DNA from: Veillonellaceae bacterium
Lineage (GTDB): Bacteria > Bacillota > Negativicutes > Veillonellales > Negativicoccaceae
DNA length: 44,849 nt
Direction: 5' to 3'
Assembly: GCA_022771805.1 (NCBI GenBank)
Contig: JALELM010000015.1
Coordinates: 1-44,849, forward strand
A model generated the notes under the pieces. It saw only the letters and a program-made list of their open reading frames with translations. It did no database searches and was not told where the DNA came from. Of the stretch, positions 1 to 44,849 are shown piece by piece. The translations under genes were made by a program, and so were the position numbers. Position 1 is the first letter of the stretch, and each line of letters opens with the position of its first letter.

Positions 1-70
1 ACAGCCGAATAAACTCCTGCCCTACTGCACCGGTTGCACCCAAAACGGCAATCTTTGCGTCCTGTTTCAT
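1..70 (-). CDS. asd: Aspartate-semialdehyde dehydrogenase, N-terminal fragment (cut by window edge)
   Basis: Only the first 23 codons are in the window. They encode a short lead followed by a Rossmann dinucleotide motif, G-A-T-G-A-V-G at residues 11-17, which is the signature start of aspartate-semialdehyde dehydrogenase. That enzyme reduces aspartyl phosphate to the semialdehyde shared by the lysine/diaminopimelate and threonine routes. The ATG at 70 has a GGAG ribosome site six bases upstream. It lies 13 bases after dapB on the same strand, so the two diaminopimelate-pathway genes are probably co-transcribed. The enzyme call rests on the motif and the neighbour; the catalytic Cys and His lie outside the window. 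Confidence 0.85.
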   Translation of the reverse strand, partial: MKQDAKIAVLGATGAVGQEFIRL

Positions 71-83
71 CTTTATCTCCACC

Positions 84-872
84 TTATAAGAAATGTTCCA
101 AACCGTAAATTAAACCCGTTTCCTGCGAAATACGTTTGCAGGCCAGCAAGACTCCCGGCATGAAAGAAATCCGATCCAGCGAATCATGGCGGATCGTCAA
201 TGTTTCACCGAGACTACCGAACAATACTTCCTGATGTGCGACATAGCCCGGCAAGCGGACACTGTGCACGGGAATATCAGCCACTCGGCCGCCGCGAGCG
301 CCCGGGATGCTTTCCCGGGTGCGATCCTCGATCTGCGCCGCACCGCGCGCCGCCGCGATACGTTCGGCCGTCAGGCGAGCCGTACCGGAAGGCGCATCGT
401 ATTTTTGGTTATGATGCAGCTCGATAATTTCCGCATGCGGCATATATTTTGCCACCGTTTCGCTGAGTTGCATCATCAATACGGCTCCGAGTGAAAAATT
501 GGGCGCTACGAGCACGCCGCATTGTTTAGCGAGGGCACGCTCGTGGAGATCGTCCCGCTCGGCGGCCGTCAAGCCGGTCGTCCCGATGACAAGGTGTGCG
601 CCGTGAGCCAAGACCGTGCAGGCATTGGCGTATACCACTTTCGGCGAGGTAAAATCCACCACGACATCCGGTTGCGTTTCGCGCAAGGCTGCCGCCAGAT
701 CCTGCTGTATCGTGACGGTACATTCCGGCTCGCCGATCAACTCACCGGCTGACACCCCGTCCAGAGAAATGTCGACCGCGCCGACCAATTCCAACTCGCT
801 GTCCTGCCGTACGGCCCGAAGCACTTCCCGCCCCATTTTGCCGCCGGCACCGCAGACCAATACCGTCACCAT
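84..872 (-). CDS. dapB: 4-hydroxy-tetrahydrodipicolinate reductase
   Basis: NAD(P)H-dependent reductase of the diaminopimelate/lysine pathway, supplying cell-wall and lysine precursors in the cytoplasm. The 262-residue product has the N-terminal nucleotide motif GAGGKMG (residues 8-14), the conserved DFTSP stretch near 73, and the substrate/catalytic block E-L-H-H-x-x-K-x-D-A-P-S-G-T-A around 151-165 with the active-site His pair and Lys. An in-frame extension to 1073 exists, but it would start inside recN. The ATG at 872 is preceded by a strong AGGAGG and gives the standard family length. It has its own promoter just upstream and leads into asd. Confidence 0.97.
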   Translation of the reverse strand: MVTVLVCGAGGKMGREVLRAVRQDSELELVGAVDISLDGVSAGELIGEPECTVTIQQDLAAALRETQPDVVVDFTSPKVVYANACTVLAHGAHLVIGTTGLTAAERDDLHERALAKQCGVLVAPNFSLGAVLMMQLSETVAKYMPHAEIIELHHNQKYDAPSGTARLTAERIAAARGAAQIEDRTRESIPGARGGRVADIPVHSVRLPGYVAHQEVLFGSLGETLTIRHDSLDRISFMPGVLLACKRISQETGLIYGLEHFL

Positions 873-906
873 ACGCAATTCCTCCTTGTGCTTACTATTA
901 CTACTC

Positions 907-915
907 ATTATAGCA
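907..915 (-). promoter_or_regulatory. Extended -10 promoter for dapB-asd
   Basis: On the minus strand the sequence reads TGCTATAAT, a perfect -10 hexamer with the TGn extension. No convincing -35 hexamer lies 17 bases upstream. It sits between the recN terminator and the dapB start, so dapB-asd looks like a separate transcription unit. Confidence 0.6.
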
Positions 916-939
916 TATATTACGCGCCGACTTTCCCAT

Positions 940-973
940 AAAAAAGAAAACAGCCCCAAACGACTGTTTTCTT
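940..973 (-). terminator. Rho-independent terminator after recN
   Basis: An inverted repeat with 10-base arms (944-953 and 964-973) starts two bases after the recN stop. On the minus strand it is followed by a run of six T. It closes the long asp23-to-recN transcription unit. Confidence 0.85.
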
Positions 974-975
974 CG

Positions 976-2646
976 CTACTCAAGGCATGTAGCTGGCAAC
1001 CAGTTCCGAACGGTTTCCACGGCATTTCCCGTGTAGCCGTCACCCTCCAGCATACGGGCAAGCTCATGCACACGCCGTTCGCCGGTCAACAGTTCGGCGC
1101 GCGTTTGCGTGTGCGTACCGTCCGTGTCTTTGTATAAATAGTAATGCCGGCTGCCGACGGCGGCCGTCCGAGCCAAATGCGTAATGCAGAGAACCTGCAA
1201 GTAGCGCCCGAGCTCGCGGATATGGTGTGCCACGCGTACGGCGGCATTCCCGCTGATCCCCACGTCCACTTCGTCCAGAACCAGGGTAAAACCGGGAGTC
1301 TGGGCTGCGACGATACTCTTGAAGGCCAGCGATACCCGAGCCAGTTCCCCGCCGGAAGCGATTTGCGCCAACGGTTTTTCCGGCTCGCCCGGATTGGCGG
1401 AGAACATGAGTTCCGCTTCGGCAAGTCCGGTTTCCGTCAAGGTGTCGCCGGGAATCAAGAGAAACGAAAGCCGGCTTTCGCGCAAATCCAGGTCGGCAAG
1501 AATGGCGAGGATCGCTGTTGTGAATCGCTCCGCCGCCTGCCAACGCAAATCATTCAGATGATCCCGTTCCGCCTCCGCCTTGCGCCGGCATTCTTCCGTT
1601 GCCGTCGCCAATTGCTGCCGTTCTTCTTCGGCATGCTCGACGGCGGCCAAGGCGCGACGGGTCTCGTCCGCATAAGCAATTACCGCAGCGATGTCCGCAC
1701 CGTACTTGCGGCGCAGGCTGCGTAATTCCTGTTCCCGTTCCTGCAATTGTTGCAGCGTTCGCGGTGAAAACTCCAACCGGTACATATATTCCGCCAGGGC
1801 TCGACCGGCTTCCGTCGCCGTAATCTGTGCGCTTTGCAGTTCGGCGACAAGGCTTTGCAATTCTTCGTCATGCGCGGCTGCCAGTTCCGTTTCCCGCTCC
1901 GCCTCCGCCAGCAGCTCCGCCGCACCGCCGGCTCCTGTCAGCAGGTTTTCCGCCGCCGTGAGTGCCGCCGCGATTTTTTCCGCATGCTCCAGACGTTGCA
2001 GCGTCCGCGCCAGTTCTTCCTCTTCTTCCGGGCGAAGCTTTGCCGCTTCGATTTCACTCAGTTCCCGCCGCCAACGCTCTTCCTGCGCTGCCGCCTCCTG
2101 CGCCCGCTCTTCGGCACGGCGCTGTTCGGTTACGGCCTCCTGCCAAGCCCGATATGCCTGTCGATAGCGATCCTTTTGGGCGAGGACGGCGGGATCGTAT
2201 GCATCCAACACGGCCAGCTGGTACTCCGGCCGCAATAATTTATAGTTATCGTGCTGCCCGTGAATTTCCGCCGCCAACATCCCGATCGCATGCAATACTC
2301 GCAACGGCGTCGGCAAACCGTTCACCAAAATCTGACCGCGACCGTCCGTCGTAAGGCGGCGGGAGATAATCAGCGTATCGTCCTCACCGGCTAAATTCTG
2401 CTCGGCCAGCAGTTGTTTCAGCTCCGTGTTGTCGGTTATTTCAAATTGTGCCGTCAGCGTGAAACCTTCCGTCCCCGTGCGGATATAATCCACCGAGGCG
2501 CGCGCGCCGAGCACCATGCCCAGGGCATCCATCAAAATGGACTTGCCGGCGCCGGTTTCACCGGTAAAAACAGTAATTCCGCTTGGAAAGCTCAGCTCCA
2601 GCTGCTCGATCAAAGCAAAATTTCGGACTGACAGTGTCTGTAACAT
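976..2646 (-). CDS. recN: DNA repair ATPase RecN
   Basis: SMC-like ATPase acting early in double-strand-break repair on the nucleoid. The 556-residue protein has the Walker A motif GETGAGKS at residues 29-36. A long Ala/Glu/Arg-rich helical middle (roughly 150-370) fits the coiled coil. Near the C-terminus come the ABC signature ASGGELARV and the Walker B LVLDEVDVGISG. Length and order match the family. It starts two bases after argR, reproducing the argR-recN pairing known from Bacillus and Clostridia, and it is the last gene of its transcription unit. Confidence 0.97.
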   Translation of the reverse strand: MLQTLSVRNFALIEQLELSFPSGITVFTGETGAGKSILMDALGMVLGARASVDYIRTGTEGFTLTAQFEITDNTELKQLLAEQNLAGEDDTLIISRRLTTDGRGQILVNGLPTPLRVLHAIGMLAAEIHGQHDNYKLLRPEYQLAVLDAYDPAVLAQKDRYRQAYRAWQEAVTEQRRAEERAQEAAAQEERWRRELSEIEAAKLRPEEEEELARTLQRLEHAEKIAAALTAAENLLTGAGGAAELLAEAERETELAAAHDEELQSLVAELQSAQITATEAGRALAEYMYRLEFSPRTLQQLQEREQELRSLRRKYGADIAAVIAYADETRRALAAVEHAEEERQQLATATEECRRKAEAERDHLNDLRWQAAERFTTAILAILADLDLRESRLSFLLIPGDTLTETGLAEAELMFSANPGEPEKPLAQIASGGELARVSLAFKSIVAAQTPGFTLVLDEVDVGISGNAAVRVAHHIRELGRYLQVLCITHLARTAAVGSRHYYLYKDTDGTHTQTRAELLTGERRVHELARMLEGDGYTGNAVETVRNWLPATCLE

Positions 2647-2648
2647 GC

Positions 2649-3110
2649 TCAGGCCTCTCTCAACAGTTCAAACAAGCGCTCCTTCGCCGCAGCGGCATCG
2701 GTTCCTTCCGCCAATACCACCAAAATCGTATCATCACCGGCAATGGTACCGATGACCGCATCGATTGCCGTATTATCCAGAACAAAGGCAACGGCCTGTG
2801 CCGCTCCCGGCATGGTCTGAATTACCAGCAAATTGCCGCTGTAATTGATATTGGTGACCGCACCTTGGAACAAAGGCGCATATCGACTTTTGGCCAGCAA
2901 CGCCGCTTCCTCCGGCGAAACGGCATAGCGGTATCGGCCGTTGTCGTCCGGCACTTTAATCAGCATCATTTCTTTGATGTCGCGCGAGATGGTCGCCTGT
3001 GTGACTTCGATCCCTTCGCGCAGCAGCGCCTCGGCCAATTCCTCTTGTGTTTCAATTACCTGATTTTGAATGATTTCCCTGATTTTTGCGTAGCGGTATT
3101 TTTTCCTCAT
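2649..3110 (-). CDS. argR: Arginine repressor
   Basis: Arginine-responsive transcription factor that normally represses arginine synthesis and activates its breakdown. The 153-residue product has the N-terminal winged helix-turn-helix with T-Q-A-T-I-S-R-D-I-K-E (about 38-48). The C-terminal hexamerisation and arginine-binding domain contains GTIAGDDTI near 127-135. The ATG overlaps the mnmM stop by four bases (ATGA) and has an AGAGGAG site. No arginine genes are in the window, so its placement beside recN reflects conserved gene order rather than a local target. Confidence 0.96.
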   Translation of the reverse strand: MRKKYRYAKIREIIQNQVIETQEELAEALLREGIEVTQATISRDIKEMMLIKVPDDNGRYRYAVSPEEAALLAKSRYAPLFQGAVTNINYSGNLLVIQTMPGAAQAVAFVLDNTAIDAVIGTIAGDDTILVVLAEGTDAAAAKERLFELLREA

Positions 3111-3673
3111 AGACTCCTCTTTTCTATGTAGATCAGACGGGGAGGTCGATTCACTTGATTAACAAATTGACTTTCCAGGACTTCAAACTCGCGCTGCGGC
3201 AGCTGCCGTACGAAATCCCGCACGGCAAGATACTCTTCTTCCCCGGCGGGCGTTCCCGGATAGGCGGTAACGGAAACCACACCTTGCGGCGCGAGGATCG
3301 CCAACGAAGTTTTCAGCGCGGCGAGCGTTGTCTCCGCTCGGGTATGCAGGGCATGATCACCGCCCGGCAGGTAGCCGAGATTGTAGATGCATACATCCGG
3401 TCTGCCCGAAAAATTCGCCAAAAATGCGGCATGATCGCCCGCATGGTAATGCACTTTTTCGTTGCCGGGAAGAGTTGCCAGCCGTACCCGGGTGGCGGCA
3501 ACGGCTGTTTCCTGCAAATCACAGCACCACAGTTCCTCCAGCTGCTTGCCGTGCGTCAGCAGGTAGGCTGCGTCATGGCCGTTGCCGCAGGTCGCATCGA
3601 CGGCGACCTTGGCTCCGGTCAATACCTCCCGCAAAAGCAGGCGGTTCAGCGCCAGGACATTATGAAACGGCAT
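3107..3673 (-). CDS. mnmM: tRNA (mnm5s2U34) methyltransferase MnmM/YtqB-like
   Basis: SAM-dependent methyltransferase of the YtqB family, annotated in older databases as rRNA methylase. Work on the Bacillus member assigns it the last methylation of mnm5s2U34 in tRNA. The 188-residue protein shows the SAM-binding motif DATCGNGHDA at 26-35 and the family-specific NLGYLPGGDH near 98-107. The start overlaps nadK by 14 bases and has no clear Shine-Dalgarno site, so translation is probably coupled to nadK. MnmA, which makes the s2U part of the same nucleotide, is encoded at the other end of this window. Family assignment is firm; the exact tRNA substrate is inferred. Confidence 0.88.
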   Translation of the reverse strand: MPFHNVLALNRLLLREVLTGAKVAVDATCGNGHDAAYLLTHGKQLEELWCCDLQETAVAATRVRLATLPGNEKVHYHAGDHAAFLANFSGRPDVCIYNLGYLPGGDHALHTRAETTLAALKTSLAILAPQGVVSVTAYPGTPAGEEEYLAVRDFVRQLPQREFEVLESQFVNQVNRPPRLIYIEKRSL

Positions 3674-4547
3674 GATAAATCGACTTTGTCAGTTTGGGGA
3701 ACAGGAGCCGGAAGAACCGCTGATCACGGAAATAAACGAAAGGAATCGTTTCCGCATCCCGGTAAATCTTCAACTTCTTTTGATGTGTAAAGCAGAAGGA
3801 CTCGTTCCCGTCAATGGAGGCATACAGATGCTTTTCCCGTTCGGGCATCGTAATGGTAACCACGTCGTCGGGCGCCAGCAGAATCGGCGAGTTTTTCAGC
3901 AAATGCGGGCAGATCGGCACCACGACGATATTGGTCGAACTCGGATGCATAATCGGGCCGCCGCAGGACATCGCATAGCCGCTGGATCCCGTCGCGGTGG
4001 TGACGATGATCCCGTCGGAGGGATACTCTTCCACAAAGACATCGTTGATATAAAGGCGCAGTCTGGCCATGCGTCCCGGTCGGCTCCGCCCGATGACGAC
4101 TTCGTTCATCGCAATCGGCAGCTCTTCCTGCCGGCCGTCCTCGTGCAAGATGCAGGAGCCCAGTACCGAACGTTCACACAGCTCATATTCACCGGCTTTG
4201 ATTTCCGCCAACCGGCGATCCAGGTCTTCCGGCTCGACTACATTTAAGAATCCCAATTCTCCCAAATTGATCCCGCAAACAGGAATTCGATGCCGATGCA
4301 ATTGCTTAGCGACGGCAATAATCGTACCGTCGCCGCCCAGCGAAAATGCCATGTCCATGGTCGGCAGCATCTCCGCCAACGGCAACCAGTTCCCGTCGCA
4401 AAGCGTGTAGCCTCGCTCTTCCGCTTCCGCACGGTAGCTGTCGCTGATGACGTACTCCATACCCTCCGAACGCAAGCGGGTGCAGACAGCCGCGACATGC
4501 TTTTCAATATTCGGTTTGGACAAATTCGGGAAAATTCCTATACGCAT
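3660..4547 (-). CDS. nadK: NAD kinase
   Basis: Phosphorylates NAD to NADP. The 295-residue product carries the GGDGT motif (residues 71-75), NLGELGFL, the NE dipeptide of NEVVIGR, and the glycine-rich ATGSSGYAMSCGGP segment that binds the dinucleotide. The frame is open six codons further upstream (ATG 4565, inside tlyA). The ATG at 4547 is chosen because AAGGA lies seven bases before it and the protein then begins with the usual short beta-strand M-R-I-G-I. It sits between tlyA and mnmM in the conserved ispA-tlyA-nadK-argR-recN order. Confidence 0.96.
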   Translation of the reverse strand: MRIGIFPNLSKPNIEKHVAAVCTRLRSEGMEYVISDSYRAEAEERGYTLCDGNWLPLAEMLPTMDMAFSLGGDGTIIAVAKQLHRHRIPVCGINLGELGFLNVVEPEDLDRRLAEIKAGEYELCERSVLGSCILHEDGRQEELPIAMNEVVIGRSRPGRMARLRLYINDVFVEEYPSDGIIVTTATGSSGYAMSCGGPIMHPSSTNIVVVPICPHLLKNSPILLAPDDVVTITMPEREKHLYASIDGNESFCFTHQKKLKIYRDAETIPFVYFRDQRFFRLLFPKLTKSIYHAVS

Positions 4548-4551
4548 ACTA

Positions 4552-5355
4552 TCATTCCTTTTCACTCTTCTCCGTCAATGTGATCAGCGCCTCCTGCCAA
4601 GGAAACGGCCGTTCCGGGGCGTTCTTGGTCAGCCAAGCCAGAAATTCGATATTGCCGGTCATGCCGCGAATCGGCGATCTGTCCAGTCCGCGCACGTGCA
4701 GGCCCATTGCCTCGACCGCGCCAAGCACTTCCCGCAGCACCCGCCTGTGCACGGCAGGATCCCGCACGATGCCGCCCTTGCCCACGGCGTCTTTCCCCGC
4801 TTCGAATTGCGGCTTGATCAGGACAATCAGCTGGCCGTTCGGTTGTAAAAGCGGTAAGGCCGGCGGCAATACTTTCAACACGGAGATAAACGATACGTCC
4901 GTGACGACCAAGTCCGCCGGTTCCGCCAGCATCTCCGGCGTCACGTGGCGAATATTGGTTCGCTCCATATTGACCACCTGCGACGAAGTCTGCAGTTTCC
5001 AGGCCAATTGACCGTAGCCGACATCAATCGCATAGACTTTAGCCGCACCGTGTTGCAAGGCGCAATCGGTAAATCCTCCCGTCGACGCGCCGATATCGAT
5101 CACGATCGCATCCCGAATCGGTACGGGAAAAAGCTGTAACGCCTTTTCCAGTTTCAAACCGCCGCGACCGACATAGCGCGGAGTTTCGCCGCGCAAACGG
5201 AGCCGCGCCGTCCGCTCGACTTTCGTGCCCGGTTTGTCCTGCGGCACATCATCGACCAGCACATTGCCGGTCATGACGAAGCGTCGCGCTTTCTCCCGCG
5301 TAGGGAAAAACCCTTGTTCCACAAGGAGCACATCGAGACGTTCTTTTCCGCTCAT
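4552..5355 (-). CDS. tlyA: TlyA-family rRNA 2'-O-methyltransferase
   Basis: The 267-residue protein combines an N-terminal S4 RNA-binding domain (about 5-65) with an FtsJ/RrmJ-like Rossmann methyltransferase. The SAM motif VIDIGASTGGFTD starts near 85, and Lys and Asp residues of the usual K-D-K-E set are visible. Actinobacterial TlyA methylates C1409 of 16S and C1920 of 23S rRNA; the exact site here is not shown by sequence. Older databases call it haemolysin A. It begins one base after the PAP2-like gene. Confidence 0.93.
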   Translation of the reverse strand: MSGKERLDVLLVEQGFFPTREKARRFVMTGNVLVDDVPQDKPGTKVERTARLRLRGETPRYVGRGGLKLEKALQLFPVPIRDAIVIDIGASTGGFTDCALQHGAAKVYAIDVGYGQLAWKLQTSSQVVNMERTNIRHVTPEMLAEPADLVVTDVSFISVLKVLPPALPLLQPNGQLIVLIKPQFEAGKDAVGKGGIVRDPAVHRRVLREVLGAVEAMGLHVRGLDRSPIRGMTGNIEFLAWLTKNAPERPFPWQEALITLTEKSEKE

Positions 5356-5356
5356 G

Positions 5357-5812
5357 TCAGTACCACAAATAGTAGCCGTAAGCTACGCCGGCGCCCAGCA
5401 ATGCCCCCGCCAACACTTCCAGCGGCGTATGTCCCAACAGCTCTTTGAATTTCGTGTCGTTGAATTTATGCCCCGTCAAAATCTCTTCGATCAATTCATT
5501 CAGAAAACGTGCCTGCTTCCCCGCCGCCCGGCGCACACCGGCGGCATCGTACATCACGATACAGGCAAAGAAGAACGACAGCGCAAAGAGATGCGAGCTG
5601 ATGCCGTGGTAAATGCCGATGGAGCAGCAAAGTGCCACGACCAAGGCGCTGTGCGAACTCGGCATACCGCCGGAGCCGACCATGCGTTCCAGATCGAAAT
5701 ACCCTTCTTTTATCAGGACGAAAAAAACTTTCAGCAGCTGGGCGATAAACCAGGCGGTCAATGCGGCCAGCAGCACCACATTTGCCGAAAGATCTCGAAT
5801 ATATAAGTCCAT
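5357..5812 (-). CDS. Divergent PAP2 family membrane protein (YuiD/DUF212)
   Basis: Small integral membrane protein of 151 residues. Hydrophobic helices lie at about 10-33, 54-72, 75-93 and 131-150. It has the family-typical G-S-G-G-M-P-S-S-H-S block (46-55), which resembles a phosphatase loop, and a C-terminal GHTPLEVLAGALLG. Family members are distantly related to PAP2 phosphatases but no substrate is established. It occupies the slot between ispA and tlyA where Bacillus has dxs, and its likely partner could be polyprenyl-phosphate metabolism. That last point is inference from position only. Confidence 0.85.
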   Translation of the reverse strand: MDLYIRDLSANVVLLAALTAWFIAQLLKVFFVLIKEGYFDLERMVGSGGMPSSHSALVVALCCSIGIYHGISSHLFALSFFFACIVMYDAAGVRRAAGKQARFLNELIEEILTGHKFNDTKFKELLGHTPLEVLAGALLGAGVAYGYYLWY

Positions 5813-5821
5813 GCTCTCCCC

Positions 5822-6709
5822 TCACATTTGGCGACGCATAAAATAGTCCGGGAATGCCGCCAATATACTGTCCGCCAAGCCGATTTCGCGCAATGTCCGC
5901 AACGCATTGTCGGCCTCCGTTTGCGCCAGCGCCCGTGCTTCCTCCAAGCCGAGCAATGTCACATAGGTCGATTTGTTCAATTCCGCATCTCTCCCGCCGG
6001 CTTTGCCTAACGTGGCTAAATCTCCCGTGCAGTCGAGAATGTCGTCGACGATTTGAAACAGCAACCCCAATTGCATCCCGAATGCAGCGAGACCCGCTCG
6101 GGTCGCCGCGTCGGCTTCCGCCACGGCACCGGCCATCAACAGCGGTGCCGTCAGCAGGCAGCCGGTTTTCCGGCGCTCCATTTCGGCCAATTCCGGCAAC
6201 GAAAGGCCGCGCCCCGTCGAGGTAATGTCGATGTACTGCCCGCCGACCATGCCGTTCGGTCCGGCCGCCGCCGCCAGAATCCGCACCAATTCGGCCACAA
6301 TTTCACCGCGCAATGTCGGCACGCGGGTCAATGCTTCGAATGCATATGTCAGCAGGGCATCTCCAGCCAAGGTGGCAATTCCGGGGGTATATTTCTTATG
6401 CGAAGTCAGACGCCCGCGCCGATAATCGTCATCATCCATGCAGGGCAAGTCGTCATGAATGAGGGAATAGGTATGTACCGCTTCAATTGCACAGGCAATC
6501 GGCAAGTACGGCTCGGAAGGGCTGCCGAGTACGTCGAGTGTCGTCAGGAAGAGCACCGGTCGCAAGCGCTTGCCGCCGCCGAGCAGGCTGTAGTTCATCG
6601 CTTCCCGCAAGGGCTCGAGCGCCGGCGAGTCGGCCTCCAAAAAATCGGCCAATGCTGCTTCGACACGTTCCCGACCGGCGGCTATATACGCCGTCAGATC
6701 CGCCGTCAT
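5822..6709 (-). CDS. ispA: Polyprenyl (farnesyl) diphosphate synthase
   Basis: Condenses isopentenyl diphosphate with allylic diphosphates to make farnesyl-type chains for quinones and undecaprenyl carriers. The 295-residue product contains GGGKRLRP, the first aspartate-rich motif in HDDLPCMDDDDYRRG and the second motif QIVDDILD. These two motifs bind Mg2+ and the diphosphates. The start at 6709 forms an ATGA overlap with xseB; an upstream in-frame ATG (6730) would lie inside xseB and is rejected. Gene order xseA-xseB-ispA is conserved in Bacillota. Confidence 0.95.
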   Translation of the reverse strand: MTADLTAYIAAGRERVEAALADFLEADSPALEPLREAMNYSLLGGGKRLRPVLFLTTLDVLGSPSEPYLPIACAIEAVHTYSLIHDDLPCMDDDDYRRGRLTSHKKYTPGIATLAGDALLTYAFEALTRVPTLRGEIVAELVRILAAAAGPNGMVGGQYIDITSTGRGLSLPELAEMERRKTGCLLTAPLLMAGAVAEADAATRAGLAAFGMQLGLLFQIVDDILDCTGDLATLGKAGGRDAELNKSTYVTLLGLEEARALAQTEADNALRTLREIGLADSILAAFPDYFMRRQM

Positions 6710-6924
6710 TCCGTTTCGTGCGTTGCACATAGCTCCGCCACCTCGGTTCGCAATGCCGCAGCACGTTCGCTGTACTCCGCCAGCAGGGCATACGAGTCCT
6801 TCAAAATGCGGCTGCCTTCTTCGTAGAGAGCCATGGCTTCGGCCAGACCGACTTCGCCATCTTCCAGTTGTTTTGTAATGGCGGCCAATTCTGCCAATTT
6901 TTCTTCAAATTCCTGATGTTTCAT
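6706..6924 (-). CDS. xseB: Exodeoxyribonuclease VII small subunit
   Basis: 72-residue, strongly acidic, helical partner of XseA. The family pattern F-E-E-x-L-x-x-L near the N-terminus and L-E-D-G-E-V-x-L-x-E-A-x-x-x-Y-E-E-G at 20-37 is clear. The frame stays open upstream into xseA, but the ATG at 6924 gives normal length and overlaps the xseA stop in an ATGA, implying coupled translation and balanced subunit production. Confidence 0.95.
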   Translation of the reverse strand: MKHQEFEEKLAELAAITKQLEDGEVGLAEAMALYEEGSRILKDSYALLAEYSERAAALRTEVAELCATHETE

Positions 6925-8117
6925 GTTTCCACCGCCTCCACCTTCGCCCGGACTCGCGTTCGGTTGTCCGTAATAAGCAATGTATCGCCCGCAGCCAATT
7001 CCGTCAGGTTGCGAACGCGTCGACGTTTTGCCTCCAACCAGAAATAACCGCTGCGAAATACCGTTTCGGGATGGACTGCCTGCAGACTTTGCGCCGCAGC
7101 GGTGATGTTCTCTTCCGCCCGTCGTTGCATCCGCTCGTATGCGACGGTCAGTCGGCCGGCCGCCTGTTCGTGCCAATGCGCGGTTTCGACGAGCAGCAAG
7201 GGTAACCGCGCCTTTTCCGCCGCAGCGAAGCGCCGAGCCGCTTGCCGCCAGCGTCCGAGGGTCAGTCGTTCGGCAGCCGCAAACAGACGGGTATGGTAAT
7301 TCGCCAGATCCGCATATATCTCCGCTGCCGGCGGCGCGACCAATTCCGCCGCATGTGTCGGTGTGGAGGCGCGCATATCGGCGACCAGATCCAATAACGG
7401 TGAATCGCTTTCGTGGCCGATTGCGGAAATCACCGGTATTTTTGAACCGAAAGCGGCGTCCAGTACGGCACGCTCGCTGTACGGCGCCAGATCATCCTGC
7501 GCGCCGCCCCCGCGGGCGATAATGAGCACATCCGCCGGTTGCGGATCCTCATTCGCCTCTCGCACCGCGCGGGCAATATCCTCCGCCGCACTCGTTCCCT
7601 GCACGCTGCAGGGATATACCGCAAGCGAGACCAACGGGTTGCGCCGGTGCAGGCGGCTTTGCACATCGTGGATCACGGCGCCGGCGACGGAAGTCACCAA
7701 GCCGACTCGGAAAGGATACCGGGGCAACGGACGTTTGCGCTCGGGCGCAAAATATCCTTCGGTCTCCAATTCCCGGCGCAGCGCTTCCAACGCCGCCGCC
7801 CGTAACCCCGTACCGAGCGCCTTGATACCCTGCACCGCCATTTGCAGGCTGCCGTACTTGCCGCTGTAGGCAATATTCCCACGAACGACTATTTCGGCAT
7901 TGGGCTGCAGCGCCCCCGCAAGCAGACGCGCCTGCCGGGGAAATACTACACAAGCGAGGCGGGCGTCTTCATCGCTCAGAGTAAAGAATACCGTGCCGCG
8001 GGCGGAGCGGCTGACGGAGGTCACGGTACCTGCGACCATCAGCTGCTGCAACGCATAATCGGTATTCAGTTTTTGCTCGAGATACGAAGTGAGCTCTTTT
8101 ACCCGTTGAATCTGCAT
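6921..8117 (-). CDS. xseA: Exodeoxyribonuclease VII large subunit
   Basis: Catalytic subunit of the single-strand-specific exonuclease. At 398 residues it begins with an OB-fold (about 5-100, with the conserved G-T-V-x-F-x-L-x-D-E-D-A). The exonuclease VII domain follows, with G-L-V-T-S-V-x-G-A-V-I-H-D near 140 and I-I-A-R-G-G-G near 198. A GGAG lies five bases before the ATG. The gene overlaps the end of the TsaD-like gene by 19 bases. Confidence 0.96.
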   Translation of the reverse strand: MQIQRVKELTSYLEQKLNTDYALQQLMVAGTVTSVSRSARGTVFFTLSDEDARLACVVFPRQARLLAGALQPNAEIVVRGNIAYSGKYGSLQMAVQGIKALGTGLRAAALEALRRELETEGYFAPERKRPLPRYPFRVGLVTSVAGAVIHDVQSRLHRRNPLVSLAVYPCSVQGTSAAEDIARAVREANEDPQPADVLIIARGGGAQDDLAPYSERAVLDAAFGSKIPVISAIGHESDSPLLDLVADMRASTPTHAAELVAPPAAEIYADLANYHTRLFAAAERLTLGRWRQAARRFAAAEKARLPLLLVETAHWHEQAAGRLTVAYERMQRRAEENITAAAQSLQAVHPETVFRSGYFWLEAKRRRVRNLTELAAGDTLLITDNRTRVRAKVEAVET

Positions 8118-9055
8118 GTCTTCTCCATGGCGCCGTACGCATTGCCGGTCGCATTGTCCGAGCTGTAGCGTGCCGCCGCAAAATACGGCGTCATTCCGGC
8201 GACTTGCACATCACTCGCCAGTTCCGTCCGCAAGTACTGATTTGCCATCACGCCGCCGACAGCCAGGAACGGCGCATCCGCAGCCCAGTCTCGCCGCTGT
8301 AACGTGCGTCGCAAGCTGCGGCGGATTATGTCGAGAACCGCCCCGGCTAGTTCCGCGGGTGTGCACTTGCCTGCAAGCAGATCGCGGCGAGCCTGTGTCT
8401 CCGCTCCGGCAAAGCTGATCCGCTCGGGATCGCGCGGCAAGGGCAAGCGGTAGGTACCGAGCGGTGCTTGCAGCGCCAGCGCTTCCAATCCCGGGCCGGC
8501 CGGAAACGGCAAGCCCAGCAGCACCCCGATCCGATCGATCAATTGGCCTGCGGAAATGTCCACTGAGGTTGCCAGCTCCCGCACGGCAAGCGAATCGTGT
8601 TCCCAGTTGACCTGCAGCCAGTCGGTCGTGCCGCCGCTCAAATGGAGCATGTACAGATCGCACCCCCACAACTCGGGATACTCCCGCACCGCTGCCAGGA
8701 CATGATTTTCCTGATGCGTGAAGCGATACAAAGGCACCGCCAGCGCCGTCGCCAACACCTCGGCGTAGCCGAGTCCGGCCAGGAATGCCGGCATGTAGGA
8801 ATCCTGCCGCCGGCGCGGCCGCTCCGAAACGCCGATACCCGCGATATCCTGTCTTGCTTCGGGCAATAACTCCGTCAGCAATTCCGGCAAATTACGCATA
8901 TGTTGGTACACCATCTCGCTTTGAGCCAAGCCGCGCTTTCCCGCCGGTACCCGTAACAGCCGCCGAGCCTCGCCGACGACCTTGCGATCGGTATCCACCA
9001 ATGCCGCGGAAGTCGTGTAGCAACTCGTATCGATCCCGAGAAACAGCTTACGCAT
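8099..9055 (-). CDS. TsaD/Kae1-like paralog (peptidase M22 fold), function unknown
   Basis: 318-residue ASKHA-fold protein related to the threonylcarbamoyl-tRNA enzyme TsaD. It keeps the metal-binding H-x-x-x-H (H114 and H118, in HQENH) and the late Asp of S-S-D-N-A near 300. The N-terminal block reads GIDTSCYTTS where TsaD has the GxETSCDET type, so the acidic pair of that block is lost. A segment S-E-R-P-R-R-R-Q-D-S-Y replaces the usual GPG region. It is therefore probably not the t6A synthase. It overlaps nusB by eight bases and xseA by 19. I know of similar second copies in clostridial genomes but of no assigned activity. Confidence 0.8.
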   Translation of the reverse strand: MRKLFLGIDTSCYTTSAALVDTDRKVVGEARRLLRVPAGKRGLAQSEMVYQHMRNLPELLTELLPEARQDIAGIGVSERPRRRQDSYMPAFLAGLGYAEVLATALAVPLYRFTHQENHVLAAVREYPELWGCDLYMLHLSGGTTDWLQVNWEHDSLAVRELATSVDISAGQLIDRIGVLLGLPFPAGPGLEALALQAPLGTYRLPLPRDPERISFAGAETQARRDLLAGKCTPAELAGAVLDIIRRSLRRTLQRRDWAADAPFLAVGGVMANQYLRTELASDVQVAGMTPYFAAARYSSDNATGNAYGAMEKTCRFNG

Positions 9056-9461
9056 TGTCTTCCAATGCCGCGTCCAAAATGCCGTTCACAAAAGGAACGG
9101 CGGCCGGCTCGCCGTATACTTTGGCGATTTCCAAGGCCTCATCGATCACGACGGCTTTCGTCACATCCGGCGTTTTCAAGTAGTGCAGTTCCGCAACGGC
9201 CAAACGCAAAATCAGCGCGTCCACCAGATGCATCCGCCGCACATCCCAGCGGTGGGAATGCTTCATAATCAATGCATCGATTTCTGCGCGATGCGTTGTT
9301 ACCGCCGCCGCCAATTCCGCCGCATAGGGGGCGATCTCCACCGGCTCGTCCGCCACATCTTCGGCGGTAAGCAACAGCACATGGGTGCCTTCGCTCCGGG
9401 GGTTCAGTTCTTTCGTATACAGGACTTGCAAGGCCTGCAATCGTGCTTCGTGTCTGCTCAT
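9048..9461 (-). CDS. nusB: Transcription antitermination factor NusB
   Basis: All-helical 137-residue protein that with NusE (S10) binds boxA RNA to protect rRNA transcription from termination. The start S-R-H-E-A-R-x-x-A-L-Q-V-L-Y is the family signature. The C-terminal part has T-K-A-V-V-I-D-E-A-L-E-I-A-K-x-Y and F-V-N-G-I-L-D, also typical. The ATG overlaps the preceding Asp23-like gene in an ATGA. Position after Asp23-family genes is the common Bacillota arrangement. Confidence 0.96.
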   Translation of the reverse strand: MSRHEARLQALQVLYTKELNPRSEGTHVLLLTAEDVADEPVEIAPYAAELAAAVTTHRAEIDALIMKHSHRWDVRRMHLVDALILRLAVAELHYLKTPDVTKAVVIDEALEIAKVYGEPAAVPFVNGILDAALEDNA

Positions 9462-9817
9462 AATATCTCCGGCGTCGTAACTACATTTTCAATATATACA
9501 TCGACTTGTAATTCTGTCCGCTCCCCATGCTCTTGCCAGACGGCAAGACAGATTTCCTGTGCCCGTCTGCCCAAGGCAGTTAAATCCGTACCGTAAAACG
9601 CTTCCAGGTAGATACTTACACTGTGGCCGGTATCCGTCCGCCGAAAAACAATTCCGTCAAAACTTTTGCGCTTGCCGATGGCCAGATTCTCTTTCCAGCC
9701 TTCGACGAAGTTCTCTGTCAGGGCTGCCGCACCGTCCAGCGCGGTCAGGCGGGCATGCATGGTCTCCGCGGCGGCGGCCAGATCCGGTGCGCCGTTACGC
9801 CGATTTTCTTCGCTCAT
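9458..9817 (-). CDS. Divergent Asp23/Gls24-family protein
   Basis: 119-residue protein. The second half (V-S-I-Y-L-E-A-F-Y-G-T-D-L and V-D-V-Y-I-E-N-V) aligns by eye with the alternating beta-strand pattern of Asp23/Gls24 proteins. The N-terminal third is poorly conserved and predicted helical. Asp23-family proteins are small cytoplasmic or membrane-anchored factors linked to envelope stress; no enzyme activity is known. It sits in ATGA overlap with both neighbours, between a clearer Asp23 copy and nusB. Confidence 0.65.
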   Translation of the reverse strand: MSEENRRNGAPDLAAAAETMHARLTALDGAAALTENFVEGWKENLAIGKRKSFDGIVFRRTDTGHSVSIYLEAFYGTDLTALGRRAQEICLAVWQEHGERTELQVDVYIENVVTTPEIL

Positions 9818-10188
9818 TCCTCGTCCTCACCCGCTTCGTCAAAGGCAATGCCCTGCACAAAGATATGGATCGCGACCACCGTTACGTCGGCATATGTTTC
9901 CAACGCCGTCCGCACCTTCTCCTGCAGACGCAACGCCACATCCGGAATCCGCACGCCGTGGCGCACGCGAATGTACAGCTCCACCGTCAGCTCATCCGCT
10001 TTGCCCGTGATTCGTACGCCGACCGTATTCGGATCTTTGCCGAACATCGAGGTCAGATCATCGACGAGTCCCGGTTCCAGTGCGACAATCTCCGGGAACT
10101 GTCGGGCGGTAATTCCCGCAAGCGCAGCCAAGGCATGATCGCTGATCTGAATCATGCCGGCTTCATTTTTGATCGTTTGCAACGCCAT
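9814..10188 (-). CDS. Asp23/Gls24-family envelope stress protein
   Basis: 124-residue protein with the Asp23 pattern: I-S-D-H-A-L-A-A-L-A-G-I-T-A near the start, V-R-I-T-G-K-A-D-E-L-T-V-E-L-Y-I-R-V in the middle, and V-A-L-R-L-Q-E-K-V-R-T-A-L-E towards the end. It is the first gene of the long run ending at recN. An AAAAGGA lies eight bases before the ATG. I see no clear promoter between it and the efp hairpin, so transcription may depend on read-through or an atypical promoter. Confidence 0.85.
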   Translation of the reverse strand: MALQTIKNEAGMIQISDHALAALAGITARQFPEIVALEPGLVDDLTSMFGKDPNTVGVRITGKADELTVELYIRVRHGVRIPDVALRLQEKVRTALETYADVTVVAIHIFVQGIAFDEAGEDEE

Positions 10189-10213
10189 GGGTACAATCCT
10201 TTTCTCTGATGTG

Positions 10214-10245
10214 ACAAAAAGCGATGAGTGCTCATCGCTTTTTGT
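10214..10245 (-). terminator. Perfect-stem terminator after efp
   Basis: Two arms of 15 bases (10214-10228 and 10231-10245) match perfectly around a two-base centre, and each arm ends in five A or T. It follows efp by 11 bases on the minus strand. The T run on both strands would let it work in either direction. Confidence 0.85.
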
Positions 10246-10256
10246 CCGTATCGTTC

Positions 10257-10814
10257 TTATGCACGTTCGATATAGTCGCCTGAACGCGTATCGATGCGCA
10301 AAATATCACCCGTATCAATGAACAGCGGTACCTTGACTACATAGCCAGTTTCCAATTTGGCGGGCTTGGTGCCGCCGGTCGCCGTATCGCCGCGGATTCC
10401 CGGATCGGTTTCGACCACTTCCAGATCGACGGAGTTCGGCAATTCCACACCGATAATTGTGCCGTTGAAAAACAGTACGGCGATCTCCATATTCTCTTTG
10501 AGGAAATTCAGTGCCGTGTCCAGCTGTTCCTTCGTCATCATAATCTGATCGTAGGTTTCGTTGTCCATGAAATGGTAGCTGTCGCCGTCCGAATACAGGT
10601 ACTGCATTGTCCGGCGGTCGACATGCGCCCGCGGCAGCTTTTCCCCTGCGTTAAAGGTGCGCTCAATGACCGCTCCCGTTTGCAGATTGCGAATCTTGGC
10701 TCGCACAAAAGCGGCGCCTTTGCCCGGCTTGACATGCTGAAAATCCACAACCTGCCAGACTTGATTGTCAATTTCGATAGTTACGCCCGGTCGAAAATCA
10801 TTACTTGAAATCAC
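10257..10814 (-). CDS. efp: Elongation factor P
   Basis: Relieves ribosome stalling at consecutive prolines. The 185-residue protein starts [10 protein letters not shown] as the family does and has the three-domain length. K32 in [10 protein letters not shown] is the tip-loop residue modified in some bacteria. The start codon is GTG (10814) with GAGGG about seven bases upstream; no in-frame ATG competes. No lysine-modifying enzyme (EpmA/EpmB) is nearby. It lies 20 bases after an Xaa-Pro peptidase, a pairing common in Bacillota. Confidence 0.97.
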
Positions 10815-10834
10815 TGGTCATCCCTCGTTTCTCA

Positions 10835-11884
10835 CTACAATTCCATCAATTCTTTCGGGAAGTCGGTCAATATTTCCGCGTTGTCGCCCCGTACGACAAG
10901 CGAGTCTTCTATACGTAAGCCGCCGTAGCCGGGGAAATACACGCCCGGTTCGGCAGTAATTACCATGCCGTCCGTCAAGACTTCACGACTGCGCTGCGAA
11001 ATGCGCGGTTCTTCGTGAATTTCCAAACCGACACCGTGGCCGGTGGAGTGAATGAAATACTCTGCCAGACCCGCTTCCCGCAGTACATCGCGCGCTGCCG
11101 CATCCACAGCCCGTGCCTCGCTTCCCGCCCGGGTCGCGGCGATTGCCGCCGCTTGTGCCTGCAGGACTGCCGCATACAGTTCCCGTTGGCGCGGTGAGGC
11201 CGCACCGATGACGAATGTACGCGTCATGTCCGCATGGTAGCCGGCGTATACCGCCCCGAAATCCAAGGTTACGAAATCGCCTGCCTCGATGACCTTGTCG
11301 GTGGCCGTGCCGTGCGGTAATGCGGAACGAATACCGGAAGCGACAATCGTCGCAAAAGCGGGGCGTTCGGAGCCTTTATCCAACATCGCCTTTTCCAACG
11401 CGATGCGAACTTCATTTTCCGTTTTTCCCGCTTGAATCAGCGGCAGAATATCCGTCAGGGCAGCGACTGAAATGGCACAAGCCCGGCGCAAGAATTCGAT
11501 TTCCGCCTCACTTTTGCTCATCCGCAACCGATCCAGGCCGACCGCCCGCCATTCCCGCTCGGGATCCGCCGCCAGCCAATGTCGGTACAGCGCAAGAGAA
11601 AGCGCTCCCTCTTCCAAGCCGAGCACTTGCACGCCCTGCTTTTCGCACAGCTCGTGCAATGCCGCCGTCAGTTTGCCGCGATGGTCGACTACTTCCCAAC
11701 CGATCGCCTCTTCGGCGGCCTGCTCGGTATAGCGGGAATCCGTCAGCAGCCAACGTCTCTCGGCGGTCAGTAACAGATCCGTGCTGTCACCGGTAAACCC
11801 GCTCAAATAGCGAACGTTTTCTTCCTTGTGCACCCACAGCGCATCGCAGGGGGCGTATCGCTGCAGAGCCTCTTCCAGATTCAT
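10835..11884 (-). CDS. Xaa-Pro peptidase, M24B family
   Basis: Metallopeptidase that cleaves next to proline (aminopeptidase P or prolidase type). The 349-residue product has an N-terminal creatinase-like domain, then the pita-bread catalytic domain. Metal ligands are visible in D-F-G-A-V-Y-A-G-Y-H-A-D-M-T-R, H-S-T-G-H-G-V-G-L-E-I-H-E, T-A-E-P-G-V-Y and the Glu of R-I-E-D. The ATG at 11884 (AAAGG ten bases upstream) is preferred over one ten codons earlier. It shares a transcription unit with efp; dipeptidase versus aminopeptidase specificity cannot be decided here. Confidence 0.93.
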   Translation of the reverse strand: MNLEEALQRYAPCDALWVHKEENVRYLSGFTGDSTDLLLTAERRWLLTDSRYTEQAAEEAIGWEVVDHRGKLTAALHELCEKQGVQVLGLEEGALSLALYRHWLAADPEREWRAVGLDRLRMSKSEAEIEFLRRACAISVAALTDILPLIQAGKTENEVRIALEKAMLDKGSERPAFATIVASGIRSALPHGTATDKVIEAGDFVTLDFGAVYAGYHADMTRTFVIGAASPRQRELYAAVLQAQAAAIAATRAGSEARAVDAAARDVLREAGLAEYFIHSTGHGVGLEIHEEPRISQRSREVLTDGMVITAEPGVYFPGYGGLRIEDSLVVRGDNAEILTDFPKELMEL

Positions 11885-11919
11885 ATTTATAGCGCCTTTC
11901 TGATATTTATTCACCCCAT

Positions 11920-11928
11920 ATCATACCA
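11920..11928 (-). promoter_or_regulatory. Possible extended -10 promoter for Xaa-Pro peptidase-efp
   Basis: The minus strand reads TGGTATGAT in the 61-base gap after cobC, with no good -35 box. No terminator separates cobC from the peptidase, so read-through from the cobamide operon is also possible. Confidence 0.4.
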
Positions 11929-11945
11929 TATAAACGCCCAAAACT

Positions 11946-12557
11946 CTAGATATTTTTCAGGTGATGCGTGTCGTTTAAGAGCGAGAGTAAATTGCGCTCA
12001 CCATAGTACTCGATACAGCTGACATTGGCATTGGCCTGCCGGAAATTCCAGGCGGAATCCAGTTCCAAACCGAGCAGGCTGCAAATAATGCAGCGGATCG
12101 TCCCGCCGTGACAGACGACGGCAACGGATTTGCCTTCTTCTTTTTCGGCAATCTCCGCCATCACGCGCTCCGCCCGCAACTGCAGATCGCCGAATGACTC
12201 ACCGCCCTCGATGCGAACCGAGGATGCATTCGAGTACATGTATTCAATACTGCCCGGCCAGCGAGCCGTAATTTCCTCATAGGTCAGCCCTTCCCACCGG
12301 CCGAAATGAATTTCGCGCAAGTCGCTGCGAAAGTGAATGGGCAGGTTTTTACTTGCCGCTAACGGTTCCGCCGTGTCGCGGGCGCGCTGCAAATTGCTGG
12401 CATACACCGCAGCCAGCGGGATATCGGTAAAATAATCGACAAGACAGGCCGCCTGGCGATGTCCTCGTTCGCTCAGCGGGACATCGGTCACGCCCTGGTA
12501 CTTGCCGGAGTGATTCCAAACTGTTTCGCCGTGGCGAATGAGATAGATCGTAATCAT
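11946..12557 (-). CDS. cobC: Histidine phosphatase, probable alpha-ribazole-5'-phosphate phosphatase
   Basis: Phosphoglycerate-mutase-like phosphatase, 203 residues. The catalytic R-H-G-E-T-V-W-N is at 8-15, L-R-E-I-H-F-G-R-W-E-G in the middle, and the second catalytic His in V-V-C-H-G-G-T-I-R. In cobamide pathways this family removes the 5'-phosphate in nucleotide-loop assembly. The family is broad, so the role is inferred from its ATGA overlap with the CobD gene and its place at the end of the cobamide run. Confidence 0.85.
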   Translation of the reverse strand: MITIYLIRHGETVWNHSGKYQGVTDVPLSERGHRQAACLVDYFTDIPLAAVYASNLQRARDTAEPLAASKNLPIHFRSDLREIHFGRWEGLTYEEITARWPGSIEYMYSNASSVRIEGGESFGDLQLRAERVMAEIAEKEEGKSVAVVCHGGTIRCIICSLLGLELDSAWNFRQANANVSCIEYYGERNLLSLLNDTHHLKNI

Positions 12558-13615
12558 GGTATACTCCTTATTTCTTCGCAGATCGCCGCATACAACGCAT
12601 CGTTTTCCGCCGCACTGCGAATTGCCACACGGATATGCGCCGCTGTCAGCCCGGGATAGTTGTCACAATTGCGGATGAGAAAGCCGCGGCGGGCAAGCGC
12701 TTGCGTAAATTCCGCCGCCAGACGCGGTGCGGGCAGGCGCAGCAACATAAAATTCGCCGTCGGCGGGTATACTTCCCAGCCCGGCAGTTCTCTATAAAGT
12801 GCGGTCACCCGCTTTATTTCCGTCCGCAGAAACCGGCGTGTCCGCTCGTAGTATGCCCTGTCGGTCAGGGCGGCGGTGATATAGAGCGAGGCCATTGCAT
12901 TCACATTCCAGATGTCGGTTTTGGCTCGTAAAGCCTGCACGGTATCTGCCGCGGTAAACAATGCACCGATACGAAGCCCGGGAACCGCCCAGAATTTTGT
13001 CAGCGAGTGCAGGATATGCAGGTACGGATTGCCGGCGAGGTATGGTTTTGCCGAAGGAAAATCCGTGACAAAATCGCCGAACGATTCATCTACCAATACA
13101 TGCCAACGCCCCGCTTGCGCCGCCGTCGCCCACCGCTGCAACTCGTTTGCCGCAAGCAACTCCCCCGTCGGATTGTTCGGCGTGCAGAGACACACCGCTT
13201 CACCCGCCTGTACGCGCAACGGCAACGCATCGAAGTCCGCTCGGGAGAAGTAGCGAATTTCCGCACCGGATGCTATTCCCGCCCGCTCGTACTCGCTGAA
13301 CGTCGGAGCCGGCACATATAAAACCGGCGGCTTGTGTTCCGCAAACCAGAGATAGAGCAGTTCCGTTGCGCCGTTGCCGAGCATGACCTGTTCTGCTGGT
13401 ACATCGTAAAACGCGGCGACAGCTGCGGTCGCGGTGCGACTTTCCGGCTCCGGATAATGTTGTATCGCGCGCGCCCAGTCCCGACAGGCCGCAATCCCGA
13501 CTGCCGACACGCCGAACGGATTGATGTTTGCGCTGAAATCCGTCAGCTTTGTCCGCTCTTCCGGGCTGTAGCGGTACATATTGCCGCCATGCCCGTAGCG
13601 ATGTTGCTCAGTCAT
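12554..13615 (-). CDS. cobD: L-threonine-O-3-phosphate decarboxylase (PLP-dependent)
   Basis: Class I/II aminotransferase-fold enzyme making aminopropanol phosphate for the cobamide side chain. The 353-residue product shows H-G-G-N near the start, F-S-A-N-I-N-P-F-G, C-T-P-N-N-P-T-G, D-E-S-F-G-D-F and the PLP lysine K207 in S-L-T-K-F-W-A-V-P-G-L-R-I-G. That combination is typical of CobD rather than histidinol-phosphate aminotransferase. ATG 13615 is preceded by GAGGAG; an ATG seven codons upstream lacks a site. It overlaps the PduX-like kinase gene by eight bases. Confidence 0.92.
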   Translation of the reverse strand: MTEQHRYGHGGNMYRYSPEERTKLTDFSANINPFGVSAVGIAACRDWARAIQHYPEPESRTATAAVAAFYDVPAEQVMLGNGATELLYLWFAEHKPPVLYVPAPTFSEYERAGIASGAEIRYFSRADFDALPLRVQAGEAVCLCTPNNPTGELLAANELQRWATAAQAGRWHVLVDESFGDFVTDFPSAKPYLAGNPYLHILHSLTKFWAVPGLRIGALFTAADTVQALRAKTDIWNVNAMASLYITAALTDRAYYERTRRFLRTEIKRVTALYRELPGWEVYPPTANFMLLRLPAPRLAAEFTQALARRGFLIRNCDNYPGLTAAHIRVAIRSAAENDALYAAICEEIRSIP

Positions 13616-14465
13616 CCCAATACACTCCTCCGTCACATAGCCGCACGCTGTCCAAGTAGGTCAATGTCACGCCGAATTCTTTGGCCATCCTCGCCTGCAC
13701 CGCTTCGCTGTCGGGAGATTCGGCAAGAATTCCGCAAACGGTGCCGCTGTGGGCAATCACAATACCCGTTCCGCCCGACTCCGTGCCGACACGGATCAGA
13801 TCCTCCAGGTACGGGCGCGGCAAAACAGCCTGATTCGCGCGGGCGCTGGCGGTTGCCGCCGCGCCGATTTTGTGCAGGTTGCCGGTCGCAAGACCTTCCC
13901 GCAAAAGAGCCAGTGCCTCCCGGACAACGGGCTCCTCCTCATTCCGCTTGGCGACCAGATCCGCTCGCGCATTGAATTGCACCGTATCTACCGTCCCGCC
14001 CGCATCGTACATATGCAAGTAAGCTCGCGGCGCCGTGCCGACCGGCTCCGCCCACCGACCGTGCAAATAATCGAAGCGGACAATTCCCGGGTAAAAGGTG
14101 GCATCGCTCGGCTCGACCGCCAATGCCAATTCCGCCAAGTCCGACGGTGCAAGTGAGATGCCTGCCGCCCGCGCTACGGCCGCGCAAACCGCCGCAATAT
14201 CCGCCGAGCTGGATGCCATGCCCTTGCCGTCCAATAATTCGGAATGAAGGTGGACTTCCCAATTTTCACCGACGGGAAAACGGCGGAACAGTTCCTGCAA
14301 GGCGGCTCTCGCTTTATACGGCAGCAAAAGCCGAGGTTCGTCTGCCGGCCCGGCCGTTGCGAACGAAAAAAGCGCAATCGGACAGGTCACCAAAAAGTCC
14401 TGCCCGGCTATGCGCCCCTGCACCAGCTCACCGCAAGATCCCGGCACCCGTACTATCTTTGCCAC
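13608..14465 (-). CDS. pduX: GHMP-family kinase, probable L-threonine kinase (PduX-like)
   Basis: Phosphorylates L-threonine to give the substrate of CobD. The 285-residue product has the early P-G-S-C-G-E-L-V-Q-G motif characteristic of PduX-type kinases and the GHMP ATP-binding loop G-K-G-M-A-S-S-S-A-D. A C-terminal G-G-T-G-I-V-I-A-H-S-G-T follows. A longer open frame reaches 14633 inside cobS. GTG 14465 is chosen because GGAG precedes it and the product then begins V-A-K-I-V-R-V-P-G-S-C as expected. Position between cobS and cobD supports the role. Confidence 0.9.
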   Translation of the reverse strand: MAKIVRVPGSCGELVQGRIAGQDFLVTCPIALFSFATAGPADEPRLLLPYKARAALQELFRRFPVGENWEVHLHSELLDGKGMASSSADIAAVCAAVARAAGISLAPSDLAELALAVEPSDATFYPGIVRFDYLHGRWAEPVGTAPRAYLHMYDAGGTVDTVQFNARADLVAKRNEEEPVVREALALLREGLATGNLHKIGAAATASARANQAVLPRPYLEDLIRVGTESGGTGIVIAHSGTVCGILAESPDSEAVQARMAKEFGVTLTYLDSVRLCDGGVYWDD

Positions 14466-15202
14466 GTTTGCGCACTCTCCAATATGACCCAAATCAACAG
14501 TATCCACAACTCCGAAGTTTCGGTAACGGCGCCGTATGTATCTCCCGTCACGCCGCCGAATTTTTTCACAAAACTCCGGTTCAATCCATACATCCAAAGC
14601 AGGCCGCCGGCGATCAAAACGAAGTAGTGCCAACCGACAACCGGTAGCGGCAGCAGCAGCAATAGCGTGGCCAAACGCAAGGCATACGACGGCGCGAATC
14701 GGGCAAACGCTTTCCCGACTCCCTGCGGTCTGGCATACGGAAACCCGATGACGGTATATGTCATCAGCCAGCGGCTGACCGTCGGCATTGCGATCAGAAT
14801 CGCATAGGGATGCTGCAACGGCATGGCCAGCAAGCCGACCTTGAACAGCACGAGAAATACGAAACCGACGACCGCATTCGCGCCGACACGACTGTCTTTC
14901 ATGATTTCCAATGCCCGCTCGCGCTCCCGCCCGCTGAAGTAGCCGTCACAGGTGTCCATGAACCCGTCCGCGTGCAAGCCGCCGGTCAGGATGAACTCCG
15001 CCAGGACAACCGTCACCGCCAACAAAAACGGCGACATGAAGAAATGCCCGGCATAGTATACGAGAGCCAGGATCAGTCCGACGATCAAGCCGACAAGAGG
15101 AAAATAGGAGACGGATGCCCCGAAATCTTCATCGCGCCATAGTTCCTGCCGCACCAGTTTTATGCGTGTCAAAAACTGCAATCCGATCAAAAACGCCTGC
15201 AT
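14453..15202 (-). CDS. cobS: Adenosylcobinamide-GDP ribazoletransferase (cobalamin synthase)
   Basis: Integral membrane enzyme joining activated corrinoid to alpha-ribazole (phosphate). The 249-residue protein has several hydrophobic helices. It carries the family core G-G-L-H-A-D-G-F-M-D-T-C-D-G, the following R-A-L-E-I-M-K-D-S-R-V-G, and G-V-T-G-D-T-Y-G-A late in the chain; the Asp residues bind Mg2+ and substrate. It starts four bases after cbiB and its end overlaps pduX. Confidence 0.96.
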   Translation of the reverse strand: MQAFLIGLQFLTRIKLVRQELWRDEDFGASVSYFPLVGLIVGLILALVYYAGHFFMSPFLLAVTVVLAEFILTGGLHADGFMDTCDGYFSGRERERALEIMKDSRVGANAVVGFVFLVLFKVGLLAMPLQHPYAILIAMPTVSRWLMTYTVIGFPYARPQGVGKAFARFAPSYALRLATLLLLLPLPVVGWHYFVLIAGGLLWMYGLNRSFVKKFGGVTGDTYGAVTETSELWILLIWVILESAQTWQR

Positions 15203-15206
15203 AATC

Positions 15207-16166
15207 TCACCAAATCATTTCATAAATCGTTACCGACAAAACGCCGAGAACGGTCGTTACATACATCAACTGCACCGTTTGGGTAATATGTTCCCCGCCG
15301 ATTTGCACCAACGGCTCGCCCATGTATTCACGAAACTCGACACGTCCCCGGTAGCTGTTGTAGCCGCCGAGCCGAATGTGCAGCGCACCGGCGACGGTAG
15401 CCTCCGCATAGCCGCCGTTCGGGCTCGGATGCTTTGCCGCATCGCGTGCCAACATCCGCCGGGCGTGACGCGCATCCAAACGCAATACGGCCGACGCGAT
15501 AAGCAGCAGTCCCGCCGTCAGACGAGCCGGCAGAAAGTTCACCGCATCGTCCCACAACGCCGCCGCCCGTCCGAAATACAGATAGCGGTCATTTTTGTAC
15601 CCGACCATCGAGTCCATCGTGTTCGAAGCGCGATACAGCAAGGCGCCCAACGGTCCGAAAACAGCGAAGTAAAAAAGCGGCGAAATGATTCCGTCGACTA
15701 TATTTTCCGCCACCGTCTCGATGGTCGCTCGGGCAATTTCACTCTCACTCAGACCTTCCGTGTCCCGGCCGACAATCCAGCTCAGCTCCCGCCGCGCCGA
15801 CTCCAGATCGCCGGCCGCCAAGCGCCGCCGGATGGAAAGCCCGTCCCGGGCAAGCGCGCGAGGTGTAATCGTAATATACAGAAGCAGTGCCGAAACCGCC
15901 AGGTATACACCGTAATGCAGGCGTGCCGCCACATACAGCAACATCGCTCCGATCGCTCCCACGGTGATCAGCACGAACAAGACAAGCAGCACACCGCGCC
16001 GCAACAGATCCGCCGGCCGCCCTGTCTGCGGGTACAGTCGCCGTTCCGCAAAGGTAATGACGTTGCCGATCAGCACGACGGGATGCCAGCGCGAGCGCGG
16101 ATCGCCGAGCAATGTATCCAGCAAAAATGCAGCAAACGGCACGGCGGCGAACCACCGGCCGGTCAT
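15207..16166 (-). CDS. cbiB: Adenosylcobinamide-phosphate synthase (CbiB)
   Basis: Membrane protein of 319 residues attaching aminopropanol or its phosphate to adenosylcobyric acid. The family hallmarks are present: L-D-T-L-L-G-D-P near the start with H-P-V-V-L-I-G, Y-R-A-S-N-T-M-D-S-M-V-G-Y-K-N in the middle, and P-N-G-G-Y-A-E-A-T-V-A-G-A-L later. Called CobD in some nomenclatures; CbiB is used here to avoid confusion with the decarboxylase two genes on. The start overlaps the cobQ stop by four bases. Confidence 0.95.
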   Translation of the reverse strand: MTGRWFAAVPFAAFLLDTLLGDPRSRWHPVVLIGNVITFAERRLYPQTGRPADLLRRGVLLVLFVLITVGAIGAMLLYVAARLHYGVYLAVSALLLYITITPRALARDGLSIRRRLAAGDLESARRELSWIVGRDTEGLSESEIARATIETVAENIVDGIISPLFYFAVFGPLGALLYRASNTMDSMVGYKNDRYLYFGRAAALWDDAVNFLPARLTAGLLLIASAVLRLDARHARRMLARDAAKHPSPNGGYAEATVAGALHIRLGGYNSYRGRVEFREYMGEPLVQIGGEHITQTVQLMYVTTVLGVLSVTIYEMIW

Positions 16167-17695
16167 TGTACCTCCGGCAGTTCCAGCGCGGCATAGACCT
16201 TGTCCATCGCCAAGGCATTCCGCACAATGTCCGCCACACGATCGTATTCCGCTTCCTTATATGCCTGCAGACGGAACGATATCGGCAAATCGGCCAGCCC
16301 CTTCCGGCGCCGCAGCGCGTTCAGCAAGGCACGGCGCAATTCGTCATTATCGAAAATACCGTGCATATACGTACCGAAACAGCTCCCGCCGCACCCCAGA
16401 CCGCCGTCCGTCGCATCTGTCGGCCGACCGCTGCGAGTCTCGATACGGAATATGCCTTGCGAGCCGTCGGTGAAATGTGTCCGTCCCATGTGAATTTCAT
16501 AACCTCGCATCCCGGTCAGGCTCAAGTTCAGTCCCAGGAAACCGAAATCCCGGCAGGAAAATTCCACCTGATGCGTTGCCTTCGTGCCGACCATCGTCGT
16601 CACCGCCGGCAACAGTCCGAGCCCCTCCACACGGTCATGCGTGCTCTCCACATGTTCCGGATCGAGCACCTCCCGGCCGAGCATCTGGTAGCCGCCGCAG
16701 ATACCGATGACCGGGACGCCGGCCGTCGCCAGACGGCGAATTTCTTCCGCATAGCCGTGGCGATGTAAGTACAATAAGTCCTCGATCGTATTCTTGCTGC
16801 CCGGGAGAATAACCAAATCCGGTGTGCCGATACTGTCGCCGCGTCGTACATACCGCACTTCCGTATCCGGCTCATGTACGAATACATCGAAGTCGGTGAA
16901 ATTGGAAATTTTCGGTGTCTGCAGCACGGCGATATGAATTTCTCGTTCCCCGGATAAATCCGCCTTATCCTGCAAGGATACGGAGTCTTCATTGTCGATC
17001 CCGAGATCATCCAGGTACGGCACGACGCCGAGGATCGGCTTACCCGTTTTTTCTTCGAGGAAGGTCAATGCCGGCTCCAGCAAACGAATGTCACCGCGAA
17101 ATTTATTGATGATGATTCCGGCGACGAGCTCTCGCTCTTCTTCATCCAATAAAGCGAGCGTGCCGACGACCGAGGCCAAAGCGCCCCCGCGATCGATATC
17201 GGCGATCAGAAATACCGGAATTTTCCACTCCCGCGCCACACGCATATTGACGATATCCGTGCTTTTCAGATTGACTTCCGCAGGACTGCCCGCACCCTCG
17301 ACAATAACCGCATCAAAATGCTCCTGCAGGTAGTTCATGCTGTCGACGACATACTTCCAAGCCTGCAGGCTGTAATGATTATGGTATTCCCGCGCACTGT
17401 AGACGCCGACCGGTTTCCCCATCAGCACCACCTGTGAAGTCTGATTCCCCGAAGGCTTCAGCAGGACCGGATTCATCTGCACGATCGGCGCCAAACCGGC
17501 AGCCTCGGCCTGAGCCACCTGCGCCCGGCCGATTTCGTCACCGGCCTCGGTGACATAGGAATTCAGCGCCATATTCTGCGCTTTGAACGGTGCAACGCGA
17601 TAACCGTCCTGTTTCAAGATTCGGCACAAGGCCGTAGTTAAAATACTTTTGCCCACATGAGAGCTCGTTCCCTGAAACATTACTGTACGTGCCAA
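16163..17695 (-). CDS. cobQ: Cobyric acid synthase
   Basis: ATP- and glutamine-dependent amidotransferase converting adenosylcobyrinic acid diamide to cobyric acid. The 510-residue product has the N-terminal dethiobiotin-synthetase-like P-loop G-T-S-S-H-V-G-K-S, the ADIDRGG segment, and a C-terminal class I glutaminase with the nucleophile in G-I-C-G-G-Y-Q-M. The start is taken as TTG at 17695, two bases after the cobU stop. GAGG lies nine bases before it, and the product then begins M-A-R-T-V-M-F-Q-G-T-S-S like its relatives. Longer in-frame starts lie within cobU. Confidence 0.94.
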   Translation of the reverse strand: MARTVMFQGTSSHVGKSILTTALCRILKQDGYRVAPFKAQNMALNSYVTEAGDEIGRAQVAQAEAAGLAPIVQMNPVLLKPSGNQTSQVVLMGKPVGVYSAREYHNHYSLQAWKYVVDSMNYLQEHFDAVIVEGAGSPAEVNLKSTDIVNMRVAREWKIPVFLIADIDRGGALASVVGTLALLDEEERELVAGIIINKFRGDIRLLEPALTFLEEKTGKPILGVVPYLDDLGIDNEDSVSLQDKADLSGEREIHIAVLQTPKISNFTDFDVFVHEPDTEVRYVRRGDSIGTPDLVILPGSKNTIEDLLYLHRHGYAEEIRRLATAGVPVIGICGGYQMLGREVLDPEHVESTHDRVEGLGLLPAVTTMVGTKATHQVEFSCRDFGFLGLNLSLTGMRGYEIHMGRTHFTDGSQGIFRIETRSGRPTDATDGGLGCGGSCFGTYMHGIFDNDELRRALLNALRRRKGLADLPISFRLQAYKEAEYDRVADIVRNALAMDKVYAALELPEVQ

Positions 17696-17697
17696 TT

Positions 17698-18282
17698 CTA
17701 TTCGCCTCTTTTCAATACGGTGGGAATGCCGCACACCACAAAACGGACCTCGTCCGCCGCCGCGGCAATTCGTTGATTTGCCAGTCCGACGAGATCACGA
17801 TAAATCCTGCTGATCGGATTGCCGGGAATGATTCCCAAACCGAGTTCGTTGGAAACAAAAATAAAGGTTCCCTCCGCCGCTTTTGTCGCGGCGAGCATCG
17901 CAGCCAGTTTTGTCTCCAGCTCGGCCATCAATGAAGTCAATGCCGCATCACTGATGACATCCTCCTCCGTTGCCCGGGACAGATCGATATTGTCCATGAT
18001 CAGATTGTTTACGTACATTGTAACACAATCAAACAGAAAAGCTTTTCCGCGCGTCAAAATTTCCTGAAACGCCGTCGCATCCGTAGTCGGATACTCGCAG
18101 GTCAGCCATTCCGCCGGCCGCCGTTCCCGGTGCAGGCGAACACGCGCCGCCACCTCTTCATCCCAAACTCGGGATGTCGCTATGTAGACTTTCTCCCGGT
18201 TCGGTAAATCCGCCAACATCTTTTCGGCAAATTCGCTTTTGCCGCTGCGTGCTCCGCCCAATACAAATACAATTCGCGCCAT
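17698..18282 (-). CDS. cobU: Adenosylcobinamide kinase / adenosylcobinamide-phosphate guanylyltransferase
   Basis: Bifunctional enzyme activating cobinamide with GTP. The 194-residue protein opens with the P-loop G-G-A-R-S-G-K-S (residues 8-15). It has R-x-R-x-H-R-E-R-R-P-x-x-W, which includes the His that accepts GMP in this family, and F-D-C-V-T-M-Y-V-N-N-L. ATG 18282 with GAGGAAG fits; the frame is open 32 codons further but that stretch is AT-rich intergenic sequence. It is the first gene of the cobamide run. The 85-base upstream gap is too short for a B12 riboswitch. Confidence 0.95.
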   Translation of the reverse strand: MARIVFVLGGARSGKSEFAEKMLADLPNREKVYIATSRVWDEEVAARVRLHRERRPAEWLTCEYPTTDATAFQEILTRGKAFLFDCVTMYVNNLIMDNIDLSRATEEDVISDAALTSLMAELETKLAAMLAATKAAEGTFIFVSNELGLGIIPGNPISRIYRDLVGLANQRIAAAADEVRFVVCGIPTVLKRGE

Positions 18283-18326
18283 GCTTTCACTTCCTCGGAT
18301 GTAGAATTTATAAGCTGAATTCGTTA

Positions 18327-18335
18327 TGTTATAAT
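18327..18335 (+). promoter_or_regulatory. Extended -10 promoter for the orphan plus-strand gene
   Basis: TGTTATAAT, with a weak TTTATA 17 bases before the hexamer at 18307-18312. It lies in the AT-rich 85-base divergent gap shared with cobU, whose own promoter I could not place with confidence. Confidence 0.55.
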
Positions 18336-18367
18336 AAAACCAAATTATATAAAGAGAGGTGAACAGA

Positions 18368-18718
18368 ATGTCGAACAATGCATCCTATACCGTCGACTTG
18401 ATGCGCACACTGTGGCAACATACGTATCGCGCCACCGTTTTCAATGCCGCTGACGAATACGCCGCCACCATTCGCTTGATTCTCGGAATTCCCTTGCCGG
18501 CAGAAGAGGTGCCGGAAAATGCTCCCCGAGTCGATGCGCATCTTACGGTTCTTGTCGAAGATGCGGCGATCACTCCGGCCGATATTATCGAGTTTGAAGA
18601 GCAAATTACACGCATTCTCATGGAAAAATCGGCTTCGCCGGACTTCCAACCGACCCATTGTATTTTCTTTTATCCGAGCCCCGCAGAAACTTTACTGCGC
18701 AGTGCGGAGGAAGAATAA
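18368..18718 (+). CDS. Hypothetical protein, 116 residues, family not recognised
   Basis: I do not recognise this protein. It is 116 residues, acidic, without a signal peptide, membrane helix or cysteine-rich motif. It looks like an alpha/beta fold with an early amphipathic helix (about 8-40), a loop rich in Pro and Glu (43-53), a beta-strand L-T-V-L-V-E-D and a helix at 68-84. Coding is supported by a clear AGAGGTG site before ATG 18368, an extended -10 promoter and a terminator overlapping its stop. It is divergent from the cobamide operon, so it could be co-regulated with it or simply a neighbour. Confidence 0.75.
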   Translation: MSNNASYTVDLMRTLWQHTYRATVFNAADEYAATIRLILGIPLPAEEVPENAPRVDAHLTVLVEDAAITPADIIEFEEQITRILMEKSASPDFQPTHCIFFYPSPAETLLRSAEEE

Positions 18719-18753
18719 AAGGCCAGCTCCCGCTTCGGGAGTTGGCCTTTTTT
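18717..18753. terminator. Bidirectional terminator between convergent genes
   Basis: A 16-pair stem (one G-U pair) with a three-base loop spans 18717-18751, with T-runs leaving both sides. It starts within the stop codon of the plus-strand orphan gene and touches the stop of the PduO-type gene on minus, so one hairpin serves both. Confidence 0.9.
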
Positions 18754-19252
18754 ATAATTCGGATTCCACTCGTCCCCATGTATAACAAAGGTCGGACAGA
18801 CGATTCAAGTACCGGATATCCACTTCGTGCACTTCTTCACTTTCGGCCAAACGCCAGAACGAACGCTCCGCACGACGTACTACCGTACGCGCAACATTGA
18901 GATACGCCTCGGTAATATTAATGCCCGGAACCAGAAACTTGGTCAGCGGTTGCAGGCGCTCGGTGTAGCGGTCAATCATCTTCTCCAATTCTTCGACATG
19001 TGCATCGGTGATATTCGCTTTGCGGCCGATACTTGCCGTATCCGCCATCAGCTGCCACAGATCCGTCTGTATTTTTTCGATATCCTGACGGACATCTTCA
19101 TGCTTTGCCGTTGCTCGCGCCATAGCCAAGACGGCTTGCGCTTCGTCTATCGTACCGTATGTTTCCACGCGGATGCTGCCTTTCGGCAAGCGTTGGCCGG
19201 TATACAATGCGGTCGTTCCTTTGTCACCGGTCTTGGTGTATACCTTATCCAT
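18752..19252 (-). CDS. PduO-type cob(I)alamin adenosyltransferase
   Basis: Transfers the 5'-deoxyadenosyl group of ATP to cob(I)alamin or cobinamide. The 166-residue protein has the PduO-type ATP motif Y-T-K-T-G-D-K-G-T-T-A-L-Y-T-G near the N-terminus, Y-G-T-I-D-E-A, and the C-terminal A-R-T-V-V-R-R-A-E-R helix with its conserved Arg and Glu. The usual P-G-G-S preceding that helix reads P-G-I-N here. It follows ndk by 12 bases and lies next to, but on a separate transcript from, the cobamide run. Confidence 0.93.
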   Translation of the reverse strand: MDKVYTKTGDKGTTALYTGQRLPKGSIRVETYGTIDEAQAVLAMARATAKHEDVRQDIEKIQTDLWQLMADTASIGRKANITDAHVEELEKMIDRYTERLQPLTKFLVPGINITEAYLNVARTVVRRAERSFWRLAESEEVHEVDIRYLNRLSDLCYTWGRVESEL

Positions 19253-19264
19253 GCTTTCTCCTCC

Positions 19265-19669
19265 TTACAGTTCGGGGAACCAGAGCGCGATTTCCTGTGC
19301 TGCCGTTTCCGGTGCATCCGAGGCGTGAACGATGTTTTCGTCAATGGACGTTGCGAAATCGCCGCGAATCGAGCCGGGTACCGCTTCAATCGGGTTGGTC
19401 GCGCCGTTGATCTGACGCACCGCCGCAATGGCGTTTTCCCCGCTGATTACCATCGCCAGCAGCGGGCCCGAAGTAATGAATTCGATCAAACCGTTGAAAA
19501 AGGGTTTGCCTTCATGTACTGCGTAATGCTGTTTCGCCAATTCTTCAGAAACCTGTTCCATCCGAATCGCATCGATGGAGAGACCTTTCCGTTCGAAACG
19601 GGAAATGACCTCACCGCAAATTTTCTTCTTAACGCCGTCCGGTTTGACCAATACCAAAGTTTTTTCCAT
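19265..19669 (-). CDS. ndk: Nucleoside diphosphate kinase
   Basis: Balances nucleoside triphosphate pools. At 134 residues it is of normal bacterial length, with L-V-K-P-D-G-V near the start and the phospho-accepting H115 in N-I-V-H-A-S-D. The ATG at 19669 has GAGAGG upstream; an in-frame extension to 19777 runs through the tRNA and is not coding. It lies after tRNA-Pro and a hairpin, and before the adenosyltransferase gene. No separate promoter is obvious, so it may rely on read-through of the hairpin. Confidence 0.97.
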   Translation of the reverse strand: MEKTLVLVKPDGVKKKICGEVISRFERKGLSIDAIRMEQVSEELAKQHYAVHEGKPFFNGLIEFITSGPLLAMVISGENAIAAVRQINGATNPIEAVPGSIRGDFATSIDENIVHASDAPETAAQEIALWFPEL

Positions 19670-19691
19670 TGCAACCTCTCCTTTGCTTCTC

Positions 19692-19730
19692 AAATAAAAG
19701 CCAAAGAAACACGCAAGTCTCTTTGGCTTT
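19692..19730 (-). terminator. Hairpin between tRNA-Pro and ndk
   Basis: Perfect 11-base arms (19697-19707 and 19720-19730) with a T-rich tail on the minus strand. It sits 22 bases after the tRNA and 27 before ndk. It looks like the tRNA terminator and may be leaky, since ndk has no visible promoter of its own. Confidence 0.7.
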
Positions 19731-19751
19731 GAAGTCCTCCTACGGATAAAA

Positions 19752-19828
19752 TGGTCGGAACGACATGATTTGAACATGCGACCTCTACCACCCCAAGGTA
19801 GCGCTCTACCAAACTGAGCTACGTCCCG
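19752..19828 (-). tRNA. tRNA-Pro (anticodon GGG)
   Basis: A full 77-base cloverleaf including an encoded CCA end (19752-19754). The acceptor stem has seven pairs with one G-U, the D arm contains G-C-T-C...G-A-G-C, and the anticodon stem CTACC/GGTAG encloses the loop TTGGGGT with anticodon GGG. The T arm pairs GCATG with CATGT around TTCAAAT. The discriminator is A. It reads CCC and CCU proline codons; a TGG-anticodon isoacceptor must be elsewhere. Confidence 0.96.
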
Positions 19829-19840
19829 ACAGCTACATAT

Positions 19841-19869
19841 AGAATAAGAATTTTAGACTTATTTGTCAA
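19841..19869 (-). promoter_or_regulatory. Promoter of tRNA-Pro, inside the end of thrB
   Basis: On the minus strand a perfect TTGACA (19864-19869) lies 17 bases before TATTCT (19841-19846). The -35 box is formed by the last codons of thrB (Leu-Asp-Lys). Transcription would begin about six bases before the tRNA 5' end. Confidence 0.75.
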
Positions 19870-20770
19870 GTTGAATTTCTTGCACACCCGTCGGACACAC
19901 CTGCAAAACATGCGTTCGAGCGGCCTGTTCCGATCCGAATGCCGTCTGCATGGCAGCCGCTACGGCGGCGGCCGTCGCTTCGTTGCAGATTGCCAATAGC
20001 GTACTGCCGGAGCCGCTGATGGTCGCCGCATAGGCACCGGCTTCCCGTGCTGCGGCAAGAACTTCCCGGCCGCCGGCAATCAACGGCAGGCGATACGGCA
20101 CGTGCAGGTAATCGGCAAAACCGGCCGCCAACAGCTCCGGCCGCTCGTGCAGCAATGCCGCCAAGAGTGTCGCCGCCGCTGCCACATTATGTACGGCATC
20201 GCGATGCGCCACATTCGCCGGGAGCGCCTTGCGGGCTGCCGCCGTCGCCAGCGGCGTTTGCGGGCTGGCAACCACCCAGCGCCAGGCGGTCGGCACGGGA
20301 AACGGAACAGCGTACCAGTCCGCCGCTTTGCCCGAAGCGATGAAACCGCCCAACAACGCCGGTGCGACATTATCCGGATGTCCTTCCATTTCAATGACCC
20401 AAGGCAGCAATTCTTCCTTTGTATACCGCTTACCGGCCAGGCAATTCGCCAGGTATACGCCGCCGACGATCGCCGACGAGGAACTTCCCAACCCACGGGC
20501 GAGCGGGATCCGGTTCGTCATCCGCACGATGCCCGCAGGCAGCGTCGTACCGCTCCGCTCGGCAAAGAAGCGCATCGCCGCCAAAAACAGATTGTCTGCA
20601 TCCGTCGCAAGCGAATCGCTGCCTTCGCCGATAATCTCACCGCGAAGACCCGCTCCCTCCGTCGGAATGAACTCTGCTTCGTTGTAGAGCGACAACGCCA
20701 GACCGAAGACGTCAAAACCGCTGCCCAAATTGGCCGTCGTCGCCGGAATTCGGATCTTAACGGTCGGCAT
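19859..20770 (-). CDS. thrB: Homoserine kinase
   Basis: GHMP kinase phosphorylating homoserine on the way to threonine. The 303-residue protein has P-A-T-T-A-N-L-G-S-G-F-D at the start, the ATP loop P-L-A-R-G-L-G-S-S-S-S-A near the middle and the late S-G-S-G-S-T-L motif. The ATG at 20770 has GAGGAG seven bases ahead and overlaps the hom end by 14 bases; an ATG seven codons earlier has no site. No threonine synthase is in the window. It ends the ten-gene run that starts at the ABC transporter. Confidence 0.96.
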   Translation of the reverse strand: MPTVKIRIPATTANLGSGFDVFGLALSLYNEAEFIPTEGAGLRGEIIGEGSDSLATDADNLFLAAMRFFAERSGTTLPAGIVRMTNRIPLARGLGSSSSAIVGGVYLANCLAGKRYTKEELLPWVIEMEGHPDNVAPALLGGFIASGKAADWYAVPFPVPTAWRWVVASPQTPLATAAARKALPANVAHRDAVHNVAAAATLLAALLHERPELLAAGFADYLHVPYRLPLIAGGREVLAAAREAGAYAATISGSGSTLLAICNEATAAAVAAAMQTAFGSEQAARTHVLQVCPTGVQEIQLDK

Positions 20771-22067
20771 TCGGAATCTCCTCGTATACACGAATCAGGC
20801 TGGCTACCCGACGAACACAGGAAAGTTGCTTCAGGGCTTCGCTCACGCGAGCGACTTGACGCCCCGCCGCCGGATAGACGACCATCACGATTTCCGCCGT
20901 CGCTTCCAAGTTGCCGCGTTGCCACATCGTCTTGATGCTGACTCCGTCTTCGGCAAACACGCGGGAAATATCCGCCAATACCCCAGGGGCATTGTCAACG
21001 ATCATGCGAATGTAGTAAGAGTTTTCCAACTCGGCCGGATCCAATACCGTTGCCGGATTGTCTTCCGCAAGCCAGGGGTTCTGCCCCGTCGTCCCGCGCT
21101 GCAGATGATGCGCGATTTCCATGACGTCGCCGAGTACGGCGCTGGCCGTCGGATACGAACCGGCACCTTTGCCGTAAAACATCACGTCGTCGACCGCGTT
21201 ACCGACCACATAGACCGCATTGTAGGCGCCCCGCACCGCCGCCAGCGGATGCTCCTTCGAAACGAAAGCCGGATATACCGCGGCAGTGACGCCGCTCTCG
21301 TGCTGCTCGGCAACCGCCAGCAATTTGATGACATAGCCGAACTCCGTTGCAAACTGAATATCCTGCTGCGAGACGGCTTCGATTCCTTCCACCTGCACAT
21401 CGTCGGTCGTCACATTCGCGTGAAAACCGATGGAGCTCAGAATGGCGATCTTGCGCGCGGCATCCCAACCGCCGACATCGGAGGTCGGGTCGGCTTCGGC
21501 GTAGCCCTGCTCCTGTGCCGCCGCCAGCGCGTCCTGATAGGACATATTTTTATCCGTCATTTCGGAAAGTATGTAGTTGGTCGTTCCGTTGATAATCCCG
21601 ACAATCGCCCGAATGCGATTCGCCTTCAACGATTTCTGCAAGGGCAGCAAAATCGGAATGCCGCCGCCGACGCTCGCTTCGCACATAAAGTCCGCCCGAT
21701 TGCGCACCGCTGTCGCGACAATCTCCGGCCCGTGCAGAGAAATCAAATCCTTGTTGGCACTGACGACACTTTTCCCCTTGGCCAATGCTTCCAAAATAAA
21801 TTCCTTGGCCGGCGTAATTCCGCCCATGACCTCGACCATAATTTGAATCTCGTCGTCGTCGAGAATGTCACGAATATTTTCTGTCAGCTGCAGATCCGCC
21901 GGAATCTGCAAATGTCCGTACTCGCGCACATCTTTGACCAGCGCCCGTTTGATCCGCAGCCGGCAGCCGAGATCCGCTTCGATTTCGCGCCGATTCATTT
22001 CGAGCGTATTCATTACCCCGGAACCGACCGTCCCCAGCCCCAGCAGACCGATATACAAAGTTTCCAT
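20757..22067 (-). CDS. hom: Homoserine dehydrogenase with ACT domain
   Basis: Reduces aspartate semialdehyde to homoserine. The 436-residue protein has the N-terminal NAD(P) motif G-L-G-T-V-G-S-G, the central catalytic homoserine dehydrogenase domain (N-G-T-T-N-Y-I-L near 170; A-x-A-D-P-T-x-D-V-x-G-x-D-A near 205) and a C-terminal ACT domain (about 350-425) expected to sense threonine. ATG 22067 follows AAGGAGG by five bases; the ATG six codons upstream overlaps the ACT-protein stop and is less likely. It overlaps thrB and follows the ACT gene, so threonine synthesis is a tight unit here. Confidence 0.96.
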   Translation of the reverse strand: METLYIGLLGLGTVGSGVMNTLEMNRREIEADLGCRLRIKRALVKDVREYGHLQIPADLQLTENIRDILDDDEIQIMVEVMGGITPAKEFILEALAKGKSVVSANKDLISLHGPEIVATAVRNRADFMCEASVGGGIPILLPLQKSLKANRIRAIVGIINGTTNYILSEMTDKNMSYQDALAAAQEQGYAEADPTSDVGGWDAARKIAILSSIGFHANVTTDDVQVEGIEAVSQQDIQFATEFGYVIKLLAVAEQHESGVTAAVYPAFVSKEHPLAAVRGAYNAVYVVGNAVDDVMFYGKGAGSYPTASAVLGDVMEIAHHLQRGTTGQNPWLAEDNPATVLDPAELENSYYIRMIVDNAPGVLADISRVFAEDGVSIKTMWQRGNLEATAEIVMVVYPAAGRQVARVSEALKQLSCVRRVASLIRVYEEIPNADR

Positions 22068-22077
22068 GTCAACCTCC

Positions 22078-22527
22078 TTATTCATGACCGATGAGCCGGA
22101 TATCTTTGACGCCTTTAACGCGGCCGGCTCGTTTCAACAACTCTTCCACCCCGATTTTCATGTGCCGGGTTTCAAAGGAAAGCGTCACATTCGCCACATC
22201 CTGTAACGGAATACCCTGATTGATCGTAATAATACTGCCGTTTTCGCGAGCGATCAGCTGCAACACGCGCGACAAGACACCCGCTTCATGCGAGATCATG
22301 ATCGACACGGAAAACACCCGCCCCTGGATGGCTTCGTAAAAGGGCTCCACCCGATCTTTGTATTTATAGTAAGCGCTGCGACTCAAGTTGACCATTTGAA
22401 CCGCTTGGTGAATTGTTTTTACCTCACCGCTGTTCAGCAAATTTTTGACTTGAATCGTTTTTTTGATCGCTTCCGGCAAAATGCGCTCATCGACCAGGTA
22501 AAACTGCGTATCTTTCGATTGTTCCAC
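22078..22527 (-). CDS. ACT domain-containing protein (UPF0735/PheB-like)
   Basis: 149-residue protein. An N-terminal helix-turn-helix-like segment (about 18-60, with V-N-L-S-R-S-A-Y-Y-K-Y-K) is followed by a C-terminal ACT domain (about 72-145, with H-E-A-G-V-L-S-R-V-L and I-T-I-N-Q-G-I-P). This is the UPF0735 family, often found before hom and thrB. A DNA-binding, amino-acid-sensing regulator of threonine synthesis is the natural inference, but I do not see a target site. It lies ten bases before hom and one base after the membrane protein gene. Confidence 0.88.
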   Translation of the reverse strand: MEQSKDTQFYLVDERILPEAIKKTIQVKNLLNSGEVKTIHQAVQMVNLSRSAYYKYKDRVEPFYEAIQGRVFSVSIMISHEAGVLSRVLQLIARENGSIITINQGIPLQDVANVTLSFETRHMKIGVEELLKRAGRVKGVKDIRLIGHE

Positions 22528-22528
22528 G

Positions 22529-23542
22529 CTACTCGCTCCTATCTGACGTTTCTTCCGTCTGCTTGCCCAATAAATATTTTTTGCCGAATAGTGTCAGGAT
22601 GAAGTACATCCCGAGGAAAAACGGCAGGTATTCCGCAATCATCCGCCAGAGTACCGCCAAGATCCCGACCGTTCCCTTGGGAACGTAGCCTTTGAAGAGA
22701 ATTACGAAGAAACCTTCGGCAATCCCCGTTCCGCCCGGTGTCGGCGCAAAGTACAGCATAAAGTTCAGGACGATCATCCGCCCCAGCAAAAAGAGCCAGT
22801 TCGCCGCTTCCCCGCTCCCCCAGACCAATGCCGGCAAGAGTCCGTAAATGCAGCAAAGGCTGAGTCCGGAGTAAACGAAAACCAAAAATGCTTCCCGCGG
22901 CTGCTCCCGCAGCGTCTGCAAGGTGTCCGTCAAGCCCCGCATGATACCGACGGCTTTGCGGATGCGGCGCGGCGAGACGCGCAATGTACGCAGCAGCCGG
23001 AAGGTAAAGACTTTCCCCTGTTCTCCGGAAAAAAGCCAAAAGCCGGCAATACAACAAAGCAAAAAGGCCATGGCGATATAAAACAGGGTGCTGTTTCCGA
23101 TATACGGCATGTCCATCGGGTCAAAAAAGAATACCACGGGAAGTGCCAGAATCAGAAACAGAATGGAGAAAATCGTCCGAATGATGACAATCATTCCGCT
23201 TTTGGCGATCGGTACACCGATACTGCGTAAAATCAGCACCTGCGCGATCGCTCCGCCGGCGGCACCGGGTGTCAGCAGCCCCATGAAGTAGTTGCCGAAG
23301 ATGACCTGCATAATCCCGCGCAGGCGGACGCGATAGCCGTTCATGGCGACCAGTCGTTGCAGGCGCAAGCCGTCGAAATACATGCCGATGCCCCAGATTG
23401 CAACCGCCACAAACAGATTGAACGGCGAAAAATACGTCAGGGCGTGCCAGGTCGATACATCGATCGTAAAGTACAGCGTACAAAACGTGACCGCCGCAAT
23501 GAGCAGGAAAAGAATGATGCCGTTGCGTGCCAACCTGTTCAT
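22529..23542 (-). CDS. Flippase-like membrane protein (lysylphosphatidylglycerol synthase TM region family)
   Basis: 337-residue polytopic membrane protein with about eight hydrophobic helices. It has the family motifs G-L-L-T-P-G-A-A-G-G near 92-101, where most members have P-x-x-x-G-E, and P-T-P-G-G-T-G-I-A-E-G near 265. Members are the membrane half of MprF-type lipid flippases or relatives of dolichol-phosphate-type synthase partners; there is no aminoacyl transferase domain here. The ATG shares one base with the stop of the deacetylase gene, suggesting the two act on the same lipid-linked or envelope substrate. That link is inference. Confidence 0.82.
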   Translation of the reverse strand: MNRLARNGIILFLLIAAVTFCTLYFTIDVSTWHALTYFSPFNLFVAVAIWGIGMYFDGLRLQRLVAMNGYRVRLRGIMQVIFGNYFMGLLTPGAAGGAIAQVLILRSIGVPIAKSGMIVIIRTIFSILFLILALPVVFFFDPMDMPYIGNSTLFYIAMAFLLCCIAGFWLFSGEQGKVFTFRLLRTLRVSPRRIRKAVGIMRGLTDTLQTLREQPREAFLVFVYSGLSLCCIYGLLPALVWGSGEAANWLFLLGRMIVLNFMLYFAPTPGGTGIAEGFFVILFKGYVPKGTVGILAVLWRMIAEYLPFFLGMYFILTLFGKKYLLGKQTEETSDRSE

Positions 23543-24390
23543 CACCGCAAGTCCCCGAACGAAATACGGTGGACATTGCGTTTCATCAGTTCTTCATACA
23601 CCGCCGGTGAAGTCAGCGCCTGCAACTCGCGTTCCCAGGCATAATCCCAGCCGAAACGGTGTTGCAGCGCCGCCGTGTCCGTTCCCGGATGACACATGAT
23701 TTCATGAAAACCGTCGCCGAGTTCGCGGATGATGGCGAGCAGACGGCGCTCCGTCAATTTGCCGCCGTCCATCATGCCCCAAAACGCGTCGGTCGTTTGC
23801 AAACCGAAGCGGCGGACATAGCGGCGGGCGCGGGCGGCCAGTACCGCCAGACCCGCTTTGCCGCCGAAACGGCCCGGATTGGCGAGCAACTTACCGTAGC
23901 GCCAATTTTCCTGCGGAATCCGAATCGCCCCGATGTGGTGCTTTTGACACAACGTTACCACGATCGGCAGCACCCGCGGCCAAATATGCAAATGCTGATG
24001 GCCGTCCGCATGCGTAATATGCAGCCCCGTAGCGACGATCTTTTCAAATTGAGCCGCCAGTTCCGTCGCCACTTCGCTGTAGTCGATTTTTCCTGCCAGA
24101 TCCGCCCGCAGGAAATCGTTATAGCTTTCATACAGGCGACCTTCCGGTGTCAACAGCGACGGCACTTCTTCCGCCGGTGCGGTCGGCCGCAAGCCGCCCA
24201 CCAGTGTCGTGTGGATACCGATCCCCAGCTGAGGCAGCTCCTCAGCGGCCGCAACCGCTTCGTCGAAAGCCTCGCCCGCCGTCATGAGTGACGCTCCGGT
24301 CAAAATACCGTTTTGATGTGCACGTACTACCGCCGCATTGATTTCCGGGGCTAACCCGAAATCGTCCGCATTGACTATTAAAAATTTCAT
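23542..24390 (-). CDS. YdjC/ChbG-family carbohydrate deacetylase
   Basis: 282-residue metal-dependent deacetylase. Metal and catalytic residues are visible in V-N-A-D-D-F-G at the N-terminus, G-I-G-I-H-T-T-L and H-A-D-G-H-Q-H-L-H. A late M-C-H-P-G-T-D block is also typical, as in ChbG and hopanoid-type HpnK proteins. The substrate is probably an N-acetylated sugar, soluble or lipid-linked; sequence does not say which. It starts nine bases after rnhC and is coupled to the flippase-like gene. Confidence 0.88.
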   Translation of the reverse strand: MKFLIVNADDFGLAPEINAAVVRAHQNGILTGASLMTAGEAFDEAVAAAEELPQLGIGIHTTLVGGLRPTAPAEEVPSLLTPEGRLYESYNDFLRADLAGKIDYSEVATELAAQFEKIVATGLHITHADGHQHLHIWPRVLPIVVTLCQKHHIGAIRIPQENWRYGKLLANPGRFGGKAGLAVLAARARRYVRRFGLQTTDAFWGMMDGGKLTERRLLAIIRELGDGFHEIMCHPGTDTAALQHRFGWDYAWERELQALTSPAVYEELMKRNVHRISFGDLR

Positions 24391-24399
24391 AAGAACTCC

Positions 24400-25335
24400 T
24401 TATCGGTAGGGATCAAACGTTTTGAAATGCCATTTGCCTATATCCCGTAACGCCGCCGTGCCGTGTGTTGCGGCAAATTGCGCCACCCAACCTGCCGTGG
24501 CGGAAGATGCTCCCTTCGGTACGGTTTCTCCGTAACGGGCTCCCAGTTGCTGCAAAGCGTCCACGAAAGCCGCCCTGGCCAAGATGGACGCCAGCGCCAC
24601 TGCGGTATAGCGTTCGCCGCGCGGAATCTGAACGAGCGGCAACGTGACACCGGCCGTCGCAAAACGATCCGCCATCAGAGACTCCGCCGCAAAGCGATCC
24701 AGCACCACGGCCGCCGCTTCACGCGTTAAAAGCCTCTCCATATTGGCAAAGTGCAAATCCGTCAGCAAATGGTTCAGGTTCTTCTTTTCCGACCGGTATT
24801 TCTCGTATAAATCATTGTATTCAGTCGGTAAAACAATCCGCAAGGCGTAGTCCTCCGGCCGTTCCGCCCGAAATTCGGCCGCCAGACGGCATATTGTTTC
24901 ATCGTCCAGCTCTTTGCTGTCCCGTACTCCGCGAGCGCGCCACTCTGCCGCCGCCGCAGCGTCCAAGTATACCGCCGCGACACAAAGCGGCCCGAGGATA
25001 TCCCCCTTGCCGGATTCATCACAACCGATCAGGGGCACATCCTCCGCGGGCAGGGCACTCGGTTGCGTCCGGGAAACCGGCCGGAGCGGAACCTGTGTGC
25101 CGGCGGCCTCGGCGGCCAAGCGTTCCAGTTCCGCCTGAAATGCCGCATCCCGGCTCTGCACGACACAGCGAAACCCCTTCTTGCCGTGATACGTATTCAC
25201 GGTCGCCGTGTTTTCTCCGCGGACAACCTTCCACTGTACACCGTATGAAATGTTTTTTTCATTTTCTATTATTATAGCACAGGCCGCCAGCTTCTTCGCC
25301 ATGGCGGCACGTATTTCATTTACTTCCGTCCGCAT
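24400..25335 (-). CDS. rnhC: Ribonuclease HIII
   Basis: Removes RNA from RNA-DNA hybrids. The 311-residue protein has the N-terminal substrate-binding (TBP-like) extension unique to RNase HIII (about 1-95). The catalytic domain follows, with I-G-C-D-E-S-G-K-G-D, D-S-K-E-L and A-S-I-L-A-R-A, giving the DEDE-type active site. The start is uncertain: ATG 25335 overlaps the larC gene by 20 bases with a distant AAGGA, and an ATG at 25302 is also possible. The Gly-Lys-Gly after the first acidic pair is diagnostic for HIII versus HII. Confidence 0.95.
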   Translation of the reverse strand: MRTEVNEIRAAMAKKLAACAIIIENEKNISYGVQWKVVRGENTATVNTYHGKKGFRCVVQSRDAAFQAELERLAAEAAGTQVPLRPVSRTQPSALPAEDVPLIGCDESGKGDILGPLCVAAVYLDAAAAAEWRARGVRDSKELDDETICRLAAEFRAERPEDYALRIVLPTEYNDLYEKYRSEKKNLNHLLTDLHFANMERLLTREAAAVVLDRFAAESLMADRFATAGVTLPLVQIPRGERYTAVALASILARAAFVDALQQLGARYGETVPKGASSATAGWVAQFAATHGTAALRDIGKWHFKTFDPYR

Positions 25336-25768
25336 ACAATCGCTGCTTTCCTTTCTCCTGAGCGTCCTGAATGACGGCCGCCAACGGACGTTGCAGGGCT
25401 TCGGCTGCCCGCAGACAATCGTCCAGCTCCGGCTTACATTTTACGCCTCCCGGCCAACGGGCATATTTAATCCGGATCGGCTCACCCGCCAATTCCACCG
25501 TGAAAAAATCTGTCGTCAGGCTCACCCGTTCCGCCGGCAGGATTCGCACGCCCCAGGTACTCGTTTCCCGCAAGAAAATCTCCTGCAGGCGCGGCACCAC
25601 GTCGATAGCGCAAAGCGCACACAGCTTGATCCCGCTGCGGCCTTTCTTCATAACGATCGGTTCTTGCCAGGCATCGGCTGCGCCCGCCGCAAGCAGCAGC
25701 TCCTGCACATGCGCGAGAACTTCCGGTGTCATATCGTCAAGATTCGCTTCCAGTAACCGCATCCGCAT
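25316..25768 (-). CDS. LarC C-terminal-half protein (nickel pincer cofactor metallochelatase domain)
   Basis: 150-residue protein matching only the C-terminal part (LarC2) of the nickel-inserting enzyme LarC. It begins at the conserved L-E-A-N-L-D-D-M-T-P-E and continues through M-K-K-G-R-S-G-I-K-L and K-Y-A-R-W-P-G-G-V-K-C-K-P-E. Full LarC is about 400 residues and in Lactobacillus is made by a frameshift joining larC1 and larC2. Upstream here is larB, not larC1. ATG 25768 has GGAGG four bases before it and overlaps larB by 32 bases; a second ATG lies two codons on. Whether it works alone or with a LarC1 encoded elsewhere is unknown. Confidence 0.82.
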   Translation of the reverse strand: MRMRLLEANLDDMTPEVLAHVQELLLAAGAADAWQEPIVMKKGRSGIKLCALCAIDVVPRLQEIFLRETSTWGVRILPAERVSLTTDFFTVELAGEPIRIKYARWPGGVKCKPELDDCLRAAEALQRPLAAVIQDAQEKGKQRLYADGSK

Positions 25769-26519
25769 GACTCCTCCCGTAGCATATCGAATCCGCCACA
25801 CAGGCCGCACCGTAGCCGTTATCGATATTGACCACCGCCACTTTGTCCGCGCAGCTGTTCAGCATTCCCAGCAAGGCCGCAACCCCGCCAAACGATGCCC
25901 CGTAACCGACCGAGGTCGGTACGGCGATGACCGTGCCGGGAACCAGCCCGCCGACCACCGAGGGCAGCGCTCCCTCCATGCCCGCAACGACGATGCACAC
26001 CGCCGCCCGTGCCAATTCGTCCTGCACGGCCAGCAGACGGTGCAGGCCGGCCACGCCCCGATCGTAGTACCGCTGCGGTGCATAGCCGAGAAATTCCAAG
26101 GTGACGGCGGCTTCTTCCGCAACGGGAATATCCGAACTCCCCGCCGTGACAATCGCGATCGGCCGCTCAAGACGCTTCGGCGGCAGTTGTTTGTGTTGCA
26201 GGATTTTCGCCCGTTCATGCCAAACCAGTTGCGGAAACTGCCGCACCGTCTCGTGAGCCTGTTCGGCTGTCACACGGGTCAGCAAAAACGGCTCGCCCCG
26301 GCCGCAAAGCTCCTCGCAAATCGCCGCCAGCTGCGCCGTGCTTTTCCCGGTTGCCAGTACCGCTTCCGGCCGCCCCGCGCGATAGCGCCGATTGCTGTCC
26401 CAGCAAAAATCGGCACCGCCCGCTCTGCTGTAGCAGGCAATGATTTCCGCCTCCAGTTCCGCCGTATCAATTTCGCCTGCTCGCCACTGCGCCAGCCGAT
26501 GCCTTAAATCAGTCGCCAT
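25737..26519 (-). CDS. larB: LarB, nicotinic acid adenine dinucleotide carboxylase/hydrolase
   Basis: First enzyme of nickel pincer nucleotide synthesis, the cofactor of lactate racemase LarA. The 260-residue protein has an N-terminal helical part and a C-terminal PurE-like domain with T-A-G-S-S-D-I-P-V-A-E-E, G-M-E-G-A-L-P-S-V-V-G-G-L, V-P-T-S-V-G-Y-G-A-S-F-G-G and N-I-D-N-G-Y-G-A. The last 32 bases also encode the start of the larC-like gene in another frame, and the N-terminus overlaps the upstream methyltransferase gene by 11 bases. larA and larE are not in the window. Confidence 0.93.
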   Translation of the reverse strand: MATDLRHRLAQWRAGEIDTAELEAEIIACYSRAGGADFCWDSNRRYRAGRPEAVLATGKSTAQLAAICEELCGRGEPFLLTRVTAEQAHETVRQFPQLVWHERAKILQHKQLPPKRLERPIAIVTAGSSDIPVAEEAAVTLEFLGYAPQRYYDRGVAGLHRLLAVQDELARAAVCIVVAGMEGALPSVVGGLVPGTVIAVPTSVGYGASFGGVAALLGMLNSCADKVAVVNIDNGYGAACVADSICYGRSHADAVTGSES

Positions 26520-27282
26520 GCGCGCCCTCCGTCAAGAAACGATTATGAAATAAAAAGACGGCCGCGGCAATGGCCACATTCAAGGAATCCGTCCCCGCCG
26601 CCATCGGGATGCAATACCGTGCCGACGCGCCCGCCAGCCATTCTTCGCTCAAGCCGCCGCCCTCGTTCCCGAATACCCAAAGGCCACGGGTCGTTCCCGG
26701 CATGGTCGTGTACGGCACGCTGTTTTGTAGCGCCGTGGCGAGCACGGGCAGCCCGTACTGCTGCGCCTTGGCCAGCCATTCCGCCGGTTCCTGATTCGTA
26801 AGAACGGGAATCGTCAGCAAGGCTCCCATGGAGCTGCGAACCGTCTTGGCGTTGAACAAATCGACGGTTCCCTTCGTCGCAATGACGCCGCTGCAGCCGA
26901 CCGCTGCGGCAAGCCGCAGGAGAGTTCCCGCATTACCGGGATCCTGCACCCCGGCCAGCACCAGGAAATTTCCGTTCGGCTCGGCGGGAAATGCCGGCAA
27001 ATCGGCGCGACGAACCACGGCCAAAATCCCCTGGGCATGTTCCGTTTCCGCCAGCTGCGCGAACATTTCATCGGGTACGATATACCGTGCCGCCGGCGCA
27101 ACGGCCGCTTCGCCCCGATAGCTTTCCGCCTGCCATATTTCCGCCGCCGTACCGTTTGCTGCCGAGACAGCCACCGCCCGTTCCCCCTCCAGCAGAAACT
27201 GACCGTATTTTTCACGATACTTTCTCTGTTGCAGTGACCGAACCTGCTTGAAACGGGGATTGTCTTTCGAGCTTACTCGCAT
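26509..27282 (-). CDS. TrmH/SpoU-family rRNA/tRNA 2'-O-methyltransferase
   Basis: 257-residue SPOUT-class methyltransferase with a short N-terminal substrate-binding domain (about 1-95) followed by the knotted catalytic domain. The three SpoU motifs are present: V-Q-D-P-G-N-A-G-T-L-L-R, F-G-N-E-G-G-G-L-S, and I-P-M-A-A-G-T-D-S-L-N-V-A-I-A. It resembles the RlmB/YsgA group, but the nucleotide modified cannot be stated. It begins directly after the ABC transporter stop. Confidence 0.92.
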   Translation of the reverse strand: MRVSSKDNPRFKQVRSLQQRKYREKYGQFLLEGERAVAVSAANGTAAEIWQAESYRGEAAVAPAARYIVPDEMFAQLAETEHAQGILAVVRRADLPAFPAEPNGNFLVLAGVQDPGNAGTLLRLAAAVGCSGVIATKGTVDLFNAKTVRSSMGALLTIPVLTNQEPAEWLAKAQQYGLPVLATALQNSVPYTTMPGTTRGLWVFGNEGGGLSEEWLAGASARYCIPMAAGTDSLNVAIAAAVFLFHNRFLTEGAHGD

Positions 27283-29019
27283 CTATGCCTCCAAAAGTCG
27301 CTTGAAATAACCGTCCGCTGCCGCCAATTCATCGTAATCTCCCGTCTGCACCAGTCTCCCGTCCGCAAAGACGTAGATCCGATCTGCCGTGCGAATGGTT
27401 GACAACCGATGTGCGATGACCATGACTGTATGCGTCTTGCGAATGGACGCCAAAGATTGCTGGATGCGCTTTTCCGTCTCACTGTCCATATTCGCCGTCG
27501 CTTCGTCCAAAATCAGCACGGGATAGCGGCGCGCCATGATCCGCGCCAAAGCAAGCAGCTGCCGCTCACCGCTGGAGAAGTAGCTGCCGAGATAACCCGC
27601 CTGGGTTCGAATGCCTGCCGGCAATTCCTGAATATCCGACCACATATTCACCGCCTGCAAGGCCTCGCGGATACGCTCTTCCGTCAACTCCGGGTTATGC
27701 AGACTGATATTGTCCGCCACCGTTCCCTTAAACAAGTGCTGACTTTGAAACACATACCCCAGCAACTTGCGTGTCGAATGGACGGAGTAATCTTCCATCG
27801 GCTTACCGTTCAGATACAGCGCGCCGCGTTGCGGGACATACAATCGCATCGCCAGCGACATCAGCGTCGTCTTGCCGGCACCGGACGCGCCGACCACACC
27901 GATCATTTCCCCGGCTCGAACCCGCAGTGACACGTCCCGCAACACCCAGGGACCGTCCTCCTCGTAGCGGAACCAAATGTCACGAAACTCCAATTCGCGA
28001 AACTCTTCCGTGAAGTCGGGGCGTCTGTCTTCTTCCTCTTCGTCGTTGTCCGACCAAAGTTCCCAGACCCGATCCGCTCCGGCGAGCGCCGATTGCAAAA
28101 TATTGTAGCGCTCGGCCATCCCCCGCACCGGCACGAAAAACTTCTCGATATACTGGGTAAAAATAAATACCAATGCCGCATCGGTAATGTCCGGCACCCA
28201 ATTCGTATACGCCAGCACTAGGAGCACGCAGAGAAAATAGGCAAAATCGACCAGCGGCCGGAAAATCCCGAAGGTTTGCACTTCCTGCAAACTGGCCGAC
28301 AAAAACTGCCGATTGATATTCTCGTATTCTTCATACACTTTGTTTTCCGCATTGACGGATTTAACGACGGAAATACCGCTCATCATCTCCTGAATATAGG
28401 AGTTGGACGCGGAAATGCTGCTGCGTACCCGCCGATATGCCCGCCGCCCGAATTTTTGGAAATAATGCACCGCCACCGCCAGCACGCCGACAACAACAAA
28501 AGAAGTCAGCGCCAGACGAACATCCAGCCAAAGCATGACGGCGAGAATCCCGAACATCATCAGAAAATCGCCGCCCAACGGCACGAGCACCTCGACAAAC
28601 AGCGACCGGATCGCATCCGTATCATTGGTGACTTTGGTCACGAGACTGCCGCTTTTATACCGCCCCAGCGCTACTTCCGATTTGCTCAGGATCTTATGAA
28701 ACGCATCCTGACGAATATGGTAGATAACGCGCTGCCCGACATACTGCAAGTAATAGTTCTGCAGGTACAGCATCACGACACTTGCCACTACCGTGCCGAG
28801 GTAGAACCAAACCAGGCGCTGCAGTCCCGCCGCATCCGACGCCGGGAAGATTTCCGCAATCGCATATTTCAGCAGGTACGGTCGCAGCAGATCCAAGCCG
28901 ACGCTTCCCAACATCAGGAACGCGCAAAAGCCGAGCAGCGGCAAGTGTTCCCGTGAATATGTCAAGAGCACCCGGATTTGTTGCCAATCTCTGCGGTGCT
29001 CGCCAAACCAGCTACCCAT
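27283..29019 (-). CDS. ABC exporter half-transporter with intact ATPase motifs
   Basis: 578-residue fused membrane plus ATP-binding protein: six-helix exporter domain (about 20-310) and NBD (about 340-575). Walker A G-A-S-G-A-G-K-T-T, Walker B V-L-I-L-D-E-A-T-A with the catalytic Glu, and switch His in V-I-A-H-R-L-S-T-I are intact. The signature is altered to S-S-G-E-R. It follows the partner gene by three bases, so the two should form a heterodimer of the LmrCD/BmrCD/TM287-288 kind. A GAGGAG site precedes the ATG. Drug, lipid or peptide substrate cannot be told. Confidence 0.9.
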   Translation of the reverse strand: MGSWFGEHRRDWQQIRVLLTYSREHLPLLGFCAFLMLGSVGLDLLRPYLLKYAIAEIFPASDAAGLQRLVWFYLGTVVASVVMLYLQNYYLQYVGQRVIYHIRQDAFHKILSKSEVALGRYKSGSLVTKVTNDTDAIRSLFVEVLVPLGGDFLMMFGILAVMLWLDVRLALTSFVVVGVLAVAVHYFQKFGRRAYRRVRSSISASNSYIQEMMSGISVVKSVNAENKVYEEYENINRQFLSASLQEVQTFGIFRPLVDFAYFLCVLLVLAYTNWVPDITDAALVFIFTQYIEKFFVPVRGMAERYNILQSALAGADRVWELWSDNDEEEEDRRPDFTEEFRELEFRDIWFRYEEDGPWVLRDVSLRVRAGEMIGVVGASGAGKTTLMSLAMRLYVPQRGALYLNGKPMEDYSVHSTRKLLGYVFQSQHLFKGTVADNISLHNPELTEERIREALQAVNMWSDIQELPAGIRTQAGYLGSYFSSGERQLLALARIMARRYPVLILDEATANMDSETEKRIQQSLASIRKTHTVMVIAHRLSTIRTADRIYVFADGRLVQTGDYDELAAADGYFKRLLEA

Positions 29020-29022
29020 GCT

Positions 29023-30747
29023 TTACTCCTCTTGACGGCGATACAGTGTATAGTACACGCCTTCGGCCGCCCACAACTCATCATGCGTTCCCTGCTCGGC
29101 GATCCGGCCGTCCTGCAGGACATAGATCCTGTCCGCCGAACGGAGCGGCGCCACACGCTGTGAAATAAAAATGATCGTGAAGCGGCGGCGCAACGTCGCC
29201 AAAAATTCATCGATCTGTGCCGCCGTTTCATTATCCAAGGCGGAAAACACGTCGTCGAGCAACAAGATCGGAGCCTGCCGGAATACCGCCCGGGCAATAC
29301 CGACCCGTTGCCGTTGGCCACCGGACAGATCCTTGCCCGCCTCTTTCAATTGCGATTTTCCGCTCTGCAGACGATCCCCCAGCGACAGATCCAAGGCGGT
29401 CGCCTGCAGCAGTTTCTTCAACCGTGCATTGTCTTTCTCTTGCGGCAAATCCGGGAACGTAATATTTTCCGCAAGCGTGCGAGAGAACAACACCTGCTCC
29501 TGCGGCACGTAGGCAAACATATCACGCAATTCGTGGGCATCCAGACGGCAAATGTCGATATCATCCAAGAAAATGGAATCGGCCGGCGGTTCATACAGGC
29601 GCAACAGCAACTTGAAAATGGTCGTTTTGCCGCTGCCCGGGCCGCCGACCAAGCCGATGAACGAGCCGTAAGGAATTCGCAACGATACTCCGTTCAATGC
29701 CGGTTGGCTGCTCTCCGGATAGGTAAAATGCAAATCTTCAAGTCGTAATTCCGGCGCAACACCCGGTTTTTCTTCCGTGCAGCAGATCGCCAAACTTTCC
29801 TCCGGATCATTAAAATAGGCCACCAGGCGGTCGAAGGAGCCCAGCGCCCGATTCATGACGGCAATCATCCCGCCGATCCCCATGGTCGCCATAATGACGA
29901 TGGCGATATAACCGTTCACCGCCACAAAGTCACCGACCGTAATTTCTCCCGCAAAGATCAGATTGCCGCTGATCGCCAACGACAAGGCGTAGGAAATCAT
30001 CGGCAAAATACGAGTCAACGGCAAATACGCGGACTGCACCGCTGCCAGCTGCAAATTGCCGTCCAAGTTCTCCCGGTTCAGCCCGGCAAAATGTCGTTCC
30101 ACGGATGTTTCCTCGACGAGACTTTTGACAATCGTCAGCCCCAGAAAAAGTTCCTGCGTGTATTCGGTCAAACTGCTGAACAGATCCTGTACGCGCCGGT
30201 AACGTACGCGCACCTTCCGCCCGAGCCAAATTGCCGACAGCAGAATCAACGGCACCGGCAACAATACACGAATCGCCAGCCCGAGAGAAATTTGCTGTGC
30301 CATCATCACAACGGCAAATAAATTCAAAAACACCGCATCAATGAACAGCAACATACCGAGCCCCAAGGCCACCCGAATCGACATGACATCGTTGATCAGC
30401 AACGCCATGATTTTCCCCGGGCCGTGCTGTTCGTAAAACGCCAGCGGCAGACGCATCGCCTTGTCCGTAATCGCCCGGCGAAGCAGGTACTCACATTTAC
30501 GCATTTGCCCGAGAATACACAGCCGATAGCCGTATTTCAAAAGCAGAATCGCCACGCCGAGCAATAAAATTTGCCGGACATACATGCCCAGTAATGTCTT
30601 GCCCGCCCCGATATCATCTATCGCGGCGCCCAGAAGCTTCGGCACGAACATCTGCAAGACGTCGACGCCGATCAGCATCAATATGCCCAGCAGATAGACG
30701 GCAAAATGCGGCGCCAGAAAGGACATAAAAAATTTACGATAATTCAT
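29023..30747 (-). CDS. ABC exporter half-transporter with degenerate catalytic site
   Basis: 574-residue partner of the next gene, with the same exporter-plus-NBD layout. Its Walker A (G-G-P-G-S-G-K-T-T) and signature (L-S-G-G-Q-R-Q-R) are canonical. The catalytic Glu after Walker B is Asp (L-L-L-D-D-V-F-S-A) and the switch His is Gln (I-S-Q-R-V-A). Together with the altered signature in the partner, the three changes fall on one composite ATP site, as in known asymmetric heterodimers. AAGGAG lies six bases before the ATG, and an extended -10 promoter lies upstream. Confidence 0.9.
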   Translation of the reverse strand: MNYRKFFMSFLAPHFAVYLLGILMLIGVDVLQMFVPKLLGAAIDDIGAGKTLLGMYVRQILLLGVAILLLKYGYRLCILGQMRKCEYLLRRAITDKAMRLPLAFYEQHGPGKIMALLINDVMSIRVALGLGMLLFIDAVFLNLFAVVMMAQQISLGLAIRVLLPVPLILLSAIWLGRKVRVRYRRVQDLFSSLTEYTQELFLGLTIVKSLVEETSVERHFAGLNRENLDGNLQLAAVQSAYLPLTRILPMISYALSLAISGNLIFAGEITVGDFVAVNGYIAIVIMATMGIGGMIAVMNRALGSFDRLVAYFNDPEESLAICCTEEKPGVAPELRLEDLHFTYPESSQPALNGVSLRIPYGSFIGLVGGPGSGKTTIFKLLLRLYEPPADSIFLDDIDICRLDAHELRDMFAYVPQEQVLFSRTLAENITFPDLPQEKDNARLKKLLQATALDLSLGDRLQSGKSQLKEAGKDLSGGQRQRVGIARAVFRQAPILLLDDVFSALDNETAAQIDEFLATLRRRFTIIFISQRVAPLRSADRIYVLQDGRIAEQGTHDELWAAEGVYYTLYRRQEE

Positions 30748-30767
30748 AGACTTCTCCTTATCTTAGT

Positions 30768-30776
30768 ATTGTAACA
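30768..30776 (-). promoter_or_regulatory. Extended -10 promoter for the ABC exporter to thrB run
   Basis: TGTTACAAT on the minus strand, 21 bases before the exporter start and after the glutamine synthetase terminator. No good -35 box. It is the only plausible promoter for the ten genes down to thrB, all of which are separated by ten bases or fewer. Confidence 0.55.
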
Positions 30777-30803
30777 TTTTTTCACATCGGATTCTGCCGC
30801 AAA

Positions 30804-30830
30804 TTAAAACGCCCCGCAGCGCAGGGCGTT
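30804..30830 (-). terminator. Terminator after the glutamine synthetase gene
   Basis: Arms AACGCCC and GGGCGTT (30808-30814 and 30824-30830) enclose a short inner helix with one mismatch, followed by TTTTAATTT on the minus strand, five bases after the stop. Confidence 0.75.
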
Positions 30831-30834
30831 ACCA

Positions 30835-32739
30835 CTAAAAAATATTGTCTTTATATTCAACGTAGCGATTCTCGAGTTCGATGAGTCGCTGCTGCATTTC
30901 CACTTGCAATGCCGATGCCGTATCGTAATCTTCCGCATTCAGCGCCTGACGAATTCGTGTAAACAGACACATTCGTTCTGCCGAATCTTTAGCGAGATAG
31001 AGCCGTTCCGCCTGAATCGCCTGCCAGCGTTCTTCGTCCAAGATATCGGCCGCCGGCAGCTCACGGTACGAGCGAATTTTCTTCAGCCCTTCATTGATAA
31101 TGCGGTTGTACAATTCCAATTTCCACCGGTTGATTACGCCTGCCAGGAAGGAATCCATCAAGCGCAGCGAAAAGGCCTCGCCCGCCGCCAGACATTTCTG
31201 TTTTTCCGTATTCTGCCGCAGCAGGCTGATATTTTCCCACACCGTTGCCGGCGGCTTGCCGAAATGATGATCCCGCTCGGCGGCGGTAAACTTCACAAAC
31301 ACATCTTCTTCACTGCGATAGGCACGTTCCGTTTCCAGATAGTCCGCCGGTTCGCCCGGCTCCTTGGAAAGCTCCGCCAAAAGCTCCGCCCCCGTTTTCC
31401 CGCTTTCCAGCGCGTAACGGATTCCGTCCAGCGCGGCGAGATAGGAAAGCGCCAAGCACGTATACGTATTCGTATACGGATTCGGCGAGCGCAGCTCAAA
31501 GCGGGTTGCCAACGGGTTCTTCAAATCCCGAATCAAACCGATCAAAATGCTGCGGTTTCGCGACGGAAAGTCCGGCGCCCGCCCCAATGACGTCACGACA
31601 CAGACCGGCGCTTCAAAGCCCGGTTTCAAGCGATTCAGCGCATCGGTCGTCGCACTGATGAACGGATTCATGGCTTCGTAATTCTTCAACATCCCCATCA
31701 AAGCGCCGTAACCGATGACGCTCAGAAAATCTTCCGTCAGTACCTGCGGTGAAAACAAATTGACGAATTTACCGGATTTCAGTTTCGCCCCGAGGCCGAC
31801 ATGGGTATGCTTGCCGCTGCCGGCGACACCGCTGATCGGTTTCGCCTTGAAAGTTACCTCCAAGCCGTACTTGCGGAACACCTCCCGAATCAGAATGCGG
31901 GCTTCCAATTCGTTGTCTGCCGTTTGCAACGGATTGGCAGAATATTTCCAGTCGATTTCCAACTGTTCCAGGATGTTGACCAAGCGGCCGTTATCGTCGA
32001 TGCGCGGCTTGACCCCGCCGACTTCCTTATGCCCCATTTCCGGTTTGAGTCCCAGCTTTTGCAACAGCTCGATGGACTCTTCCATGGCGGTACGCACTGC
32101 GCCATGAGTCCGTTGCCAGTACTGCTCCTGCATCCGCTGCGAAACGGACAGTACCCGGCTGTCAATTTCCTGACTCGGCGTTTTTACCCAAAACTCCAGC
32201 TCGGTCGCCGTGGTAAATACCAGTTCGTCGACAGGATCGTCCGCCAAATATTCCATTCCCGGTACACGATGCTCCTGCAGCAGGCGCGCAATCTCTTTTT
32301 CGACATAACGGATACTGCGTTTCAGGATAGAGCGCGAGTCGACCATCTCGTTGTTATGAATCAGAAAAGCCGGAATGCGTAACGTACCGGTCGGTTTGCC
32401 CGTCTGCGGATCGAGATTGTCGTAATTGTAATCCACTACCCAGTTGACATCCGGATCGGCGATCATGTCGATTCGCGCATTGTTCAGCGTGGCGATATTC
32501 GTCAGAACGACCGAAGATCCGTCCGTCTGTACCGCATCGCCGGAGAAAAAGTCATTGTAGTCTTTGAAAAAAATCTCCATCGGAATGCGCTCATCCGTAT
32601 CGTTTCCCGCCATATCGATGCCGACCAGCGAGACATACTTGATTTCCGGATACTGCGCCAACAAGGAAAGGATGCCTTCTTTACCGTACTTGCCCGCAGG
32701 AATGACGTAGAGTAACTCATCCTCGCGCATCGTGTTCAT
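30835..32739 (-). CDS. Large glutamine synthetase-family protein
   Basis: 634-residue enzyme of the glutamine synthetase superfamily, expected to assimilate ammonium onto glutamate. The N-terminal part has the beta-grasp-like segment with D-G-S-S-V and D-M-I-A-D-P-D. Catalytic motifs follow: T-E-L-E-F near 175, the Glu-rich Q-L-E-I-D-W and the N-E-L-E-A-R segment, G-S-G-K-H-T-H-V-G, N-P-F-I-S-A-T-T-D-A-L-N-R-L-K-P-G-F-E-A-P-V, and T-R-F-E-L-R-S-P-N-P-Y. The last 150-200 residues are an extra mostly helical, charged region absent from 440-residue GlnA proteins. It differs from the roughly 700-residue type III enzymes as I know them. AGGGGG precedes ATG 32739. Confidence 0.85.
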   Translation of the reverse strand: MNTMREDELLYVIPAGKYGKEGILSLLAQYPEIKYVSLVGIDMAGNDTDERIPMEIFFKDYNDFFSGDAVQTDGSSVVLTNIATLNNARIDMIADPDVNWVVDYNYDNLDPQTGKPTGTLRIPAFLIHNNEMVDSRSILKRSIRYVEKEIARLLQEHRVPGMEYLADDPVDELVFTTATELEFWVKTPSQEIDSRVLSVSQRMQEQYWQRTHGAVRTAMEESIELLQKLGLKPEMGHKEVGGVKPRIDDNGRLVNILEQLEIDWKYSANPLQTADNELEARILIREVFRKYGLEVTFKAKPISGVAGSGKHTHVGLGAKLKSGKFVNLFSPQVLTEDFLSVIGYGALMGMLKNYEAMNPFISATTDALNRLKPGFEAPVCVVTSLGRAPDFPSRNRSILIGLIRDLKNPLATRFELRSPNPYTNTYTCLALSYLAALDGIRYALESGKTGAELLAELSKEPGEPADYLETERAYRSEEDVFVKFTAAERDHHFGKPPATVWENISLLRQNTEKQKCLAAGEAFSLRLMDSFLAGVINRWKLELYNRIINEGLKKIRSYRELPAADILDEERWQAIQAERLYLAKDSAERMCLFTRIRQALNAEDYDTASALQVEMQQRLIELENRYVEYKDNIF

Positions 32740-32753
32740 GTTGTTTCCCCCTT

Positions 32754-32793
32754 AAACAAAAGACCTCCTCCCGCCGCAGCGAGAGCGAGGTCT
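32754..32793 (-). terminator. Terminator or attenuator hairpin between yqeY and glutamine synthetase
   Basis: AGACCTC (32761-32767 in the plus reading) pairs with GAGGTCT (32787-32793), with a GC-rich interior, and the minus strand continues TTTTGTTT. The ribosome site of the glutamine synthetase gene begins within about ten bases of this T-run. A small alternative stem, GGTC...GACC, would use part of the 5' arm. Confidence 0.65.
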
Positions 32794-32807
32794 CCATTGA
32801 CCGAATA

Positions 32808-33260
32808 TTACTTTTGTGCGACCAGCTCGCGTACGATCCGGTTCACCATCGATCCGTCGGCACGACCTTTCAGCTGTGCCATGGCGGTTTTCATTACCGC
32901 GCCGAAATTGACTTCGGCAGCAGTCATGCCCGCAATAATAGCCTGTACGGCTTCCCGTACCTCTTCTTCGGAAAGCGAAGCCGGCAAATACTTGGCCAAT
33001 ACCGCCATTTCCGCCTTCGTTTGTTCGATCAAGTCGTTGCGATCCGACTTCTCGAACTCCGTCAAAGAGTCCTTCCGGAGCTTCATTTCTTTCGCAAGTA
33101 TGGCAATCACATCGTCGTCCGTCAACGGTTCCGGAGAATCGATTTCTTTGTTCTTAATCGCCGCCCGCACCATCCGAATGACGGAAAGCTCCAGCTTGCC
33201 TTCTTCTTTCGCTTTCATGGCTGCTTTCATGTCCTGTTGCAGCCGTTCCTGAATTGTCAT
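32808..33260 (-). CDS. yqeY: GatB/YqeY domain protein
   Basis: 150-residue helical protein of the YqeY family, related to the C-terminal tRNA-binding domain of GatB amidotransferase subunits. Typical features are L-x-x-D-M-K-A-A-M-K-A-K near the start, the central Y-L-P-x-x-L-S-E-E-E and the C-terminal G-x-V-M-K-x-A-M-A-Q-L-K-G-R-A-D-G. A direct role in tRNA amidation is unproven. Its place 15 bases after rpsU is widely conserved in Bacillota. Confidence 0.94.
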   Translation of the reverse strand: MTIQERLQQDMKAAMKAKEEGKLELSVIRMVRAAIKNKEIDSPEPLTDDDVIAILAKEMKLRKDSLTEFEKSDRNDLIEQTKAEMAVLAKYLPASLSEEEVREAVQAIIAGMTAAEVNFGAVMKTAMAQLKGRADGSMVNRIVRELVAQK

Positions 33261-33275
33261 CTGGTTTCACCCGAT

Positions 33276-33452
33276 TTATTTGAACTTGCGTTTGCGCGCC
33301 GCCTCCGCTTTTTTCTTGCGGCGAACGCTCGGCTTTTCGTAATGTTCGCGTTTTCTTACTTCCGAAAGAACCCCGGCTTTTTGGCAGGAACGTTTAAATC
33401 TGCGCAGAGCATTGTCCAACGACTCGCCCTTTTTGACTTTTACTTCAGACAT
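33276..33452 (-). CDS. rpsU: Small ribosomal subunit protein bS21
   Basis: 58-residue, very basic ribosomal protein with the signature [12 protein letters not shown] near the start and a Lys/Arg-rich tail. The ATG at 33452 has GGAGGGAGGG upstream, an unusually strong site befitting a ribosomal protein; six earlier codons in frame are not coding. A fully consensus promoter lies 51 bases ahead. Confidence 0.98.
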
Positions 33453-33503
33453 CGATATCCCTCCCTCCAAATAGTCTTATGGGGTGCATTTGCACTAACT
33501 AAA

Positions 33504-33532
33504 ATTATAGACACAAAATGCCCGTTTGTCAA
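33504..33532 (-). promoter_or_regulatory. Consensus sigma-70-type promoter for rpsU-yqeY
   Basis: On the minus strand a perfect TTGACA (33527-33532) is separated by exactly 17 bases from a perfect TATAAT (33504-33509). The -35 box includes the stop codon of the HIT gene. This is the best promoter match in the window. Confidence 0.85.
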
Positions 33533-33879
33533 TCGTGAAACGGCGGCCAACCGAGTGCTTTACCGCCGATAATATGTGCGTGAAAATGCGGCACCGTCTG
33601 CCCGCCGTCCGCACCGGTATTGACGACAAGACGGTAGCCCCCCTCTTCGATACCGAGTTGACGGGTAATCGTCCGAATCGCCGCAAAAAATCCCGGCATC
33701 TCCGCCGCTTCTTCGGCATCGGTCATGGCGGCAATGCTTGCAATATGCGTCTTGGGAATCAATAACACATGCACCGGCGCCGTCGGTGCGACATCATGAA
33801 ATGCGAAAAAACGGTCATCTTCATACACTTTTTGAGCGGGAATTTCGCCCGCTGCGATTTGACAAAAGATGCAATTCAT
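33529..33879 (-). CDS. HIT family nucleotide-binding protein
   Basis: 116-residue histidine-triad hydrolase or transferase of the HinT type, acting on nucleoside phosphoramidates. C-I-F-C near the start is common in this group, and the triad appears as P-H-F-H-A-H-I-I-G-G at 98-107. The ATG at 33879 overlaps the mtaB stop (ATGA) and has GGAGGAG; a longer frame to 33993 lies inside mtaB and is rejected. Confidence 0.95.
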   Translation of the reverse strand: MNCIFCQIAAGEIPAQKVYEDDRFFAFHDVAPTAPVHVLLIPKTHIASIAAMTDAEEAAEMPGFFAAIRTITRQLGIEEGGYRLVVNTGADGGQTVPHFHAHIIGGKALGWPPFHD

Positions 33880-35192
33880 ACCTGCTCCTCCTCTACATAT
33901 GTTCCCTGCAATACTCCGTCGACCGCCGCCGTGATCCGTACCGGCCACAAAGCGCCGGTATGCGGCACGCCGCCCCGGATCAGAACACGGCAATAATGTT
34001 CCGTGAGTCCCTCGTACAAGCCGTCCTCCCGCTGCCGTTCGGTCAGCACCGCCAGGGTGCGGCCGACAAAACGCTCCCGATATTGCTGCCCCGTTTCGGC
34101 GGCGACGGCTTCCGCCGCATGCACCCGTGCTTTCTTTACCGCCTCGGGTACCTGTTCGGGGAAAGACGCCGCCGGCGTACCGACCCGAGGGGAATACGGA
34201 AACACATGGACAGCCGCAAAACCGAACTCGCGCAAAGTCGCCAGCGTTTCGGCAAACATCTCCTCCGTTTCACCGGGAAAACCGACAATGAGATCCGTAG
34301 TAATCGCTACATCCGGCACTTGCCGACGAATATCGCGAAGTAAACGGCAATAGGCGTCCAGCCGATAATGCCGGCGCATCCGTTGCAACACGGCATCCGA
34401 GCCGGATTGCAAGGGAAGGTGCAAGTGCATGCACAGCCGTTCCTCTGCCGCGAGCATCGCAATCAATTCCGCCGACAATTCCACCGACTCGATCGAGCCG
34501 AGCCGGATACGCGGAATGGTCGTCGTCGCCAGCAAGTGACGGACGATACCCGTCAAATCAATCCCCTCGCCCAAGTCTTTGCCGTAATTCCCCAGATGAA
34601 TGCCGGTCAATACGATTTCCTTGTAGCCGTGCGCCGCCAAGTAATTCGCTTCCCGATAAATTTCCTCCGGTCGGCGCGATTTCAGTCTTCCGCGGGTATA
34701 CGGAATAATACAGAAGGTACAGTAATTATCGCAACCTTCCTGGATTTTCACATACGCCCGGGTGTGCTCAAGAGCTTCGCCGTACAAGTTCAGATCTTCA
34801 AAATCACGCACGCCGAGGATATCCCGAACCTTACTTTGTGCGCCGCTACCCGGCTGATAGCTTTCCACGAAGTCGACAATATGCCGACGATCCTGTGTTC
34901 CGATAATCAGATTGACGCCTTCAATGCCCGCGATTTCCTCCGGATTGAGCTGGGCATAGCAACCGGCCACGACGATCAGCGTTTCCGGATTGAGACGCTT
35001 CGCTCGCCGAATGGCTTGGCGCGACTTGCGTTCACCGATATGCGTCACCGAACAGGTGTTGATAACGCATACGTCCGCCCGTTCCGTCGTCTCGACCGGA
35101 CGATAGCCGCGTGCGAGAAATAAACCGCGCATGGCATCCGTGTCATACTGATTTACCTTGCAGCCCAAGGTCAAAAAAGATACTGTTTTCAA
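33876..35192 (-). CDS. mtaB: tRNA (N6-threonylcarbamoyladenosine(37)-C2)-methylthiotransferase MtaB
   Basis: Radical SAM enzyme turning t6A37 into ms2t6A37 in ANN-reading tRNAs. The 438-residue protein has three N-terminal cluster cysteines (L-G-C-K-V-N-Q-Y, I-N-T-C-S-V, V-A-G-C-Y-A), the radical SAM C-D-N-Y-C-T-F-C and a C-terminal TRAM domain. TTG 35192 is chosen as start. AAAGGA lies seven bases before it, the protein then begins K-T-V-S-F-L-T-L-G-C-K, and a promoter lies downstream of the alternative TTG at 35249. Confidence 0.95.
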   Translation of the reverse strand: MKTVSFLTLGCKVNQYDTDAMRGLFLARGYRPVETTERADVCVINTCSVTHIGERKSRQAIRRAKRLNPETLIVVAGCYAQLNPEEIAGIEGVNLIIGTQDRRHIVDFVESYQPGSGAQSKVRDILGVRDFEDLNLYGEALEHTRAYVKIQEGCDNYCTFCIIPYTRGRLKSRRPEEIYREANYLAAHGYKEIVLTGIHLGNYGKDLGEGIDLTGIVRHLLATTTIPRIRLGSIESVELSAELIAMLAAEERLCMHLHLPLQSGSDAVLQRMRRHYRLDAYCRLLRDIRRQVPDVAITTDLIVGFPGETEEMFAETLATLREFGFAAVHVFPYSPRVGTPAASFPEQVPEAVKKARVHAAEAVAAETGQQYRERFVGRTLAVLTERQREDGLYEGLTEHYCRVLIRGGVPHTGALWPVRITAAVDGVLQGTYVEEEQV

Positions 35193-35220
35193 GCCTTGTT
35201 CCTTTCTTTGCGTTTCTTTT

Positions 35221-35249
35221 ATTGTAATGGTTTTGCTTTGCTCGCGCAA
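35221..35249 (-). promoter_or_regulatory. Promoter for mtaB-HIT
   Basis: TTGCGC (35244-35249), a 17-base spacer and TACAAT (35221-35226) on the minus strand, just after the dnaJ terminator. It places transcription start inside any longer mtaB reading frame, supporting the internal TTG start. Confidence 0.6.
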
Positions 35250-35260
35250 CCGGTCGCTAA

Positions 35261-35289
35261 GAAAAACCGAGTCCCGAAGGACCCGGTTT
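35261..35289 (-). terminator. Terminator after dnaJ
   Basis: An 11-pair stem with a TTCG tetraloop and five T after it on the minus strand. The stem begins within the dnaJ stop codon. Confidence 0.9.
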
Positions 35290-36431
35290 CAGCCTTTGAG
35301 ACTGTCTTTGATTTTATCCAGCAAGGAAGGTTCTTCCTTGTTAACCGTCTTGTCGCCGGTCAGTTTGCCGTATTCAGCCAGCACTTTGCGCTCTTCGTTG
35401 GAAAGGCTTTTCGGCACGGCGATTTGTACCGTGACATGCAGATCCCCTTTCGCTTCGCGATGCAAGACCGGCATCCCCTGCCCGCGCAGGCGAAATACCT
35501 TGCCGCCCTGTGTGCCGTGCGGAATATCCAGTTCGATTTTTCCGTACAGTGTTTCCAGTTCCAGTTTGCCGCCCATCGCAGCCGTCGGGAACGAGATGTA
35601 TTCGCGGCAATACAGATCCGCGCCGCGGCGCTCATACCGATTGTGCGGCCGTACGTACAGATAGACATAGAGGTCGCCCGCACCGCCGCCACGCTCGCCG
35701 AGGCCGCCCTCACCGCTCAAGCGGATACGCGAATTCGTATCCACACCGGCGGGAATTTGGACTTGGAGCTTCCGACGCTTGCGGACACTGCCTTGGCCAC
35801 GACATTCCGTACAGGGCGTTTCGATGGTACGACCCGCACCGCCGCATACGGAGCAAACCGTCGAGCTCATCATCCGACCGAACGGCGTGTTCCGGATACT
35901 CTGCTCCTGCCCCGTGCCGCCGCAGCGATCGCAAACATGCACCTGCGTGCCGGGCTCGGCGCCGTTGCCGTGGCAGCGGGGACATTCTTCATCTTTGACA
36001 ACGCTGAATTCTTTGGCCGCGCCGAACGCCGCTTCTTCCAGACTGATATCCAGATCGTAGCGCAGATCCGAGCCGCGTACCGGTCCGGTATTTCGCTGCG
36101 CACCGCCGCCGAAAAAGTTTTCAAAGATATCGCCGAAACCGCCGAAGCCGCCGGCAAAGCCGTTAAATCCGCCGGCGCCGCCGAAACCGCCCTGCCCCGC
36201 CTGTTTGTACGCATCATGACCGAACTGATCGTATTGCGCGCGTTTTTGGGCATCCGACAAGGTTTCATAAGCTTCCGTCACTTCTTTGAACTTGGCTTCC
36301 GCTGCTTCCGGACTGTCTTTGTTCATGTCCGGATGGTACTTGCGTGCCAATTTTCGATATGCTTTTTTGATTTCGGCTTCGTCGGCCGTCTTGCTTACGC
36401 CCAACAAGTCGTAATAATTCTTGTCACTCAC
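35289..36431 (-). CDS. dnaJ: Chaperone DnaJ
   Basis: Hsp40 co-chaperone stimulating DnaK ATPase. The 380-residue protein has the J domain with H-P-D near 33, a Gly/Phe-rich linker (about 75-125), four zinc-binding CxxCxGxG-type repeats ([32 protein letters not shown]) and C-terminal substrate-binding domains. It starts 17 bases after dnaK and ends the heat-shock operon. Confidence 0.98.
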
Positions 36432-36448
36432 CTGAAGTGCCCCTGTCT

Positions 36449-38299
36449 TTATTTGTCGTCGTCCATAACCTTGTAGTCGCCGTCGACCACATCATCCTGC
36501 TGTGCACCGTCCGTATTCTGCGCATCCTGTGCGCCTTGTGTACCTTGTGCGCCCTGTGCGGCCTGTGCGGCCTCATACATCTTGCTCGTCATTTCATGCA
36601 GCGGTTTGCTCAACGCTTCCGCTTTTGCCTGAATTGCCTCCGTATCCGTCCCGGCAAGAGCCGTCCGCAAGTCGGTCAGCGCCTGTTCGACTTGGCTCTT
36701 CAGAGTCGCATCCGCCTGTTCGCCGAGATCTTTCAGTGTTTTTTCCGCCTGATAGGCCAGCGAATCGGCATTGTTGCGAATTTCAACTTCTTTCTTCTTC
36801 TGTTCATCGGCCGCCGCATTGGCTTGCGCTTCCTGCACCATGCGTTCGATTTCCGCGTCGGACAGACCCCCGGAAGAAGTAATCGTGATCTTCTGTTCCT
36901 TGCCGGTGCCCAAATCCTTCGCCGAAACATGCACGATACCGTTCGCATCGATGTCGAAGGTGACCTGAATCTGCGGGACGCCGCGCGGTGCCGGCGGAAT
37001 ACCGCTCAGCTCAAAGCGACCGAGGGTTTTGTTATCCGCAGCCATATTGCGTTCGCCCTGCAGGACATGAATATCGACGGAAGGCTGGTTGTCCGCCGCC
37101 GTGGAGAACACCTGGCTCTTCGAAGTCGGAATCGTCGTATTGCGGTCGATGATTTTCGTGAATACGCCGCCCAATGTTTCAATCCCGAGAGACAGCGGCG
37201 TAACGTCCAGCAACAGAACGTCTTTGACATCCCCGACGAGCACCCCGGCCTGAATCGCCGCGCCGATTGCGACGGACTCGTCCGGATTGATCCCCTTGCT
37301 CGGCTCTTTGCCGAGCACCTTGCGAATCGCTTCCTGCACCGCCGGAATACGGCTGGAACCGCCGACCAAGAGAACCTTGTCGATCTTGTCCGCGGGAATG
37401 CCCGAATCCGCAATCGCCTTGCGGGTCGGTTCAATGGTGGCCTGTACCAGATCCGCTGTCAAATCGTCGAATTTGGCACGTGTCAGCGTCAAATCCAAGT
37501 GGGCAGGTTGGCCGTTGGCGTCCATGGAAATAAAGGGCAAATTCAAATTGGTCGAAAGTACGCCGGAAAGTTCGATTTTCGCTTTTTCCGCCGCCTCTTT
37601 CAGGCGCTGCATGGCCATTTTGTCTTTGCTGAGATCAATACCGCTTTCCTTCTTAAACTCGGCCAGTGCCCAGTCCATGATCTTTTTATCGAAGTCATCG
37701 CCGCCGAGATGGTTATTCCCCTGCGTCGCCTTGACCTCAAAGACGCCGTCCGCCAGATCCAAAATGGAAACGTCGAATGTGCCGCCGCCCAAGTCATACA
37801 CCAAAATGCTGTGTTCTTCATCTTTATCCAAGCCGTACGCCAAAGCGGCAGCCGTCGGTTCGTTGATGATACGCAACACTTCAAGGCCAGCAATCGCTCC
37901 CGCATCTTTGGTCGCCTGACGCTGGCTGTCGGTGAAATAGGCCGGCACCGTAATGACGGCGCGATTGACCTGTTCTCCCAGGTAGGCTTCCGCATCCTGT
38001 TTCAGCTTCTGCAAAATCATCGCGGAAATTTCCTGCGGCGTATACTCTTTTTCGCCGATGCGAACTCGGTGATCACTCCCCATGTATCTCTTGATCGAGC
38101 TGACCGTTCCGTCCGGATTGGACACGGCTTGCCGTTTCGCCAGCTGCCCGACCAGGCGCTCGCCCGTTTTCGAAAAGCCGACGACCGACGGAGTCAGCCG
38201 CGAGCCTTCCGCACTCGCAATAACGACGGGTTCCCCACCTTCCATTACCGAAACCACCGAGTTGGTAGTTCCCAAGTCAATACCGATTACTCTGGACAT
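36449..38299 (-). CDS. dnaK: Chaperone DnaK (Hsp70)
   Basis: 616-residue Hsp70. The ATPase domain begins G-I-D-L-G-T-T-N-S and has D-L-G-G-G-T-F-D-V; the substrate domain carries the [11 protein letters not shown] linker-proximal block. The C-terminal tail is a low-complexity run of Ala/Gly-x-Gln triplets followed by an acidic end D-D-D-K. It is 12 bases after grpE, in the CIRCE-controlled operon. Confidence 0.99.
36518..36571. repeat. Six imperfect 9-base repeats in the dnaK tail
   Basis: Six adjacent 9-base units of the type CTGTGCGGC encode on the minus strand the tripeptides [15 protein letters not shown] and D-A-Q. The last two units on the plus strand are identical. Copy number could vary between strains. 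Confidence 0.75.
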
Positions 38300-38311
38300 A
38301 CAGTTTCCTCC

Positions 38312-38896
38312 TTATTCTCCCGGATATGCTACGACGACTTCCGCCACACGCAGAACTTTGCCGTCACGATATTGGTAGCCTTTACGAATGACCTGCACGA
38401 TTTCTCCCTCCGGCTTATCCGGTACCGCCAGACGCATTTTCGCATCATGCAGATGGTAATCGAACATCTGTCCCAACGCTTCGATTTCCTGCAGCCCGTA
38501 TTGCTCCAGCAAACCGATGAATTTGGTATGCAGCATTTCAATGCCTTTGTAGAACGGTTCGTCCTTGGCATGCTCATACTGCGTCAGCACATGCTCGTAA
38601 ATATCAATCAAGGGTAATATTTCCAGCAAGATTTCACCCGTGACCCGCTCGCGCTCCGTCCGTAAATGTTCCTGCGAACGTCGCTTCAGATTGTCGTAGT
38701 CGGCGCGCGCACGCGTCAGGGCGTCTTCCCGTTGTGCTTCTTTTTCTTTCGCCTCTTCGGCGGCTGCGAGGAGATCGTTATATGCGCTCTTCAGCTCTTC
38801 ATATTCGGCCTGCCATTCTTCGCTCGTTGTCGGCTCCTGCCGCAACTCTTCGCCGGCAGAGGCCGTCGTCTCCTTCTCTTGCTCATCGTTCCACAT
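38312..38896 (-). CDS. grpE: Nucleotide exchange factor GrpE
   Basis: Exchange factor for DnaK. The 194-residue protein has a charged, disordered N-terminus, a long helix rich in Glu, Lys and Ala (about 40-100), then the four-helix and beta-wing region with R-A-D-Y-D-N-L-K-R-R and a C-terminal V-I-R-K-G-Y-Q-Y-R-D-G-K-V-L-R-V-A-E-V-V-V. ATG 38896 with GAGGTG is preferred over a TTG six codons earlier that overlaps the hrcA stop. Confidence 0.97.
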   Translation of the reverse strand: MWNDEQEKETTASAGEELRQEPTTSEEWQAEYEELKSAYNDLLAAAEEAKEKEAQREDALTRARADYDNLKRRSQEHLRTERERVTGEILLEILPLIDIYEHVLTQYEHAKDEPFYKGIEMLHTKFIGLLEQYGLQEIEALGQMFDYHLHDAKMRLAVPDKPEGEIVQVIRKGYQYRDGKVLRVAEVVVAYPGE

Positions 38897-38910
38897 ACTC
38901 ACACCTCGTT

Positions 38911-39924
38911 TCAACCGCCGCTCAGCAGGACATTCATCCTGGCCTGCATAAATTGCAGCAGCGAAAATATTTTATCATATTCCATCCGTGTCGGCCCGAC
39001 AACCGCTACGGAACCGACCAACTTCCGATCGGCAAAGAATTGTGCCCGCACTACGCTGAAATCGCGCAAGACGGGATTACCCGTTTCCGGTCCGATCCGA
39101 ATGTCGAGCGCCGTTTCGGGACCTGTCGTCAATAATTCCGCCAGACGGTCACTTTCCTCCGTCAAGGCCAGCAATTCCCGAATCCGCTCCGTGTCGTGAA
39201 ATTCCGGCTGCCGAATCAATTCCGCCACACCGCCGGTATATATCTCCCGGCCGCGCCCAGCCGCATCGCGAATCCGTTCGGCCGTTCCCACATAGACTTC
39301 CGGCTCCGCCCAAAGGTCTTCGCGCAAGGCCAGCAGCGCTTCCTGTGTCACTTCCCGCAACGGCCGCCCGTGAAACGCATTATTGATACGTTCGGCAAAC
39401 GAAGCGAGCTCCTCAAAGCGAACACCGCCGGGAATGGGGAAAAGAGAGTTTTCCACCAGACCGTCCTGCGTGACGACGAGCAAAATGGCCTGCTCCCGAT
39501 TCAGCGGCAAAAAGCGAACATAATGAAATACGCCCGCGGCCGCTTCATTCGTAATAGCCAGCGAAAGCGTATGTGTCAGCTTGGACAATACTTTCGCCAA
39601 ATCACTTAAAACAATTTGCGCCCGACCGCGCTGCGTCGCAAACCATTCGCGAATGATTTCCTCTTCCTCCGCGCTCACTGCCCCCGGCTGCATCAGGCTG
39701 TCAACATAAAAGCGATAGCCTTTCCAGGAAGGAATGCGGCCGGCGGAAATATGCGGCTGCTCCAGGTAACCCATCAATTCCAAATCCTGCATTTCATTGC
39801 GGATGGTCGCGGGACTTATGCCCAGCGAATAAATGCGGGCTACCGTACGAGAACCGACCGGCTCCGCCGTAGCGATATAGCTCTGTACAATGGCGCGTAA
39901 AATATGCTGTTTACGTTCTTCCAT
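38911..39924 (-). CDS. hrcA: Heat-inducible transcription repressor HrcA
   Basis: 337-residue repressor of class I heat-shock genes that binds CIRCE. The N-terminal winged helix includes Y-I-A-T-A-E-P-V-G-S-R-T-V and S-P-A-T-I-R-N-E-M-Q-D-L-E; the remainder is the GAF-like dimerisation and effector region. ATG 39924 has AAGGGTGG upstream; a GTG three codons earlier is too close to any site. A perfect CIRCE lies 19 bases before the start, so the operon should be autorepressed. Confidence 0.98.
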   Translation of the reverse strand: MEERKQHILRAIVQSYIATAEPVGSRTVARIYSLGISPATIRNEMQDLELMGYLEQPHISAGRIPSWKGYRFYVDSLMQPGAVSAEEEEIIREWFATQRGRAQIVLSDLAKVLSKLTHTLSLAITNEAAAGVFHYVRFLPLNREQAILLVVTQDGLVENSLFPIPGGVRFEELASFAERINNAFHGRPLREVTQEALLALREDLWAEPEVYVGTAERIRDAAGRGREIYTGGVAELIRQPEFHDTERIRELLALTEESDRLAELLTTGPETALDIRIGPETGNPVLRDFSVVRAQFFADRKLVGSVAVVGPTRMEYDKIFSLLQFMQARMNVLLSGG

Positions 39925-39943
39925 ATATACCACCCTTCCGCTA

Positions 39944-39970
39944 TTAGCACTCCATACAGTCGAGTGCTAA
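39944..39970. promoter_or_regulatory. CIRCE operator
   Basis: TTAGCACTC (39944-39952), nine bases, GAGTGCTAA (39962-39970): a perfect match to the CIRCE consensus in both arms and spacer length. It lies just downstream of the hrcA -10 box, over the expected transcription start. Confidence 0.98.
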
Positions 39971-39977
39971 CGTAATT

Positions 39978-40006
39978 AGATTAGCACGTAAAGGTGAAAA
40001 AGTCAA
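39978..40006 (-). promoter_or_regulatory. hrcA operon promoter
   Basis: TTGACT (40001-40006), 17 bases, TAATCT (39978-39983), with TGC before the -10 giving an extended element. The -35 box lies inside the terminator stem of the preceding hemW transcript. Confidence 0.7.
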
Positions 40007-40026
40007 ATCGCAAGATTTGACTTTTT
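39997..40026 (-). terminator. Terminator after hemW
   Basis: Perfect 13-base arms (39997-40009 and 40014-40026) with a four-base loop, ending in five T on the minus strand, 11 bases after the hemW stop. It overlaps the hrcA -35 box. Confidence 0.88.
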
Positions 40027-40037
40027 GTCAGCATGAA

Positions 40038-41183
40038 TCAGTTCGCATGCGTCAGCATGAATTCCGCCATTACCGGATTGGCCAACGCAGCCCCTTTGGC
40101 GGTCAAAGCGACACCTTGCGCCGTCCGCCGCAGCAATCTCCGCTCCAGCAACGACCGGCAGACGGAACCGTACATACTCTCAAATTCTTTGCCGAAACGC
40201 CGCTTGAAATCCGCCGTGCAGATGCCTTCCCGCAAGCGCAAATGCAGGAAACAATACTCCTCCATACACACTTCCGGACTCAATACTTCGCACTCCACCG
40301 GCCGGTAATCACCGGCTTCGGCGTGTTGCACATACCGCCGCCAATCCGCTGCGTGTGTCGTGCGCAGCCCGTTGCGGCAACCGACCGCGCCGGCACCGAA
40401 GCCGTAGTAAGGCGCGCCCCGCCAATACTTCGTATTATGCACCGCGGCATGCCCCGGTCGGCAAAAATTCGACAACTCATACCTCTGAAAACCGTAATTC
40501 GCCGTAATTCGATTCATGGCTCGGTACATTTGCCACTCTTCCGTTTCCGTCGGCATATGCAATTGCCCCCGCGCCGCCAGTGCACCGAAATGAGTTCCCT
40601 CGTCAACGGATAAACCGTACACGGAAATGTGTTGCACTGGCAGATGTACCGCCGTCAACAGACTCTTTTCAAAATCACGCACCGTTTGACCCGGCAGGCC
40701 GTACATCAAATCCAAGCTCAACGAACGAAAGCCGCTCCGTCCCGCCAAGCGCAATACTTTCTTTGCTTCCGCCGCGGAATGCGTGCGACCGAGCCGCTGC
40801 AACAAATGATCCTGAAAGGCCTGCACGCCGATGCTCAACCGGTTGATTCCGGCTTCCCGAAATGCCTGCAGATCCGCCGCTTCCTGCGCCGTCGGATTCA
40901 TTTCCAGCGTGATCTCGCTTGCCGGCAGCAGCGTAAATGCAGCCCGACACTCCGCCAGCAGGCACTCGATCCGCTCCGCCCCGAGCAACGAGGGCGTGCC
41001 GCCGCCGAAGTAAATGCTGTCGATCGGCGGCCGGCCGTCCCGCTCTCCCGCCTGCCGGATTTCTCCGGCCAGCTCGCGGACATAGGCATCGTAGCTTGCC
41101 GGACGGACGACTTCCGAATAAAAGCTGCAATAGTGGCAATGCGTCGCACAAAACGGGATATGCATGTACACTCCTGCCGGCAT
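40038..41183 (-). CDS. hemW: Radical SAM heme chaperone HemW
   Basis: 381-residue protein of the HemW/HemN-like family, formerly annotated as an oxygen-independent coproporphyrinogen oxidase. The cluster motif reads H-I-P-F-C-A-T-H-C-H-Y-C-S-F, giving the three SAM-cluster cysteines plus the HemW-type C-x-F variant ending. I-Y-F-G-G-G-T-P-S and E-M-N-P-T (in the position of family ENP) follow, and a HemN C-terminal domain ends the chain. It starts directly after the lepA stop with GGAGG, the common lepA-hemW order before hrcA. Confidence 0.94.
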   Translation of the reverse strand: MPAGVYMHIPFCATHCHYCSFYSEVVRPASYDAYVRELAGEIRQAGERDGRPPIDSIYFGGGTPSLLGAERIECLLAECRAAFTLLPASEITLEMNPTAQEAADLQAFREAGINRLSIGVQAFQDHLLQRLGRTHSAAEAKKVLRLAGRSGFRSLSLDLMYGLPGQTVRDFEKSLLTAVHLPVQHISVYGLSVDEGTHFGALAARGQLHMPTETEEWQMYRAMNRITANYGFQRYELSNFCRPGHAAVHNTKYWRGAPYYGFGAGAVGCRNGLRTTHAADWRRYVQHAEAGDYRPVECEVLSPEVCMEEYCFLHLRLREGICTADFKRRFGKEFESMYGSVCRSLLERRLLRRTAQGVALTAKGAALANPVMAEFMLTHAN

Positions 41184-42980
41184 TCAGTCCTCCTTCAGGA
41201 TCGCCATAAACGCTTCCTGCGGAATTTCCACGCTGCCGACCTGTTTCATGCGCTTCTTGCCTTCTTTTTGCTTTTCGAGCAGTTTCCGCTTCCGCGTAAT
41301 ATCGCCGCCGTAGCACTTGGCAAGGACGTCCTTACGCATGGCCTTTACCGTTTCCCGCGCTACGATTTTATTGCCGATCGCCGCTTGAATCGGGATCTCA
41401 AACATCTGGCGAGGAATAATATCTTTCAATTTCAAGGCCAATGCCCGACCCCGGGAAGCGGCGTTGCTTCGGTGGACGATCACGCTCAAGGCATCGACCG
41501 GATCGCCGTTCAGAAGAATATCCAGCTTGACCATATCCGTGGGTCGGTAACCGATCAGTTCATAGTCCAGTGAAGCATAGCCCTTCGTATTCGACTTTAG
41601 TTTATCGAAGAAATCGTAAATGATTTCATTCAGCGGCAGGTAGTATTCCAACGCCACCCGCGTTTCGTCGATATACGTCATCGTGTGGTATTCGCCGCGC
41701 CGCTCCTGTGCCAGCTCCATCACGGTGCCGACCAAGTCGGAGGGCAACATGACCGTCGCCTTCACAAACGGTTCCTCGATGCGTTCGATCGTCGTCGGAT
41801 CCGGCAGCTTCGCCGGGTTCTCGACGGAGGTCATGGTGCCGTCCGTCGTATATACATGGTAAATAACCGAGGGTGCCGTCGTAATCAGCTGCAACTGGTA
41901 TTCCCGTTCCAGCCGCTCCTGCACCACGTCCATATGCAACAGCCCGAGAAAACCGCAACGGAAACCGAAGCCGAGCGCCAACGATGTCTCCGCTTCGTAG
42001 ACCAAGGCGGCATCGTTTAGGTGCAGCTTGTCCAATGCATCGCGTAAGCTGCCGTAATCATTGGGATCGATCGGATACAGCCCGCAATATACCATCGGTG
42101 TGGCTTTACGGTAGCCGGGCAACGGCTCGCTCGCCCCGTTGGCGACGGTTGTAATCGTATCGCCGACCGTGCAGTCATGGACATTTTTGATCGCGGCCGC
42201 CAGATAGCCGACCGTGCCGCAGGTAAGCGCATCCGTCACCGTCATTTGCGGCGCAAAGTAGCCGACTTCCGTCACCTCGAACGTTTTCCCGCTCGCCATC
42301 ATCCGAATCTCATCGCCGGTACGCAGCTCGCCCTCGTGAATGCGCACATAGGCAATGATGCCTTTATATGCATCGAAATGGGAGTCGTATACCAACGCTT
42401 TCAGCGGCTTCTCGCCATCATCCGCAGGCGGCGGAATCTTTTGCACGATCGCCTCCAGGACATCCGGCACACCCAGACCGGTCTTGGCTGAAATCAGCGG
42501 CGCATCCGATGTATCGAGGCCGATGACATTTTCAATTTCATGTTTGACCATGTCGGGATCGGCGCTCGGCAAGTCCACTTTATTGATCACCGGAATAATT
42601 TCCAGGTCATGATCCAAGGCCAGGTACACATTGGCCAGCGTCTGCGCTTCCACGCCCTGCGTGGCATCGACTACCAACAGCACGCCCTCACAAGCCGACA
42701 GACTGCGCGAAACTTCATAATTGAAGTCCACATGACCGGGAGTATCGATCAGGTGCAGCATGTATTCCTCGCCGTCCCGAGCCCGGTAACGCAGGCGTAC
42801 GGACTGGGATTTGATGGTAATCCCCCGCTCTTTTTCCAACTCCATGCTGTCCAACACCTGCGCCTGCATCTCACGCTGTGACAACGCCCCGGTCATCTCA
42901 ATCAGGCGATCGGCCAATGTCGATTTGCCGTGGTCAATATGGGCAATAATCGAAAAATTACGAATGTGTTCCGTCGACAC
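41184..42980 (-). CDS. lepA: Elongation factor 4 (LepA)
   Basis: Ribosomal back-translocase GTPase. The 598-residue protein has G1 [10 protein letters not shown]3 D-T-P-G-H-V-D-F and G4 N-K-V-D-L, then EF-G-like domains and the LepA-specific C-terminal domain. The start is judged to be GTG 42980, because GGAGAGG lies six bases before it and the product begins close to [11 protein letters not shown]. An ATG at 42995 has its only purine-rich site directly abutting. The gene overlaps the mnmA end by 23 bases. Confidence 0.96.
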
Positions 42981-44061
42981 GTTCTTCCTCTCCATCCTTT
43001 ATATAAATAATAGCGCCACCCAGGACGCGATCTCCCTCATACAACACCAGCGACTGTCCCGGCGTAAGTGCCCGTTGCGGCTCGTCAAAGACGACGCGGA
43101 TCCCCCGTTCGCCGTCCGGGTATACCGTACAAGCTGCCGGCTTGGCCGCATAGCGGATTTTCCCTTCCGCCCGCCGCGGCTCCCGCAGTGCTTCCGTTTC
43201 CGTGAACGAGGCCGCCAAACCGCAGACCTCGCGCCGGAACAACTCTTCATTCGTCCCGACGATCAAGCGGTTGTTGGCGGAATCCAACCGCACCACATAG
43301 AGTGGTGCAGCGGCGGCAATTCCCAGCCCTTTGCGCTGCCCGATCGTATACGCCGGCAGACCGCGATGACGACCGAGTACCTCGCCCGATGTCGTAACGA
43401 TTTCGCCCGGAATCATCGTCTGCGGTATATATCGCTCTAAAAATGCGATGTAGTCATTGTCGGGGATAAAGCAAATATCCATGCTTTCGGGTTTATTGTA
43501 TACCGGCAGCCCCAGCTCTTTGGCCAAGGCGCGCGTATCCTCCTTATGCAGGTCACCGAGCGGAAACAGCACATGCGGCAAGGTTCGCTGTGTCAAATGA
43601 TAGAGCACATACGACTGATCCTTGCGGGTATCCGCTCCTTTCCGCAGCTCATACAGTCCGCGTTCGGGATTATATTGCACGCGGGCATAGTGCCCGGTCG
43701 CCAGAAAATCGGCACCGAGCGCTCTCGCTTCTTCGTACATGGCGCCGAATTTGATCTGTTCATTGCACATCACGCAGGGATTCGGTGTAATGCCGGCAGC
43801 ATAGGCTTCCAGAAAATAAGTCACGATTTGTTTCTGAAATACATCCCGAAAATCCAGGACATAGTGCGGTATATTCAAATGATCGGCCACCCGCTTGGCA
43901 TCGCCGATCATGGAAGTGCTCGTCTCCCGAGTCGCGGCCGTAGCGTCAAATAAAAGCATCGTCACACCGATTACTTCATATCCTTCCGCCAGCATGCGTG
44001 CCGCCACCAGCGAGCTGTCCACACCGCCGCTCATGGCTACCGCTACACGCTTCTTTGTCAT
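42958..44061 (-). CDS. mnmA: tRNA-specific 2-thiouridylase MnmA
   Basis: Thiolates U34 of Lys, Glu and Gln tRNAs. The 367-residue protein has the PP-loop A-M-S-G-G-V-D-S-S, the catalytic Cys in N-P-C-V-M-C-N and the second Cys in D-I-C-F-I-P. The last 15 or so residues (after G-A-I-I-Y-I-K) extend past the usual end and overlap lepA. It diverges from lgt across a 115-base gap. Confidence 0.97.
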
Positions 44062-44087
44062 GCAGACTCCCCCTTTGCGTAATTATT

Positions 44088-44096
44088 ATTATAACA
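44088..44096 (-). promoter_or_regulatory. Extended -10 promoter for mnmA
   Basis: TGTTATAAT on the minus strand, 26 bases before the mnmA start, with no good -35 box. Confidence 0.6.
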
Positions 44097-44119
44097 TAGA
44101 GAGGACTGCGCCCATATGG

Positions 44120-44148
44120 TTACCTCAAGGTAAAAAATCTTGTATAAT
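44120..44148 (+). promoter_or_regulatory. lgt promoter
   Basis: TTACCT (44120-44125), 17 bases, TATAAT (44143-44148). The -10 is perfect; the -35 matches three of six positions and coincides with one arm of an inverted repeat. Confidence 0.6.
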
Positions 44149-44156
44149 CGAGGTAA
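44120..44156. repeat. Inverted-repeat operator candidate around the lgt promoter
   Basis: TTACCT (44120-44125) forms a two-base-spaced palindrome with AGGTAA at 44128-44133. Extended to TTACCTC, it also forms a seven-base inverted repeat with GAGGTAA at 44150-44156. The three half-sites cover the -35 box and the transcription start. Confidence 0.5.
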
Positions 44157-44176
44157 TGAGCACAAAGGAGATTTGT

Positions 44177-44849
44177 ATGCATCCCTACTTATTTTTTATC
44201 GGCGACTTTCCGATTCGAACCTATGGTTTATTTTTCGCCTTGGGCATTATCAGCGGCGGCATCGTCGCCTACTACTTCACGAAAAAAGACGGCCGTTACC
44301 ACGAATATATTTGGGATTTGACCGTCTATTGCGGATTGGCCGGTATCGTCGGCGGCCGCTTATGGGATGTCTTTTTTTTCGATTGGGATTACTACCGCGA
44401 TCATCTGTTGGAGATTCCCTTCGTTTGGCAAGGCGGCATGGCGATTCAGGGCGGCCTGATTTTCGGTGTCGTCACCGCACTCGTCTATCTGAAAAAACGG
44501 CGGGTGGATATCTTGGCCTTTGCCGATCTGGTTGCACCGGCAATCATCTTGGGACAAAGTGTCGGGCGCATGGCGAATTTGCTGAACGGCGATGCTTTCG
44601 GGCATCCGACCGGCGGCCCGTTCGGGATTCTCTACCCGGTCACCAGCCTTGCGTACCGCACCTACGGCGCGCAACCGCTCTGGCCGGCAGAAGTGTGGGA
44701 AGGTCAGGCGGATGTACTGATTTTTGTCGCTCTGCTGGCTTTTTCTCTGACCAGGCACGCTAAAGGTCAGGTATTTGCACTTTATATTATGCTCTATTCC
44801 CTTGCCCGCTTCTTTTTGGAATTCCTGCGCGGCGACTACGGTACCTTGC
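44177..44849 (+). CDS. lgt: Prolipoprotein diacylglyceryl transferase, 3' end beyond window
   Basis: Membrane enzyme attaching diacylglycerol to the lipobox cysteine of prolipoproteins. The open frame runs 224 codons to the window edge, starting at ATG 44177 with AAAGGAG six bases upstream. Visible are F-P-I-R-T-Y-G-L (11-18), several membrane helices, L-G-Q-S-V-G-R-M-A-N-L-L-N-G-D-A-F-G (125-142) with the family Arg and Asn, and L-A-R-F-F-L-E-F-L-R (209-218). The conserved I-H-G-G of most Lgt proteins reads I-Q-G-G (Gln91). The stop is outside the window. Confidence 0.93.
   Translation, partial: MHPYLFFIGDFPIRTYGLFFALGIISGGIVAYYFTKKDGRYHEYIWDLTVYCGLAGIVGGRLWDVFFFDWDYYRDHLLEIPFVWQGGMAIQGGLIFGVVTALVYLKKRRVDILAFADLVAPAIILGQSVGRMANLLNGDAFGHPTGGPFGILYPVTSLAYRTYGAQPLWPAEVWEGQADVLIFVALLAFSLTRHAKGQVFALYIMLYSLARFFLEFLRGDYGTL

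Follow-up and report, generated by a model that had tools for sequence, protein, structure and literature searches.

Prolipoprotein diacylglyceryl transferase (Lgt) is an antibacterial target with a disputed mechanism, and the dispute centers on His103 of the Escherichia coli enzyme. In the older view, this residue is the catalytic base, and His is given as the proton acceptor in the passages available from PMC8689077 and PMC8048626; the authors of PMC13251419, as far as the sections consulted go, favor a role in substrate positioning. Studies of E. coli Lgt excerpted from PMC4728403 have reported that H103A, H103N, H103Q, H103R and H103Y do not complement, that changes to the neighboring Y80, S101 and F102 result in loss of activity and that D88N has no effect. 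Tyr80 is named in the same excerpts as interacting with His103. According to the available parts of PMC13251419, some species have Y, W or F in place of H103, and H103Q grew better than H103A in a strain lacking both lgt and lpp. Replacement of His103 is thus a known kind of variation; these passages do not mention Gln, which is widespread at the site, as naturally occurring there. The passages searched yielded no mention of a natural Gln at residue 103 and no activity test of any Gln-type Lgt.

The window, i.e., the whole stretch of DNA analyzed here, is an entire contig of 44,849 nucleotides, the end of which truncates an lgt gene so that TM7 lies off the contig. The features of the locus are collected in Table 1. 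The first-pass annotation had credited the gene with its own promoter and ribosome site. The ribosome site is clear, but the promoter did not hold up to the same degree, as a TATAAT is readable while a promoter consensus scan returned 0 promoters. Beyond the divergent mnmA-like gene, the minus side carries lepA and then a HemN-like radical SAM gene.

Table 1. Features of the lgt locus, with positions counted from the first nucleotide of the window.
Feature	Position	Strand	Remark
lgt, prolipoprotein diacylglyceryl transferase	44177..44848	+	ATG at 44177, 224 codons, open to contig end
AAAGGAG ribosome site	44164..44170	+	6 bases before the lgt ATG; sequence reading
TATAAT, possible -10 element	44143..44148	+	sequence reading; no good -35 seen
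Trp63-Asp64 (E. coli Gly75-Tyr76), near TM2 end	44363..44368	+	both in 107/107 type-A rows
Phe68 (E. coli Tyr80 site)	44378..44380	+	107/107 type-A rows
Gln91, codon CAG (E. coli His103 site)	44447..44449	+	alignment; motif in 144/150 class genomes
Arg131 (E. coli Arg143)	44567..44569	+	alignment
Arg211 (E. coli Arg239)	44807..44809	+	alignment
mnmA-like gene (PF03054)	42958..44061	-	divergent from lgt

The window protein is Lgt by Pfam, NCBIfam and fold. It matches PF01790 with an E-value of 3.2e-57 (194.1 bits, cut-off 24.9) and passes the curated cut-off of TIGR00544 (152.6 against 118.9). Comparison of its AlphaFold2 model with E. coli Lgt (5azb) gave a Z of 20.8 and an rmsd of 2.6 over 221 aligned residues, with the next row at Z 7.7. 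A full-length relative with identical W-D...Q residues (L094) was modeled with a mean pLDDT of 91.7 and matched 5azb over 251 residues (Z 23.4, rmsd 3.0). The equivalents of Arg143, Arg239, Tyr235, Glu243, Arg246 and Tyr26 are all present in the window Lgt (alignment row L001). Thus, it shares with the E. coli enzyme (5azb/5azc) the fold, both arginines and the Tyr235, E243 and R246 equivalents, but has Gln, Asp and Phe at the His103, Tyr76 and Tyr80 sites, respectively, and Asp and Ala in place of Glu151 and Gly145. TM2 spans residues 42-68 in the model.

Residues 89-93 read A-I-Q-G-G, and Gln91 aligns without gaps with His103 inside the G-G-M-x-x-x-G-G block (E. coli numbering; PDB chain numbers are one higher in that alignment). 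With Gln91, the protein is not an Lgt of the E. coli HGGL type, which has His at 103. The replacement of His103 by Gln noted at first pass is therefore borne out, and R131, N-L-L-N and R-F-x-x-E are retained as had been stated.

The Gln variant is a normal, long-conserved form, common to the whole class of the window's organism and to many other lineages. The DNA pattern GGM[AS][IV]QGG was found in 144 of 150 class genomes, as against 0 of 150 for a reversed-pattern control. Three relatives of the same family have CAA, CAG and CAA at the site, and both Gln codons are in use across the class. All 31 loci read from the window's own genome and its order (L001-L031) have Gln. The six genomes missed by the pattern comprise one with no Lgt match (G092), one with a His type (G057, L032), one with a Gln type under another motif (G121, L044) and three others (G053, G071 and G125). 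The first of these, 98% complete at 1.3 Mb, has no PF01790 match and possibly represents a lineage without Lgt. Among 137 aligned class rows, which combine the recovered loci with 80 chosen from lists, not at random, residue 103 is Gln in 122, His in 14 and Tyr in one.

These 137 rows fall into three types. Type A, to which the window Lgt belongs, has W75, D76, F80 and R143 in all 107 rows. Type B (15 rows) has W75 and E76, and site 146 is not Asn; such proteins occur as a second, Gln-type Lgt in part of the class (L008, L042, L044, L045, L055 and others), where Glu occupies site 76 and site 146 is mostly Cys. Type C (15 rows) has His103 in 14 and Y or F at site 76 in all 15. These are also second Lgts (L033-L041, L043, L046, L192, L205 and L230), in which His103 is kept, with Tyr in L043. 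In type C, 14 of the 15 rows have Gln in place of Arg143, a residue reported to be essential and absolutely conserved, and Arg239 is changed to His in three.

A second lgt doing the work in place of the Gln form had been proposed, but none was found: the window's genome contains one PF01790 match at E<=1, as far as its 95% complete assembly goes. It also contains one LspA. Seven stretches on other contigs of the genome, 122,787 bases in all, yielded two clear lipobox proteins, which belong to ABC substrate-binding families (PF01497 and PF04392); a lipobox scan of the window itself found no convincing lipoprotein. One Lgt match is present in 38 of the 40 genomes comprising the window's own and its relatives, which makes the Gln type as sole Lgt the rule in the order. 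The exceptions are G033, which has an additional type-B Lgt, and G035. In the latter, an lgt is split over two frames (G035:C22:22089-22822), reflecting decay, error or recoding. The window Lgt is most likely the organism's housekeeping, working Lgt. The suggestion of an active Gln form in this lineage gains from this, as strict conservation in the only copy points to a functional enzyme.

Outside the class, contigs were scanned with a pattern that forces Gln and places its motif in surroundings different from those in the window (W-[KNED]-G-G). At least 118 stretches were recovered. Profile matching confirmed at least 115 of them as Lgt and rejected L065, L112 and L145. Among the matches listed are Erysipelothrix, Paenibacillus, Cohnella, Alicyclobacillus, Tumebacillus, Gastranaerophilales, Planctomycetota, Omnitrophota and Parcubacteria. 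Forty-four genomes, with completeness not given, were searched for Lgt copies; two were chance matches, and of the 42 genuine Gln genomes left, 18 had the Gln type as the only Lgt found, e.g., Erysipelothrix aquatica, E. anatis and Alicyclobacillus fructus. Paenibacillus species have a Gln type beside a Tyr type. In 177 rows sampled outside the class, with two places entered twice (L314/L331 and L335/L432), residue 103 is H in 104, Y in 37, Q in 17, F in seven, W in five, L in four, I and S in one each, and a gap in one. The description of His as essential to the family was not sustained by these counts, and Y, W and F had already been published at the site (PMC13251419, sections consulted). 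The essential His is an E. coli-type feature, not a family-wide one.

For the phylogeny, rows with fewer than 185 filled positions were dropped (452 of 466 kept), and the remainder was thinned at 72% identity to 259. Removal of the divergent L451, L467 and L471 left 256, and further thinning at 55% left 138. On the 138-row tree, for which the trait columns were left out, the Gln rows fall into 15 separate all-Gln clades, and the 256-row tree requires at least 18 changes of the Gln state; both counts are rough, as deep nodes are weak in such short proteins. Nine independent pairs stand on supported branches. Throughout the 96 thinned Gln rows, Arg is kept at site 143 in 94 and at site 239 in 93.

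The window Lgt, with Gln103, W75, a polar residue 76 and a supported placement, belongs to a Gln-type clade with W-[DEHQ] on TM2. In the tree without trait columns, the eight-row clade that holds it has an SH-aLRT of 97 and includes second Lgts of Paenibacillus and Lgts of Alicyclobacillus, which likewise have Gln103 and mostly W75 with D, E, H or Q at 76. Inside this clade, Tyr76 occurs in L362, which also lacks W75, and in two Bacilli rows. The Paenibacillus Gln type is an extra copy with Cys for Asn146, whereas the window Lgt is the only copy and has Asn. In the window Lgt, as in the Tyr/Trp/Phe-103 Lgts of Firmicutes and Actinobacteria described in the available text of PMC13251419, His103 is naturally replaced and the catalytic arginines are retained; unlike in those, the replacement is Gln, not an aromatic residue, and the protein belongs to a clade of its own, marked by W-[DEQH] on TM2.

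We consider it fairly probable that Gln91 is a fixed working residue at a site that serves to position the substrate rather than as the catalytic base, with the shared machinery driving the transfer. The residue-103 site would contribute hydrogen bonds that help keep the lipobox peptide and the TM2/TM3 geometry in place, and would not act as the general base that takes the cysteine proton. Binding of phosphatidylglycerol and the transfer itself would be carried out by Tyr16, Arg131, Asn134, Asn137, Tyr207, Arg211, Glu215 and Arg218 (Y26, R143, N146, N149, Y235, R239, E243 and R246 in E. coli). In the window's clade, the His103-Tyr80 contact of E. coli would be replaced, with Phe68 at the Tyr80 site, the acidic Asp64 one turn away on TM2 and a putative contact between Gln91 and Asp64. 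Tyr, Trp, Phe and Gln are poor bases. As site 103 varies between His, Gln, Tyr, Trp, Phe and Leu and sites 143 and 239 hardly vary, a positioning residue fits better than a universal base, which argues that histidine is not a universal part of Lgt chemistry. A similar case is made for His103 in the part of PMC13251419 consulted. Against the positioning role stands the failure of five E. coli substitutions, Gln included, to complement, which makes the site strict in that background (PMC4728403, excerpts). E. coli H103Q may fail since its surroundings are built for His, with Tyr76 and Tyr80 there versus Asp64 and Phe68 in the window Lgt. In addition, the TM2 partners go with Gln only within clades, and other Gln clades have Tyr or Phe at 76.

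The first alternative, which appears unlikely, is that Asp64 (Glu, Gln or His in sister Lgts), one turn from the Tyr80 site, serves as general base or proton relay and that Gln91 only orients it. It draws on site 76 being D in 107/107 type-A rows, E in 15/15 of type B and Y or F in 15/15 of type C, and on D, E or Q at this site in 34 of 96 Gln rows versus two of 160 others; all 34 rows that combine W75 with D/E/Q76 are Gln rows. However, site 76 is Tyr or Phe in the Gln clades of Erysipelothrix and Gastranaerophilales, so that Gln needs no such partner, and the association is clade-linked. A general coupling of Gln103 to an acidic residue 76 was likewise rejected as unsupported beyond clades, since W75 or D/E/Q76 differs in about 0.6 of 9 independent pairs, which is too rare for a test. 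The partner switch on TM2 thus appears to be linked to clade, and no general Gln-TM2 rule is claimed. If another residue does take over from His, the best candidate is Asp64. It is a tentative idea at most that the base moved from TM3 (His103) to TM2 (Asp64, or Glu, His or Gln in sisters) with Gln91 as its partner, giving one family with two placements of the proton acceptor.

It is very improbable that His103 is replaced by another conserved histidine, His76 on arm 2 (E. coli Asp88). This residue is His in 106 of 107 type-A rows, but His is about equally common there in His103 rows (34/103) and Gln rows (36/96), so it was rejected as a conserved His specific to the Gln type. The site also accepts Asn and Asp, like a helix cap, and D88N had no effect in E. 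coli (PMC4728403, excerpts). An inactive or decaying enzyme, or a second lgt doing the work, would accord with the lack of complementation by E. coli H103Q (PMC4728403, excerpts), but is scarcely credible for the only copy in a 95% complete genome with strict conservation across the class. A sequencing or assembly error at Gln91 has a negligible probability and is ruled out by Gln in 144 of 150 class genomes and the use of both codons.

A whole class and many separate lineages with Gln provide a natural test set for the dispute over His103. They also caution against assuming that inhibitors or models designed around this histidine will apply to Gln-type Lgts.

Two minor observations concern other Lgt genes. 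The Lgt of G357 (L416) contains an in-frame TGA, which may reflect decay, error or recoding. Lgt is said to be absent from archaea in the portion of PMC13251419 consulted, yet contigs titled Nanoarchaeia and Woesearchaeota carry a Gln-type Lgt (L164:432-1280 and L162:2237-3073), with PF01790 E-values of 1.3e-66 and 5.2e-67; these may be bin contamination. On the first of these contigs, a gene for ribosomal L16 (L164:3947-4504), best matched by models of the PRK04199/uL16_euk_arch set, is located 2.7 kb from the Lgt.
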